From Fimbriimonadaceae bacterium (lineage in GTDB: Bacteria > Armatimonadota > Fimbriimonadia > Fimbriimonadales > Fimbriimonadaceae): DNA of 48,294 nt. The stretch spans positions 1 to 48,294 of the forward strand of contig JAHBTB010000003.1 in assembly GCA_019638795.1 (NCBI GenBank). The letters run 5' to 3'. The notes under the pieces were generated by a model. It worked only from the letters and a program-made list of their open reading frames with translations, had not been told where the DNA came from and did not search any database. Shown piece by piece: positions 1 to 48,294 of this stretch; the first letter of the stretch is position 1, and the number at the start of each line of letters is the position of its first letter. Position numbers and translations under genes: made by a program.

Positions 1-787
1 CGAACCGGCTGTCGTCCGAAACATGGACGACCACGTACAGGTCGCCCGTGTGCCCGCCTCCCAGTCCGTCGTTACCCTGCCCCGAAGCCCGCAACGTCAT
101 CCCCGACTCCACCCCCGGGGGGACCGTGATCGACACTTCGGCGTCCGAAACTTCTGTCTTCCTGCCGTGACAGGTCTTGCAAGGGTCGCTGATCTTTTGG
201 CCGGACCCTTGGCATGTGGGGCACGTGGTCTGCGTCCGCATGCTCCCCAGAAGCGTCTGGGCGACTCGGACGACGACGCCGGACCCGTTGCAGTTCGGAC
301 AGGTCGGCGGAGCCGAGCCGTCGGCCGTGCCGTTGCCGCCACAACTCCGGCACACTCGCTCGCGCTTGTACCGCAGGGTGCGCTCGACTCCCGTGAGGAC
401 TTCGCGGAGGGTGACGACCGTCTCGGCGCGCAGGTCGTCGCCATCACGATGTCCCGGACGACGGTTGCGTTGGTGGCCGCCCCCCGCCGCACCAAAGAAC
501 TGTTCGAAGATGTCGGCAAAGCCGCCGCCCGACATGAAGTCCGCCGCCGACCCTGCGCCGGGCTGGTCGTCGGTCACTCCGTAGTTGTCAAACCTGGCCC
601 GTTTGTCGGCGTCCGAAAGGATGCTGTAGGCCTCGCTGACCTCTTTGAACTTCTCCTCCGCCCCGGGGTCGTCACGGTTGACGTCGGGGTGGTACTGACG
701 GGCCAGCTTGCGGTAGGCAGTCCGAATCTGGTCCGAAGTGGCGTCACGGGGCACGCCCAGCACGGCGTACGGGTCAGTGACAGCCAT
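1..787 (-). CDS. dnaJ: DnaJ co-chaperone, C-terminus cut by window edge
   Basis: Hsp40 co-chaperone that stimulates DnaK ATP hydrolysis and delivers unfolded clients in the cytoplasm. The minus-strand frame from ATG at 787 runs off the left end, so about 262 codons are visible. They show an N-terminal J domain (MAVTDPYAVLGVPRDATSDQ) with the HPD tripeptide in YHPDVNRDD, then a Gly/Phe-rich stretch (FMSGGGFADIFEQFFGAAGGG). A zinc-binding domain follows with CRSCGGNG, CPNCNGSG, CPTCQGSG and CKTCHGR, i.e. four CxxCxGxG-type modules, and then the start of the C-terminal substrate domain. It lies 6 bases downstream of rpoZ on the same strand, so co-transcription is likely. The partner gene dnaK is in this window at 24.3-26.2 kb and is not adjacent. 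Identification is very secure; only the C-terminus is unseen. Confidence 0.97.
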   Translation of the reverse strand, partial: MAVTDPYAVLGVPRDATSDQIRTAYRKLARQYHPDVNRDDPGAEEKFKEVSEAYSILSDADKRARFDNYGVTDDQPGAGSAADFMSGGGFADIFEQFFGAAGGGHQRNRRPGHRDGDDLRAETVVTLREVLTGVERTLRYKRERVCRSCGGNGTADGSAPPTCPNCNGSGVVVRVAQTLLGSMRTQTTCPTCQGSGQKISDPCKTCHGRKTEVSDAEVSITVPPGVESGMTLRASGQGNDGLGGGHTGDLYVVVHVSDDSRF

Positions 788-793
788 ACCGCG

Positions 794-1330
794 TCAGTCT
801 TCTTTTTCCTCGTCGCCCTGCCCGGCTTCCTCTTGCTCGGCCAGGTCGTCCAGGCTCAAGTCGCCGTCCTCTTCGACGGCCTCTGGCTCAGCTTCGTCTT
901 CATCCAGCAAGTCAACCAAGCTGGTCGCGCCGGCGTCGTCAGTTTCATCCTCGTCGTGCTCGTGCTCGTGCTCGTCGTCATCGTCACCGAACACGCCTCC
1001 GGCCTTAGCCAGCACCTCAGACTCGTCCTCGTCGATAGCGGGGAGTAGAAGCCCGATCTCGCCCAGGTCGAGTTTGTCCAGGGCCACCAGTTCGTCGTCC
1101 ATCTCGACGGTGGCGTGGGCATCCGAACCGAGGATCGGCTTGATCTTGCCCGCCGCGATTTCGGCAAGGGCAATGCTCAAGGGATGGTTGGAATCAATCC
1201 GCACCAATGGGGGCGCACCCTCCTTGAGTTGCTTGGCACGCTTCGCCGCCAGGTTTGCCAGGACAAACTTGCCGTATTCCTGGTCGTTCAAGATGTCAGG
1301 CGAGGGAAAGATCTTCTCTTGGGCGGCCAT
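794..1330 (-). CDS. rpoZ: RNA polymerase omega subunit with long acidic tail
   Basis: Small subunit that helps fold and assemble the beta' subunit of RNA polymerase. Residues 1-85 carry the omega signature: an N-terminal segment ending in KFVLANLAAKRAKQLKEG and then HPLSIALAEIAAGKI. The ATG at 1330 is chosen over the upstream in-frame start at 1363 because the omega fold begins here. Ordinary omega proteins are about 70-100 residues. This one is 178, and the extra C-terminal half is almost entirely Asp/Glu, including an alternating His-Glu tract (DDDDEHEHEHDEDE), so it should be disordered and strongly negative. It sits just upstream of dnaJ, probably in the same transcript. Family assignment is good; the role of the tail is unknown. 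Confidence 0.88.
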   Translation of the reverse strand: MAAQEKIFPSPDILNDQEYGKFVLANLAAKRAKQLKEGAPPLVRIDSNHPLSIALAEIAAGKIKPILGSDAHATVEMDDELVALDKLDLGEIGLLLPAIDEDESEVLAKAGGVFGDDDDEHEHEHDEDETDDAGATSLVDLLDEDEAEPEAVEEDGDLSLDDLAEQEEAGQGDEEKED

Positions 1331-1425
1331 GGGCAGTCTGACACTGTACCTTCTCACTGGCAAAGCCGGTAGGGCGGACCGGGAAAGTCCTACGCGTACG
1401 CGCGCATACTGCTCTTCGAACCCCG

Positions 1426-2580
1426 ATGGCAGACCGTCCCGAGACCTTGATCCAGCACCTCGCCGAAGAGACGCACGACCGCCATGCCGTCGTCCCCCCG
1501 ATCTATCAAACTTCCCTCTTTGTCTACGACGACGTCGAGACCTTCCGTAAATCGTTTCAGTCCGACGAGCCTGACCTGCACACGTACAGCCGCGTCAGTA
1601 ACCCGACGCTGGACGTCGCCGAGAAGAAGATCGCCGCCCTCGAAGGTACCGACCGTTGCCGATTGTTCTCCAGCGGCATGGCAGCTATTTCGGCAGCCAT
1701 AATGTCTTGCGTCCGAAGTGGGTCGCACGTGGTGTGCGTGGACACGGTGTACGGGCCGACCAGGATCTTTTTGACGGACTACCTGCCCCGGTTCGGCGTC
1801 ACCGTCACCTTTGTCGACGGACGCGACCCGGCGGACTTTGAGAGGGCCACGACCGAGGCCACCACCCTCTACTACCTGGAGTCACCAAGCAGCGTGCTGT
1901 TCCGTCTCCAAGACCTCGCCGCCGTCGCCGCGATCGCAAAGGCCAGGGGGATATCGACGGTCTGCGACAACAGTTGGGCGTCGCCGGTCTACCAACAACC
2001 CGCCCGGCTAGGCATCGACATCGTCGTCCACAGCGCGACGAAGTACCTCGGCGGGCACAGTGACGTCGTCGCCGGGGCCCTTTGTACGGACTCCAAACGG
2101 TTCAACACGTTGCTTGACGCCGAGATCAGCTTGTTCGGCGGGACGTTGCCCCCCTTCCCTGCGTGGTTGGTGCTCCGGGGTCTTCGGACCCTGCCCGTCC
2201 GACTCAGGGCGGTCGGCGAAACCGCGACCACCGTCGCCAAATACCTCCAGACCAGGCCCGAGGTCGAAGAAGTCTTCTATGTCGGACTGCCCGACTACCC
2301 CCAGGCCGACCTGAGGGACAAGCAGCTCAACGGCGTGACCGGCCTGGTCACTTTCATGCCCGCCGCCCAAGACGAGGCTAAGGTCGTCGCCTTTGTCGAG
2401 AAGCTCCGCCTGTTCCAGATCGGGGTCAGTTGGGGCGGTCACGAGAGCCTGGCCGTCCCCCTTCAGCAACAACCTATGGACTGGCCCGAAAGCCGCTGGC
2501 TGGTCCGGTTGTATTGCGGACTCGAGCACCCCGACGACTTGATCGCCGACCTGGACAATGCCCTGGGATGTCTGGGCTAG
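1426..2580 (+). CDS. Cys/Met-metabolism PLP enzyme (cystathionine lyase/synthase family)
   Basis: Fold-type I PLP enzyme of the transsulfuration family (cystathionine beta-lyase, gamma-synthase or methionine gamma-lyase). The 384-residue length is typical. Visible hallmarks are the substrate and tetramer region YSRVSNPT (54-61), SSGMAAISA (82-90), the PLP-ring Asp in CDNSWASP (Asp181), and the Schiff-base Lys in SATKYLGGHSD (Lys206). The C-terminal GVSWGGHESLAVP loop matches the substrate carboxylate-binding Ser/Gly region. Sequence alone does not decide which reaction is catalysed; the lyase type is favoured. No Shine-Dalgarno is seen. A CATACT hexamer ends about 15 bases before the ATG, suggesting a very short leader. 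It is a stand-alone gene, divergent from rpoZ. Confidence 0.9.
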   Translation: MADRPETLIQHLAEETHDRHAVVPPIYQTSLFVYDDVETFRKSFQSDEPDLHTYSRVSNPTLDVAEKKIAALEGTDRCRLFSSGMAAISAAIMSCVRSGSHVVCVDTVYGPTRIFLTDYLPRFGVTVTFVDGRDPADFERATTEATTLYYLESPSSVLFRLQDLAAVAAIAKARGISTVCDNSWASPVYQQPARLGIDIVVHSATKYLGGHSDVVAGALCTDSKRFNTLLDAEISLFGGTLPPFPAWLVLRGLRTLPVRLRAVGETATTVAKYLQTRPEVEEVFYVGLPDYPQADLRDKQLNGVTGLVTFMPAAQDEAKVVAFVEKLRLFQIGVSWGGHESLAVPLQQQPMDWPESRWLVRLYCGLEHPDDLIADLDNALGCLG

Positions 2581-2595
2581 AGCACGAGGCCTAAC

Positions 2596-3012
2596 CTAGC
2601 CGTAAATCTTCTCGCTGTCCCACCCTTCGACCTGGGTGCGGAGGGCGCAGAGTTGGCCGACATGGTAGGCGTCGTGCAGCACAATGTACGAGGTGACCAG
2701 CTTGAGGGCTTCGTCGGTGCCCAGGGCAAACCCTTTGTCCAGGGCCCTCGCCCGGAGGGCCTTGTATTCGGCCATCTGACCATCAAAGTCCGTGGCGGTT
2801 GGTACGTAGGAACCCCATGCGTACTTCTCACCGGCGAGCGCGGTCTCTAGGGCGACGGCACACTCCGCAAGGTGGACGGGCAGCTCGCCCGGGCTGAACG
2901 CGTCGGGATAGAGCTTGGTGGCCCGGGCGGCGGCGGGCAAGTCGGCAAACGCACGGTCAAGTTGGGCTCCGACCGAATCGCATTGGGACCGGCAAAGTTC
3001 TTGGGCGTCCAT
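2596..3012 (-). CDS. DinB-like four-helix-bundle protein
   Basis: A 138-residue, mostly helical protein resembling the DinB/YfiT metal-binding four-helix bundle, a family containing thiol-dependent S-transferases and damage-inducible proteins of unknown activity. The clearest mark is the late helix VLHDAYHVGQLCALR, matching the family H-x3-H-x-x-Q pattern. An earlier His (LPVHLAEC) could supply the third metal ligand. It starts at ATG 3012, 8 bases after a TATACT hexamer, so its mRNA is probably leaderless. It shares a 35-base intergenic region with aat on the other strand. A specific reaction cannot be assigned. Confidence 0.75.
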   Translation of the reverse strand: MDAQELCRSQCDSVGAQLDRAFADLPAAARATKLYPDAFSPGELPVHLAECAVALETALAGEKYAWGSYVPTATDFDGQMAEYKALRARALDKGFALGTDEALKLVTSYIVLHDAYHVGQLCALRTQVEGWDSEKIYG

Positions 3013-3020
3013 GGGCCCAA

Positions 3021-3028
3021 AGTATAGT
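3021..3028. promoter_or_regulatory. Overlapping back-to-back -10 hexamers for dinB-like gene and aat
   Basis: The string agtatagt reads TATAGT on the plus strand (3023-3028) and TATACT on the minus strand (3021-3026). The minus-strand hexamer ends 8 bases before ATG 3012. The plus-strand hexamer ends 19 bases before the aat ATG, which has a GGGAGG Shine-Dalgarno in between. Both are good -10 candidates within a 35-base divergent gap; no convincing -35 is visible for either. Confidence 0.5.
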
Positions 3029-3047
3029 TCCGGGCCGGGAGGACCAG

Positions 3048-3659
3048 ATGGACGGGCACGAACGGGAATGTGTTGACACCGACCTCCTGTTCCGCGCTTA
3101 CTCCGCGGGCATCTTTCCCATGGGTTCCGAGGACAGCGACGAACTCGGCTGGTACCGACCCACCACCCGGTGCCTCTTCCCCATCGAGGGCATCCACGTC
3201 TCGAAGTCGCTGGCGCGGACGCTGCGGCAGGCCCGGTTCAAGGTGACCTTCGACCAAGCGTTCGGCCAGGTCGTCGTCAATTGCCGTCGCCCCCGCGACA
3301 ACTGGATCACCGAACCGGTCGTCAGGCTGTACACCGACGCCCATGACGAGGGATGGGCGCATTCGTGCGAGGTGTGGGAAGGCGACACCCTCGTCGGCGG
3401 CACTTACGGGTTGGCCGTCGGCGGCTGCTTCTGCGCCGAGTCGATGTTCCACCGCCGTACGGACGCGAGCAAGGTCGCCCTGCACCACATGGTCACCCAG
3501 TGCAGAAACCTGGGGTTTGTGCTCTTCGACGCCCAGATACCTAACCCCCACCTGATGTCTCTCGGCGCGGTGACGATGGGCCAACGCGAGTACATGCGCC
3601 TTCTGCGGGACGTTCTTCGCGTCCAGACTCCGTGGAGCCGCTGCGAAGAATCCCGGTAA
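3048..3659 (+). CDS. aat: Leucyl/phenylalanyl-tRNA-protein transferase
   Basis: N-degron enzyme that transfers Leu or Phe from aminoacyl-tRNA to N-terminal Arg/Lys of proteins, marking them for ClpS/ClpAP degradation. At 203 residues it is slightly shorter than the E. coli enzyme (234) but full in domain content. Recognisable blocks are LLFRAYSAGIFPMG, the WYRPTTRCLFP motif, and the acyltransferase core GGTYGLAVGGCFCAESMFH, with FDAQIPNPHLMSLGA near the end. The start follows a strong GGGAGG Shine-Dalgarno 5 bases upstream. It is divergent from the DinB-like gene. The assignment is secure. Confidence 0.97.
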   Translation: MDGHERECVDTDLLFRAYSAGIFPMGSEDSDELGWYRPTTRCLFPIEGIHVSKSLARTLRQARFKVTFDQAFGQVVVNCRRPRDNWITEPVVRLYTDAHDEGWAHSCEVWEGDTLVGGTYGLAVGGCFCAESMFHRRTDASKVALHHMVTQCRNLGFVLFDAQIPNPHLMSLGAVTMGQREYMRLLRDVLRVQTPWSRCEESR

Positions 3660-3740
3660 TTCTTGCGAGACGCCCCGTATTTCCCTCCCCGAAGATTGCA
3701 CTGTCTCCCAAGGACGGGGGCAAGCAGGAAGTGTGCAGGG

Positions 3741-3944
3741 ATGGCGCGTAAGAATCTCAAAGTCGTCAGGCTGATCGAGCCGGATTTGTGCCTGGAGTGC
3801 CGCTTCGCCCATATGGCCCAGGTCGAAATGAAAGACGGGTCAGTCCAACGCATGGTCCACTGCCGCCGGCTGGACTGCGACAACTGGGACTACCAAAGCG
3901 CCGAAAGCGCAGTCAGTGTCGACGCAGAAGACGAAGCCGCCTGA
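3741..3944 (+). CDS. Small Cys-rich hypothetical protein
   Basis: A 67-residue protein not recognised as a named family. It contains CLECRF near residue 18 and HCRRLDCDNWDY near residue 44, so four cysteines in a CxxC...CxxxxC arrangement that could hold one zinc ion (zinc-ribbon-like), followed by an acidic tail. ATG 3741 is preferred over the upstream in-frame start at 3663 because the latter overlaps an unlikely Pro/Arg-rich leader and this ATG has a purine-rich AGGAAG/GCAGGG stretch upstream. It ends 3 bases before the convergent dioxygenase gene. Function unknown. Confidence 0.65.
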   Translation: MARKNLKVVRLIEPDLCLECRFAHMAQVEMKDGSVQRMVHCRRLDCDNWDYQSAESAVSVDAEDEAA

Positions 3945-3947
3945 GCG

Positions 3948-4796
3948 CTAGTGGGCCGCCCGGGCCGACTCCAGGGTGCCGTCCATGACGATCTCCAAAC
4001 CATCGTCGGTCTGCCGGAACGTCCCACAGGGCCCGCCACCGTCGCTGACGTAAGGCTGGCGGCCGACGATCTCACCGTCAAACGAATAGACCGGGAAGTA
4101 GTACTGCGCGACCTTCTCGGCCCGGCCCTCGATGTAATGTCCGATCAGTGACCGTCTAAACCGGTCGGACGACAGGTTAGGCCCCGACCCGTGGACAATG
4201 GATCCGTTGAAGAAAAGGACATCCCCTGCCTTCATGAGCACCGGCTCGGGTCTCAACCCAGGCGGCAACGGGGTCTGGTCGATGGTGAAACTCGCCGTCG
4301 GGTCGGCCCGCTTGGGGCAAAGGATCGGCAACTCGTGGGTGCCGGGGACGACTTGGAGGCAACCGTTCTCGGTGTCGCAGTCATCCAGGGCCAGCCACGC
4401 CGCCGCACAGGTACCGGGTTCGGCCCGGAGATAGCTCTGGTCTTGGTGAAGCGCTTGCCCCTTTGCCCCGGGCGGCTTGAAGTACACCATCGTCTGCACG
4501 GCCAAGGGCGTCTCGCCGAGACAAGCGGTCAGCACATCGCGCAAGCGGCGGTCAAGCATGAACCGCATGCACTTCGCGTCGCCTCGGTGGGGCTGAAGAA
4601 GCCGTGGATACCGCCGCAACGGGTCGTCGGAAGTCAAGTCGACCCCTCCCTCCGCCCAGCCGTCTCCGCCACGCCCGTGCATAGCCGAAAAATGGTCACG
4701 AAACTCCTGCACTTCGCCAAAACCAAACAAATCCGGCACAAGAACATATCCTTTTGATGAAAATGTGCGAGAAACTTGATCTAAATCATAAGACAT
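3948..4796 (-). CDS. Phytanoyl-CoA dioxygenase (PhyH) family oxygenase
   Basis: Fe(II)/2-oxoglutarate-dependent oxygenase of 282 residues with a double-stranded beta-helix fold. The iron triad is visible: His117 and Asp119 in ALHQDQSY, and His202 in SIVHGSGPN. Arg residues in DRFRRSLIGHY (about 212-215) fit the 2-oxoglutarate carboxylate. Bacterial members hydroxylate many small molecules, so the substrate is unknown. The start at 4796 is fixed by a GGAGG Shine-Dalgarno (complement of 4804-4808) 7 bases away. The first 20 codons are conspicuously AT-rich compared with the rest. The gene diverges from an adjacent AraC-type regulator, a common regulator-target arrangement. Confidence 0.9.
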   Translation of the reverse strand: MSYDLDQVSRTFSSKGYVLVPDLFGFGEVQEFRDHFSAMHGRGGDGWAEGGVDLTSDDPLRRYPRLLQPHRGDAKCMRFMLDRRLRDVLTACLGETPLAVQTMVYFKPPGAKGQALHQDQSYLRAEPGTCAAAWLALDDCDTENGCLQVVPGTHELPILCPKRADPTASFTIDQTPLPPGLRPEPVLMKAGDVLFFNGSIVHGSGPNLSSDRFRRSLIGHYIEGRAEKVAQYYFPVYSFDGEIVGRQPYVSDGGGPCGTFRQTDDGLEIVMDGTLESARAAH

Positions 4797-4810
4797 GGTT
4801 TATCCTCCCA

Positions 4811-5701
4811 ATGAGCGCGGCAAACGACCCGTATGGGGTCGAGGGTGAAACTGTGGTTCCATCAGGCTCAGGATTTGCGGTCATAGAGGGTATCGCCGAC
4901 CCCTTGGTCGACGGATTTTTGGCGGGGCGTTCTGCCAATAAGAAAGGATACAAGATCAGGCGCGATTCAGGTTCGAGCCAGTGGATATTTGTCCTTTCCG
5001 TTGCCGGCTGCGGCATGATCAACGAGGGCGGCGTCGTGACCCCCTTGCCCCGGGGCAAGGCGTTCCTCATTCCCCCCCACGTCCCCCACGAATACGGCGT
5101 CGCCAAGGATGAGCCCTTTTGGGACCAGTACTGGGCGCATATTGCCGACGGTCTACTGGATCCCATCACCATGGACTGGAGCGGCGCCACGCACAAGGCC
5201 AGCATATGCGAACTTCCTGCCGAGGAAGTGGCCCGGGCAGAATCGGACATGTCCGAATGTTATGAACTGACGCGGAGCCCAGCCGTAAACAACCACCAGT
5301 TTGCGACGGTGCTTTTGAACTCCGTCATTGCTCGCTGCAGACACCAAGCGACCCTCGAGCGAGGCAAGTCGGACCCGCGTGTCGAGACGGTCAAGTCCCT
5401 TGTCGCGGGCAGTTTGACGCAAGCGAACCGCGTCACCGACCTTGCCCGGGCCGTCAACATCTCCCCGAGCCGGCTGACCCAACTGTTCCACCAAGAAATG
5501 GGCATGACACCGCAAGACTATGTCGAGCGGGAGCGATTGGCCCGCGCGGCGCGGCTCCTTCTCCAATCGGACATGACTTTGGCCGAAGTCGCCCAGAACA
5601 CGGGGTTCGCGAACGAGTTCTATTTCTCACGAAGATTCAAGCTCTACCATGGGGTCAGCCCCGGTAGGTTCCGAAAATCTCGCGGGGCGACCATACGGTA
5701 G
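4811..5701 (+). CDS. AraC-family transcriptional regulator
   Basis: Has an N-terminal cupin-type sensing domain (FVLSVAGCGMINEGG, FLIPPHVPHEYGV, about residues 55-110) and a C-terminal pair of helix-turn-helix motifs. HTH1 contains VTDLARAVNISPSRLTQLFH; HTH2 contains LAEVAQNTGFANEFYFSRRF, ending in HGVSPGRFRKS, the AraC signature. The start is uncertain. ATG 4811 gives 296 residues with no Shine-Dalgarno, while in-frame TTG/ATG at 4754-4763 would overlap the divergent dioxygenase gene by up to 43 bases. The close divergent pairing suggests it controls that oxygenase. The ligand is unknown. Confidence 0.88.
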   Translation: MSAANDPYGVEGETVVPSGSGFAVIEGIADPLVDGFLAGRSANKKGYKIRRDSGSSQWIFVLSVAGCGMINEGGVVTPLPRGKAFLIPPHVPHEYGVAKDEPFWDQYWAHIADGLLDPITMDWSGATHKASICELPAEEVARAESDMSECYELTRSPAVNNHQFATVLLNSVIARCRHQATLERGKSDPRVETVKSLVAGSLTQANRVTDLARAVNISPSRLTQLFHQEMGMTPQDYVERERLARAARLLLQSDMTLAEVAQNTGFANEFYFSRRFKLYHGVSPGRFRKSRGATIR

Positions 5702-5750
5702 GCCCCGCGCGCCGGGCGGGTATCCTCTCCGGCGCGAAAGCACAACACAC

Positions 5751-5788
5751 GGCCCAGGTGCGCCTCTGGGTCCGACAACGGCGTCGGA
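5751..5788 (+). promoter_or_regulatory. Two tandem hairpins in the rpsB leader
   Basis: CCCAG (5753-5757) can pair with CTGGG (5766-5770), and immediately after it TCCGAC (5771-5776) can pair with GTCGGA (5783-5788). They lie 50-85 bases before rpsB, whose own Shine-Dalgarno (CAGGAAA) is just before the ATG. Ribosomal-protein leaders are often autoregulatory RNA, so an S2-binding leader is possible, but I do not recognise a described S2 leader motif here. Confidence 0.4.
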
Positions 5789-5836
5789 GATTGGCGAACC
5801 ACACCATGGGCCGGAGGCTCAACCCAGGAAACACAT

Positions 5837-6736
5837 ATGCCCCAACTCAGCATGAAAGAACTGCTTGAGGCTGGCGTCCACTTCGGACACCAGACCCGCA
5901 AGTGGAACCCCAAGATGAAGCGCTACATCTATGGCGCTCGCAACGGCATCTACATCGTCGACCTCCATCAGACGATCAAACTTTTCGAAGACGCGCTCAA
6001 CTACGTCCAGCGCATCGTCCAGAACGGCGGCAGCGTCCTCTTCGTCGGCACCAAGAAGCAAGCCCAGTCGGCGATCAAGGAAGCGGCGACCCGCAGCGGC
6101 CAGTACTTTGTCACCGAACGATGGCTCGGCGGCATGCTCACCAACTGGGACACCATCCAACAGCGGATCGCCCGCCTGAAGGACCTCGACCGCATGGAGC
6201 AGGACGGCTACCTGGACCGGCTCCCCAAAAAGGAGCGGTTGAAGAGGCTTGAAGAGCGCGACAAACTCAGCCGCTACTTCGAGGGCATCCGGACCATGTC
6301 CACCGCTCCCGCCTGCATGTTCGTCGTCGACCTGAACAAGGAGTCGATCGCCGTCCTGGAGGCCAAGCGGCTGAACATTCCCATCGTCGCCATTGTCGAC
6401 ACGAACTGCGACCCCGACGTCGCCGACTACGTCATCCCCGGCAATGACGACGCCATCCGCTCGATCCGGCTCGTCGTCCAGAAATTCGCGGAGGCGATCC
6501 TTGAAGTCCGGCCGGTTGACGAGGCTCTGACCGAAGGGACGGTCACCGAAGGCACGAGCGAAGAAGAGGGCGAAGAAGAGGGCGCCGTGACGTTCGGCGA
6601 GGTCGAGCAGGAGTTCCTCCGGTCCTTCACCGAAAGCGAGTCGGCCAAGGCCGCCGAGGAAGCCCCGGCCCAGGACCAAGCCCCCGTGGTAGAAACCCCG
6701 GCGGAAACGGGAGCCGAGGCCCCGTCGAAGGACTGA
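5837..6736 (+). CDS. rpsB: 30S ribosomal protein S2 with acidic C-terminal extension
   Basis: Structural protein of the small ribosomal subunit head, needed for S1 docking. The S2 fold is clear: [46 protein letters not shown], and [13 protein letters not shown]. The conserved part ends near residue 230. About 70 further residues are Glu/Ala/Pro/Thr-rich (for example [20 protein letters not shown]), making the protein 299 residues against 241 in E. coli. It heads the operon rpsB-tsf-pyrH-frr-uppS, an order widely conserved in bacteria. The start follows CAGGAAACACAT, with a usable Shine-Dalgarno. Confidence 0.98.
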
Positions 6737-6744
6737 GAGACAAG

Positions 6745-7596
6745 ATGGCAATCAGCGCAGCAGACGTCAAGCGTCTTCGTGACGAGACCGACGCCCCGAT
6801 GATGGACTGCAAGGCAGCCCTCGAGGAGTCCGGCGGCGATTTTGAGATGGCCCGGCAGATCCTTCGCGAGAAGGGCAAAGCCGCCGCCCAGAAGAAGGCC
6901 GGTCGCGCGACTGGCGAGGGCATCGCCAAGTACGTCGCCAGCGACGACGGAAAGTCCGTCGCCGGTGTGGTCGTCGAGTGCGAGACCGACTTCGTCGCCA
7001 AGAACGACGACTTCAAGACGATGGTCGACAAGCTGGCCCGTGGCTTCTTGGCCGCCGGGAAGGCAGGCGGCGACGTGGTGATCGACGGCAAGACGGCCGA
7101 CGAGATCATTGTCGACGCCGTCAACATCATCCGTGAGAACATCCAGCTCCGCTATGCGGAGGTCTCGACCACGGACGGCGGCTTCGGTGTCTATAACCAC
7201 CACACGGGCAAGACCGCGGCGGTGGTCGAACTGCACGGCGACTCGAAGAACCTCCAAGCCGTCGGCGAGCAGCTCGGCATCCAGGTCGTCGGCCTGTCAC
7301 CGACCTTCCTCAAGAAGGAGGACGTGCCGCAGGACGTGATCGAGAAAGAGATCGAGATCCAGAAGAACCGGGCTGTCGAAGAAGGCAAGGACCCCAAGAT
7401 GGCCGAGAACATCGCCAAGGGACGGGTCAACAAGGAGTTCTATCAGCACAGCGTCTTGATGGAGCAGGTCTTCTACGCCGACAACAAGAAGAACGTCAGC
7501 ACCTACGTTGCCGAAGAGGCGAAGGCCGGCGGCGGCTCTCTCACCGTCGACAAGTTCGTCAAGATCGAAGTCGGACAGTTCGGCGGGGACGCCTAA
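6745..7596 (+). CDS. tsf: Elongation factor Ts
   Basis: Guanine-nucleotide exchange factor that recycles EF-Tu from GDP to GTP form. At 283 residues it has the expected length. The N-terminal UBA-like domain carries the EF-Ts signature VKRLRDETDAPMMDCKAALE, with the second signature VVECETDFVAKNDDFK at about residues 75-90, followed by two core subdomains. It begins 8 bases after rpsB stops and ends 7 bases before pyrH, so it is clearly co-transcribed. Nothing unusual is seen. Confidence 0.98.
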   Translation: MAISAADVKRLRDETDAPMMDCKAALEESGGDFEMARQILREKGKAAAQKKAGRATGEGIAKYVASDDGKSVAGVVVECETDFVAKNDDFKTMVDKLARGFLAAGKAGGDVVIDGKTADEIIVDAVNIIRENIQLRYAEVSTTDGGFGVYNHHTGKTAAVVELHGDSKNLQAVGEQLGIQVVGLSPTFLKKEDVPQDVIEKEIEIQKNRAVEEGKDPKMAENIAKGRVNKEFYQHSVLMEQVFYADNKKNVSTYVAEEAKAGGGSLTVDKFVKIEVGQFGGDA

Positions 7597-7603
7597 GCCC
7601 GCC

Positions 7604-8332
7604 ATGGCCAAAGCCAGCCTCACCTACGACCGGGTCGTCCTGAAGATCAGCGGCGAAGCGCTTGGCGGCAAGGCTGGCTTCGGCTTGGAGACCGACACCT
7701 TGGACTACATCGCGGGCGAAGTCCGCGCCGTCCACCAACTGGGCGTCCAGGTCGCCATCGTCGTGGGTGGGGGCAACTTCATCCGCGGCTCGGCCTTTAG
7801 CGAGCGGGGCGGCGTCGACCGGACGGTCGCCGACCAGATGGGCATGCTCGGCACCCTCATGAACGGCCTGGCCCTCCAGAGTTCGCTCGAAGCGGCCGGT
7901 GTCCCCTGCCGGGTCCAGAGCGCCATCGCCATCCCTGAGGTCGCCGAATCCTTCATCCGCCGCCGGGCGATCCGGCACATGGAGAAAGGGCGGGCCGTCG
8001 TCTTTGCCGGCGGCACGGGCAACCCTTACTTCACCACCGACACCGCCAGCGTCCTCCGCGCCCTGGAAGTCGACGCCAAAGCCGTCCTGAAGGCGACCAA
8101 AGTCGACGGCGTCTATGACAAAGACCCCAAGAAGCACGCCGACGCCGTGAAGTATGAACGGCTGACCTTCGGCGAGGCGATCAGCAAGCGGCTCAAGGTC
8201 ATGGACGAGACCGCTTTCACCATGTGCCGCGAGCACAATCTGCCCGTCATCGTGCTCGACATGATGCGGCCGGGCGGCATGGCCCTGGCCGTGCAAGGTA
8301 AGACCGACGGGACCCTCGTCGAAGGAGAATGA
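7604..8332 (+). CDS. pyrH: UMP kinase
   Basis: Phosphorylates UMP to UDP in pyrimidine nucleotide synthesis; bacterial UMP kinase belongs to the amino-acid kinase fold and is hexameric. Its 242 residues show VVLKISGEALGG at the N-terminus (phosphate binding), VVGGGNFIRG, the DRTVADQMGMLGTLMN helix, FAGGTGNPYFTTDTA, and KATKVDGVYDKDP near the nucleotide site. ATG 7604 is chosen over the in-frame start at 7508, which lies inside tsf. It is the third gene of the translation/growth operon and ends 3 bases before the frr GTG. Confidence 0.98.
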   Translation: MAKASLTYDRVVLKISGEALGGKAGFGLETDTLDYIAGEVRAVHQLGVQVAIVVGGGNFIRGSAFSERGGVDRTVADQMGMLGTLMNGLALQSSLEAAGVPCRVQSAIAIPEVAESFIRRRAIRHMEKGRAVVFAGGTGNPYFTTDTASVLRALEVDAKAVLKATKVDGVYDKDPKKHADAVKYERLTFGEAISKRLKVMDETAFTMCREHNLPVIVLDMMRPGGMALAVQGKTDGTLVEGE

Positions 8333-8335
8333 TCC

Positions 8336-8890
8336 GTGAACGAAATCCTGCAAGAAGCCGAACGCAAGATGAAACACGCCGTCGAAGCGACGGTCCATGA
8401 TTTTCAGCGCATCCGAACCGGCCGCGCGAACCCGATGATGCTGGAGAAGGTGATGGTCGAGTACTACGGGGCGGAGACGCCCGTGAACCAAATCGCGAAC
8501 ATCTCAGTCCCCGAACCACGGGTCCTCATGCTGACGCCGTGGGAAAAGAACATGATCGGCCCGATCGAAAAGGCGATCTTGAAGAGCGACCTAGGCATCA
8601 CGCCCAACAACGACGGCGTGAACATCCGACTGACCTTCCCCCAGATGACCGAGGACAGGCGCAAAGACCTCATCAAGCAGGTCAACCACCGCACCGAAGA
8701 AGGGTGTGTCGCGATCCGCAACGTCCGCCACCACGCCCTCGACCAAGGCAAAGCGAAGCTGAAGACGAAGGAGCTCAGCGAGGACGACATCAAGAGCCTG
8801 GAGAAGAAGATCCAGGACTTGACCGACAAGTACATCGCCGAGACTCACACCCACCAAAAGGCCAAAGACGCCGAATTGATGGAGATTTGA
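8336..8890 (+). CDS. frr: Ribosome recycling factor
   Basis: Splits post-termination ribosomes together with EF-G. The 184-residue length is typical. Family blocks are visible: FQRIRTGRANPMMLEKVMVEYYG, the NQIANISVPEPR segment, LTPWEKNMIGPIEKAIL, and LTFPQMTEDRRKDLIKQV. It starts at GTG 8336 with GAAGGAG about 10 bases upstream, overlapping the end of pyrH. It is followed after 41 bases by uppS. The assignment is secure. Confidence 0.98.
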   Translation: MNEILQEAERKMKHAVEATVHDFQRIRTGRANPMMLEKVMVEYYGAETPVNQIANISVPEPRVLMLTPWEKNMIGPIEKAILKSDLGITPNNDGVNIRLTFPQMTEDRRKDLIKQVNHRTEEGCVAIRNVRHHALDQGKAKLKTKELSEDDIKSLEKKIQDLTDKYIAETHTHQKAKDAELMEI

Positions 8891-8931
8891 CGCCCATCAC
8901 CGGGCATGTCGCCCCGAAAGGTGGTGGAGAG

Positions 8932-9675
8932 ATGAACGCGGTCCAACGTCGTGCCCAGCAGGCCGGGATCAGCCTGGACAGCCTGCCCGTGCACGTCGCC
9001 GTCATCATGGACGGCAATGGACGGTATGCCACCAGCAAGGGGTTCATGCGCCTGTGGGGCCACCGCGAGGGCTACAAGACCCTCAAGAAAATCCTCCTCC
9101 TGTCGGCGGAACTCGGCATCGGCCACTTGACCGTGTACGGTTTCTCGGCCGAGAACTGGCGTCGTCCAGAGCAGGAAGTCAGTGGGCTCATGTCTCTGAT
9201 TGAAGAGGCCGCCCGGCGCGAGCTTCGTGACCTGGTCTCCAACAACGTCCGGGCCAGGGTCATCGGCCGACGTCACGAACTACCGGCCTCCCTTCAAGAG
9301 GCGTTTGACGAACTCGAGTCGTCCACGCGAGACAACACCGGGATCGTTTTCACCTTGGCGATCAATTATGGGGGCCGGGCCGAGATCGTCGACGCGGCCC
9401 GCCGGCTACTCGCCGCCGGCGCCGACCCCGACGCCTTGGACGAAGAGACCTTCCACAGGAACCTCTATGACCCCAGCGTGCCCGACCCCGACCTGATGGT
9501 GCGGACGGCCGGCGAACTGCGCGTGAGCAACTTCATGATCTGGCAGGCGGCCTATGCCGAGCTTCATGTGACCGACGTGACCTGGCCCGAGTTCGGCGAG
9601 GCCGAACTCTTTGAGGCCGTCCGGCATTTCCAGAAACGTGTCAGGAAGTTCGGCGGTCTAGCAGGTCAAGCCTGA
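8932..9675 (+). CDS. uppS: Isoprenyl (undecaprenyl) diphosphate synthase
   Basis: cis-Prenyltransferase that makes the C55 lipid carrier for peptidoglycan and polysaccharide assembly. The 247 residues include the catalytic Asp region HVAVIMDGNGRYA, the GHREG phosphate loop, VYGFSAENWRRP, LAINYGGRAEI, and the C-terminal PDLMVRTAGELRVSNFMIWQ. Two positions differ from the usual consensus: Tyr replaces Trp in NGRWA, and Ala replaces the second Gly in RTGGE. ATG 8932 follows a GGTGGAGAG Shine-Dalgarno, which decides it over the longer in-frame frr overlap. It closes the operon; the usual cdsA and dxr are not next to it. Confidence 0.96.
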   Translation: MNAVQRRAQQAGISLDSLPVHVAVIMDGNGRYATSKGFMRLWGHREGYKTLKKILLLSAELGIGHLTVYGFSAENWRRPEQEVSGLMSLIEEAARRELRDLVSNNVRARVIGRRHELPASLQEAFDELESSTRDNTGIVFTLAINYGGRAEIVDAARRLLAAGADPDALDEETFHRNLYDPSVPDPDLMVRTAGELRVSNFMIWQAAYAELHVTDVTWPEFGEAELFEAVRHFQKRVRKFGGLAGQA

Positions 9676-9707
9676 CCGCGGTAACCTCGACACGGAGCCA
9701 TACGGAA

Positions 9708-10298
9708 ATGATCACTGCTTTCATCGCCGCCGCGGCAATGCTCGTCGTTGACGACAAGCCCATGACCTGTCCTGTGATGTCGGGCAATCCCGCCAAGGCC
9801 GGCGGCCCAGCCGTCGAGTGGCAAGGCATCAAGTTCACGATGTGTTGCGGCGGATGCGACGCCAGCTTCTCGAAGGACCCGGCCAAGTACCTGAAGACCG
9901 CCGCAGAAAAGGGCACCGTGGTCGGCGCCAGCCTCTTCGACCCGGTCACCGGGATGCGGGTCAATGAACCGAAGATCACGTCGGACTACAAAGGCGTCCG
10001 CTACGCTTTTGCTAACGACACCGACAAAGCCGAGTTCGCGAAAGACCCCGCCAAGTACACGAAGATGCCCGAGAAGGTCGTCATGACCTGCCCCGTCAGC
10101 GGCGAGGCCGTTTCGTCCTATGGTGCGGCCGGCGGATACGTGGATTACAAGGGCGTCCGCTACTTTGCCTGCTGCATGGACTGCATGCTGTCGTTGCACA
10201 AGGACATTGCCACGTTGAGCAAGAAGTTCGAGAGCAAGGCAGTCAAGCCGATGGCCATGGCCTCGAAGGGCGACAAGTCGCACGGCCACGGCGGCTGA
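9708..10298 (+). CDS. Exported triple YHS/TRASH-like metal-binding protein
   Basis: A 196-residue protein with a short hydrophobic leader (MITAFIAAAAMLVV) and three repeats resembling YHS/TRASH-type heavy-metal domains. Repeat 1 (about 18-64) has TCPVMSG and CCGGC (Cys21, 46, 47, 50). Repeat 3 (about 124-172) has TCPVSG and CCMDC (Cys128, 155, 156, 159). Repeat 2 (about 75-119) keeps the fold words FDPVTG, YKGVRYAF and AKDPAKY but has no cysteine. The C-terminus is His-rich (SHGHGG). A copper or similar metal-handling role is inferred. It lies 32 bases after uppS and is followed by a terminator. Confidence 0.75.
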   Translation: MITAFIAAAAMLVVDDKPMTCPVMSGNPAKAGGPAVEWQGIKFTMCCGGCDASFSKDPAKYLKTAAEKGTVVGASLFDPVTGMRVNEPKITSDYKGVRYAFANDTDKAEFAKDPAKYTKMPEKVVMTCPVSGEAVSSYGAAGGYVDYKGVRYFACCMDCMLSLHKDIATLSKKFESKAVKPMAMASKGDKSHGHGG

Positions 10299-10321
10299 GC
10301 CCCAGCGCTTCCCCACCTCCC

Positions 10322-10347
10322 CACCCCGGGCCAGTCGGCCTGGGGTG
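10322..10347 (+). terminator. Rho-independent terminator after the YHS-repeat gene
   Basis: CACCCCGGGCC pairs with GGCCTGGGGTG across an AGTC loop (one G-U pair), followed by TTCGCGTTTT. It lies 24 bases past the stop at 10298 and before the convergent rfbD stop. Confidence 0.7.
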
Positions 10348-10361
10348 TTCGCGTTTTCGGG

Positions 10362-11237
10362 TCACAGCGACCCTAGTGCGGTGAAAAACTCCGCCAACGA
10401 GGCGTCGACCGGACGCATCGGCCCGACACCAAGGGCGGCGACTTTCGTGGTGTCCAAGACCGAGTAGGCGGGACGACGGGCCGGGGTCGGCCAGTCAGAA
10501 GTCTTGATCGGCTCGATCTCGACGGGACGGTCGATGCCGTTGGCCAGTTTGTAAGCCTCAACCGACCGCACCGCGAAATCGTGCCAGGTCATCTCCTCGG
10601 GGCCGACGGTGTGATACACGCCGCCCGACGGCTGGATCGAGACCAGGTCACAGAGGGTGCGCGCGAGGTCGATCGTGCAGGTCGGACTGCCGCGTTGGTC
10701 GGCGACGACGCGCAGCGGCTTGCCCGAGGCCCAGGCGGCGGCCATCGTGCGCGGGAAGCTCTTGCCGTTCGGGCCATAGAGCCAGGCGGTGCGGCAGACC
10801 AACGCGTCGGGGTTTTCCTTGAGCACGAGCCGCTCGCCCAGCAGTTTGGAACTCCCGTAGGCCGACTGCGGGTTGGTCGGGTCGTCCTCCCGGTACGGAC
10901 GCGATCCGGTGCCGTCGAACACAAAATCGGTCGAGATGTGGACCATCCGCCATTTGATGTCTTTGAACAGAGAGGCCAGCATGCCCGGCACAATGCCGTT
11001 CAACCTCTGGGCCAGGGCGGTCTCTTCCTCGGCCTTGTCCACCGCCGTGTAGGCGGCACAGTTGAACACCCAGTCGAACTCGCCCCAGTCACGGTCTTTG
11101 AGCTTCTGGACCTGCGCGGGGACAGTCAAGTCGATGTCGGCTTGGTCGAGCCCGACCACGTCCCAGGCGCACCGACGGCACTCGGCGACCAAGTCGGTGC
11201 CGAGCATGCCGCGCGCGCCGAGGACAAGGCTACGCAA
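10362..11237 (-). CDS. rfbD: dTDP-4-dehydrorhamnose reductase
   Basis: Last step of dTDP-L-rhamnose synthesis, reducing the 4-keto sugar with NAD(P)H; it supplies rhamnose for surface polysaccharide. The 291-residue protein has the Rossmann start MRSLVLGARGMLGTDL, the NCAAYTAVDKAEEE segment, the STDFVFDG motif, and the catalytic Tyr-x3-Lys in SAYGSSKLLGE. The C-terminal WPTPARRPAYSVLDTTK matches the RmlD substrate domain. Its start overlaps the preceding dehydrogenase stop by 8 bases, so the two are translationally coupled although their pathways are unrelated. No other rhamnose genes are in the window. Confidence 0.95.
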   Translation of the reverse strand: MRSLVLGARGMLGTDLVAECRRCAWDVVGLDQADIDLTVPAQVQKLKDRDWGEFDWVFNCAAYTAVDKAEEETALAQRLNGIVPGMLASLFKDIKWRMVHISTDFVFDGTGSRPYREDDPTNPQSAYGSSKLLGERLVLKENPDALVCRTAWLYGPNGKSFPRTMAAAWASGKPLRVVADQRGSPTCTIDLARTLCDLVSIQPSGGVYHTVGPEEMTWHDFAVRSVEAYKLANGIDRPVEIEPIKTSDWPTPARRPAYSVLDTTKVAALGVGPMRPVDASLAEFFTALGSL

Positions 11238-12258
11238 CGGCGTCGTCGCCCCGACTGATCTCCACGACCTCGCGGGCGTATTCGCTGGTCGAAGCCTTGC
11301 CGCCCAGGTCGACGGTCAGACAATGTCCGTCGGAACACACGCGCAAGACCGAGTTTGTGATCCGGTCCGCTTGGTCGTGGTGGCCCAGGTGCCGCAGCAT
11401 CATGACCGCGCTCAGAAGCAAGGCCGTCGGGTTGGCGACGCCCTTCCCGGCGATGTCTGGTGCTGACCCGTGCACTGCCTCGAAGACCGCGCATTCGTAA
11501 CCGATGTTGGCCCCCGGCGCCAGTCCCAGGCCACCCACGAGACCCGCGCACAGGTCACTGATGATGTCGCCGTAAAGGTTTTCCGTGACGAGCACGTCGA
11601 ACTGTTCAGGCTTGGTGACCAACTGCATGCAACAGTTGTCGACGATGATGTCGTCGGCCTTGATGTCGGGGTTCTTCTCCGCCGCCTTATAGAACTCCTC
11701 AAGGAAAAGGCCGTCGGACAGCTTCATGATGTTGGCCTTGTGCACGACGGTGACCCGTTTTCGACCCTGGGCGCGGGCCATCTTGAAGGTGTATTCGAAG
11801 AGCCTCGCACTCCCCTGGCGCGTGATCACCTTGATCGACTGGGCGACGTCGGGATGGGGTTTGTATTCGATCCCGGCGTACAGGTCTTCGGTGTTCTCCC
11901 GCACGATGATAAGGTCAAGCTTCTTGTCGGCGAACGGCCCCTGCACCCCCGGGAGCGACTTGGCCGGGCGGACGTTGGCAAAGAGGTCGAGGGCCTTGCG
12001 CAGGGCCACGTTGGCGCTCGTGTGTCCGCCCCCACTGGGCGTGGTCGTCGGGCCTTTCAAGGCGACCTTGATGTCGCGGATCGCCTCGATGGTCTCCGGC
12101 GGCATCGCCGACTTACCCTTCTCGATCGCGCCGAGGCCGGCCTCAAGATAGACCCACTCCGCTTCAAAGCCGGTCGCCTCGAGAATGTCGATGGTGGCTT
12201 GGGTGATCTCGGGGCCGATGCCGTCTCCGGGAATGACCGCGACGCGCTGCTTGCTCAT
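11230..12258 (-). CDS. NAD-type isocitrate/isopropylmalate dehydrogenase family enzyme
   Basis: Beta-decarboxylating dehydrogenase of 342 residues. The N-terminus VAVIPGDGIGPEI is the family hallmark. RENTEDLYAGIEY is the form typical of NAD-dependent isocitrate dehydrogenase (IDH3-like) and is unlike leuB. VTVVHKANIMKLSDGLF supplies the catalytic Lys region, LYGDIISDLCAGLVGGLG the metal-binding Asp pair, and FEAVHGSAPDIAGKG the cofactor loop. I favour isocitrate dehydrogenase of the TCA cycle; homoisocitrate or isopropylmalate dehydrogenase remain possible. It is upstream of, and overlaps, rfbD. Confidence 0.88.
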   Translation of the reverse strand: MSKQRVAVIPGDGIGPEITQATIDILEATGFEAEWVYLEAGLGAIEKGKSAMPPETIEAIRDIKVALKGPTTTPSGGGHTSANVALRKALDLFANVRPAKSLPGVQGPFADKKLDLIIVRENTEDLYAGIEYKPHPDVAQSIKVITRQGSARLFEYTFKMARAQGRKRVTVVHKANIMKLSDGLFLEEFYKAAEKNPDIKADDIIVDNCCMQLVTKPEQFDVLVTENLYGDIISDLCAGLVGGLGLAPGANIGYECAVFEAVHGSAPDIAGKGVANPTALLLSAVMMLRHLGHHDQADRITNSVLRVCSDGHCLTVDLGGKASTSEYAREVVEISRGDDAVA

Positions 12259-12404
12259 GTGTTACAGATTTTGGCATTTATGCGGGACAAGCCCAGTGTC
12301 GAAGGCGCCTATCCTCGGGCTATTGCCTGAACCTGTGTTGGTCTGGCCCTTGGACATGGAACTCGTCCCTTGCCGGGCGGTGCCCCGACCAGAAGTGGCA
12401 AGCA

Positions 12405-13223
12405 ATGAAGCGGTTCCTCTCCCTCTCGTTCCTCGTCGTGGCCATGGGCTCCATGGCCCTGGCCCAACAGGGTCACCGTGACCACGGCAAGAGCCACGCC
12501 CACAACCCGTCGGCGGCGCGGGTCGACGATGGCGACATCGAGGCGACGAACCGTGGGGGCAAGAAGTCGACGGGGGCGCCTTGTGTCATGAGCCGGAAAG
12601 GCGAAGCGGCTCCGTTCGCCGGCAACTCGTCCTACCGCTCGGGAACATCGAAGTACGACAACGGCATCCACCGCGGCCACTTCAGGTTCCACGGCTATGC
12701 ACTCGACTTCGACGGCACTTGCGCCCCGTCACCGTGGTATGGCTACGCCCATATGCCGGCCTATGTCGAGACGGACCACCTTCGCGTCTCCCATGACCCC
12801 CTCTTTGACTTCGGGGCAGGGAGCAGTCACCGCTACCGACCCCACCACTTTCCCAAGTTCGACGCGGGGAGGCTCGACTGTGCGGCCGACCGGATCAGCG
12901 AGGCGTTCCGTGGCTATGACTTCGACCGTATGGCCTGGTTGGTCGACTCCGACAGTTTGGTGCAAGTCCAAGTCGGCGACGCAGACCACTACGACATGCG
13001 CGGTGCAGACTTCAAGGACCTGATGCGCGACCTCCTCGACGAGACGAGCACCTCTTCTTACCGGGTGAAAAGCACCCGGTCGTGGAACGGCGGGGCCAGC
13101 GTGACGGTGGAGCATAGCTTCGTCGACCCCTGGGGCCAGCGCAAGACGTCGGTCCACCGCTACGGGCTGAAAATGACCGACCTCGGTTATCGGCTCGCTT
13201 CGTTCCGCGCCGACTCGCGGTAG
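12405..13223 (+). CDS. Secreted protein, paralogue of the 14299-15531 gene
   Basis: A 272-residue protein not recognised as a named family. It has a clear signal peptide (MKRFLSLSFLVVAMGSMALAQ, cut probably after ALA). The region from about residue 100 to the end matches the protein at 14299-15531: SPWYGYAHMPAYVE, a Tyr/His-rich segment, then RISEAFRGYDFDRMAWLVDS, VQVQVGDADHYDMRG and LMRDLLDET. The last 120 residues alternate predicted helix and strand, suggesting an NTF2-like or cystatin-like compact domain, though this is only a guess. It is convergent with the gene at 13235, with 11 bases between them. Confidence 0.8.
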   Translation: MKRFLSLSFLVVAMGSMALAQQGHRDHGKSHAHNPSAARVDDGDIEATNRGGKKSTGAPCVMSRKGEAAPFAGNSSYRSGTSKYDNGIHRGHFRFHGYALDFDGTCAPSPWYGYAHMPAYVETDHLRVSHDPLFDFGAGSSHRYRPHHFPKFDAGRLDCAADRISEAFRGYDFDRMAWLVDSDSLVQVQVGDADHYDMRGADFKDLMRDLLDETSTSSYRVKSTRSWNGGASVTVEHSFVDPWGQRKTSVHRYGLKMTDLGYRLASFRADSR

Positions 13224-13234
13224 CGGAGTGCCCG

Positions 13235-14158
13235 TCAGCCGCCCGAGGGCCTGTTGAAGCTGGCCCCGGGCCTGAGCATCCCGTCCAAAACCCAGACGGG
13301 GCCGGTGACGACACGCTTGCGCCAGCCTGCCTGCGAGTCCGCAATCCATAGCGAGTTGGTCCACAGTTGCTTTGACGCGACCGGGGACAGCTCGCGACCG
13401 TCCGTCCATGCGAAGGTCGTCCGAGAGGGCCAATAGTCAGCGTTGGACGCGTTCTCGAAAACCGAAGCTGACTTGCCGGTGAGCAGGTCGACACGGACCA
13501 ACCCGAAGTGGCTCCCCGTGGTGCTGTCGTGGGAAAAGGTAAGGACGAACGCGGTCTTGCCGTCCTTCGCGGTCATCAGCTGGGCGAGGCGGTCTTCATC
13601 GCTGGACCAAACCGTCGAGATGCCATCGGGGCTGACCGCCTTCACACTCGCGCCGTCGTCCGTCTGCCGCGCGACCAAGGTGTAGTCCCCGGCCCCCTTG
13701 AACTCCCACTCACCGTTGTCGGCGAATGTCGGGAGCAGTCGGTTGACCGGTGCGACCGGCGCCGGCCCTCGGCTGACCTTGCCGTCCGCCCCCACGTAGA
13801 CCGTGCCGTTGTCGCTCGTCAAGGCGGCAGTCCCCGGGGCGACCGTCATCCACTTCCGCTCGCCGACGTCACCGCTGGTCAGCGTCCGCAGCTTTTTGGC
13901 CTTGGTTCCCAGCGTCGCCGTCCACAGGGTCGGCTGGTCGCCATTGGCGTCTTCGATCCAAACCAGCCGGTTGCTCCCTGCCCACATGACTTGGCTCGCG
14001 TTGCGGGTGCTCGTGCTGACAACTTTCCGACCACCACCCGACTCGTCGCAAACATACACGCGGAACCAAGACTTGGCCGCACCTGCAGCATAGTAGCGCG
14101 CACAGTAAGCAAGGGCGACCGGTTTGGCGGCCAAAACCAAAGCAAGGGAGGCGATCAT
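13235..14158 (-). CDS. Exported beta-propeller-like hypothetical protein
   Basis: A 307-residue protein with a short hydrophobic N-terminus (MIASLALVLAAKPVALAYC). It is followed by repeating strand-rich units of the kind seen in WD40/TolB-like propellers: VMWAGSNRLVWIEDANGD, LRTLTSGDVGERKWMTVAPG, AALTSDNGTVYVGADGK and VKAVSPDGISTVWSSDEDR. No catalytic motif is seen. It lies inverted between the two secreted paralogues at 12405 and 14299, so the three-gene set may reflect a duplication that captured or spans it. Function unknown. Confidence 0.72.
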   Translation of the reverse strand: MIASLALVLAAKPVALAYCARYYAAGAAKSWFRVYVCDESGGGRKVVSTSTRNASQVMWAGSNRLVWIEDANGDQPTLWTATLGTKAKKLRTLTSGDVGERKWMTVAPGTAALTSDNGTVYVGADGKVSRGPAPVAPVNRLLPTFADNGEWEFKGAGDYTLVARQTDDGASVKAVSPDGISTVWSSDEDRLAQLMTAKDGKTAFVLTFSHDSTTGSHFGLVRVDLLTGKSASVFENASNADYWPSRTTFAWTDGRELSPVASKQLWTNSLWIADSQAGWRKRVVTGPVWVLDGMLRPGASFNRPSGG

Positions 14159-14298
14159 CTGGCCATTGAGCGTACCGCCCGGCCCATACCCATATCTAGC
14201 GGCACAAGATTTGCGTAAGTAAGGCCAGGACCACGTGTAGACTGGTAGTAACTGACTGGCACATGGCCCGTCCCTTGGACATAGGAGTCCGATCTCTC

Positions 14299-15531
14299 AT
14301 GAAGCGCACCCTCTATCTCGCGTTCCTTGCCGTGGCCCTCGGGTCACTGGCGACCGCCCAAGACGGCCGCGGTCGGAACAAGCAAGACCAGCGTTCGACG
14401 CCTCCCAGGCAGGAGCAACGGCGTGACACACCTCCGCCGCAGAGGGAGCAACGCAGGGAGACGCCCCCGCCGCCCCAACGGGAGCAGAGGCGCGAGACCC
14501 CTCCGCCGCCCCAGCGCGAGCAAAAGCGCGAAACCCCGCCGCCGCCTCGACGAGACGACACCGACCGCGACCGGTCCCCGTCACGCAACACGCCGCCACC
14601 GCCCCGCCGGGACGACGACGGCCGTGGACGCACGCCGGACCGCACGCCTCAACGCACCGACGACCAGCGACGCGGTTCGCCCCGGCAAGACGACCAACGC
14701 CAGGGCCGGAACACGCCTCCCCCGCCGACCCGAGACCGGACCTCCGGGTCGGTCCGCAACCTTCCCGACGTCCGCCGGGGGGGAGACCAACCGGGTAACA
14801 CCCGAGGGGTCAACACGACCCATAACATGCCGGTCGACCGCACCGCACGGCGGCGACCGCTGACCCCTCCCCCGACCGTCGTCAACAGCAAGGTGACTAA
14901 CCGGGCATGGCGCGAAGACCGGACCGTCCGGACGGTGCCCTACCGGAGCGGATACCACCATTACAACGACTCTTGGGTGGACTCTAACTTCTGCTACCCG
15001 TACTACGTGTACGACTTCAGCGACCGCTGTGCGCCGTCCCCCTGGTACTGGTACCCCCACCTACCTGCCTACGTCGCCGTGTCGCGGTGCCGGCCGACCG
15101 TGTCCGTGGTGTTCAACTTCGGTTGGGGCCTGCGGTACGACTACCGCCCGTACTACTACACCACGTTTGAACCTTCGCGGCTTGACGTGGCGGCCGACCG
15201 GATCGAAGACGCCTTTCGCCGCCGGGACTTCGACCGGTTCTCCTATCTGGTCGACCGCGGGGACTGGGTGCAGATCCAGGTAGAGAACGCCGACACCTAC
15301 GACCTGCGGGGTGACGACTTCGCCGAGATGTTGCGCGACCTGATCGAGGAGACCCACACGCTCAGCTACAAGATCACCGACGTGCGCAGTTGGCGCGACG
15401 GGGCGTCGATCACCGCTCGGCACACCTACGTCGACTCGTGGGGGCGGCGCGAGGTCGTGGAGCACAGCTACGGCTTCCGCATGACCCGCGACGGCTACCG
15501 GGTCGTGTCGTTCCGTACCGACCATTTTTGA
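14299..15531 (+). CDS. Secreted protein with Pro/Arg/Glu repeat region
   Basis: A 410-residue protein. ATG 14299 is preferred over the in-frame start at 14263 because it has AGGAG 11 bases upstream and opens a signal peptide (MKRTLYLAFLAVALGSLATAQ). Residues about 30-75 are an imperfect tandem repeat of the 12-residue unit REQRRETPPPPQ, grading into a low-complexity Asp/Arg/Pro region to about 180. The C-terminal ~190 residues are homologous to the gene at 12405: SPWYWYPHLPAYV, RIEDAFRRRDFDRFSYLVDR, VQIQVENADTYDLRG and LRDLIEETHTLSY. The repeat region looks like a flexible, charged wall-spanning stalk. Function unknown. Confidence 0.82.
   Translation: MKRTLYLAFLAVALGSLATAQDGRGRNKQDQRSTPPRQEQRRDTPPPQREQRRETPPPPQREQRRETPPPPQREQKRETPPPPRRDDTDRDRSPSRNTPPPPRRDDDGRGRTPDRTPQRTDDQRRGSPRQDDQRQGRNTPPPPTRDRTSGSVRNLPDVRRGGDQPGNTRGVNTTHNMPVDRTARRRPLTPPPTVVNSKVTNRAWREDRTVRTVPYRSGYHHYNDSWVDSNFCYPYYVYDFSDRCAPSPWYWYPHLPAYVAVSRCRPTVSVVFNFGWGLRYDYRPYYYTTFEPSRLDVAADRIEDAFRRRDFDRFSYLVDRGDWVQIQVENADTYDLRGDDFAEMLRDLIEETHTLSYKITDVRSWRDGASITARHTYVDSWGRREVVEHSYGFRMTRDGYRVVSFRTDHF
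14400..14560 (+). repeat. In-frame tandem repeat encoding REQRRETPPPPQ units
   Basis: About four imperfect 36-45 base copies, all in the same reading frame, each containing a GAGCARMGGCGYGA-like core followed by a CCNCCGCCG proline run. Copy number could change by slippage or recombination without breaking the frame. Confidence 0.7.
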
Positions 15532-15554
15532 GACCCGTCCTCTCTCCGACCACG

Positions 15555-15584
15555 CCGGCCTGCACCATCATCGGTGCGGGCCGG
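15555..15584 (+). terminator. Terminator-like hairpin after the 14299-15531 gene
   Basis: CCGGCCTGCACC pairs with GGTGCGGGCCGG around ATCATC, 12 pairs including one G-U, 23 bases after the stop. The following TGGCTTG is only weakly U-rich, so termination strength is uncertain. Confidence 0.55.
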
Positions 15585-15625
15585 TGGCTTGTCACCCGTG
15601 ACTTCTTGTCTGCGGACGTAGCCGA

Positions 15626-17374
15626 GTGGCGTATGCTGGCACGGTGACAGTGGACGAACGGTTGTCAGCGACAGGCGCGGTGTGGCGCGGGACGCCGGTC
15701 GACCCTGCCGCCGCCCAGCGCCTCGTCCAGGAACTCGGCATCCCCGACATCGTGGCCCGGATCCTCGCGGGCCGAGGGTTGACCGACCCAGCCGACGCCC
15801 ACCGGTTCCTCAACCCGACGGTCGACCAGTTCCATGACCCGCGGCTCTTGCCCGACTATGACCTGGCCGTCAAGGAGATCCTGGGGGCCAAAGAGCGCGG
15901 CGAGCGGATCTACGTCCATGGGGACTACGACGTGGACGGGGTCACCAGTGCGGCCCTGCTCACCAGGTTCCTGAAGAAGCTCGGCATGGACGTCGTCCCC
16001 CATGTGCCCCACCGCATGAAAGAGGGGTACGGCATCCACTTGGACGCCGTCCAGTGGGCCAAGGACCAAGGGTCGCAGCTGTTCCTCACATGCGACTGCG
16101 GGATTCAGGCCCACGACCAGATCAAAGCGGTCAACGAGGCGGGTATGCGCGCCGTCGTCACCGACCATCACGAGTTGGGCGACCGGTTGCCTGAGGCCGT
16201 CGCGGTCGTGAACCCCCACCGCCCCGAATCGCGCTACCCTTTCCCGGAGATCAGCGGCGTCGGCGTGGCGTTCAAGCTGTGCCTCGGCCTCTCCGACGAG
16301 CTGGGGATCAATCGGCGGCATTACCTCCGCGCCTACCTTGACCTGGCCGTCATGGGCACGGTGGCCGACGTCATGCCGCTGGTCGACGAAAACCGCGTGA
16401 TCACCGCTTTGGGCCTCCCCGAACTTCGCGACAGCCGAAAGAAGGGCGTCCAGGCGCTGCTCAAGGTCATCGGGCTTCCCCCGCATGAACCCCTCACGGC
16501 CCGGCACATCGGCTTTCAAATCGGCCCCCGGATCAACGCGGTGGGCCGGATCGACGACGCCTGTTGGGCCCTTGACCTCCTCCTCACCGACGACACCCAA
16601 GAGGCGGAGTCACTCGCCCAAATGCTCGACCAGGCCAACTTGGACCGCCGAGGGCAACAGGACGCCGTGCTTGTCGAGGCCATCGAACAGGTCGAGGCCA
16701 TGGAAGGCTTGCCCGGCGCCCTTGTCGTCAGCGGCCAAGCGTGGCATCCAGGTGTCGTTGGCATTGTGGCCGGCAAGCTTGTCGAGCGTTACCGTCGACC
16801 CACCTTTGTCATCGCCGTCGGCCAGGACGGTAAGGGCCGAGGCTCGGCCAGGTCCATCGAGGGCTACCACCTGAAGGACTCGATCGACGTCCACATGCCC
16901 ATGCTCTTGGGGGGTGGGGGCCACGCGATGGCGGCGGGCCTGAGCATTGCCGCCGACCGGATCCCCGAGTTCGCGGGGGCGGTCGCGTCCCACGCGACGT
17001 CTATCCTCCGACCCGAAGACTTGTTGCCGACCGTCCACTACGACGCCGAAGCGACGATGGAGGAGGCCGGCCCGGCCGGCTATGCCCAGGCCGCCCAATT
17101 GGAGCCGTTCGGCAACGCCAACCCAGAACCGCTCTGGCTGGTCAAAGACGTGGAGGTGGCCGGAATCCGTCCGACCCGCAAGCCGGAGCATGTCATTTTG
17201 ACCCTGGCCCAGAACGGCAAGAGGCGCAAGGCCATGGCCTTCGGGATCGGCGAATCGTTGCAGGGCGCCAAGGTCGGAGACCGCCTCGACGTCCTCGTCA
17301 AGATGGAAGTCTCCACCTACAACGGGACGTCAGAGTTCCGCTGGACGGTCGTGGATCACCGGCCCGCCGGCTGA
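15626..17374 (+). CDS. recJ: Single-stranded-DNA 5'-3' exonuclease RecJ
   Basis: DHH-family nuclease acting in RecF-pathway recombination and repair. The 582 residues show motif I VHGDYDVDGVTSA (Asp100, 102, 104), motif II LTCDCGIQAHDQ, and the DHH motif AVVTDHHELG (Asp180-His181-His182). MGTVADVMPL and a DHHA1 domain with LLGGGGHAMAAGLSI follow, then an OB-like C-terminal domain (EPLWLVKDVEVAG onward). Start options are GTG at 15626, 15644 or 15650; the first gives the longest product. It is convergent with the HtrA-like gene, overlapping its 3' end by 19 bases. Confidence 0.95.
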   Translation: MAYAGTVTVDERLSATGAVWRGTPVDPAAAQRLVQELGIPDIVARILAGRGLTDPADAHRFLNPTVDQFHDPRLLPDYDLAVKEILGAKERGERIYVHGDYDVDGVTSAALLTRFLKKLGMDVVPHVPHRMKEGYGIHLDAVQWAKDQGSQLFLTCDCGIQAHDQIKAVNEAGMRAVVTDHHELGDRLPEAVAVVNPHRPESRYPFPEISGVGVAFKLCLGLSDELGINRRHYLRAYLDLAVMGTVADVMPLVDENRVITALGLPELRDSRKKGVQALLKVIGLPPHEPLTARHIGFQIGPRINAVGRIDDACWALDLLLTDDTQEAESLAQMLDQANLDRRGQQDAVLVEAIEQVEAMEGLPGALVVSGQAWHPGVVGIVAGKLVERYRRPTFVIAVGQDGKGRGSARSIEGYHLKDSIDVHMPMLLGGGGHAMAAGLSIAADRIPEFAGAVASHATSILRPEDLLPTVHYDAEATMEEAGPAGYAQAAQLEPFGNANPEPLWLVKDVEVAGIRPTRKPEHVILTLAQNGKRRKAMAFGIGESLQGAKVGDRLDVLVKMEVSTYNGTSEFRWTVVDHRPAG

Positions 17375-18441
17375 ACACCGACGACCACGTCGACCGACTT
17401 GACCATGGTCCCTCGCTTCAGGGTGAGCCTCATCGTGCTTCCCGGCTCCTGCTCGAAGAGCATTGACGCGAAGTGGGCGCCCGACTGGACAGGCACATCG
17501 CCGACCTTGAGCACAGTGTCGCCGCTGGCGAGCCCGGCCCGGGCCGCGCCGCCGTCCGGCTTGACCAACGTCAAAGTCACCTTGCCCTTCACCACCTCCC
17601 GGAACTCCACCCCGATATAGGGGTGCTTCACAAGGTGGTCGTCGGAGGAAAGGCCGGTGATGACCCGCTTGAGCACCTTCGGCCCCAGCACGTAGCCCAC
17701 GGTCAGGCCCTGAGGGCCGAAGTTCTGGAGCAACTTCTGATACGCCTCGGGCGAAACGGTCAACGGCCGACCCGGGGTCGGCGCAGAAGTCTTGGCCGCC
17801 GGCGGCGCACCGGCACCGCCAAAGCCACCGCCGCCCCGCGGCCCCAGGCCGACGCCGAACTGGACCGTCGGGGCTCCCTGGGTCGCGCTAAGGACGCCGA
17901 CTAACTCGCCCGACTGGGTGAAGACGACGGCACCGCCGATGAGCTCGGCGGTCGATTCCAGCCGCATCTCGTAGAGCGGGACAAACTGAGAGTTGGCCAA
18001 CACGCCGGGACGACGGTTGTTCGTCATCTGCCCCGTCACCGGGCCACTGGCCGAGGCGGCCAGCAGAATCTCGTCCGGTCCGACCTCGTGGTCGACGACC
18101 GACGCCGGAGCGCGGCCGTCGCCGTCCCAGTTTTCCGCCTTGAGCAATGCAAGGTTGGTCACGGGGTCCTCGGCGACGACCTGGAGCTTCACCTGGGTCG
18201 GCCCGGAAATCGTGGCGTCCATCGTCTTGGACTGGACCGCGTTGCGACTGGCGATGAACGTGCCGTCCTTCCCGATGAGCACGGCAAAGCCGAGCCCGGC
18301 CCCGTGGGAGTCCTTGAGCACGGCGAGCGTCGTGGAGACCTTTGTCCACGCCGGGCGCTGGACACGGAGTTCCGCCTTCGAACGGGCCTGGCTGTCCGCC
18401 AGGACCGCAAGGCTAACCACCAAAGACGATATCACTGGCAT
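17356..18441 (-). CDS. HtrA-like pseudoprotease with C-terminal PDZ domain
   Basis: A 361-residue exported protein (signal MPVISSLVVSLAVLADSQA) with the layout of a DegP/MucD protease: a trypsin-like domain (about 30-195), a Gly/Ala/Pro linker, and a PDZ domain (about 265-360; HPYIGVEFREV, GLASGDTVLKVGDVPV). Aligning by eye to HtrA motifs, all three catalytic positions are changed. The His of the usual TNxHV is Ala68 in IASRNAVQ, the Asp of DPxTDLAVLK is Asn96 in DPVTNLALLK, and the Ser of GNSGG is Ile168 in ELIGGAVV. Proteolysis is therefore not expected; a binding or sensor role is inferred. It overlaps the anti-sigma gene by 29 bases. Confidence 0.85.
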   Translation of the reverse strand: MPVISSLVVSLAVLADSQARSKAELRVQRPAWTKVSTTLAVLKDSHGAGLGFAVLIGKDGTFIASRNAVQSKTMDATISGPTQVKLQVVAEDPVTNLALLKAENWDGDGRAPASVVDHEVGPDEILLAASASGPVTGQMTNNRRPGVLANSQFVPLYEMRLESTAELIGGAVVFTQSGELVGVLSATQGAPTVQFGVGLGPRGGGGFGGAGAPPAAKTSAPTPGRPLTVSPEAYQKLLQNFGPQGLTVGYVLGPKVLKRVITGLSSDDHLVKHPYIGVEFREVVKGKVTLTLVKPDGGAARAGLASGDTVLKVGDVPVQSGAHFASMLFEQEPGSTMRLTLKRGTMVKSVDVVVGVQPAGR

Positions 18442-19219
18442 GGTCGCTCTCGACGGCAAGGGCCGCACCGGTGCGGGGGTCGGTCTGGGGCTGGACGATC
18501 ACAACCGGGCCTTCGGGCACCGAGGCGTCGTAAACCGTCGCGTCGGCCACGGTGGGGCGGGCGTCGGTCTCTTCGCCGCTGCCCTCTGCCTTAAGGCTCA
18601 TCGTGGTCGGAGCCAGGGCGTCCTTGGACAGCCCCGCTTCAAAGGGCGGGGCGGCGATGGCTTGGCCAGTCGGACGAGACGTGCGGACCCGCCGATGGGA
18701 CGGCTTGGGCACGGCCCGGTCCATCAGGCCGTTGACGGCGGCAGGATGCTCGACCGGTGCCGAGTCGGCCAGCAACTCGGGCCGCTTAGGCGCGGTGGCC
18801 AAGGGGGCCGTCGCCACTGGTTGGCTTTGTTCCGCTTTCTTTGCGGAAGTCGCGGCTGGAGGAGTGACGTCGGACGCGACGCGGACCTGGTCGGCGGCAG
18901 GTTGCCGCAGGAAGACCATGCCGACGGTGAGGCACGCCGCGGCGGCCAGGCCATGACCCCAGGTCAGGCGGAAGGGCACGCTCGTCCGGCCTGGCTTGAC
19001 CCCTTGGGCCAAGATCGCCTGCCGCAAACGGTCGGTAGAGAGCTGGCAGGCCGGGACGTCGTCCAGTCCTCTCAGGCCCGTCCTCATCGCGGCGAACTCA
19101 TCGAAGAGCGCCTTGGCCGCCGGGTCACGGCGTACCATTTCGTCGACGAAGGCCTGCTCACCGCGTTCGGCCTCGCCGAAGGCGGCCCGGACGATCATGT
19201 CGTGGTCTCGTTGGTTCAC
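18413..19219 (-). CDS. Membrane anti-sigma factor (putative)
   Basis: A 268-residue protein starting at GTG 19219, which overlaps the sigma-factor stop as GTGA. The upstream frame reads an implausible Pro/Arg run and is rejected. The N-terminal ~75 residues are helical and cytoplasmic (MIVRAAFGEAERGEQAFVDE, AMRTGLRGLDDVPACQLSTD) without the HxxxCxxC zinc motif of ZAS-type anti-sigmas. One membrane segment follows (LAAAACLTVGMVFL, about 95-110), then a ~150-residue Pro/Ala/Thr-rich outer part. The identification rests mainly on position and topology: sigma, then a one-pass membrane protein, then an HtrA-like protein. It probably binds the adjacent ECF sigma. Confidence 0.75.
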   Translation of the reverse strand: MNQRDHDMIVRAAFGEAERGEQAFVDEMVRRDPAAKALFDEFAAMRTGLRGLDDVPACQLSTDRLRQAILAQGVKPGRTSVPFRLTWGHGLAAAACLTVGMVFLRQPAADQVRVASDVTPPAATSAKKAEQSQPVATAPLATAPKRPELLADSAPVEHPAAVNGLMDRAVPKPSHRRVRTSRPTGQAIAAPPFEAGLSKDALAPTTMSLKAEGSGEETDARPTVADATVYDASVPEGPVVIVQPQTDPRTGAALAVESDHASDIVFGG

Positions 19220-19875
19220 TTCGTCACCTGTTGGTCGCCCAAAAGCGGGGCGACGCGGTCGCGGAGGGCGCGGCGGGCGCGGAGGACGCGGAGTTTGGCG
19301 CCTCCCACCGTGCAACCCAGAATCTGGGAGATCGTGTCGTAGTCGAGTTCTTGGATGTCACGCATGACGATCACATTGCGGTGGTGCTCCGGCAGGGCCT
19401 CGATGCCCTGGCGGAGGGCGGTGGCCCTTCGGTCGCGCTCTAAACTGTCCACGGGGTCGTCGAGAGTCGAGGTGCCGACCGTCATCCAGGTCAGGGCGCC
19501 CGCGGCCTCTTGTTGTTCCAACTGGGTGCGTCGGTTGTGCATCCGTGCCCGGTCAGTGCCCAGGTTCGTGGCGATCCGCAACAACCAAGTCGTGAACTTG
19601 GCCTCGTCCCGGTAACGGTGGAGGTTCTGGTAGGCCCGGACAAAGACGTCTTGGACGATGTCTTCCGCGTCGTCCCGGCGGTTTGCCATCTGATAGGCAA
19701 ACCGATAGACCAGGTTGCGATGGCGCTCGAACAACTGTTCGAACGCCCCGAACTCGCCGTTCCGAGCACGGGCCACCAGGGCCTCGTCGGAGTCTTTGTC
19801 GGCGTAGGCCGGAAGCAACACGCTTTTCACACCCACCAGTGGGAGGTCAAGCCGTAGGGCGTGCCTCGTATCCAT
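19216..19875 (-). CDS. ECF-type RNA polymerase sigma factor
   Basis: Alternative sigma factor of about 219 residues. Region 2 is FGAFEQLFERHRNLVYRFAY to DAEDIVQDVFVRAYQNLHRY, with the -10 recognition helix FTTWLLRIATNLGTDRAR. Region 4 is LPEHHRNVIVMRDIQELDYD and the helix-turn-helix ISQILGCTVGGAKLRVLRAR. The start is uncertain: ATG 19875 is used, but a GTG about 55 codons into the longer open frame also fits. It heads a three-gene unit with an anti-sigma factor and an HtrA-like protein, the same logic as rpoE-rseA-mucD envelope-stress loci. Its target promoters cannot be deduced. Confidence 0.93.
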   Translation of the reverse strand: MDTRHALRLDLPLVGVKSVLLPAYADKDSDEALVARARNGEFGAFEQLFERHRNLVYRFAYQMANRRDDAEDIVQDVFVRAYQNLHRYRDEAKFTTWLLRIATNLGTDRARMHNRRTQLEQQEAAGALTWMTVGTSTLDDPVDSLERDRRATALRQGIEALPEHHRNVIVMRDIQELDYDTISQILGCTVGGAKLRVLRARRALRDRVAPLLGDQQVTK

Positions 19876-20016
19876 GTTACACGGATCGGACGCCCCGGCA
19901 TTCCCCGCGTTTCCTGTGGCGGGACCACGTTTCGCGCCCGGCACCGACAAACTGGCAGTCTTCACCGGCCCGCGGTCCAATTGCCTCAAGTCCACCGGCC
20001 ACTTCGCCCAAACCCA

Positions 20017-20025
20017 TGGTATCTT
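20017..20025 (+). promoter_or_regulatory. Extended -10 (TGGTATCTT) giving a leaderless mRNA
   Basis: TG-N-TATCTT ends 8 bases before ATG 20034, so transcription should start within a base or two of the start codon. There is no Shine-Dalgarno in this space. Confidence 0.5.
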
Positions 20026-20033
20026 GAACCTGT

Positions 20034-20537
20034 ATGGCGGACGAGCGACCGGGCGAACCGGATGATTTGGAGACCCCGCCGGCCTTCTTCCCTTATGGCG
20101 CCGAACCGGTCACCGAAGGTGAGGCGTTTGTCGGTTCCACTGTCCCCATCCTGTGCCAGGTCCAGGCGGTGTTCGCCGCCGAGACCAACCAGAGCATCCA
20201 CCGCTACGTCCTTCTCACCGACGGCGAACGACAACTCCCGATCCTGATCGGCCAATACGAAGCGGCCGCGATCACCCTGCCCCTAGAAGGGCACACGCCT
20301 GACCGGCCGATGACCCACGACTTGATCAAGAACATCCTCGACAAGTTGGACGTCAAGGTCGAAAAGGTCGTCATCGACGATCTGTGGGGCAACACCTACT
20401 ACGCCAAAGTCCATATGTTGGTCAATGGCGAGGACATCGTGATCGACAGCCGGCCCTCCGACGCGATCGCCCTGGCCGTCCGGTCGGACGCCCCCGTCTT
20501 CGTCGCCGACGGGATCCTTGAGCAAAGCGGGAACTAG
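20034..20537 (+). CDS. DUF151 bifunctional nuclease family protein
   Basis: A 167-residue protein of the bifunctional nuclease domain family, whose characterised members cleave RNA and DNA. The core is unmistakable: LPILIGQYEAAAITLPLEG, MTHDLIKNILDKLDVKVEKV, TYYAKVHMLVNGEDIVIDSR, and RPSDAIALAVRSDAPVFVAD. A ~35-residue acidic/Pro N-terminal extension precedes it. The physiological role in bacteria is not known. It is followed 3 bases later by the glycosidase-like gene on the same strand, so the two probably form a transcript. Confidence 0.93.
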   Translation: MADERPGEPDDLETPPAFFPYGAEPVTEGEAFVGSTVPILCQVQAVFAAETNQSIHRYVLLTDGERQLPILIGQYEAAAITLPLEGHTPDRPMTHDLIKNILDKLDVKVEKVVIDDLWGNTYYAKVHMLVNGEDIVIDSRPSDAIALAVRSDAPVFVADGILEQSGN

Positions 20538-20540
20538 GCC

Positions 20541-21821
20541 GTGTTGACGGCCCTCGTCGCCACGGCCGTCGGGCAAGCGCTACCGGCAGCCGACCTCAGG
20601 GAACTTCACTCCCTGGCCCAGACAGTCCTGAATGAGTCTCTTGTCCGGGCAGGCTCCTCCATTCCGGGCGGGCCGACCAACACCACAGGTCACGATTTGA
20701 GAGTCCCCGGCGGGACGCAAAGCTACTACCCCGCTTTCTGGGTCCGTGACGCCGCCATGATGCTCGGCGCCGACTTCGTCTCGGCGAAGGAGGTCGAGGG
20801 CTGGATCAAGGTCGTCGTGGCCGCCGGGACAGGGTCAAAATCGCTCCAGTTTCCCAACGGCATGGTCGTCCCACCGTATTCGGTACCCGACCACATCACC
20901 CTGAAAGGCGAAGCCTGCTGGTATCCGGGGGCCTATACCGACCAGGGTGTCGGAGCATTTGGCAAGTTGCCTCCGGCGGATGACGCCTTCTACTTCGTCG
21001 CCATGGTCGCCGAGCAAAGGCGTTTGGCCGGAAATGACAAGTTTCTGCTTTCGAGTGTCCGGTGCGGCGACGAGTCGATGTCGGTGCTCAGTTGGGCCGA
21101 AGCGGCCTTTGACTCGGTCAAGGTCGACCGTCCGACCGGCCTCGTCGTCTGTGACCCCGTCCTCACCCGGGTGGACTGGGGTTTCTGCGACAGTGTGCGC
21201 AAGACCGGGCTTTGCCTGTTTCCCTCCCTGCTCCGATGGCAGGCCGCCCGAGAACTCGCCCGAACGGGTTCGCATCGGTCTCACGACTTCGCCGCCGTCA
21301 CCAAGAAGATCTCCTCTAGCATCCGCAAGACGTTCCTGGTCCCGTTGAAGCCCGACGAGGCCAAGTTGGTCTCGGCCACGGGGACTGGTGCCCAAGACGA
21401 CATCTGGGGCTCAGCCTATGCGCTGTGGCTCGGCGTCTTGCCTCGGGCCGACGCTAACAAGGTGGCCCGGCACCTGCTCCGACTCTACCGGGCTGGCAAG
21501 ATCACCGCCGCGGGACAAGTGCGCCACCTTCCGGCCGGAGACTATTGGGAGTCGGCGACCAGCGCCAAGGGGACGTACCAAAACGGAGGCTACTGGGCGA
21601 CGCCGACCGGCTGGCTTGTCCGTGCGTTGGCGACCGTCGACAAGGCGGCTTCCCGTCAACTCTTGAGCGAGTACATGGCCCACCTCCGGGCCATGAAAGC
21701 CAAGGGAGCCCCGTTCGAGTGGTGCGACCCCGCCACGGGCAAGTATGTGAACGCCCGGTACGCGTCGTCGGCAGGTCTGGTCTATGTGGCCCTGACTACG
21801 CCCGAACCAAGGCCTCATTGA
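20541..21821 (+). CDS. Exported six-hairpin glycosidase-like protein
   Basis: A 426-residue protein starting at GTG 20541 with a short Ala-rich leader (MLTALVATAVGQALPA). The helical repeats and motifs match the (alpha/alpha)6 six-hairpin glycoside hydrolase fold: YYPAFWVRDAAMMLGADFV, YPGAYTDQGVGAFGKLPPAD, TGAQDDIWGSAYALWLGVLP and NGGYWATPTGWLVRAL. The acidic residues in WVRD and QDD are candidate catalytic or substrate residues. Family-level assignment only; specificity is unknown. Its 3' end overlaps the convergent carB half by 7 bases. Confidence 0.75.
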   Translation: MLTALVATAVGQALPAADLRELHSLAQTVLNESLVRAGSSIPGGPTNTTGHDLRVPGGTQSYYPAFWVRDAAMMLGADFVSAKEVEGWIKVVVAAGTGSKSLQFPNGMVVPPYSVPDHITLKGEACWYPGAYTDQGVGAFGKLPPADDAFYFVAMVAEQRRLAGNDKFLLSSVRCGDESMSVLSWAEAAFDSVKVDRPTGLVVCDPVLTRVDWGFCDSVRKTGLCLFPSLLRWQAARELARTGSHRSHDFAAVTKKISSSIRKTFLVPLKPDEAKLVSATGTGAQDDIWGSAYALWLGVLPRADANKVARHLLRLYRAGKITAAGQVRHLPAGDYWESATSAKGTYQNGGYWATPTGWLVRALATVDKAASRQLLSEYMAHLRAMKAKGAPFEWCDPATGKYVNARYASSAGLVYVALTTPEPRPH

Positions 21822-23476
21822 CCTCGGACATATTCGGTGATCGACAGGCACAGAGCCTTGCCCGGGTCCTCGAACACGGGCAACGCCCGGGCGAGGGCCA
21901 CGGCGGTGTCGATGCTCGTGACGCAAGTCACGCCGGTCTCGATGCAGGCCCGACGGATCCGCGCGGCGTCTGACCCCGCCTTCTGTCCCGGCCCCGGAGT
22001 GTTGATCATCAGGCTGACCTCTCCCTCGAAGAGGCGCTCCAGCAATGTCGGCGAGCCGTCTTGGATCTTGTTCAGCTTCTCGACCGGTACGCCCGCGGCG
22101 GCGATCTGCCGGGCCGTGCCCGGCGTCGCGGCGATTTTGTAGCCCCGGCTGTGTAGTTCGCGGGCGATGGCGGTGGCGGCGTCCTTGTCGGGGTCGTCGA
22201 CGGTGATGATGACCTGGCCCTTGGGTTTGAAGACAATGCCGCTGGCCACCAGCGCCTTGTAGAGCGCGGCCTCAAAGGTGCGGTCGACGCCCAAAACCTC
22301 GCCGGTGGACTTCATCTCCGGCCCGAGGCTCGGCTCGACCCGAGCAAGCTTTTGGAAGCTGAAGACGGGGGCCTTGACAGCGTACAACGGTGGTTCCGGC
22401 GTCTCGACACCTCTCTCGGCCACCGCCTTCTCGCTCTGGACGACGCCAGCGGCGGTGCAACCCAGCCGGGTGCCGTCGCCGGGCCCCGGAAGGCGCGTCC
22501 AGAGGCCGCTCTCATAGCCCATCGACCGCAGGGACTCGCCCATCATGCAGCGGGTGGCCAGTTTCACCAGGGGAACCCCGGTGACCTTGCTGAGGTACGG
22601 GACGGTCCGGCTGGCCCGAGGGTTGACCTCAAGGACGTAGGCCACTTCATCGACGACGACGAACTGGATGTTCATGATCCCCTTCACGCCCAACTCGCGG
22701 GCGATCCGGCAGGCGCTGAGGACGATCTGTGCCTGGACGTCCCCGCTGAGCCTGACGGGGGGGTAGACGGCCATGGAGTCGCCGCTGTGGACGCCGGCCC
22801 GCTCGATGTGCTCCATGATCCCAGGCAAGAAGGTCTCTTCCCCGTCGCTGATGACATCGACCTCCGCCTCTGTGCCGGTGAAGTACTTGTCGACCAGCAC
22901 AGGCTGGCCGGGGTTGGCGTCTTCCGCCTCCCGGTAAAAGCCTTGCAGGTGGTCCTCACTGTGGACGATCTCCATCGCCCGGCCGCCAAGGACAAAGCTG
23001 GGTCGGACGAGGACGGGGTAGCCGACTTCCTTGGCGACCTCCTGGGCTTCTTGTAGGCTCCGGACCGCGCGGCCCGGCGGCTTCGGAATGTCCAGCCTGG
23101 TGAGGAGCGACTCGAACTGGTCGCGGTCTTCTGCGGCGGCGATCGCTTCGGGGCTCGTCCCCAACACGCGGACTCCCGCGGCCTGAAGTTTGTCGGCGAG
23201 GTTGATGGCGGTCTGCCCGCCAAACTGCACGACGACTCCCACGGGGTCTTCGTGCTTGACGATCCGAAGGACGTCGTCCAGGGTCACCGGCTCGAAATAG
23301 AGGCCGTCGCCAGTGTCAAAGTCGGTGCTGACCGTTTCGGGGTTGTTGTTGAGGATGACGGCCCGGTACCCGGTCTCGCGGAGCGCCCAGACACAGTGGA
23401 CACAGGAGTAATCAAACTCGATGCCCTGGCCGATGCGGATCGGCCCCGATCCGAGCACGAGGACGGTGGGCTTCAT
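21815..23476 (-). CDS. carB: Carbamoyl-phosphate synthase large subunit, C-terminal half only
   Basis: Encodes only the second half of CarB: the ATP-grasp unit that phosphorylates carbamate, plus the allosteric MGS-like domain. The first words are those of the second repeat in full-length CarB (VLVLGSGPIRIGQGIEFDY, NPETVSTDFDTGD, YFEPVTLDDVL). Further on come FGGQTAINLA, the ATP-grasp core LVRPSFVLGGRAMEIV and EVNPRASRTVPYLSK, then the regulatory domain from about residue 420. It is 553 residues against ~1070 for the intact protein, with its own start, and the upstream neighbour is a PEP-CTERM gene, so the N-terminal half must lie elsewhere. Split CarB is known in some archaea and Aquifex. 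ATG 23476 is chosen by alignment. Confidence 0.93.
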   Translation of the reverse strand: MKPTVLVLGSGPIRIGQGIEFDYSCVHCVWALRETGYRAVILNNNPETVSTDFDTGDGLYFEPVTLDDVLRIVKHEDPVGVVVQFGGQTAINLADKLQAAGVRVLGTSPEAIAAAEDRDQFESLLTRLDIPKPPGRAVRSLQEAQEVAKEVGYPVLVRPSFVLGGRAMEIVHSEDHLQGFYREAEDANPGQPVLVDKYFTGTEAEVDVISDGEETFLPGIMEHIERAGVHSGDSMAVYPPVRLSGDVQAQIVLSACRIARELGVKGIMNIQFVVVDEVAYVLEVNPRASRTVPYLSKVTGVPLVKLATRCMMGESLRSMGYESGLWTRLPGPGDGTRLGCTAAGVVQSEKAVAERGVETPEPPLYAVKAPVFSFQKLARVEPSLGPEMKSTGEVLGVDRTFEAALYKALVASGIVFKPKGQVIITVDDPDKDAATAIARELHSRGYKIAATPGTARQIAAAGVPVEKLNKIQDGSPTLLERLFEGEVSLMINTPGPGQKAGSDAARIRRACIETGVTCVTSIDTAVALARALPVFEDPGKALCLSITEYVRGQ

Positions 23477-23489
23477 GGAGGTCGGAGCG

Positions 23490-23498
23490 GTTATACCA
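23490..23498 (-). promoter_or_regulatory. Extended -10 (TGGTATAAC) before carB C-half
   Basis: On the minus strand TG-G-TATAAC ends 13 bases before ATG 23476. The expected transcript start lies about 6 bases from the ATG with no Shine-Dalgarno. This supports an independent, nearly leaderless transcript and not a carB truncated by a lost upstream half. Confidence 0.5.
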
Positions 23499-23560
23499 TC
23501 GCGTCCGGCCTGGCTCAGGCACTGTGGCCCGTGCGCCGCACGGGCCACATCTCCTTGTCC

Positions 23561-24163
23561 CTAGCGGCGACGACGGGCCAAGAAGCCGGCCGCAGCGAGG
23601 CCCAAAAGGCTGACCGGCTCGGGGACCGCGTCCGTGTGGATCACAGCCGTGTAGTATCCGGTGTCTCCGCCCGGTTGCTGCCCCAATGGAGTGGTCCAGA
23701 TAAGGCGTGCGGCGGCGTCGATCCCGGCCCCACCCGTGGCACCCCACGGGCCCGACCCGTTCGCACCGACGTCGACAGGCGACAGGTCGTTCACGCCGAA
23801 GCCGGTCAGGCTTGCCGTCCAGTCCGTCGTGTTCGTCAGAAGGTTCTGGGTCAGATTGCCAAACCAGAAGTCATTGTTGTCGATAGACGCCTCGCCCACG
23901 AGCATCGACGGGGCCCCAAAAGAGTCTCGCGCCCTGATGTGCAGGTAATTCGTCACGCCGTCGACCAAGGTCACCGACTGCTGGACGGGGCCAGTTTGCC
24001 AGGTGGAGTCCTCTTTCGTCAAAAAAGCCGTCCCGGCCACCGAGTCGTCGGTGGACAGATAAGCGGTCAGAAAGTCGTCGGCGTTGGCTCTCAGGGTCAG
24101 CGTGGTGGCAGACGACACGGCCGCAATGCTGACGGCCGCGGCAATCAACAGGATGTTCCTCAT
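23561..24163 (-). CDS. PEP-CTERM surface protein (single, divergent member)
   Basis: A 200-residue exported protein. The signal peptide is MRNILLIAAAVSIAAVSSA. The mature body is strand-rich (TLTLRANADDFLTAYLSTDD, NYLHIRARDSFGAPSMLVGE). The C-terminus has the exosortase sorting tag: VPEP, a short hydrophobic segment LLGLAAAGFLA, and RRRR. PEP-CTERM tags are recognised by an exosortase, which is not in this window. ATG 24163 is chosen because it follows GAGGAA and opens the signal peptide. The body is not similar to the array downstream of dnaK. It is cysteine-free and likely monocistronic. Confidence 0.85.
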   Translation of the reverse strand: MRNILLIAAAVSIAAVSSATTLTLRANADDFLTAYLSTDDSVAGTAFLTKEDSTWQTGPVQQSVTLVDGVTNYLHIRARDSFGAPSMLVGEASIDNNDFWFGNLTQNLLTNTTDWTASLTGFGVNDLSPVDVGANGSGPWGATGGAGIDAAARLIWTTPLGQQPGGDTGYYTAVIHTDAVPEPVSLLGLAAAGFLARRRR

Positions 24164-24184
24164 ATGTTCCTCAGCGAAAAGCAT

Positions 24185-24207
24185 AAGCCGTGTCCGTGAC
24201 ACGGCTT
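24185..24207 (-). promoter_or_regulatory. 5' leader hairpin of the 23561-24163 PEP-CTERM gene
   Basis: AAGCCGTGT (24185-24193) and ACACGGCTT (24199-24207) form a perfect 9-pair stem with a 5-base loop, about 21 bases upstream of the ATG and just before the GAGGAA Shine-Dalgarno. On the minus strand a TATAAC hexamer lies about 20 bases further upstream, so the hairpin should be near the mRNA 5' end. Confidence 0.6.
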
Positions 24208-24272
24208 CCTCTCCCGACTCACGTTATACACTCACGGACTGCTTGGCGACGGCGGGACCTGCATGATTGCAA

Positions 24273-24300
24273 ACATGACCAGCATTTCTGCTGGCCATGT
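24273..24300 (-). terminator. dnaK terminator
   Basis: ACATG-A-CCAGCA and TGCTGG-C-CATGT form an 11-pair stem with one mismatch and a TTTC loop. On the minus strand it is followed by TTTGCAATC. It lies 22 bases past the dnaK stop. Confidence 0.65.
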
Positions 24301-24322
24301 CGCGCAACCTAGCAAGTGCCGG

Positions 24323-26224
24323 TCACTTCTCTTCTTTGAACTCCGCGTCGATGACGTCCTCGCCCTTCGCACCGGCGCCGACCCCTGCCTCGACCTTGTC
24401 CTCGGCCTGGCCCTCGGCGGCGCTGGACTCATAGAGCTTCTTCGAGATCTCGTGGAACTCGGTCTCCAGGGCGTCCTTGGCCGTCTTCATGCCGTCGGCG
24501 TCCTGCCGTTCGACCGCCTGCTTCAAGTCCTGCACCTTTTCTTCGATGCGGGCGCGGTCGGTCTCGCTGACCTTGTCCCCGAGTGACTTGAGCGTCCGCT
24601 CCGTCTCGCCCACCAACTTGTCGCACTCGTTCTTCAACTCAGCGGCCTCTCGAGCCCGGTTGTCGATGTCCGAGTTGGCCTCTGCTTCCTTGACCATGCG
24701 CTCGATCTCGTCCTTGCCCAGGTTGCCCGAGCCGGTGATCGTAATCTTCTGCACCGCTCCGGTCGCCTTGTCCTGCGCGGTCACGTTGAGGATGCCGTTG
24801 GCGTCAATGTCCAGCGTTACCTCGACCTGAGGCACCCGGGCGGGGGCGGGCGGGATACCGCTCAGATTGAACTGGCCCAGCGACTTGTTGTCCTTCGCGA
24901 GCGGGCGTTCGCCCTGCAGGATGTGGATCGTCACCTCGGTCTGGTTGTCGGCCGCGGTGGTGTAGATGCGGCTCTTCTTCGTCGGGATCGTCGTGTTGCG
25001 CTCGATCAGCCGGTCAAAGATGCCGCCCTGCGTCTCGACGCCCAAGCTCAGCGGGGTCACGTCGAGCAGAAGGATGTCGCGCACGTCGCCTCCGAGGACA
25101 CCGGCCTGGATGGCCGCCCCCACCGCGACGACCTCGTCCGGGTTCACGCTCTTGTTGGGCTCCTTACCCGTCATCTTTTGGACGAGCTCCTGGACCATCG
25201 GCATGCGGCTCGACCCGCCGACGAGGATGACCTCGTTGATGTTCTTGAGGTCGATCTTTGCGTCGTCCAGCGACCGGGACACCGGCCCCTTGATCCGCTC
25301 CAGGAGGTCGCGGCACAGATCCTCGAACTTGGCCCGGGTCAGGTTCATCTCCAGGTGCACGGGCTCGTTGTCGATCGCGGTGATAAACGGCAGGTTGATG
25401 TCCGTGCTGACCGCGCTGCTGAGTTCGATCTTTGCCTTCTCGGCGGCTTCCCGCAGGCGTTGCAACGCCTTGCTGTCCTTGCGCAGGTCGTTGCCGTGCT
25501 GCTTCATGAACTCGGTGGCGAGCCAGTCCACGATCTTTTGGTCGAAGTCGTCACCGCCCAAGTGGCTGTCGCCGGCGGTCGACTTGACCTCAAAGACGCC
25601 GTCCCCGACGTCAAGGATCGATACGTCGAACGTGCCACCGCCCAAGTCGAAGACCAGGATCGTCTCGTTGGTCTTCTTGTCCAGCCCGTAAGCCAGCGAC
25701 GCCGCGGTCGGCTCGTTGATGATCCTCAGTACCTTCAGGCCGGCGATCTCACCCGCGTTCTTTGTCGCGGTGCGCTGGCTGTCGTTGAAATAGGCCGGGA
25801 CGGTGATGACCGCTTGGTCGACGGTGTCTCCCAAATAGGCCTCGGCGTCTGCCCTCAACTTCTGCAAGATCATCGCGGAGATCTCCTCCGGCGTGAAGTC
25901 TTTGTCGACAGCAGGCACATGGACGGCCGCGTTGCCGCGCTTGTCCTTGATGACCTTGTAGCTGACCTTCTTGGCCTCGTCCTGGACTTCGTCCAGCTTG
26001 TGGCCCATAAAGCGCTTGATGCTGGCGATGGTGTTGCCCGGATTGGTGACGGCCTGACGCTTGGCGGTGACGCCGACAAGACGTTCGCCGTTAGCCCGGA
26101 AACCGACCACGCTCGGCAATGTCCGAGTCCCCTCGGCGGTCGAGATGACGGTGGGCTCGCCACCTTCCATCACGGCGACCACACTGTTGGTGGTGCCCAA
26201 GTCAATTCCTACAACGCGTCCCAT
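24323..26224 (-). CDS. dnaK: Chaperone DnaK (Hsp70)
   Basis: ATP-dependent Hsp70 that binds and releases hydrophobic peptide segments, working with DnaJ and GrpE. The full-length 633-residue protein has the nucleotide-binding domain [20 protein letters not shown], phosphate loop [15 protein letters not shown]-type (here [20 protein letters not shown]), [14 protein letters not shown] and the linker [10 protein letters not shown]. The substrate domain and the lid follow, ending in an acidic tail [11 protein letters not shown]. No CIRCE operator (TTAGCACTC-N9-GAGTGCTAA) is seen upstream. Short inverted repeats (CCACT/AGTGG near 26255-26274; AGTCT/AGACT near 26281-26293) are present. grpE and dnaJ are not adjacent. 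Confidence 0.99.
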
Positions 26225-26353
26225 GGTGTCTTTCTTGGCTCCTCAGATTCACCCGGCCACTCTGATTAGCAAGTGGCTTGAGTCTCTTAGACTAAGGTAA
26301 CGCCGATTCTACCCGTCGCGTTGCACGGGCCGGGACGTTTTGAGACGGACGGG

Positions 26354-27007
26354 CTAGCAGGCTCGACGGCGGAGCCACCAGGCTCCCGCCAGCAGGGTCG
26401 CCGCCCAAAGGTGCGGTTCAGGGACGGGGCTCGTCCTGACGTCCACGTTCGTGATCGCCAAGTCTCCGCCGCTGACCAGCGAGAGACGGATTCCATGGAT
26501 GTCGACGGCGTCGCTCACGACGCCCAGATAGGGCGCTTCACCCAGCTCGGCCCCGTTGTTAAACCCGCTGGCGACAAACGTCGCCAGCACCGCGTCACCC
26601 TCGCCAAGGGCCTCGATCTTGGCGACATAGGCCCCCGGATCGGCGGCGCCGACGGAGGTCCCCAGCCCGCCGACCGGCTTGGACATGCGGAAGGTGAGGC
26701 TTGACGAGTTGCCCGCCGTCCACAACAGGGCGGCACCGGCGGCAAAGTCGCCATGCCAAGTGTCGCCTTCGTCCTGCCGTTCAACCGCCCCGGTGCCTGA
26801 AACCGTGCCCATGAGCGAAGACGGGCCGTAACTTCCCCGCACTTGCAGGCTGACGCCGTCGGGGTATCGGCTGCCGGGCCGCCCTGCCTCGGCGACGTCA
26901 TAGAGCCCGTTGGGAGCCAGTTCCGTCCTGGAGCCCATGAAGTAGACCGAGCCGTACGACAACGTGGCGGCGAGGGCAAAGACGACGGAGAATGCGGTTC
27001 GGTCCAT
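26354..27007 (-). CDS. PEP-CTERM surface protein, distant member of the array family
   Basis: A 217-residue protein. ATG 27007 opens a signal-like segment (MDRTAFSVVFALAATLSYGS). The end carries the sorting tag SPVPEP, a Trp-containing hydrophobic helix (LWAATLLAGAWWL) and RRRAC. The body shares the domain plan of the following genes: WHGDFAAGAALLWTAGNSSS, then FRMSKPVGGLGTSV, EALGEGDAVLATFVASG, LGVVSDAVDIHGIRL, DLAITNVDV. It has no cysteine before the PEP motif, unlike most of the array. An exceptionally strong hairpin lies directly upstream of its start. Confidence 0.82.
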   Translation of the reverse strand: MDRTAFSVVFALAATLSYGSVYFMGSRTELAPNGLYDVAEAGRPGSRYPDGVSLQVRGSYGPSSLMGTVSGTGAVERQDEGDTWHGDFAAGAALLWTAGNSSSLTFRMSKPVGGLGTSVGAADPGAYVAKIEALGEGDAVLATFVASGFNNGAELGEAPYLGVVSDAVDIHGIRLSLVSGGDLAITNVDVRTSPVPEPHLWAATLLAGAWWLRRRAC

Positions 27008-27015
27008 GGGTTCCC

Positions 27016-27049
27016 TTTCTGTGGCACCAGCAGGGCGATGCCACAGAAA
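27016..27049 (-). promoter_or_regulatory. Strong leader hairpin abutting the Shine-Dalgarno
   Basis: TTTCTGTGGCA (27016-27026) and TGCCACAGAAA (27039-27049) are an exact 11-base inverted repeat with a 12-base loop. On the mRNA the 3' arm runs straight into AGGGA, the likely Shine-Dalgarno, and the ATG follows 9 bases after the stem. Confidence 0.65.
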
Positions 27050-27150
27050 ATTGTCGGGAGCCTGACCACCAGAGTCATACGGGTAAATCACGTCTGAGGC
27101 CCTGGCAAGACCGCGGGTGCCCGCAATCCCGCACAAATACGGGGACAGTA

Positions 27151-27178
27151 AAGGGCCCTGGACAACTGTCCAGGGCCC
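27151..27178 (-). terminator. Hairpin terminator of the 27206-27847 gene
   Basis: GGGCCCTGGACA pairs exactly with TGTCCAGGGCCC (12 pairs, loop of two bases by sequence). On the minus strand it is followed by TTTACTG. Confidence 0.75.
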
Positions 27179-27205
27179 GGCTTTTCGGCGTTGGTCGGTC
27201 CGACC

Positions 27206-27847
27206 TTACTTGCGCTTGCGGCGGAGGAGAGCCAGGGCACCGAGGCCCAGGGCGCTCATTGTGGCCGGCTCGGGGACCGGCGAGCAGCAGGCGTAGCTGA
27301 CGCGGTTGATCGCGAAGTCACCAAGGTCGTCCATCACGATGGTGACGTGGTGGATGTCCCCGGCGTCGCTATGCACGCCGACAAACAGGGCGCTGTTGTC
27401 AGCATCTGGCGTCACGTTTCCGTTGACATGAAACGAACCCAGCACGTTGTCAAGCCCGTCATAGGCCGTCAGCGTCGCGCCAAACGCACCGTATTGGTTG
27501 CGGTCGACCTGGAAGCCCACGTCATTGCAAGTCTTCGCCCCAGTCAGGGTGACCCCCGTACGTCCCAAATAGTACAGCAATGCGTCGCCGGGGGCAAAGT
27601 CGCCATACCAACTGGCAGACTGGGTACGGCGTTCAAAGGTGCCCGGGGCAGAGATCAGGACGTCAAACGGGGTGCCGTGGGTCGAAATGGTGAACGACGA
27701 GGGGGCCGCCGTATTGTCCGGGCCAAGGTCGGCCCAGTCGATGTAGTCGGTCTCGGTGATTTGGGCGCGGCTCGTCAACAAGGTGACGCTACCGAAAGCT
27801 TGCGCGGCTAAGAGGCCGAGACAGGCCAAACTGATGATTCTCTTCAT
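27206..27847 (-). CDS. PEP-CTERM array member 1
   Basis: A 213-residue exported protein: signal MKRIISLACLGLLAAQAFG, then the array-family body. It opens with LLTSRAQITETDYIDWADLGP, continues through STHGTPFDV, YGDFAPGDALLYYLG, TLTGAKTCNDVGFQVDRN, AYDGLDNVLGSFHVNG and VGVHSDAGDIHHVTI, and ends FAINRVSYACCSP. The sorting tag is VPEPATMSALGLGALALLRR plus KRK. ATG 27847 follows GGAGAG. It is more diverged than the four tandem copies that follow. Its leader contains only a short GCAGA/TCTGC hairpin (27869-27882). A role in extracellular matrix or surface decoration is inferred from the tag. Confidence 0.88.
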   Translation of the reverse strand: MKRIISLACLGLLAAQAFGSVTLLTSRAQITETDYIDWADLGPDNTAAPSSFTISTHGTPFDVLISAPGTFERRTQSASWYGDFAPGDALLYYLGRTGVTLTGAKTCNDVGFQVDRNQYGAFGATLTAYDGLDNVLGSFHVNGNVTPDADNSALFVGVHSDAGDIHHVTIVMDDLGDFAINRVSYACCSPVPEPATMSALGLGALALLRRKRK

Positions 27848-28003
27848 TACTACTCTCCAATCCAAGACGCAGACAACTCTGCATCACCGCAAATCCTACA
27901 CAGTCATCTTGTCTGTAATCGACAGTAAACGCGGAACTCTCGTATGTCTACGGTCTCGTTCCGGTATTGTTGTCAGCAACACTCGTCTATCTCTTAAACC
28001 AAA

Positions 28004-28035
28004 CACGGCCCCCGGACTCTCGTCCGAGGGCTGTG
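28004..28035 (-). terminator. Hairpin terminator of the 28056-28688 gene
   Basis: CACGGCCCCCGGAC pairs with GTCCGAGGGCTGTG (one G-U, one mismatch) around TCTC. The minus strand continues TTTGGTTTA. Confidence 0.7.
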
Positions 28036-28055
28036 TCGAGCAGCCGTAGGCCGCC

Positions 28056-28688
28056 TTACTTACGCTTGCGGCGGAGGAGAGCCAAGGCACCGAGGCCCAA
28101 GGCGCTCATCGTGGCCGGCTCGGGGACCGGGCTGCAGCAGCTATACGACACGTGGTCGACGGCAAAGTCTGTGCCTGCATTGTCCGTGATCCACACCTTC
28201 ACCGAGTGGATGTCACCCGTGTCGCTGTGGACGCCGATGAACGGGGTGACCCCGTCGGCCCCGGAGACGCCGGCGACTGAGACCTCACCGAGCGACTGGC
28301 CAAGGCCGTCGAACGCCTCCATGTGGGCGGTGAAGGCACCGAAGAAGTTCGCGTCGACGTCCATCCCGACGTCGTTGCACGTCTTGGCCCCGGTCAAGGT
28401 CAACGCCTCGTCCCCATAGAGGAGCGGCTCGCCGGCCGGAAACCCGGTCGCCCATGGATTGCCCATGTCGGTCCGCTGCAGGTCCTGGCCTTGGACGTGG
28501 ACGTCAAACGGCGTGCCGTGGGTGCTCAGGACGAAGTCGTCGCCCGGAATGGTCCCCGTCGGGCCGAGGTCCTCCCAGCGCAGGTCGTCGGTGGCGGCAA
28601 TGTCGCCGCGGCTCGTGACCAAGGTCACTCCGGCAAAGGACTGGCTCGCGACGACGGCGAGACCAAGGATGGTCAAGGTCTTGTTCAT
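28056..28688 (-). CDS. PEP-CTERM tandem-array copy A
   Basis: First of four closely related tandem genes (210 residues). The signal is MNKTLTILGLAVVASQSFA. The body includes LVTSRGDIAATDDLRWEDLG, LSTHGTPFDVHVQGQ, MGNPWATGFPAGEPLLYGDE, TLTGAKTCNDVGMDVDANFF, EAFDGLGQSLGEVSVAG, VHSDTGDIHSVKVWI and FAVDHVSYSCCSP. The tag is VPEPATMSALGLGALALLRR plus KRK. Three mature cysteines are present: one in KTCNDVG and two directly before PVPEP. The MGNPWATGF segment links it to copy C rather than to copies B and D. The Shine-Dalgarno is GGAGAG. Confidence 0.9.
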   Translation of the reverse strand: MNKTLTILGLAVVASQSFAGVTLVTSRGDIAATDDLRWEDLGPTGTIPGDDFVLSTHGTPFDVHVQGQDLQRTDMGNPWATGFPAGEPLLYGDEALTLTGAKTCNDVGMDVDANFFGAFTAHMEAFDGLGQSLGEVSVAGVSGADGVTPFIGVHSDTGDIHSVKVWITDNAGTDFAVDHVSYSCCSPVPEPATMSALGLGALALLRRKRK

Positions 28689-28711
28689 TTTCTATCTCTC
28701 TCCAAGAATCA

Positions 28712-28728
28712 GCCACCGATCAAGTGGC
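28712..28728 (-). promoter_or_regulatory. Copy A leader hairpin
   Basis: GCCAC (28712-28716) pairs with GTGGC (28724-28728) around a 7-base loop, just upstream of GGAGAG. The same stem occurs with different loop bases before copies B, C and D. Confidence 0.55.
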
Positions 28729-28739
28729 ACGGGAAAAAG

Positions 28740-28830
28740 TGTACGGCCCCATGCGTGCCAATCAGTATCAAGCTTTTATAATCTAGCATTTGATTAACTC
28801 ATAGCCCGGCAACTAAACCAGTAGTCCGGT
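28740..28830 (-). promoter_or_regulatory. Copy A promoter region with TTGGCACG box and upstream repeats
   Basis: On the minus strand TTGGCACG (28754-28761) is followed by GCC-GTACACT. Here GG and GC are 10 bases apart, as in sigma-54 promoters, but the -12 element (GGGC) is not the usual TTGC. Upstream, the plus-strand strings AGTCCGGTAAAT (28823) and AGCCCGGCAACT (28804) resemble the element found before copies B-D, here 61 and 42 bases from the box instead of 18. The intervening sequence is AT-rich. Confidence 0.45.
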
Positions 28831-28840
28831 AAATGAAGGA

Positions 28841-28861
28841 CCCCTGGGCGACGCCCAGGGG
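28841..28861 (-). terminator. Hairpin terminator of copy B
   Basis: CCCCTGGGC pairs exactly with GCCCAGGGG around a GAC loop, 28 bases past the stop of the 28889-29524 gene. The minus strand continues TCCTTCATTT. Confidence 0.7.
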
Positions 28862-28888
28862 CCAACACTATTGCCAGGGCTTAAAGCC

Positions 28889-29524
28889 TTAGCTGTTCTT
28901 CTTGCGGCGGAGGAGGGCCAGGGCACCGAGGCCGAGGGCGCTCATCGTGGCCGGCTCGGGGACCGGGTTGCAGCAGCTGTACGACACGTGGTCGACGGCA
29001 AAGTCCGTGCCCCCGTTGTCGGTGATCCACACCTTGACCGAGTGGATGTCGCCCGCGTCGCTGTGGACGCCGATGAACGGGGTGACCCCGTCGGGTCCGG
29101 AGACACCGGCCACCGAAACGGAACCGAGCGACTGGCCAAGGCCGTTAAACGCCTCCATGTGGGCGGTGAACGCACCAAACGAATTGGCATCGACGTCCAT
29201 GCCCACGTCGTTGCAGGTCTTCGAGCCGGTCAGGGTCAGCGACTCAGCGGTGTACAGCAAGGGCTCACCGGCCGGATAGCCAGTCGCCCAAGTCGTGACT
29301 CCGTCATAACGGACCACGCTCTGGCCCTGGACGTGGACGTTGAACGGCGTGCCGTGGGTGCTCAGGACGAAGTCGTCACCAGGAGCCGTGAACTCGGGGC
29401 CGAGGTCCTCCCAGCGCAGGTCGTCGGTGGCGGCGATGTCACCGCGGCTCGTGATCAGGGTCACGCCAGCGAAAGCTTGGCTAGCAACGACGGCGAGGCC
29501 AAGAATGGTTAAGGTCTTCTTCAT
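28889..29524 (-). CDS. PEP-CTERM tandem-array copy B
   Basis: A 211-residue exported protein starting at ATG 29524 after GGAGAGAGATCGAA. Signal MKKTLTILGLAVVASQAFA. It differs from copies A and C in the patch YDGVTTWATGYPAGEPLLYT and in DLGPEFTAPGDDF, both shared with copy D. It keeps the three mature cysteines (KTCNDVG and YSCCNP), the tag VPEPATMSALGLGALALLRR, and ends KKNS instead of KRK. The leader and promoter, however, are closest to those of copy C, so the unit looks mosaic. Surface location inferred from the sorting tag. Confidence 0.9.
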   Translation of the reverse strand: MKKTLTILGLAVVASQAFAGVTLITSRGDIAATDDLRWEDLGPEFTAPGDDFVLSTHGTPFNVHVQGQSVVRYDGVTTWATGYPAGEPLLYTAESLTLTGSKTCNDVGMDVDANSFGAFTAHMEAFNGLGQSLGSVSVAGVSGPDGVTPFIGVHSDAGDIHSVKVWITDNGGTDFAVDHVSYSCCNPVPEPATMSALGLGALALLRRKKNS

Positions 29525-29546
29525 TTCGATCTCTCTCCAAGAAACC

Positions 29547-29564
29547 GCCACCAGGTCGGGTGGC
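29547..29564 (-). promoter_or_regulatory. Copy B leader hairpin
   Basis: GCCACC (29547-29552) pairs with GGTGGC (29559-29564) around AGGTCG, 23 bases upstream of ATG 29524 and directly before the TTTCTTGGAGAG Shine-Dalgarno segment. Confidence 0.6.
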
Positions 29565-29573
29565 ACGGCAGGT

Positions 29574-29628
29574 ACTTTACGGCACGACGGCATGCCAATG
29601 AACCTGTTAATCCATCAGTCAGGTAAAT
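29574..29628 (-). promoter_or_regulatory. Copy B promoter box pair
   Basis: On the minus strand TTTACCTGACT is followed after exactly 18 bases by TTGGCATG and then CCGTCGTGCCGTAAAGT. The same two boxes with the same 18-base spacing occur before copies C and D. The boxes do not match sigma-70 -35/-10 spacing. Confidence 0.5.
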
Positions 29629-29675
29629 GTCGAAGTGAAGTTAAGTACTTTGACTGGCCCAATGTCGAGAACAAT

Positions 29676-29699
29676 GGCCCCTGGACAGATCCAGGGGCC
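29676..29699 (-). terminator. Hairpin terminator of copy C
   Basis: GGCCCCTGGA pairs exactly with TCCAGGGGCC around CAGA. The minus strand continues ATTGTTCTCG. Confidence 0.75.
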
Positions 29700-29725
29700 C
29701 GTATGTTTTCTAGTGCCCTAAGGCC

Positions 29726-30370
29726 TTAGCGGCTCTTCTTTCTGCGGAGAAGGGCCAGGGCGCCGAGGCCCAAGGCGCTCATCGTGGCCGGCTCGGGGAC
29801 CGGGTTGCAGCAGCTATACGTGACGTGATCGACCGCGAAACCTGTTCCGGGACTCCCGGCGTCGTCAGTCGTCCAAACCTTGACCGAGTGGATGTCGCCT
29901 GCGTCGCTGTGGACGCCGATGAACGGCGTGACCCCGTCGAAACCGGAGACACCGGCGACCGAAACCGAACCGAGCGACTGGCCAAGGCCGTTAAACGCCT
30001 CCATGTGGGCCGTGAAATTGCCAAACGAATTGGCGTCGACGTCCATGCCCACGTCGTTGCAGGTCTTCGCGCCGGTCAGGGTCAGCGACTCGGTGCTGTA
30101 AAGCAAGGGCTCACCAGCCGGAAAGCCGGTCGCCCATGGATTGCCCATGTCATACCGGACCACGCTCTGGCCCTGGACGTGCACGTCGAACGGCGTGCCG
30201 TGGGTGCTCAGGACGAAGTCGTCACCGGGAACCGTGTAAGCTGGGCCGAGGTCTTCCCAGCGCAGGTCGTCGGTGGCGGCGATGTCACCGCGGCTCGTGA
30301 TCAGGGTCACGCCGGCGAAAGCTTGGCTAGCAACGACGGCGAGGCCAAGGATGGTTAAGGTCTTCTTCAT
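29726..30370 (-). CDS. PEP-CTERM tandem-array copy C
   Basis: A 214-residue exported protein from ATG 30370. Signal MKKTLTILGLAVVASQAFA. The MGNPWATGFPAGEPLLYSTE patch agrees with copy A, while the leader is almost identical to that of copy B. Near the C-terminus it has a private insertion (DDAGSPGTGFAVDH, three residues longer than its sisters) before VTYSCCNP. KTCNDVGMDVDANSFGNF and the VPEPATMSALGLGALALLRR tag are intact; it ends KKSR. The paralogue status is certain; its binding partner or structural role is unknown. Confidence 0.9.
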   Translation of the reverse strand: MKKTLTILGLAVVASQAFAGVTLITSRGDIAATDDLRWEDLGPAYTVPGDDFVLSTHGTPFDVHVQGQSVVRYDMGNPWATGFPAGEPLLYSTESLTLTGAKTCNDVGMDVDANSFGNFTAHMEAFNGLGQSLGSVSVAGVSGFDGVTPFIGVHSDAGDIHSVKVWTTDDAGSPGTGFAVDHVTYSCCNPVPEPATMSALGLGALALLRRKKSR

Positions 30371-30392
30371 TTCGATCTCTCTCCAAGAAACC

Positions 30393-30410
30393 GCCACCAA
30401 CTCAGGTGGC
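30393..30410 (-). promoter_or_regulatory. Copy C leader hairpin
   Basis: GCCACC (30393-30398) pairs with GGTGGC (30405-30410) around AACTCA, in the same place relative to the Shine-Dalgarno as in copy B. Confidence 0.6.
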
Positions 30411-30419
30411 ACGGCAGGT

Positions 30420-30474
30420 ACTTTACGGCACAACGGCATGCCAAAGGTGCCTTTGATTCAATAGTCCGGTAACT
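30420..30474 (-). promoter_or_regulatory. Copy C promoter box pair
   Basis: On the minus strand GTTACCGGACT, an 18-base gap, then TTGGCATG and CCGTTGTGCCGTAAAGT. This is the same layout as before copies B and D. Confidence 0.5.
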
Positions 30475-30529
30475 GTTTTAGTACATCACCGTAATTTGAC
30501 TAGACCAAATGTCCGTGACGAACACAAAG

Positions 30530-30559
30530 GCGGGCCCCTGGACATGTCCAAGGGCCCGC
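30530..30559 (-). terminator. Near-perfect 30-base palindromic terminator of copy D
   Basis: GCGGGCCCCTGGACA is followed directly by TGTCCAAGGGCCCGC, 14 of 15 pairs with no spare loop bases. The minus strand then reads CTTTGTGTT. It lies 22 bases past the stop of the 30582-31217 gene. Confidence 0.75.
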
Positions 30560-30581
30560 TTGTTTGTCCGCGCCTAGTGTC

Positions 30582-31217
30582 TTAGGCGTTCTTTTTGCGG
30601 CGAAGAAGGGCCAGGGCGCCGAGGCCGAGAGCACTCATCGTGGCCGGCTCAGGCACCGGGTTGCAGCAGCTGTAGGTCACGTGGTCGACGGCAAAGTCCG
30701 TGCCCCCGTTGTCGGTGATCCACACCTTGATCGCGTGGATGTCGCCGGCAAGGCTCCGCACGCCGATGAACGGGGTGACCCCGTCGGGTCCGGAGACACC
30801 GGCCACCGAAACGGAACCGAGAGACTGGCCAAGGCCATTGAACGCCTCCATGTGGGCGGTGAACGCGCCGAAGTGGTTCGCGTCGACGTCCATGCCGACG
30901 GCGTCGCAGGTCTTTGCCCCGGTCAGGGTCAGCGACTCGGCGGTGTATAGCAAGGGCTCACCGGCCGGATAGCCGGTCGCCCAACTCGTGACTCCGTCAT
31001 AACGGACCACGCTCTGGCCCTCGACGTGGACGTCGAACGGCGTGCCGTGAGTGCTCAGGACGAAGTCGTCACCAGGAGCCGTGAACTCCGGGCCGAGGTC
31101 TTCCCAGCGAAGGTCGTCGGTGGCCGCAATGTCACCACGGCTCGTGATCAGGGTGACGCTGGCGAAAGCCTGGCTCGCCACGACGGCGAGGCCAAGGATG
31201 GTTAAGGTCTTCTTCAT
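30582..31217 (-). CDS. PEP-CTERM tandem-array copy D
   Basis: A 211-residue exported protein from ATG 31217. Signal MKKTLTILGLAVVASQAFA. It shares YDGVTSWATGYPAGEPLLYT and DLGPEFTAPGDDF with copy B. Private changes include KTCDAVGMDVDANHF (others have KTCNDVG) and VRSLAGDIHAIKVWI (others have VHSDAGDIHSVKVWI). Cysteines and the sorting tag are conserved; it ends KKNA. The leader hairpin has the same stem but an unrelated loop, and the promoter boxes have drifted in flanking bases while keeping spacing. Confidence 0.9.
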   Translation of the reverse strand: MKKTLTILGLAVVASQAFASVTLITSRGDIAATDDLRWEDLGPEFTAPGDDFVLSTHGTPFDVHVEGQSVVRYDGVTSWATGYPAGEPLLYTAESLTLTGAKTCDAVGMDVDANHFGAFTAHMEAFNGLGQSLGSVSVAGVSGPDGVTPFIGVRSLAGDIHAIKVWITDNGGTDFAVDHVTYSCCNPVPEPATMSALGLGALALLRRKKNA

Positions 31218-31240
31218 TTCGATCTCTCTCCAAGAATGCC

Positions 31241-31258
31241 GCCACCTTAGTGGGTGGC
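31241..31258 (-). promoter_or_regulatory. Copy D leader hairpin
   Basis: GCCACC (31241-31246) pairs with GGTGGC (31253-31258) around TTAGTG. The flanks have diverged from copies B and C but the stem has not. Confidence 0.6.
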
Positions 31259-31267
31259 ACAGCGAGG

Positions 31268-31322
31268 AATGTACGACACTTATCCATGCCAATGGACCGC
31301 ATAGAACCGGAGTCCCGCATTT
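31268..31322 (-). promoter_or_regulatory. Copy D promoter box pair
   Basis: On the minus strand ATGCGGGACT, an 18-base gap, then TTGGCATG followed by GATAAGTGTCGTACATT. The sequence between boxes differs from copies B and C but its length is the same. Confidence 0.45.
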
Positions 31323-31438
31323 ATCTCGTCCAATTCTCGCATTTCCACTGACTCTTAGTGGCTTACAGATAGTTCACACATCCACTATGGTTTGTCATTT
31401 AGACAAAACATGAACTATTGTCACTGAAGCAATAACAA

Positions 31439-31469
31439 GGACGCCCCCGGAGAACTTCCGGAGGCGTCC
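31439..31469 (-). terminator. Hairpin terminator of the 31492-32142 gene
   Basis: GGACGCCCCCGGA pairs with TCCGGAGGCGTCC (12 of 13) around GAACT. The minus strand continues TTGTTATTGC, a fair U-rich tract. Confidence 0.8.
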
Positions 31470-31491
31470 GTCACTGAGGCCGCGAGAACGC

Positions 31492-32142
31492 TCAGGCCTT
31501 CTTCATTCGGCGGCGCAGAAGGCCAGCGACGCCCAGCGCGAGGGCCGACATCGAGGCGGGTTCGGGCACCGCGTTGCAACCGGCGAAGCTCACCCGGTCG
31601 ACGGCGAAGTCTTCGCCGCCGAGCACTTCGATTTTCACCGAAAGGATGTCGCTGATGTCGCTGTGAGCGCCAAGGAAAGCGAGCGACCCCGCTTGGTACT
31701 GGCTGTCACCGTTCACGTCAAATGAGCCGATCTGCTGGTCGAGGCCGTTGTAGACCGTGATGCGGCCAGTGAAAGCCCCGTAGGAATCGGCTTGGATGTC
31801 CATTCCGACGTCCTGGACAGTCTTGGCAAAGCGCATGACCATCGCTCCAGGCGTGTCCTGCGTCCAGAGCAGAGCCTCACCGCTGGCAAAGTTGCCGGCC
31901 CAACCGTTGTCTTGGTCCCGGCGCTCCATTGTCTGGCCGGGTCCGGTCACTTTGACGTTGAACACGTCACCGTGGGTGGCGATGTTCGCGGGGGAGTTGA
32001 CGACCGTGAATGAGGAGCCCATGTCGCTCCAGTCGATGTAGGCCTGCTCGGTGATGGCACCGCGGTTCATGATCTGCGTCACGGCAGCCATTGAAGTGCT
32101 GGCGGCGACGAGAAGGCCAGAGAGGGCAAGGATGCGTTTCAT
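31492..32142 (-). CDS. PEP-CTERM protein, second subfamily, member 1
   Basis: A 216-residue exported protein. ATG 32142 is chosen because it opens the signal (MKRILALSGLLVAASTSMA) after an AGGTGA Shine-Dalgarno; the longer open frame upstream is non-coding in character. The body is homologous to the tandem copies but forms a pair with the next gene: AITEQAYIDWSDMG, NIATHGDVFNVKVTGPGQTM, ASGEALLWTQDTPGAMVM, FAKTVQDVGMDIQADSYGAF, YNGLDQQIGSFDVNGD, and FAVDRVSFAGCNA. Cysteine content is reduced: Val replaces the Cys of KTCNDVG and only one Cys precedes VPEP. Tag VPEPASMSALALGVAGLLRR. Confidence 0.88.
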   Translation of the reverse strand: MKRILALSGLLVAASTSMAAVTQIMNRGAITEQAYIDWSDMGSSFTVVNSPANIATHGDVFNVKVTGPGQTMERRDQDNGWAGNFASGEALLWTQDTPGAMVMRFAKTVQDVGMDIQADSYGAFTGRITVYNGLDQQIGSFDVNGDSQYQAGSLAFLGAHSDISDILSVKIEVLGGEDFAVDRVSFAGCNAVPEPASMSALALGVAGLLRRRMKKA

Positions 32143-32151
32143 TTCTTGTTT

Positions 32152-32173
32152 CACCTGATATGGGGCCCAGGTG
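32152..32173 (-). promoter_or_regulatory. Leader hairpin that can mask the Shine-Dalgarno
   Basis: On the minus strand CACCTG pairs with CAGGTG; the second arm contains AGGTGA, the only plausible Shine-Dalgarno for ATG 32142. The array-copy hairpins leave that site free, whereas this one would hide it. Confidence 0.5.
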
Positions 32174-32206
32174 GGTCGACGCCCTCCTGCGCATGGACAA
32201 GGAAGG

Positions 32207-32222
32207 GCAGGTGTCGTGCCAA
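32207..32222 (-). promoter_or_regulatory. Sigma-54-like -24/-12 promoter
   Basis: The minus strand reads TTGGCACGACACCTGC, matching TGGCACG-R-NNN-TTGC except for one T-to-C change, with the required 10 bases between GG and GC. It lies about 65 bases upstream of ATG 32142. rpoN and its activators are not in the window. Confidence 0.5.
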
Positions 32223-32269
32223 CGCGCACGGTGACAAGAAATGCAAGGAGAACTGCGTGGGCAGAAGAG

Positions 32270-32297
32270 ACCTCCCCGGCCGCCGGGCCGGAGAGGT
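32270..32297 (-). terminator. Hairpin terminator of the 32312-32959 gene
   Basis: ACCTCCCCGGCC pairs with GGCCGGAGAGGT (11 of 12) around a 4-base loop, 15 bases past the stop. The U-tract is poor (CTCTTCTG on the minus strand). Confidence 0.6.
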
Positions 32298-32311
32298 TGT
32301 GGAGGCCAGGC

Positions 32312-32959
32312 TCAGGCCCGGCGGCGGCGGACGACGAGTCCCGCGACACCGAGGGCGAGGGCCGACATGGAAGCGGGTTCGGGAACCGCGTTGCAACCGG
32401 CGAAGCTCACCCGGTCGACGGCAAAGTCGTCGCCGCTGAGGACCTCGAGCTTCACCGAAAGAATGTCGCCAAGGTCGCTATGTGCTCCGACAAACGCCAG
32501 GGTGCCCGTGCCAAGTTGGTTGTCACCGTTCACATCGAACGAGCCGATCTGCTGGTCAAGTCCGTTGTAGACGGTGATACGGCCCGTGTAGGCGCCGAAG
32601 GCGTCGGCCTGGATGTCAAGACCGACATCTTGCACGGACTTCGCCAGGCGCAAGACCAACGCACCAGGGGTGTTCTGAGTCCAGAGCAGGCTGTCGCCCG
32701 GATTGAACTCACCAAACCAGCCGCTCCCTTCGTCGCGGCGCTCCATCGTCGCACCGGGGCCGGTGACCTGGACGCTGAAGACGTCGCCGTGCGTCATGAT
32801 GGCTGCGGGCGAATTGACCACGGTGAACTCGGGTCCAAGGTCGCTCCAATCGATGTAGGCCTGTTCGGTGATGTCACCGCGGCTCATGATTTGGGTGACC
32901 GCAGCCAGCGAAGTGCTCGCGGCCAAGAGAAGGCAAGATAGGGCAAGTACGCGTTTCAT
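32312..32959 (-). CDS. PEP-CTERM protein, second subfamily, member 2
   Basis: A 215-residue exported protein and close sister of the preceding gene: signal MKRVLALSCLLLAASTSLA, ITEQAYIDWSDLGPEFTVVN, MTHGDVFSVQVTGPGATM, NPGDSLLWTQNTPGALVL, LAKSVQDVGLDIQADAFGAY, YNGLDQQIGSFDVNGDN, and FAVDRVSFAGCNA. It has one cysteine before VPEPASMSALALGVAGLVVR, ending RRRRA. The region between ATG 32959 and the upstream stop at 33104 shows neither the TTGGCAYG box nor a clear leader hairpin, so its regulation may differ from that of its sister. Confidence 0.88.
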   Translation of the reverse strand: MKRVLALSCLLLAASTSLAAVTQIMSRGDITEQAYIDWSDLGPEFTVVNSPAAIMTHGDVFSVQVTGPGATMERRDEGSGWFGEFNPGDSLLWTQNTPGALVLRLAKSVQDVGLDIQADAFGAYTGRITVYNGLDQQIGSFDVNGDNQLGTGTLAFVGAHSDLGDILSVKLEVLSGDDFAVDRVSFAGCNAVPEPASMSALALGVAGLVVRRRRA

Positions 32960-33066
32960 AACTAGTTTTGGGTGGGGGTCGGACGCGACGATGGTCTCAC
33001 CGTCTGCGTAAGGGTCAGGTCAGGGGACCGGCGTGTCAGGACAGACCGGTCAAGAGACAAGGCTTT

Positions 33067-33088
33067 GGCCCCGCCCGAAGACGGGGCC
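33067..33088 (-). terminator. Terminator-like hairpin of the 33104-33754 gene
   Basis: GGCCCCG pairs with CGGGGCC around an 8-base loop, 16 bases past the stop. The minus strand continues AAAGCC, so no U-tract supports it. Confidence 0.45.
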
Positions 33089-33103
33089 TCATTGGAGAGA
33101 GCC

Positions 33104-33754
33104 TCAGCTCTTGCGCTTGCGGCGCAGAGCGAGGAGGCTGGCCGAACCAAGGACGACCATGGTGGCCGGCTCAGGCACGGGGGCGCAGCACTCGATTGAC
33201 ACATGGTCAAACGCAAAGTCCAAGGGAAGGGCGTCGTTGACCGGCGTGATGTTGACCCCGAAGGTGAGGATCGTGTTCCCGTCGTTGCGAACACCGACAA
33301 ACACCTTGTCGTCGTCAATGTCACCCGTCGAGAAGCTGCCGAGGAGGTTCCCCAGGCCGTCCCATGCCGCGACTTCAACGCGATACGGCGCGATGAAGTT
33401 GCGCTCAACGTCAAGACCGATCGCCTGGGCGGACTTCGCCAAGGTGAAGTACACGGGGCCGTCGGCGTTGGTCTTGAGCAGGTCTTCACCCGAGTCAAAG
33501 TTGCCGAACCAGCTCGAGTCTTGGACCAGGCGAGACATATCGGACGGGGCGTCGATGCGGACGTCGAAGACGTCGATACCCGTCGTCGTCCCGATCGATC
33601 CGCTCGGGACGACCGTGCTCTCAGGCCCAAACTGCCCAATGCCGAGGTCAGCGGTCGGCGCCATCTGGCTCCGGTCGGTCAGCAGGGTCAAGCTCGCAAA
33701 GGCCTGCGAGCCCAATACGGCCGTCATTGCGGCCACAAGAATGTACTTTTTCAT
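33104..33754 (-). CDS. PEP-CTERM protein, outlying member at array end
   Basis: A 216-residue exported protein from ATG 33754 after GGAGAGGAAC. Signal MKKYILVAAMTAVLGSQAFA. The body is recognisable as the same family but diverged: LLTDRSQMAPTADLGIGQFG, WFGNFDSGEDLLKTNADGPV, LAKSAQAIGLDVERNFIAPY, AAWDGLGNLLGSFSTGD, VGVRNDGNTILTFGVNI, and FAFDHVSIECCAP. It has the paired cysteines before VPEPATMVVLGSASLLAL but lacks the one in the KTCNDVG position. It is the 5'-most gene of the run. Confidence 0.87.
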   Translation of the reverse strand: MKKYILVAAMTAVLGSQAFASLTLLTDRSQMAPTADLGIGQFGPESTVVPSGSIGTTTGIDVFDVRIDAPSDMSRLVQDSSWFGNFDSGEDLLKTNADGPVYFTLAKSAQAIGLDVERNFIAPYRVEVAAWDGLGNLLGSFSTGDIDDDKVFVGVRNDGNTILTFGVNITPVNDALPLDFAFDHVSIECCAPVPEPATMVVLGSASLLALRRKRKS

Positions 33755-33793
33755 GTTCCTCTCCACCGTCCCCCAAACGTAGGTAATTGAACG

Positions 33794-33818
33794 GTACGGC
33801 AAGTATGATGGCCCGTAC
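33794..33818 (-). promoter_or_regulatory. Leader/promoter inverted repeat of the 33104-33754 gene
   Basis: GTACGG (33794-33799) and CCGTAC (33813-33818) form a 6-base inverted repeat. The minus-strand segment GGGCCATCATACTTGCCGTA resembles the TTGGCAYG...TGCCGTA element of the tandem copies. Further upstream (33850-33920) is AT-rich with repeated GTATTT and an exact CTGGTA/TACCAG inverted repeat. Confidence 0.4.
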
Positions 33819-33978
33819 TCTTGCAACGGTATGAATCAGGTCTCAACCCAGTATTTCTGCAAATGCAAACTGGTATTTACTACCAGGTATTTATGCCGTG
33901 TTCAGGCATATTTGCGGGTAATGAACCGCACTCTTGCAGGCTAGCAAACTGTGATAGGGGATTCTGTCGTGAGGTCGA

Positions 33979-34428
33979 CTAGGGAGTACTGACAAACAGA
34001 CTGGGCCATTCTTCATCATCAGATAGACCCAGTTCTTCTGGTGCGGAGACCACCGCGATGAAAGTCGCTTCTAGCTCTTCGTCGTCCCTCATGATGCGGT
34101 CGTAACTCTCTCCACCGAACGGCGGGTACCGTTCACCACTCCGCTTGATGATCGCCCGTCCGGCCTTCACCTTGGCCTTCTCGACCACGTCGCTCAGCTC
34201 ATGGTCGCCCACAATGCGCAGCAGGGCGTCAGTGCGGTCGGGAAGGACGCACAGACAGAGGTAGTCGGCTCCCTTCCGCTCGGCTCGGAGCAGGGCCACG
34301 AAAAGCTCGTGACACTCCGGTCCGGTCAGTTCGCGCTTGTGCTTGAAGGCGACGTGATAGGTCACGCCTTCGGCGCGCCAATGCGGCCAGCGGCCCTGCC
34401 ACACCTCGAAGCCCTTCCACCGCGCCAT
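33979..34428 (-). CDS. RAYT/IS200-like transposase-fold protein lacking HUH histidines
   Basis: A 149-residue protein with the layout of REP-associated tyrosine transposases (Y1_Tnp fold): an N-terminal strand WRAEGVTYHVAFKHKRELTG, a central strand LCLCVLPDRTDALLRIV, helices (LSDVVEKAKVKAGRAIIKRS), and the end ESYDRIMRDDEELEATFIAV. In active members the central strand contains a metal-binding His-x-His (MPxHxHLL). Here the equivalent is Arg65-Thr-Asp67, so metal binding is not expected. A candidate nucleophile Tyr109 is retained in ESYDRI. It is likely a domesticated DNA-binding protein. No flanking inverted repeats mark it as a mobile unit. Confidence 0.7.
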   Translation of the reverse strand: MARWKGFEVWQGRWPHWRAEGVTYHVAFKHKRELTGPECHELFVALLRAERKGADYLCLCVLPDRTDALLRIVGDHELSDVVEKAKVKAGRAIIKRSGERYPPFGGESYDRIMRDDEELEATFIAVVSAPEELGLSDDEEWPSLFVSTP

Positions 34429-34470
34429 CCCAGCCTAGGCTACCGCCACACCCTTCCTTGCCAAATGAAA

Positions 34471-34504
34471 ACCGGGCCTGCTCCCCAATGGGAACAGGCC
34501 CGGT
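34471..34504 (-). terminator. rpoC terminator
   Basis: ACCGGGCCTGCTCCC pairs with GGGAACAGGCCCGGT (14 of 15) around a short loop. On the minus strand it is followed by TTTTCATTT, a proper U-tract. It lies 20 bases past the rpoC stop. Confidence 0.9.
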
Positions 34505-34523
34505 ATGGCTTCGAGGGCCGGCC

Positions 34524-39227
<4,704 letters not shown>

Positions 39228-39275
39228 GCGGGCACGTTTCTCTGCCTGGCCTCAAGCAAGCCCTGCAAGCACAAC

Positions 39276-39295
39276 CAAAGACACCGGTGTCTTTG
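39276..39295 (-). promoter_or_regulatory. Perfect 20-bp palindrome in the rpoC leader
   Basis: CAAAGACACCGGTGTCTTTG is fully self-complementary, 48 bases upstream of the rpoC ATG and 29 bases downstream of the likely -10. It could be an operator or, as RNA, a compact hairpin. Confidence 0.6.
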
Positions 39296-39324
39296 AGGCA
39301 TAGGGGGGCCGTTGGCAGACTGTC

Positions 39325-39333
39325 ATCTTAGCA
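39325..39333 (-). promoter_or_regulatory. Extended -10 promoter for rpoC
   Basis: The minus strand reads TGCTAAGAT, i.e. TG-N-TAAGAT, about 97 bases upstream of rpoC and just downstream of the dockerin-gene terminator hairpin. No good -35 is seen. Confidence 0.4.
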
Positions 39334-39353
39334 CGGTGAACTGACTCCAAGGG

Positions 39354-39378
39354 GTGGCCCGCCTGGGTCGCGGGCCAC
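39354..39378 (-). terminator. Terminator hairpin after the dockerin-type gene
   Basis: GTGGCCCGC pairs exactly with GCGGGCCAC around a 7-base loop, 38 bases past the stop at 39417. The following minus-strand CCCTTGG is weakly U-rich. Confidence 0.55.
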
Positions 39379-39416
39379 GTCACTGGGACTTTAGGCGCAG
39401 TAGCCCGCCGCCCGGG

Positions 39417-40514
39417 TCAGTTGCCGTCCATACCGACGTTGCCGGACACAAGGTTGTAGTCGGCGATCGTCACTTGGCCGTCGCCGTTCATGTCCGCCTG
39501 GACCGGCAACCAGCCGTGGGGGTCGCCGCAATCTGTGTACCAAGCGTCCGTCGCGTCTGAGGCGCCGATTTGCGCATAGACAAAGTTGACCTCGTCCTGC
39601 GTCACGGAGTTGTCCCCGTCGATGTCGCCAAAGTACAGCACCCACGGGCGGTAGCTTGGCGACGACCCAGGCACAAAATGCACGCTGACCTTGCGACGTA
39701 GTGACCGCGGGGCCCGAAGGTAAATGTCATAGTCGCCTTCGGCCAGGCCGACCATCGGCACCGTCATCGCGCCGTAGACGAGCCCGTCTTGCCCCGAGTC
39801 GACGAGAAGGTCGACGCCCTGCATCACCTGGTAACTCACCGACTTCACAAACGACGGCACGTACATGCTCAGATAGTCAGTCGAAAGGATCTGCACCGTG
39901 CCGGGGACGATCCGCACCGCCGTGTCTCCCTGGGCGACCGACACGGTGAGGTTTCCTGACGACGGCGAGTGGTTCTCGGCCCGGGCCGAGTAGATCTCGT
40001 AGAAGGTCACCTGATACGTGCCCGACTTCCCTCCGGAGACGGGGGTCCAGTCCGACCCCGACGACACCAGCGACGACTTCTTGGCCAAGGTCGTCGAATG
40101 GTCTTGCGTGCCGACCCCGATCTGCCTTGATATCTCAAGGGCTTCGTCCGCAATGCCCGACGACGCGGACTCCACCGTCTCGGTGTAATTACTCAGCGTG
40201 GCCGAGACAAAGAGGTTGCGCGTGTAGTTGAAGACGACGCGGTCGGAACTGTTGATGGTCCGGCTGTCGACCACGGTGTAGCCCACCGTGACATGCCCGG
40301 AGCCCCCGACCTTGTTCTCCCCGCCCTGGTTGGCGAGGCGGCTGGCCGCCCCCGAAGCGCCGACGCGCGTCTGGTTGCCGTTTTCAATGGACAGGGACCA
40401 GGTCGGCGGCAGAGTGGACGTGTAGGTCTGGCCGTTGATCGTCGCGGAGACGAGCCCGTTGGCCGTTATTGTCGTGGTGTAGTAGCCAAGGGCGACCATC
40501 GTGGGCACAAGCAT
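39417..40514 (-). CDS. Dockerin-type protein encoded between rpoB and rpoC
   Basis: A 365-residue protein ending in a type I dockerin-like pair of calcium loops: DIDGDNSVTQDE and DMNGDGQVTIAD, each followed by a hydrophobic helix (VNFVYAQIG, YNLVSGNVG). Preceding them is a strand-rich body with many Ser/Thr/Asn (SSGIADEALEISRQIGVGTQ, SVAQGDTAVRIVPGTVQI) and a carbohydrate-binding-like segment (LAEGDYDIYLRAPRSLRRKV). ATG 40514 is the first possible start after an in-frame stop, yet no signal peptide is seen (MLVPTMVALGYYTTTITANG), which is odd for a dockerin protein. Its AGAGG and ATG are both buried in a nested hairpin. Function unknown. Confidence 0.8.
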   Translation of the reverse strand: MLVPTMVALGYYTTTITANGLVSATINGQTYTSTLPPTWSLSIENGNQTRVGASGAASRLANQGGENKVGGSGHVTVGYTVVDSRTINSSDRVVFNYTRNLFVSATLSNYTETVESASSGIADEALEISRQIGVGTQDHSTTLAKKSSLVSSGSDWTPVSGGKSGTYQVTFYEIYSARAENHSPSSGNLTVSVAQGDTAVRIVPGTVQILSTDYLSMYVPSFVKSVSYQVMQGVDLLVDSGQDGLVYGAMTVPMVGLAEGDYDIYLRAPRSLRRKVSVHFVPGSSPSYRPWVLYFGDIDGDNSVTQDEVNFVYAQIGASDATDAWYTDCGDPHGWLPVQADMNGDGQVTIADYNLVSGNVGMDGN

Positions 40515-40556
40515 GTGTGAATAACCTCTTGTGAGATTATGCTTATGCTTGTGCCC
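40503..40556 (-). promoter_or_regulatory. Nested hairpin sequestering Shine-Dalgarno and start codon
   Basis: The outer arms GGGCACAAGCAT (40503-40514) and ATGCTTGTGCCC (40545-40556) are an exact 12-base inverted repeat, and the start codon is the end of one arm. Inside, ATAACCTC (40521-40528) and GAGATTAT (40533-40540) give 8 more pairs in RNA (one G-U) with a 4-base loop; the AGAGG Shine-Dalgarno lies in this inner stem. Confidence 0.75.
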
Positions 40557-40613
40557 TCCAATTTATGAGTCAAGGTAGGACGTTAACTAATCCCGTACTT
40601 CTGCGTGGACTAA

Positions 40614-43600
40614 TCAGTTAAAAAAACCTACACTTCGCGCAAGGCGCACGTCGTCGCCACCGGTCAGCTCGTCAAGGTCCTTGAGCGAAAGCTCCTTGTT
40701 CGTCTTGTCTTCGACCGCCACCTTGAGGCAGAGCGACCGCAGCTCGTTGACGAGGATCTTGAAGGACTCGGGGATGCCCGGTTCCTGGATCGTCTCGCCC
40801 TTGACGATGGACTCATACGCCTTCACCCGGCCCATCACGTCGTCCGATTTGATCGTGAGCAGTTCCTGAAGGGTGTAGGCGGCCCCGTACGCCTCAAGCG
40901 CCCAGACCTCCATCTCACCGAACCGCTGGCCACCGAACTGGGCCTTACCACCGAGCGGCTGCTGGGTGACCAAGGAGTACGGGCCAATGGAGCGCGCGTG
41001 GATCTTTTCGTCGGCCAGGTGCTCCAGCTTGAGCATGTAGATGGTGCCGACCGTGATCGGGTTGGGGAGGACGTCGCCGGTCAAACCGTCGCGGACCAGG
41101 CTCTTGCAACTCTTCGGGTCGAGGCCGGCCCGGCGGAACACGTTGTGCTCCACGTTTTCAAGGATGGCCTTGTAGACATCTTCCGAAGCCTTGAACGGCG
41201 CACCGCTCGGCTGCACCTCTTCGGCCTGGAAGTTCTCCGCGTCGATCTGCATCAACTCTTCCATCGACCGGGTCGACGGCGCGGCCACGACGCGGCTGAC
41301 CCGCTCCAGATTGTCTTGGTCCAGTGTCCGCAGCTTGGCCTCGAACACCTTGAACATCTCTTCGAGCGAGAGGTCGGCCGCGAACTTCACGTTCAACTGA
41401 AGTTCGCTGTTGACGTACGCCTGCAGAGCCTTCGACCGCATATGCTCGGCCAACCGGGTGACCTCGCCAAGGATCTCATGCTCGGTCGCCCCCTCGAAGG
41501 CCGGGCAGACGTACCGGACGCCCAAGTGCTTGCCGACGTACCCGAGGTGGGTCTCCAAGATCTGGCCGATGTTCATCCGGCTCGGGACACCCAGCGGGTT
41601 CAGGATGATGTCGACAGGAGTGCCGTCCATCAGCATCGGCATGTCTTCGACAGGAAGGATCCGGCTGATGACGCCCTTGTTGCCGTGGCGCCCCGCCATC
41701 TTGTCGCCGACCATGATCTTGCGCTTTTGGGCGACATAGACTTGGACGGTCATGTTGGTGCCCGCCGGCAGTTCGTCGCCGGGGATCTGCAGGAGCGGCT
41801 CTTCCGTCCGGTCGCAGATCAAGCGGTCGCGTTTCTTCGACTCCTTATAGATGTGGTTGATCGACGGGCTGAGGTACTTGAACCGGCTGAACACCTTGAC
41901 GTCGATGACGGTCCCCTTTTCGCCGTGAGGCAGGGTGAGCGAGACGTCGCGGGTCTCTTCGGCCTTCTTACCGAAGATCGCGATGATGAGCCGCTCTTCG
42001 GCGGTCATCTCGGTCTGCCCCTTCGGGGCGACCTTGCCGACCAAGATGTCCTCGGGCCGGACTTCGGCGCCGACCCGGACGATGCCGTTCTCATCGAGGT
42101 CCTTGAGGGCCTCCTCGCCGACGTTCGGAATGTCGCGGGTGATCTCCTCAGGCCCCAGCTTCGTGTCGACCGCCTCGGTCTCATGGCGCTCGATGTGGAT
42201 CGAGGTGAAGACGTCGTCCTTGACCAGCCGCTCGCTGAGCAGGATGGCGTCTTCGTAGTTGTAGCCACCCCACGGCAAGAACGCGACCACAAGGTTTTTG
42301 CCCAGGGCCAAGCGGCCGTCGTCGCAGTTCGGGCCGTCCGCCAAAGCGTCACCGGTCAGCACGCGCTGACCCGGGAAGACGACCGGCCGGTGGGTGAAGC
42401 AGGTGGACTTGTTGCTCTGGAACATGTGGAGCAACGTGTAGGAGTCGTCGTTGCCCTCGTCGTTGGTGACGACGATTTTCTCGGACGTCACCGTCTTGAC
42501 GGTGCCCGGCCGTCGGGCGACGACGGCGGCCCCGCTGTCGACGGCGGCCCGGTCTTCGTGGCCCGTCCCGACCACCGGAGCGTCGGAGCGCAGGCACGGG
42601 ACAGCCTGCCGCTGCATGTTCGCGCCCATCAGGGCGCGGTTCGCGTCGTCGTTCTCCAAGAACGGGATCAGCGAGGTGGCCACCGAAATGATCTGCACAG
42701 GCGAGACGTCCATGACGTCCACCTTGCCCCGCGGGACGACCGGGTAACTCGCCCCGCCGAACTGCTTGTCGCCGCCCGGACAGCGCACGTTGACCTGCTC
42801 GGCGATGATACGCCCGTTGTCGTCCAGCTTTGTGTCGGCCGGGGCGACGCGCAGGTAGAAGTCCTCCTGGGCGGTCAGGTACTCGACCGCGTCTTGGACC
42901 ACCCCGTCGATGACGCGGCGGTACGGCGTCATGATGAAGCCGAACTCGTCGACGCGGCCATGGGTCGTCAACTGGCTGATCAAACCGATGTTCGGGCCTT
43001 CAGGCGTCTCGATCGGACAGATGCGGCCGTAGTGCGAGCGGTGGACGTCGCGGACTTCCAGCTTGGCGCTGGAGCGCTGCAGGCCGCCCGGGCCAAGGCT
43101 GGAGAGGCGCCGCTTGTTCGTCAGCTCGCTCAAGGGGTTGGTCTGGTCCATGAACGTGCTAAGCTGGTTTGAGCTGAAGAAGCTCTTGATGCTTGCGCTC
43201 ACGGGTTTGACCGAGAGGATGATGGACGGCAGGAGGTTGTCTTGGTCGGCGCTGGTCATGCGCTCGCGGGCGACCTTCTCCATGCGGACAAAGCCCAAGC
43301 GAAGTTGGCTCTGGAGCAACTCACCGACCGACCGCACGCGCTTGTTCCGCAGGTCGTCGATGTCGTCGTGCTCCGCCTCTTTGGCCAGGTACGGGCCCAT
43401 CGCGAGCATCGAGCCGGCGAGGTCGTCGCTCGTCAGGTTGCGGATGGTCAGGGGCACGTTGAGGCCCAACCGGTTGTTCATGTGCCGGCGGCCGACCTTG
43501 CCCATGTCGTACCGGCGGAGGTCGAAGAACAGGCTGAAGACCAGTTGGCGGGCCGCGTCTTCGTTCGCCGCCTCGCCCGGGCGCATCCGCTTGTAGATGT

Positions 43601-44630
43601 CCAAGATCGCCTCGCGTGTCGAGGTCGTCTTGTCGGCGGCGATGGTCGCCTCGATGTGCGGCGCGATGCGCAGAACGTCCAGCGACTCAAGTTCGAGTTC
43701 GGCGACCTTCTTGGCCGTCTCGGCGTCGATCCGCTCCATCCGGGCGACCAAGACTTTGCCGTCGGTGCCCTTGATCTCGGCCAACGGGCGGACACCTTCG
43801 ATGGCTTCGGCCGACGCCTTGCTCAGGGTCTCCTCGTCGCCAAAGTGCCACAGCATGTCGTCGTTTGTGCCCAGGGGCGACTCGACCATGGCTTCGGAGT
43901 CGAGTGCGGCCTGGTCAAGCCCGGCGAGGACGGCTTTGGTCAGGACCGTGCCTTTCTCGACGAGGATCTCGCCGTCTTCGTTGGCCAGTGGGTCGACAAG
44001 CTTCTTGTGCAGGCTCGCCCCGACCTTTTGGACTTGGCGGTCGCGACCCTTCTCGAAGCCGTGCAACGCCTTGATGAGCTGGGTGATCGGCAGCTTCTTA
44101 GTCTGGGAAATCTGGGTGTTGACGACCTGGTTGGCGTCGTTCTCGACCTCCAACCACGGGCCCTCCATCGGGATGATGCGGGCGCGGACGATCATCTGCA
44201 TCGACGTGTCGACGTCCTCTTCGAAGTAGAGGCCCGGCGACCGGCTCAGCTGGCTGACGATGACCCGCTCGCGGCCGTTGATGACAAAGGTGCCCTTGTC
44301 GGTCATCAACGGGAGGTCGCCCAAGTAGACCTCCGACTCGATCATCTCGCGGTCTTTGCCGCCAAAGCGCACCACCGCCTTGATCGGCGCCTCGAACGTC
44401 ATGTCCCGGTCGCGGCAGTCGTCGATGCCGTACTTCGGTTCGCCCAAGACAAACTCGGTGAACTCGATGTAGTTGTTCTGGGTGAAGTCCCAGATCGGCG
44501 AGAAGGTCTTAAAGAGTTCGGGAAGACCCTCTTCCAAAAACCATTTGTAGCTGTTAAGCTGGAGTTCAATAAGGTTGGGGACCTCGAGGAACCGACCGAT
44601 TCGCTTCGAGGATGGCTGAATGACTCTCAT
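40614..44630 (-). CDS. rpoB: RNA polymerase beta subunit
   Basis: Second catalytic subunit of RNA polymerase, 1338 residues. Signature blocks: [20 protein letters not shown] near the N-terminus, the rifampicin region [20 protein letters not shown] then [53 protein letters not shown], and [20 protein letters not shown] at the C-terminus. In the drug pocket, positions equivalent to E. coli Gln513 and His526 are Thr and Asn. It ends 99 bases before the dockerin-type gene with no clear terminator, so read-through into that gene is possible. rplJ and rplL, the usual upstream neighbours, are absent. A GGAG Shine-Dalgarno precedes ATG 44630. Confidence 0.99.
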   Translation of the reverse strand: [1338 protein letters not shown]

Positions 44631-44660
44631 GGGGCTCCGGGCACGAAAGGGGGAACAGGC

Positions 44661-44666
44661 ATCATA
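44661..44666 (-). promoter_or_regulatory. Candidate rpoB -10 (TATGAT)
   Basis: The minus strand has TATGAT 30 bases upstream of the rpoB ATG, giving a leader of about 24 bases that includes CCGGAG. No -35 was recognised. Confidence 0.35.
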
Positions 44667-44792
44667 CCTGTACGGCCAGCCCAGATTGGACGGGCCGGGC
44701 CGGTGTCCTCATCCCTTCGGCCCACTTGAACCTGCGGCAACCTGAACCTGACCCTGGATTTTCAGGGCCACCAGGCCTAAATACCTATTCGC

Positions 44793-45062
44793 CTAATCAA
44801 GCGGACGGGAAGGGCCGGGAAGAGACCGCATCGAGTCGATGGCGATGGTCTGTTCGTGGACCAGTTCGCGAAGGCGGGCCACCTCCGACTCCAATTGCGC
44901 AAGGCGAATGCCGGTCTGCTGGTCGACACCCGGGTTCCCACTGCCCTGCCGGTAAAGCTCGGCCATTTTGCGCTGGTGGCTGGTCAAGATCGCCACGATC
45001 GGGATCATGAGCGGGATGCCGACCGCACAGACAATGGCGACGATCGGGATGAACTCGCCCAT
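44793..45062 (-). CDS. Small membrane coiled-coil protein, third of three paralogues
   Basis: An 89-residue protein: an N-terminal membrane segment (IPIVAIVCAVGIPLMIPIVAIL), the motif TSHQRKMAELYRQ just inside, and a coiled-coil (LAQLESEVARLRELVHEQTI). Its start shares a base with the stop of the preceding paralogue. The architecture (one membrane helix plus a short cytoplasmic coiled coil) resembles phage-shock PspB, but the sequence is not clearly PspB. Function unknown. It is followed by a short inverted repeat (CCCTG/CAGGG, 44752-44768) before rpoB. Confidence 0.78.
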   Translation of the reverse strand: MGEFIPIVAIVCAVGIPLMIPIVAILTSHQRKMAELYRQGSGNPGVDQQTGIRLAQLESEVARLRELVHEQTIAIDSMRSLPGPSRPLD

Positions 45063-45313
45063 CAGGTTCCGTCCTTACGAGTCGGCGAGGCCGCGTCTTC
45101 CGCGAGCACCTGCTGGTTGACGAGGTCCTTCGTCCGCGCCAACTCGGCGCGCAGGCCGACGATTTCGGCCGACATCTGCTCCAGGGCCCGGCCGTTGGCG
45201 CCGTTCCGGTTGATGATCTCGGCCATCTTGCGCTGGTGCTCGGTCAGGATCGCGACCAAGGCGATGACCATCGGCAGGCCGATGGCGATGGCAAGGACCA
45301 TGACCGTGGTCAA
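45062..45313 (-). CDS. Small membrane coiled-coil protein, second of three paralogues
   Basis: An 83-residue protein with membrane segment VMVLAIAIGLPMVIALVAIL, then TEHQRKMAEIINRNG, and coiled coil MSAEIVGLRAELARTKDLVN ending QQVLAEDAA. The HQRKMA motif and the LVNQQVL end are shared with the gene before it. Start and stop overlap both neighbours (4 bases upstream, 1 base downstream), so all three are translationally coupled and probably made in similar amounts. No function can be assigned. Confidence 0.78.
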   Translation of the reverse strand: MTTVMVLAIAIGLPMVIALVAILTEHQRKMAEIINRNGANGRALEQMSAEIVGLRAELARTKDLVNQQVLAEDAASPTRKDGT

Positions 45314-45639
45314 CCCCGCACCTCCTGTTGCTGTTCCGGCACCACCGGGGGCGTGAAGCCCGAATACGTCGAGTCGTGGGCCAGCACCTGCTGGTTGACG
45401 ACGTCGCGCAACCGTCCGATTTCGGCACGGAGGCTGGCGAGCTCGGCCATCAACCGCGGGTCGACCGCCTGCTGCTGACCGTTGTGCCGCTCATGGATGA
45501 TCTGCGCCATCTTGCGCTGGTGCGCCGTCAAGATCGCGATGATGGGGATTCCAAACACCGCCATCATGGCGAACATCTCCGGAAAGACGTCCTCAAACGC
45601 GCCCGTGCTTGACAACCATGAGTGGATGAAGTCGGCCAT
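45310..45639 (-). CDS. Small membrane coiled-coil protein, first of three paralogues
   Basis: A 109-residue protein, the longest of the trio. A ~20-residue N-terminal extension (MADFIHSWLSSTGAFEDVFP) precedes the membrane segment MFAMMAVFGIPIIAIL, then TAHQRKMAQIIHERHNGQQQ, the coiled coil LMAELASLRAEIGRLRDVVN and QQVLAHDSTY, and a Pro-rich end. It has a strong GAGGAGG Shine-Dalgarno 4 bases from ATG 45639, and a GATAAT hexamer (45656-45661) just upstream, so it heads the operon. Confidence 0.8.
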   Translation of the reverse strand: MADFIHSWLSSTGAFEDVFPEMFAMMAVFGIPIIAILTAHQRKMAQIIHERHNGQQQAVDPRLMAELASLRAEIGRLRDVVNQQVLAHDSTYSGFTPPVVPEQQQEVRG

Positions 45640-45655
45640 CTACCTCCTCTGCCCT

Positions 45656-45661
45656 ATTATC
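45656..45661 (-). promoter_or_regulatory. Candidate -10 (GATAAT) for the three-paralogue operon
   Basis: The minus strand GATAAT ends 16 bases before ATG 45639, with GAGGAGG between. The transcript leader would be only about 10 bases, just enough for the Shine-Dalgarno. Confidence 0.4.
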
Positions 45662-45840
45662 CTCTGCTGGGGACTGTGACGCGCCACGGGACGGAAACTC
45701 CGGCAAACGTTGGCGGAGGGAAGGCAAGTCTACGGCCCTCACCGATCCGGCCCGCTGGCCCGAATCACAATCTCCTGACATCAATTACTAAGAAACCTTG
45801 ACCGGGTTTCGCCACGGGCTTAAGATTTCTAAAGTTGGGC

Positions 45841-46563
45841 CTATCGGTTCTCACTCAAGACGGCAAGGGCCCGGCGCAGGTCGAGTCTGCCCTCGTAGAG
45901 GGCCTTCCCCACCACGGTGGCTTCGCACCCCGTCTCGCCCAGACCCACGAGGTCTTCCAGGGCAGAGACGCCGCCACTCGCCACGACGGGCACGTCGAGC
46001 CCGTCCACCATCTCCTTGACCGCTTCGATGTTCGGGCCGACGAGGCGCCCGTCCCGGCCGATGTCGGTGAAGATCACCCGCTTACAGCCCAGGTCTTGCA
46101 GGCGGCGGGCAAAGTCGAGGCCGACGAGGTCGGAAGTCTCCATCCATCCATGGGTCGCGACGTGGCCGCCCCGGGTGTCCACTCCGGCGACGATGCGGTC
46201 GCCAAACCGGCGGAACGTGCGCCCGGCCCAATCCGCGTCGGCGAGAAGTCGTGTGCCGACAATCGCCCGGTCTGCCCCGGCGTCGAGGACCTCCTCGATG
46301 TGCGACGTCTGCCTCAGCCCCCCGCCGACCTGCAGGTAGACGCCGTCGATCTGGGCGAGGCGCTTCACCACGCTCAGGTGCACCGGGTACCCCGCCTTGG
46401 CCCCGTCCAAGTCGACGACGTGGATCCACCGGGCCCCGTCGTCGCGGAACCGCACCGCCACCGCCACCGGGTCGGCGTCATAGACCGTCGCCCGGCCATA
46501 GTCCCCTTCGGTCAGGCGGACGCAGGCGCCGCCGATCAGGTCGATGGCAGGGATCGTCAACAT
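45841..46563 (-). CDS. hisA: Phosphoribosylformimino-AICAR-ribotide isomerase
   Basis: Fourth step of histidine synthesis, an Amadori isomerisation on a (beta/alpha)8 barrel. The 240 residues start MLTIPAIDLIGGACVRLTEG with the catalytic Asp in PAIDL, then IHVVDLDGAKAG, LQVGGGLRQ, RAIVGTRL, the second catalytic Asp in VIFTDIGRDGRL, and the phosphate loop VVASGGVSALEDL. ATG 46563 is chosen over the longer upstream frame because the barrel begins exactly there; it overlaps the hisH stop by 7 bases. It is the last gene of the hisB-hisH-hisA run; hisF and others are elsewhere. Confidence 0.96.
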   Translation of the reverse strand: MLTIPAIDLIGGACVRLTEGDYGRATVYDADPVAVAVRFRDDGARWIHVVDLDGAKAGYPVHLSVVKRLAQIDGVYLQVGGGLRQTSHIEEVLDAGADRAIVGTRLLADADWAGRTFRRFGDRIVAGVDTRGGHVATHGWMETSDLVGLDFARRLQDLGCKRVIFTDIGRDGRLVGPNIEAVKEMVDGLDVPVVASGGVSALEDLVGLGETGCEATVVGKALYEGRLDLRRALAVLSENR

Positions 46564-47153
46564 GTGAGGAAGTTCTCCAAAATGGCCAGGCCGACGCCGC
46601 CGCTCTTTTCCGGATGGAACTGGGTGCCCCAGACGTTGTCCTTCTGGACGGCGGACGCGAACCGGACGCCGTAGTCCGTCGTCGCCGCGGCGACCCCCGG
46701 CTCGCACTCGGTGTACAGCGAGTGGACAAAGTAAACCCGAGACCTCGGCGCGACGCCGCTCAGCAGGCCCCGCCCCTGCTCGACCGCCAGTTCGCTCCAC
46801 CCGATGTGCGGCACCTTCAGCCCCGCGTCCTTGGGCAGGTACCGCACCGTCCCGCGCAGGATGCCAAGCCCCCGGAACGAGCCCCGTTCTTCGCTGGACT
46901 CAAAGAGCAGTTGCTGGCCCAGGCAGATGCCCATGAGCGGCCGGCCCGACGCCGCCCAGGCCCGCAGGTCGTCGGCCAAGGGGGCCAGGTTGGCCATCGC
47001 CGCGCCAAACGCGCCGACCCCCGGCACGATGACCTTGTCCGCCCCCGCCAAGTCCGGTTGCACCCGAGTGTCGTGGCCCAGGTGCTCGCACGCCTTCTGG
47101 ACACTGCGCAGGTTGCCCATGCCGTAGTCCACGATCACCGTCCGGGCGCTCAT
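46557..47153 (-). CDS. hisH: Imidazole glycerol phosphate synthase, glutaminase subunit
   Basis: Class I glutamine amidotransferase supplying ammonia to HisF. The 198 residues show VIVDYGMGNLRSVQKA, PGVGAFGAAMANL, the nucleophile Cys in MGICLGQQLLF, and the catalytic His-x-Glu in WGTQFHPEKSG near the C-terminus. The start overlaps the hisB stop as ATGA. The partner hisF is not in the window, although hisA follows directly, as in many his operons. Confidence 0.97.
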   Translation of the reverse strand: MSARTVIVDYGMGNLRSVQKACEHLGHDTRVQPDLAGADKVIVPGVGAFGAAMANLAPLADDLRAWAASGRPLMGICLGQQLLFESSEERGSFRGLGILRGTVRYLPKDAGLKVPHIGWSELAVEQGRGLLSGVAPRSRVYFVHSLYTECEPGVAAATTDYGVRFASAVQKDNVWGTQFHPEKSGGVGLAILENFLTC

Positions 47154-47752
47154 AGCGCGCCTTTCGTGCTCGGGACGCCTTTGCGTTCGTTGGTGCGTGT
47201 CGCGGCGAAGAGGGCCCGGCCCAGGCCCTTGAACACCGCCTCGATGACGTGGTGGTCGTTCTCGCCGGCGATCTGGTGGACATGCAGGGTCAGGTTGGCG
47301 TGGCGGACAAAGGCGGTCAAGAACTCCTTCACCGACTCCGTGCTCATCCCGCCGATCGACTCCCGCTTCAGCCGCAGGTCAAACGTCAGGTGGCTGCGGC
47401 CCGAGAGGTCGACCGCGACCAACACCAAGGCCTCGTCCATCGGGGTGTGGTTGCTGGCGTAGCGGTTCAGCGAGGTGGACTCCACCAAGGCCTTGCGGAA
47501 GGCGTCGCCCAGCACGATGCCCACGTCCTCGACGGTGTGGTGGTCGTCGACGTCCAGGTCGCCCTCGGCCTTGACCCCCAGGTCGAACATGCCGTGGAAC
47601 GCCATCAGGGTGAGCATGTGGTCGAAGAACCCGACGCCGGTGTCGACGTCTTGGCGCGTCCCGCCGTCCAAGTCCAGGACGACGCGCACCTTGGTCTCCT
47701 TGGTCTCCCGATCCAGTTCCGCGTAGCGGACACCCGGGGCCCCTTTGCTCAT
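47150..47752 (-). CDS. hisB: Imidazoleglycerol-phosphate dehydratase
   Basis: Dehydrates imidazole glycerol phosphate in histidine synthesis. This is the monofunctional form (200 residues) without the phosphatase domain fused in E. coli. The manganese-binding repeats are plain: FDHMLTLMAFHGMFDL, DVDDHHTVEDVGIVLGDA, and near the end FVRHANLTLHVH and NDHHVIEAVFKGLGRAL. It heads hisB-hisH-hisA. A TACAAT hexamer lies 6 bases from ATG 47752, so translation probably begins at the very 5' end of the mRNA. Confidence 0.97.
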   Translation of the reverse strand: MSKGAPGVRYAELDRETKETKVRVVLDLDGGTRQDVDTGVGFFDHMLTLMAFHGMFDLGVKAEGDLDVDDHHTVEDVGIVLGDAFRKALVESTSLNRYASNHTPMDEALVLVAVDLSGRSHLTFDLRLKRESIGGMSTESVKEFLTAFVRHANLTLHVHQIAGENDHHVIEAVFKGLGRALFAATRTNERKGVPSTKGAL

Positions 47753-47758
47753 GGGAGG

Positions 47759-47764
47759 ATTGTA
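47759..47764 (-). promoter_or_regulatory. -10 hexamer giving a leaderless hisB transcript
   Basis: The minus strand TACAAT is followed by CCTCCC and ATG. Seven bases from the hexamer is the A of the start codon; no Shine-Dalgarno is possible. Confidence 0.5.
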
Positions 47765-47776
47765 GCCCGCCCGCCC

Positions 47777-48286
47777 TTAGCGGCGTCCGGCCGTCACGTC
47801 GATCACGCTGCCGTCCCTCATGTGCCATTCCGCCCGGCGGCTGACCACCTTGGTCGAGCTCACCATCCACCGGCCCGACTGGTAGATCCAACTCTCCATC
47901 GACTCGGCGTACTGGTGCAGTTCCCCCACACCGGTCGTCAAGTGGGCGGTGGTCGAGACATAGTGCCGCTTGACGTCGACGGTGTAGCCGTCCATCTCCG
48001 GAACGATCGTCTTCAGCTCGAACTCACCCTTCTCAAAGGGCATGCGGCCGTTGAAGCCGTTACGGGCCCGGGCGATGAAGTCCGCCCGGGCTAGGACGGA
48101 GTCCTTGCGGATGAACACGTATTTGGGGGCGAAGAAGGGCTCCAACTCCTCGAACTTCCCCCGCACCCACGTCGCCACGTAGTCGGCCTGCGCCCGCTTG
48201 AACTCGTCGAAGTCCGGTCGGGTGCCCGTGCCCCTTGGGCTGGCGACCAGCGCCAGCAACAGTGCCAGACTTCCTGCTCCACCCAT
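47777..48286 (-). CDS. Exported SnoaL/NTF2-like protein, start near window edge
   Basis: A 169-residue protein with a signal-like N-terminus (MGGAGSLALLLALVASPRG). The alpha+beta body is of the SnoaL/DUF4440 kind: DEFKRAQADYVATWVRGKFE, LEPFFAPKYVFIRKD, MDGYTVDVKRHYVSTTAHL and WIYQSGRWMVSSTKVVSRRA. The terminal strand with W-x-WM-xx is typical of NTF2-like proteins. ATG 48286 is the first visible start, but the frame may continue beyond the window. It lies 24 bases upstream of hisB on the same strand, yet hisB seems to have its own promoter. Function unknown. Confidence 0.7.
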   Translation of the reverse strand: MGGAGSLALLLALVASPRGTGTRPDFDEFKRAQADYVATWVRGKFEELEPFFAPKYVFIRKDSVLARADFIARARNGFNGRMPFEKGEFELKTIVPEMDGYTVDVKRHYVSTTAHLTTGVGELHQYAESMESWIYQSGRWMVSSTKVVSRRAEWHMRDGSVIDVTAGRR

Positions 48287-48294
48287 GCCGCGTC

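What the first reader, a model, noticed from the sequence alone, without database searches (positions are those of the whole stretch)
40503..40556. Nested hairpin hides the Shine-Dalgarno and AUG of the gene between rpoB and rpoC
An exact 12-base outer stem containing the start codon encloses an 8-pair inner stem containing AGAGG. Translation should be shut off unless the structure opens, as in RNA thermometers, protein-binding leaders or translational coupling from rpoB. Twenty pairs in 54 bases exactly at a start site is unlikely by chance.
Basis: seen in the sequence. Interest (0 to 1): 0.75.

Follow-up and report, generated by a model that had tools for sequence, protein, structure and literature searches.

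The report
Hairpin after rpoB, overlapping a truncated gene
The hairpin is real and strong, but it looks like the ordinary stem-loop that follows rpoB in this whole bacterial family, with a gene that has lost its front end inserted right behind it, rather than a purpose-built switch that controls translation of that gene.

Summary
The nested hairpin is real: 12 outer and 8 inner pairs in 54 nt, z −7.7, covering AAGAGG and the AUG of a 365-codon ORF between rpoB and rpoC. The regulatory reading is not supported. (1) The ORF and this leader are absent from the only same-genus genome, where rpoC follows rpoB after 83 nt. (2) The ORF lacks the signal peptide of its distant relatives, and alignment to them starts directly after the hairpin, so it looks 5'-truncated. 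(3) Among 78 other genomes of the family, nearly all have a ~13-bp hairpin after the rpoB stop. It lacks a U-tract when rpoC follows (median 2 U of 8) and has one when rpoC is displaced (median 5 of 8; p=5e-9). Arm sequences usually differ even within a genus. In all 45 adjacent cases the hairpin ends at least 20 nt before rpoC's start, so masking a start codon is not its usual job. (4) The stem stays closed to 75 °C in silico. Best reading: a U-less intercistronic hairpin at the 3' end of rpoB, probably protecting or processing rpoB mRNA or weakly attenuating rpoC, with the ORF's start overlapping one arm by accident of insertion. The mechanism is inferred; no RNA data exist here.

The parts
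40614..44630 (-). rpoB (1338 codons); stop codon at 40616-40614
   Evidence: ORF list; tblastn with relatives
40545..40556 (-). outer stem, 5' arm GGGCACAAGCAT, beginning 57 nt after the rpoB stop
   Evidence: sequence, fold
40533..40540 (-). inner stem, 5' arm ATAATCTC
   Evidence: fold
40521..40528 (-). inner stem, 3' arm GAGGTTAT; contains GAGG of the Shine-Dalgarno-like AAGAGG (40530-40525)
   Evidence: fold
40503..40514 (-). outer stem, 3' arm ATGCTTGTGCCC = first four codons of the inserted ORF; not followed by a U-tract (ACGATGGTCG)
   Evidence: sequence, fold, tail count
39417..40514 (-). 365-codon ORF with a C-terminal dockerin/EF-hand-like region (below Pfam cut-offs); lacks the N-terminal signal peptide of its relatives
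39355..39377 (-). second hairpin TGGCCCGC-N7-GCGGGCCA, about 40 nt after the ORF stop, U-poor
   Evidence: read from the sequence
39276..39295 (-). 20-bp perfect palindrome CAAAGACACCGGTGTCTTTG between ORF and rpoC
34524..39227 (-). rpoC; followed by a U-rich terminator hairpin (ACCGGGCCTGTTCCC... then TTTCATTTGG) that contrasts with the U-less rpoB hairpin

Best explanation
The feature is the 3' intercistronic hairpin of rpoB. In this family a stem of about 13 bp forms in the mRNA just after the rpoB stop. Where rpoC follows, the stem has no U-tract, so transcription is expected to read through. After an endonuclease cut downstream, the stem would then act as a 3' cap that protects rpoB mRNA from 3'-5' decay, or as a processing or weak pausing site, letting rpoB and rpoC mRNA levels differ. 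In this genome a sense-oriented gene that has lost its signal-peptide codons was inserted between the hairpin and rpoC, so its first in-frame AUG falls in the 3' arm. It is probably little translated from the read-through RNA. Shown here: the structure, its family-wide positional recurrence, the link between U-tract and rpoC position, absence of the ORF in the same genus, and the missing signal peptide. Inferred: read-through, protection or processing, and poor translation of the ORF.
For: Fold z -7.66. In 45 genomes with rpoC adjacent (22 genera), 34 have a stem that beats all 50 shuffles (20 of 22 genera have at least one genome at 1 of 50 or better), median 13 pairs, median 2 T in the next 8. 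In 33 genomes with rpoC displaced or an insert between, the median is 5 T; Mann-Whitney p=4.9e-9. Both sense inserts (own ORF; glycosyltransferase-like ORF in G008) sit behind U-less hairpins, while the antisense inserts in G104, G105, G106 and G108 sit behind U-tract hairpins (6, 5, 6 and 7 T of 8); the antisense insert in G025 is weaker (3 of 8). All 45 adjacent hairpins end at least 20 nt before rpoC's start. ORF relatives carry signal peptides that the own ORF lacks, with alignment starting at residues 6-7, just after the hairpin. The same-genus gap is 83 nt without the ORF. Literature analogue: E. coli intra-operon structures without U-tracts that protect the upstream gene, often overlapping the downstream coding sequence (PMC5927463).
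Against: The own hairpin starts 57 nt after the stop; among adjacent cases the median is 9, and only the g9 genomes G009 and G100 start later. It also has a 30-nt inner region carrying its own stem. Its flanks are not alignable to the same-genus gap beyond chance, so homology by descent is unproven and it could have come with the insert. U-poor strong hairpins after stop codons are common in this genome (10 of 52 short co-directional gaps) and also follow rpoB in several Actinobacteria, so the rpoB case is enriched rather than unique. No RNA data. The ORF is open, with ordinary GC3 (0.85) and weaker but coding-like codon usage (rank 42 of 234), so it may be a working gene.
Confidence: 0.5

Rival explanations
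1. It is a U-poor terminator or attenuator after rpoB: a fraction of polymerases stop there, with Rho or Nus factors helping, so rpoC and the ORF are made at a lower level or from their own promoter.
For: When rpoC is displaced the hairpin after rpoB is a canonical terminator. Convergent gene ends in this genome also carry strong hairpins with only 2-4 T. Low-U internal terminators that set gene ratios within operons are known in clostridia (PMC9045158).
Against: The tail ACGATGGTCG has 2 T in 8; adjacent-class hairpins as a group lack U while displaced ones have it (p=4.9e-9), as expected if termination is selected against when rpoC follows. This genome's rpoC itself ends in a U-rich terminator (6 T). 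The 30-nt inner region is unlike the mostly 3-6-nt loops of the family's terminators.
Confidence: 0.27
2. It is a translation-controlling leader of the inserted ORF: the hairpin holds GAGG and the AUG closed until a protein, an upstream ribosome or another signal opens it.
For: The pairing covers GAGG and AUG precisely; only 3 of 323 called starts have a comparable stem over the start codon.
Against: Leader and ORF absent from the same genus; the ORF looks 5'-truncated at the hairpin; AUG mostly paired up to 75 C in the model; hairpin too far from the rpoB stop for coupling; hairpins after rpoB exist family-wide without this ORF; no Rfam match above cut-off.
Confidence: 0.1
3. The ORF has its own promoter with a -10-like CATAAT (40541-40536) and its transcript starts near 40529, inside the inner loop, so the mRNA never contains the 5' arm and the hairpin matters only in read-through RNA.
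For: CATAAT lies at the right distance upstream of AAGAGG, and the stretch after rpoB is AT-rich (read).
Against: No sigma-70-type promoter found by the scan; no good -35 hexamer.
Confidence: 0.08
4. The palindrome is a DNA-level remnant of the event that inserted the ORF (element end or fold-back junction) and has no RNA function.
For: Alignment with ORF relatives starts directly after the hairpin; the position (57 nt after the stop) is unusual for the family.
Against: No second copy in the own genome; not alignable to any element found; hairpins occur after rpoB in nearly all relatives without any insert.
Confidence: 0.05

Closest known systems
Intercistronic protective hairpins of operons (malE-malF type; programmed differential decay in E. 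coli, PMC5927463)
   Same: Stable stem at the 3' end of an upstream gene inside an operon, no U-tract, in E. coli often overlapping the start of the downstream coding sequence.
   Different: No decay or 3'-end data here; the organism's nucleases are unknown; sequences turn over almost completely between species.
Internal low-U terminators that set gene ratios in operons (R. cellulolyticum ABC importers, PMC9045158)
   Same: Stem-loop directly after the first gene of an operon, some types with few U and an unpaired middle region.
   Different: Here the U-tract is specifically missing when the partner gene follows; termination efficiency untested.
RNA thermometers / SD-sequestering leaders
   Same: SD-like sequence and AUG paired in one hairpin.
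   Different: Very stable perfect outer stem; no melting predicted to 75 C; not conserved with the gene; gene appears truncated.
E. coli rplJL-rpoBC attenuation and processing (Barry et al. 1980, seen only as a reference in PMC5371410)
   Same: RNA structure and processing inside the RNA-polymerase operon.
   Different: I recall that site as lying upstream of rpoB (rplL-rpoB), not between rpoB and rpoC; the paper itself was not read.

Membership tests
Intercistronic 3' protective hairpin | Stable stem between co-directional genes, near the upstream stop | tested here: met
   z -7.66, 57 nt after rpoB stop, rpoC on the same strand downstream
Intercistronic 3' protective hairpin | No U-tract after the stem | tested here: met
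   2 T in the next 8
Intercistronic 3' protective hairpin | Upstream mRNA more stable than downstream; processed 3' end at the stem | not testable with these tools
   needs RNA-seq/Term-seq and decay rates
Intercistronic 3' protective hairpin | Recurs at the same place in relatives | tested here: met
   34 of 45 adjacent genomes beat all 50 shuffles; 20 of 22 genera. The own copy sits farther from the stop than most
Intrinsic (Rho-independent) terminator | GC-rich stem followed directly by a U-tract | tested here: not met
   tail ACGATGGTCG; scan reports none at this hairpin
RNA thermometer | SD/AUG stem that opens in the physiological temperature range | tested here: not met
   GAGG and AUG remain mostly paired from 20 to 75 C in the model
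RNA thermometer / regulatory leader | Structure conserved together with the regulated gene | tested here: not met
   gene and leader absent from the same-genus genome; no close homologue of the ORF in 60 relatives
Known Rfam RNA family | Match above the family's gathering score | tested here: not met
   best 21.3 bits against cut-off 80, E 0.18
Translational coupling element | Terminating upstream ribosome overlaps or opens the stem | tested here: not met
   57 nt between stop and stem; ribosome footprint length is established knowledge

The most novel reading that the evidence does not exclude
A clade-wide, sequence-independent hairpin between rpoB and rpoC, kept under selection for structure while its letters turn over, sets the ratio or lifetimes of the mRNAs for the beta and beta-prime subunits. 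It converts to a true terminator by gaining a U-tract whenever rpoC moves away or an antisense gene intervenes.
Probability: 0.3. Interest if true: 0.6.

Novelty: new member of a known kind. Interest (0 to 1): 0.35.

Why it matters
A hairpin over a start codon invites a riboswitch or thermometer story; comparing 79 genomes shows a simpler origin here. The by-product is a natural experiment: in one family the rpoB-rpoC pair has been kept, interrupted or split many times, and the presence of a U-tract after the rpoB hairpin tracks the fate of rpoC. This makes the role of U-less intra-operon hairpins, and how cells balance the two largest RNA-polymerase subunits, directly testable.

Tried and rejected
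Mobile repeat: no second copy of the 71-nt stretch in the own genome. The 16-mer arm matched 5 viral contigs; I judged that chance level for a collection of that size and did not follow it up. Ancestral homology of the hairpin to the same-genus gap: local alignment no better than shuffles (315 of 500 shuffles as good). Rfam: nothing above cut-off. Sigma-70 promoter: none found. Automatic covariation: sequences too diverged to align; a hand alignment of the G066/G067 stems anchored at their shared loop shows one two-sided compensatory change (C-G to A-T) and one one-sided change, but also pairs lost at the stem base. The genome-contig scan did not return the family; its loci served as an out-group control. 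The first hairpin caller (folding 70-nt windows) merged hairpins with their tails and miscounted U; it was replaced by the stem finder. A repeat search for duplications at the insert edges failed on a strand argument and was not repeated.

Full report
OBSERVATION. The RNA that matters is the minus strand. Folded there, 40503-40556 gives a perfect 12-pair outer stem and a perfect 8-pair inner stem, −27.6 kcal/mol, z −7.66; in a 201-nt context it is still the dominant feature (z −5.5). Searches folded the wrong strand and are not used.

SURROUNDINGS. rpoB ends at 40614, the stem begins 57 nt later, a 365-codon ORF starts in the 3' arm and ends at 39417, and rpoC starts at 39227. The window lies in a 2.7-Mb, 99%-complete assembly whose name is not given. 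One of the better non-family rpoB matches is from an Armatimonadota MAG (L140), which is only a hint of its phylum.

THE ORF IS A LATE AND APPARENTLY TRUNCATED ARRIVAL. In the only other genome of the genus the rpoB-rpoC gap is 83 nt and no ORF homologue was found. Distant relatives (29% and 22% identity) have longer frames with an N-terminal hydrophobic signal-like segment (judged by eye); the own ORF has none, and the best relative aligns from residues 6-7, immediately after the hairpin. A C-terminal dockerin/EF-hand-like region fits a secreted protein (below cut-offs). Codon usage is coding-like (rank 42 of 234 by score per codon; GC3 0.85), so the truncation is recent, or the protein works in another place, or the true start differs; this is not settled.

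FAMILY COMPARISON. I collected the sequence after rpoB from 78 other genomes of the family and searched the first 130 nt for the best stem against 50 dinucleotide shuffles. With rpoC within 260 nt (45 genomes, 22 genera), 34 beat all shuffles, the median stem has 13 pairs and starts 9 nt after the stop, and the median number of T in the 8 nt after the stem is 2. With an insert between (9) or rpoC elsewhere (24), the stems are similar but the median is 5 T. The difference is strong (Mann-Whitney p=4.9e-9), although genomes are not independent and some 'split' cases may be contig breaks. In genus g30 the adjacent genome G107 has a U-less hairpin, while G104, G105, G106 and G108, interrupted by an antisense gene, have U-tract terminators. 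The two sense inserts (own genome, G008) follow U-less hairpins. So the U-tract follows whether rpoC must be transcribed through. Arm sequences differ widely even within most genera (about 40-50% identity, the level I expect for unrelated DNA under this gapped alignment), with both members usually keeping a strong stem.

WHAT THE HAIRPIN DOES NOT DO. In all 45 adjacent genomes it ends 20 nt or more before rpoC's start, so it does not mask a start codon in the family. In the own genome it would mask the ORF's start, but only because the ORF begins there. It does not open up to 75 °C in the model, and it is too far from the rpoB stop for coupling.

BACKGROUND AND CONTROLS. In 388 kb of this genome, 13 of 52 co-directional gaps of 60-150 nt carry a stem of score 12 or more, 10 of them U-poor, against 0 of 18 short divergent gaps. 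The rpoB-rpoC gaps of the family reach 30 of 45 (Fisher p=4e-5; the control is one genome, so this is indicative only). Outside the family, 11 of 43 measurable rpoB-rpoC gaps have such a stem, mainly Actinobacteria such as Streptomyces, Micromonospora and Janibacter, and again mostly without U. Other families of the same order mostly lack it. I found no paper in the held library on an rpoB-rpoC hairpin, which does not show that none exists.

MECHANISM. The pattern fits hairpins that protect or delimit the upstream mRNA inside operons: in E. coli these lack U-tracts and 17 of 26 sit inside the downstream coding sequence (PMC5927463). The main rival is partial termination (PMC9045158). Both are inference without RNA data. 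The weak point is that the own hairpin is farther from the stop than most, has a large inner region, and cannot be aligned to its nearest relative's hairpin, so it may have arrived with the insert.

VERDICT. Observation confirmed; start-site switch not supported; most likely a new member of a known kind, U-less intercistronic hairpins, with an interesting family-wide pattern behind it.

Noticed in passing
rpoB-rpoC junction in family f1: The rpoB-rpoC pair, usually conserved, has been interrupted or split many times in this family (24 split or far, 9 interrupted, among 78 other genomes; a few may be contig breaks).
   Followed up: partly
window 26353-33754 (-): Array of about eight similar-sized (roughly 190-220 codon) tandem genes, most followed by a strong hairpin; the last one is a PEP-CTERM protein. 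Whether all are paralogues was not tested.
   Followed up: no
window 33979-34428 (-): Small gene directly after rpoC with a weak, below-cut-off match to REP-associated tyrosine transposase (NF047646, E 1e-4).
   Followed up: no
window 39276-39295: 20-bp perfect palindrome CAAAGACACCGGTGTCTTTG upstream of rpoC, preceded by TGCTAAGAT, an extended -10-like motif; possible rpoC promoter and operator.
   Followed up: no
L165, L174, L181, L183, L184, L186, L188, L213, L217: Actinobacteria (Streptomyces, Micromonospora, Janibacter, Tersicoccus) also carry long U-less hairpins in the rpoB-rpoC gap.
   Followed up: partly
L025/L051 and L138 (G012): Longer relatives of the inserted ORF with signal-like N-termini and the same C-terminal calcium-binding-like region lie elsewhere in another genus.
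   Followed up: partly
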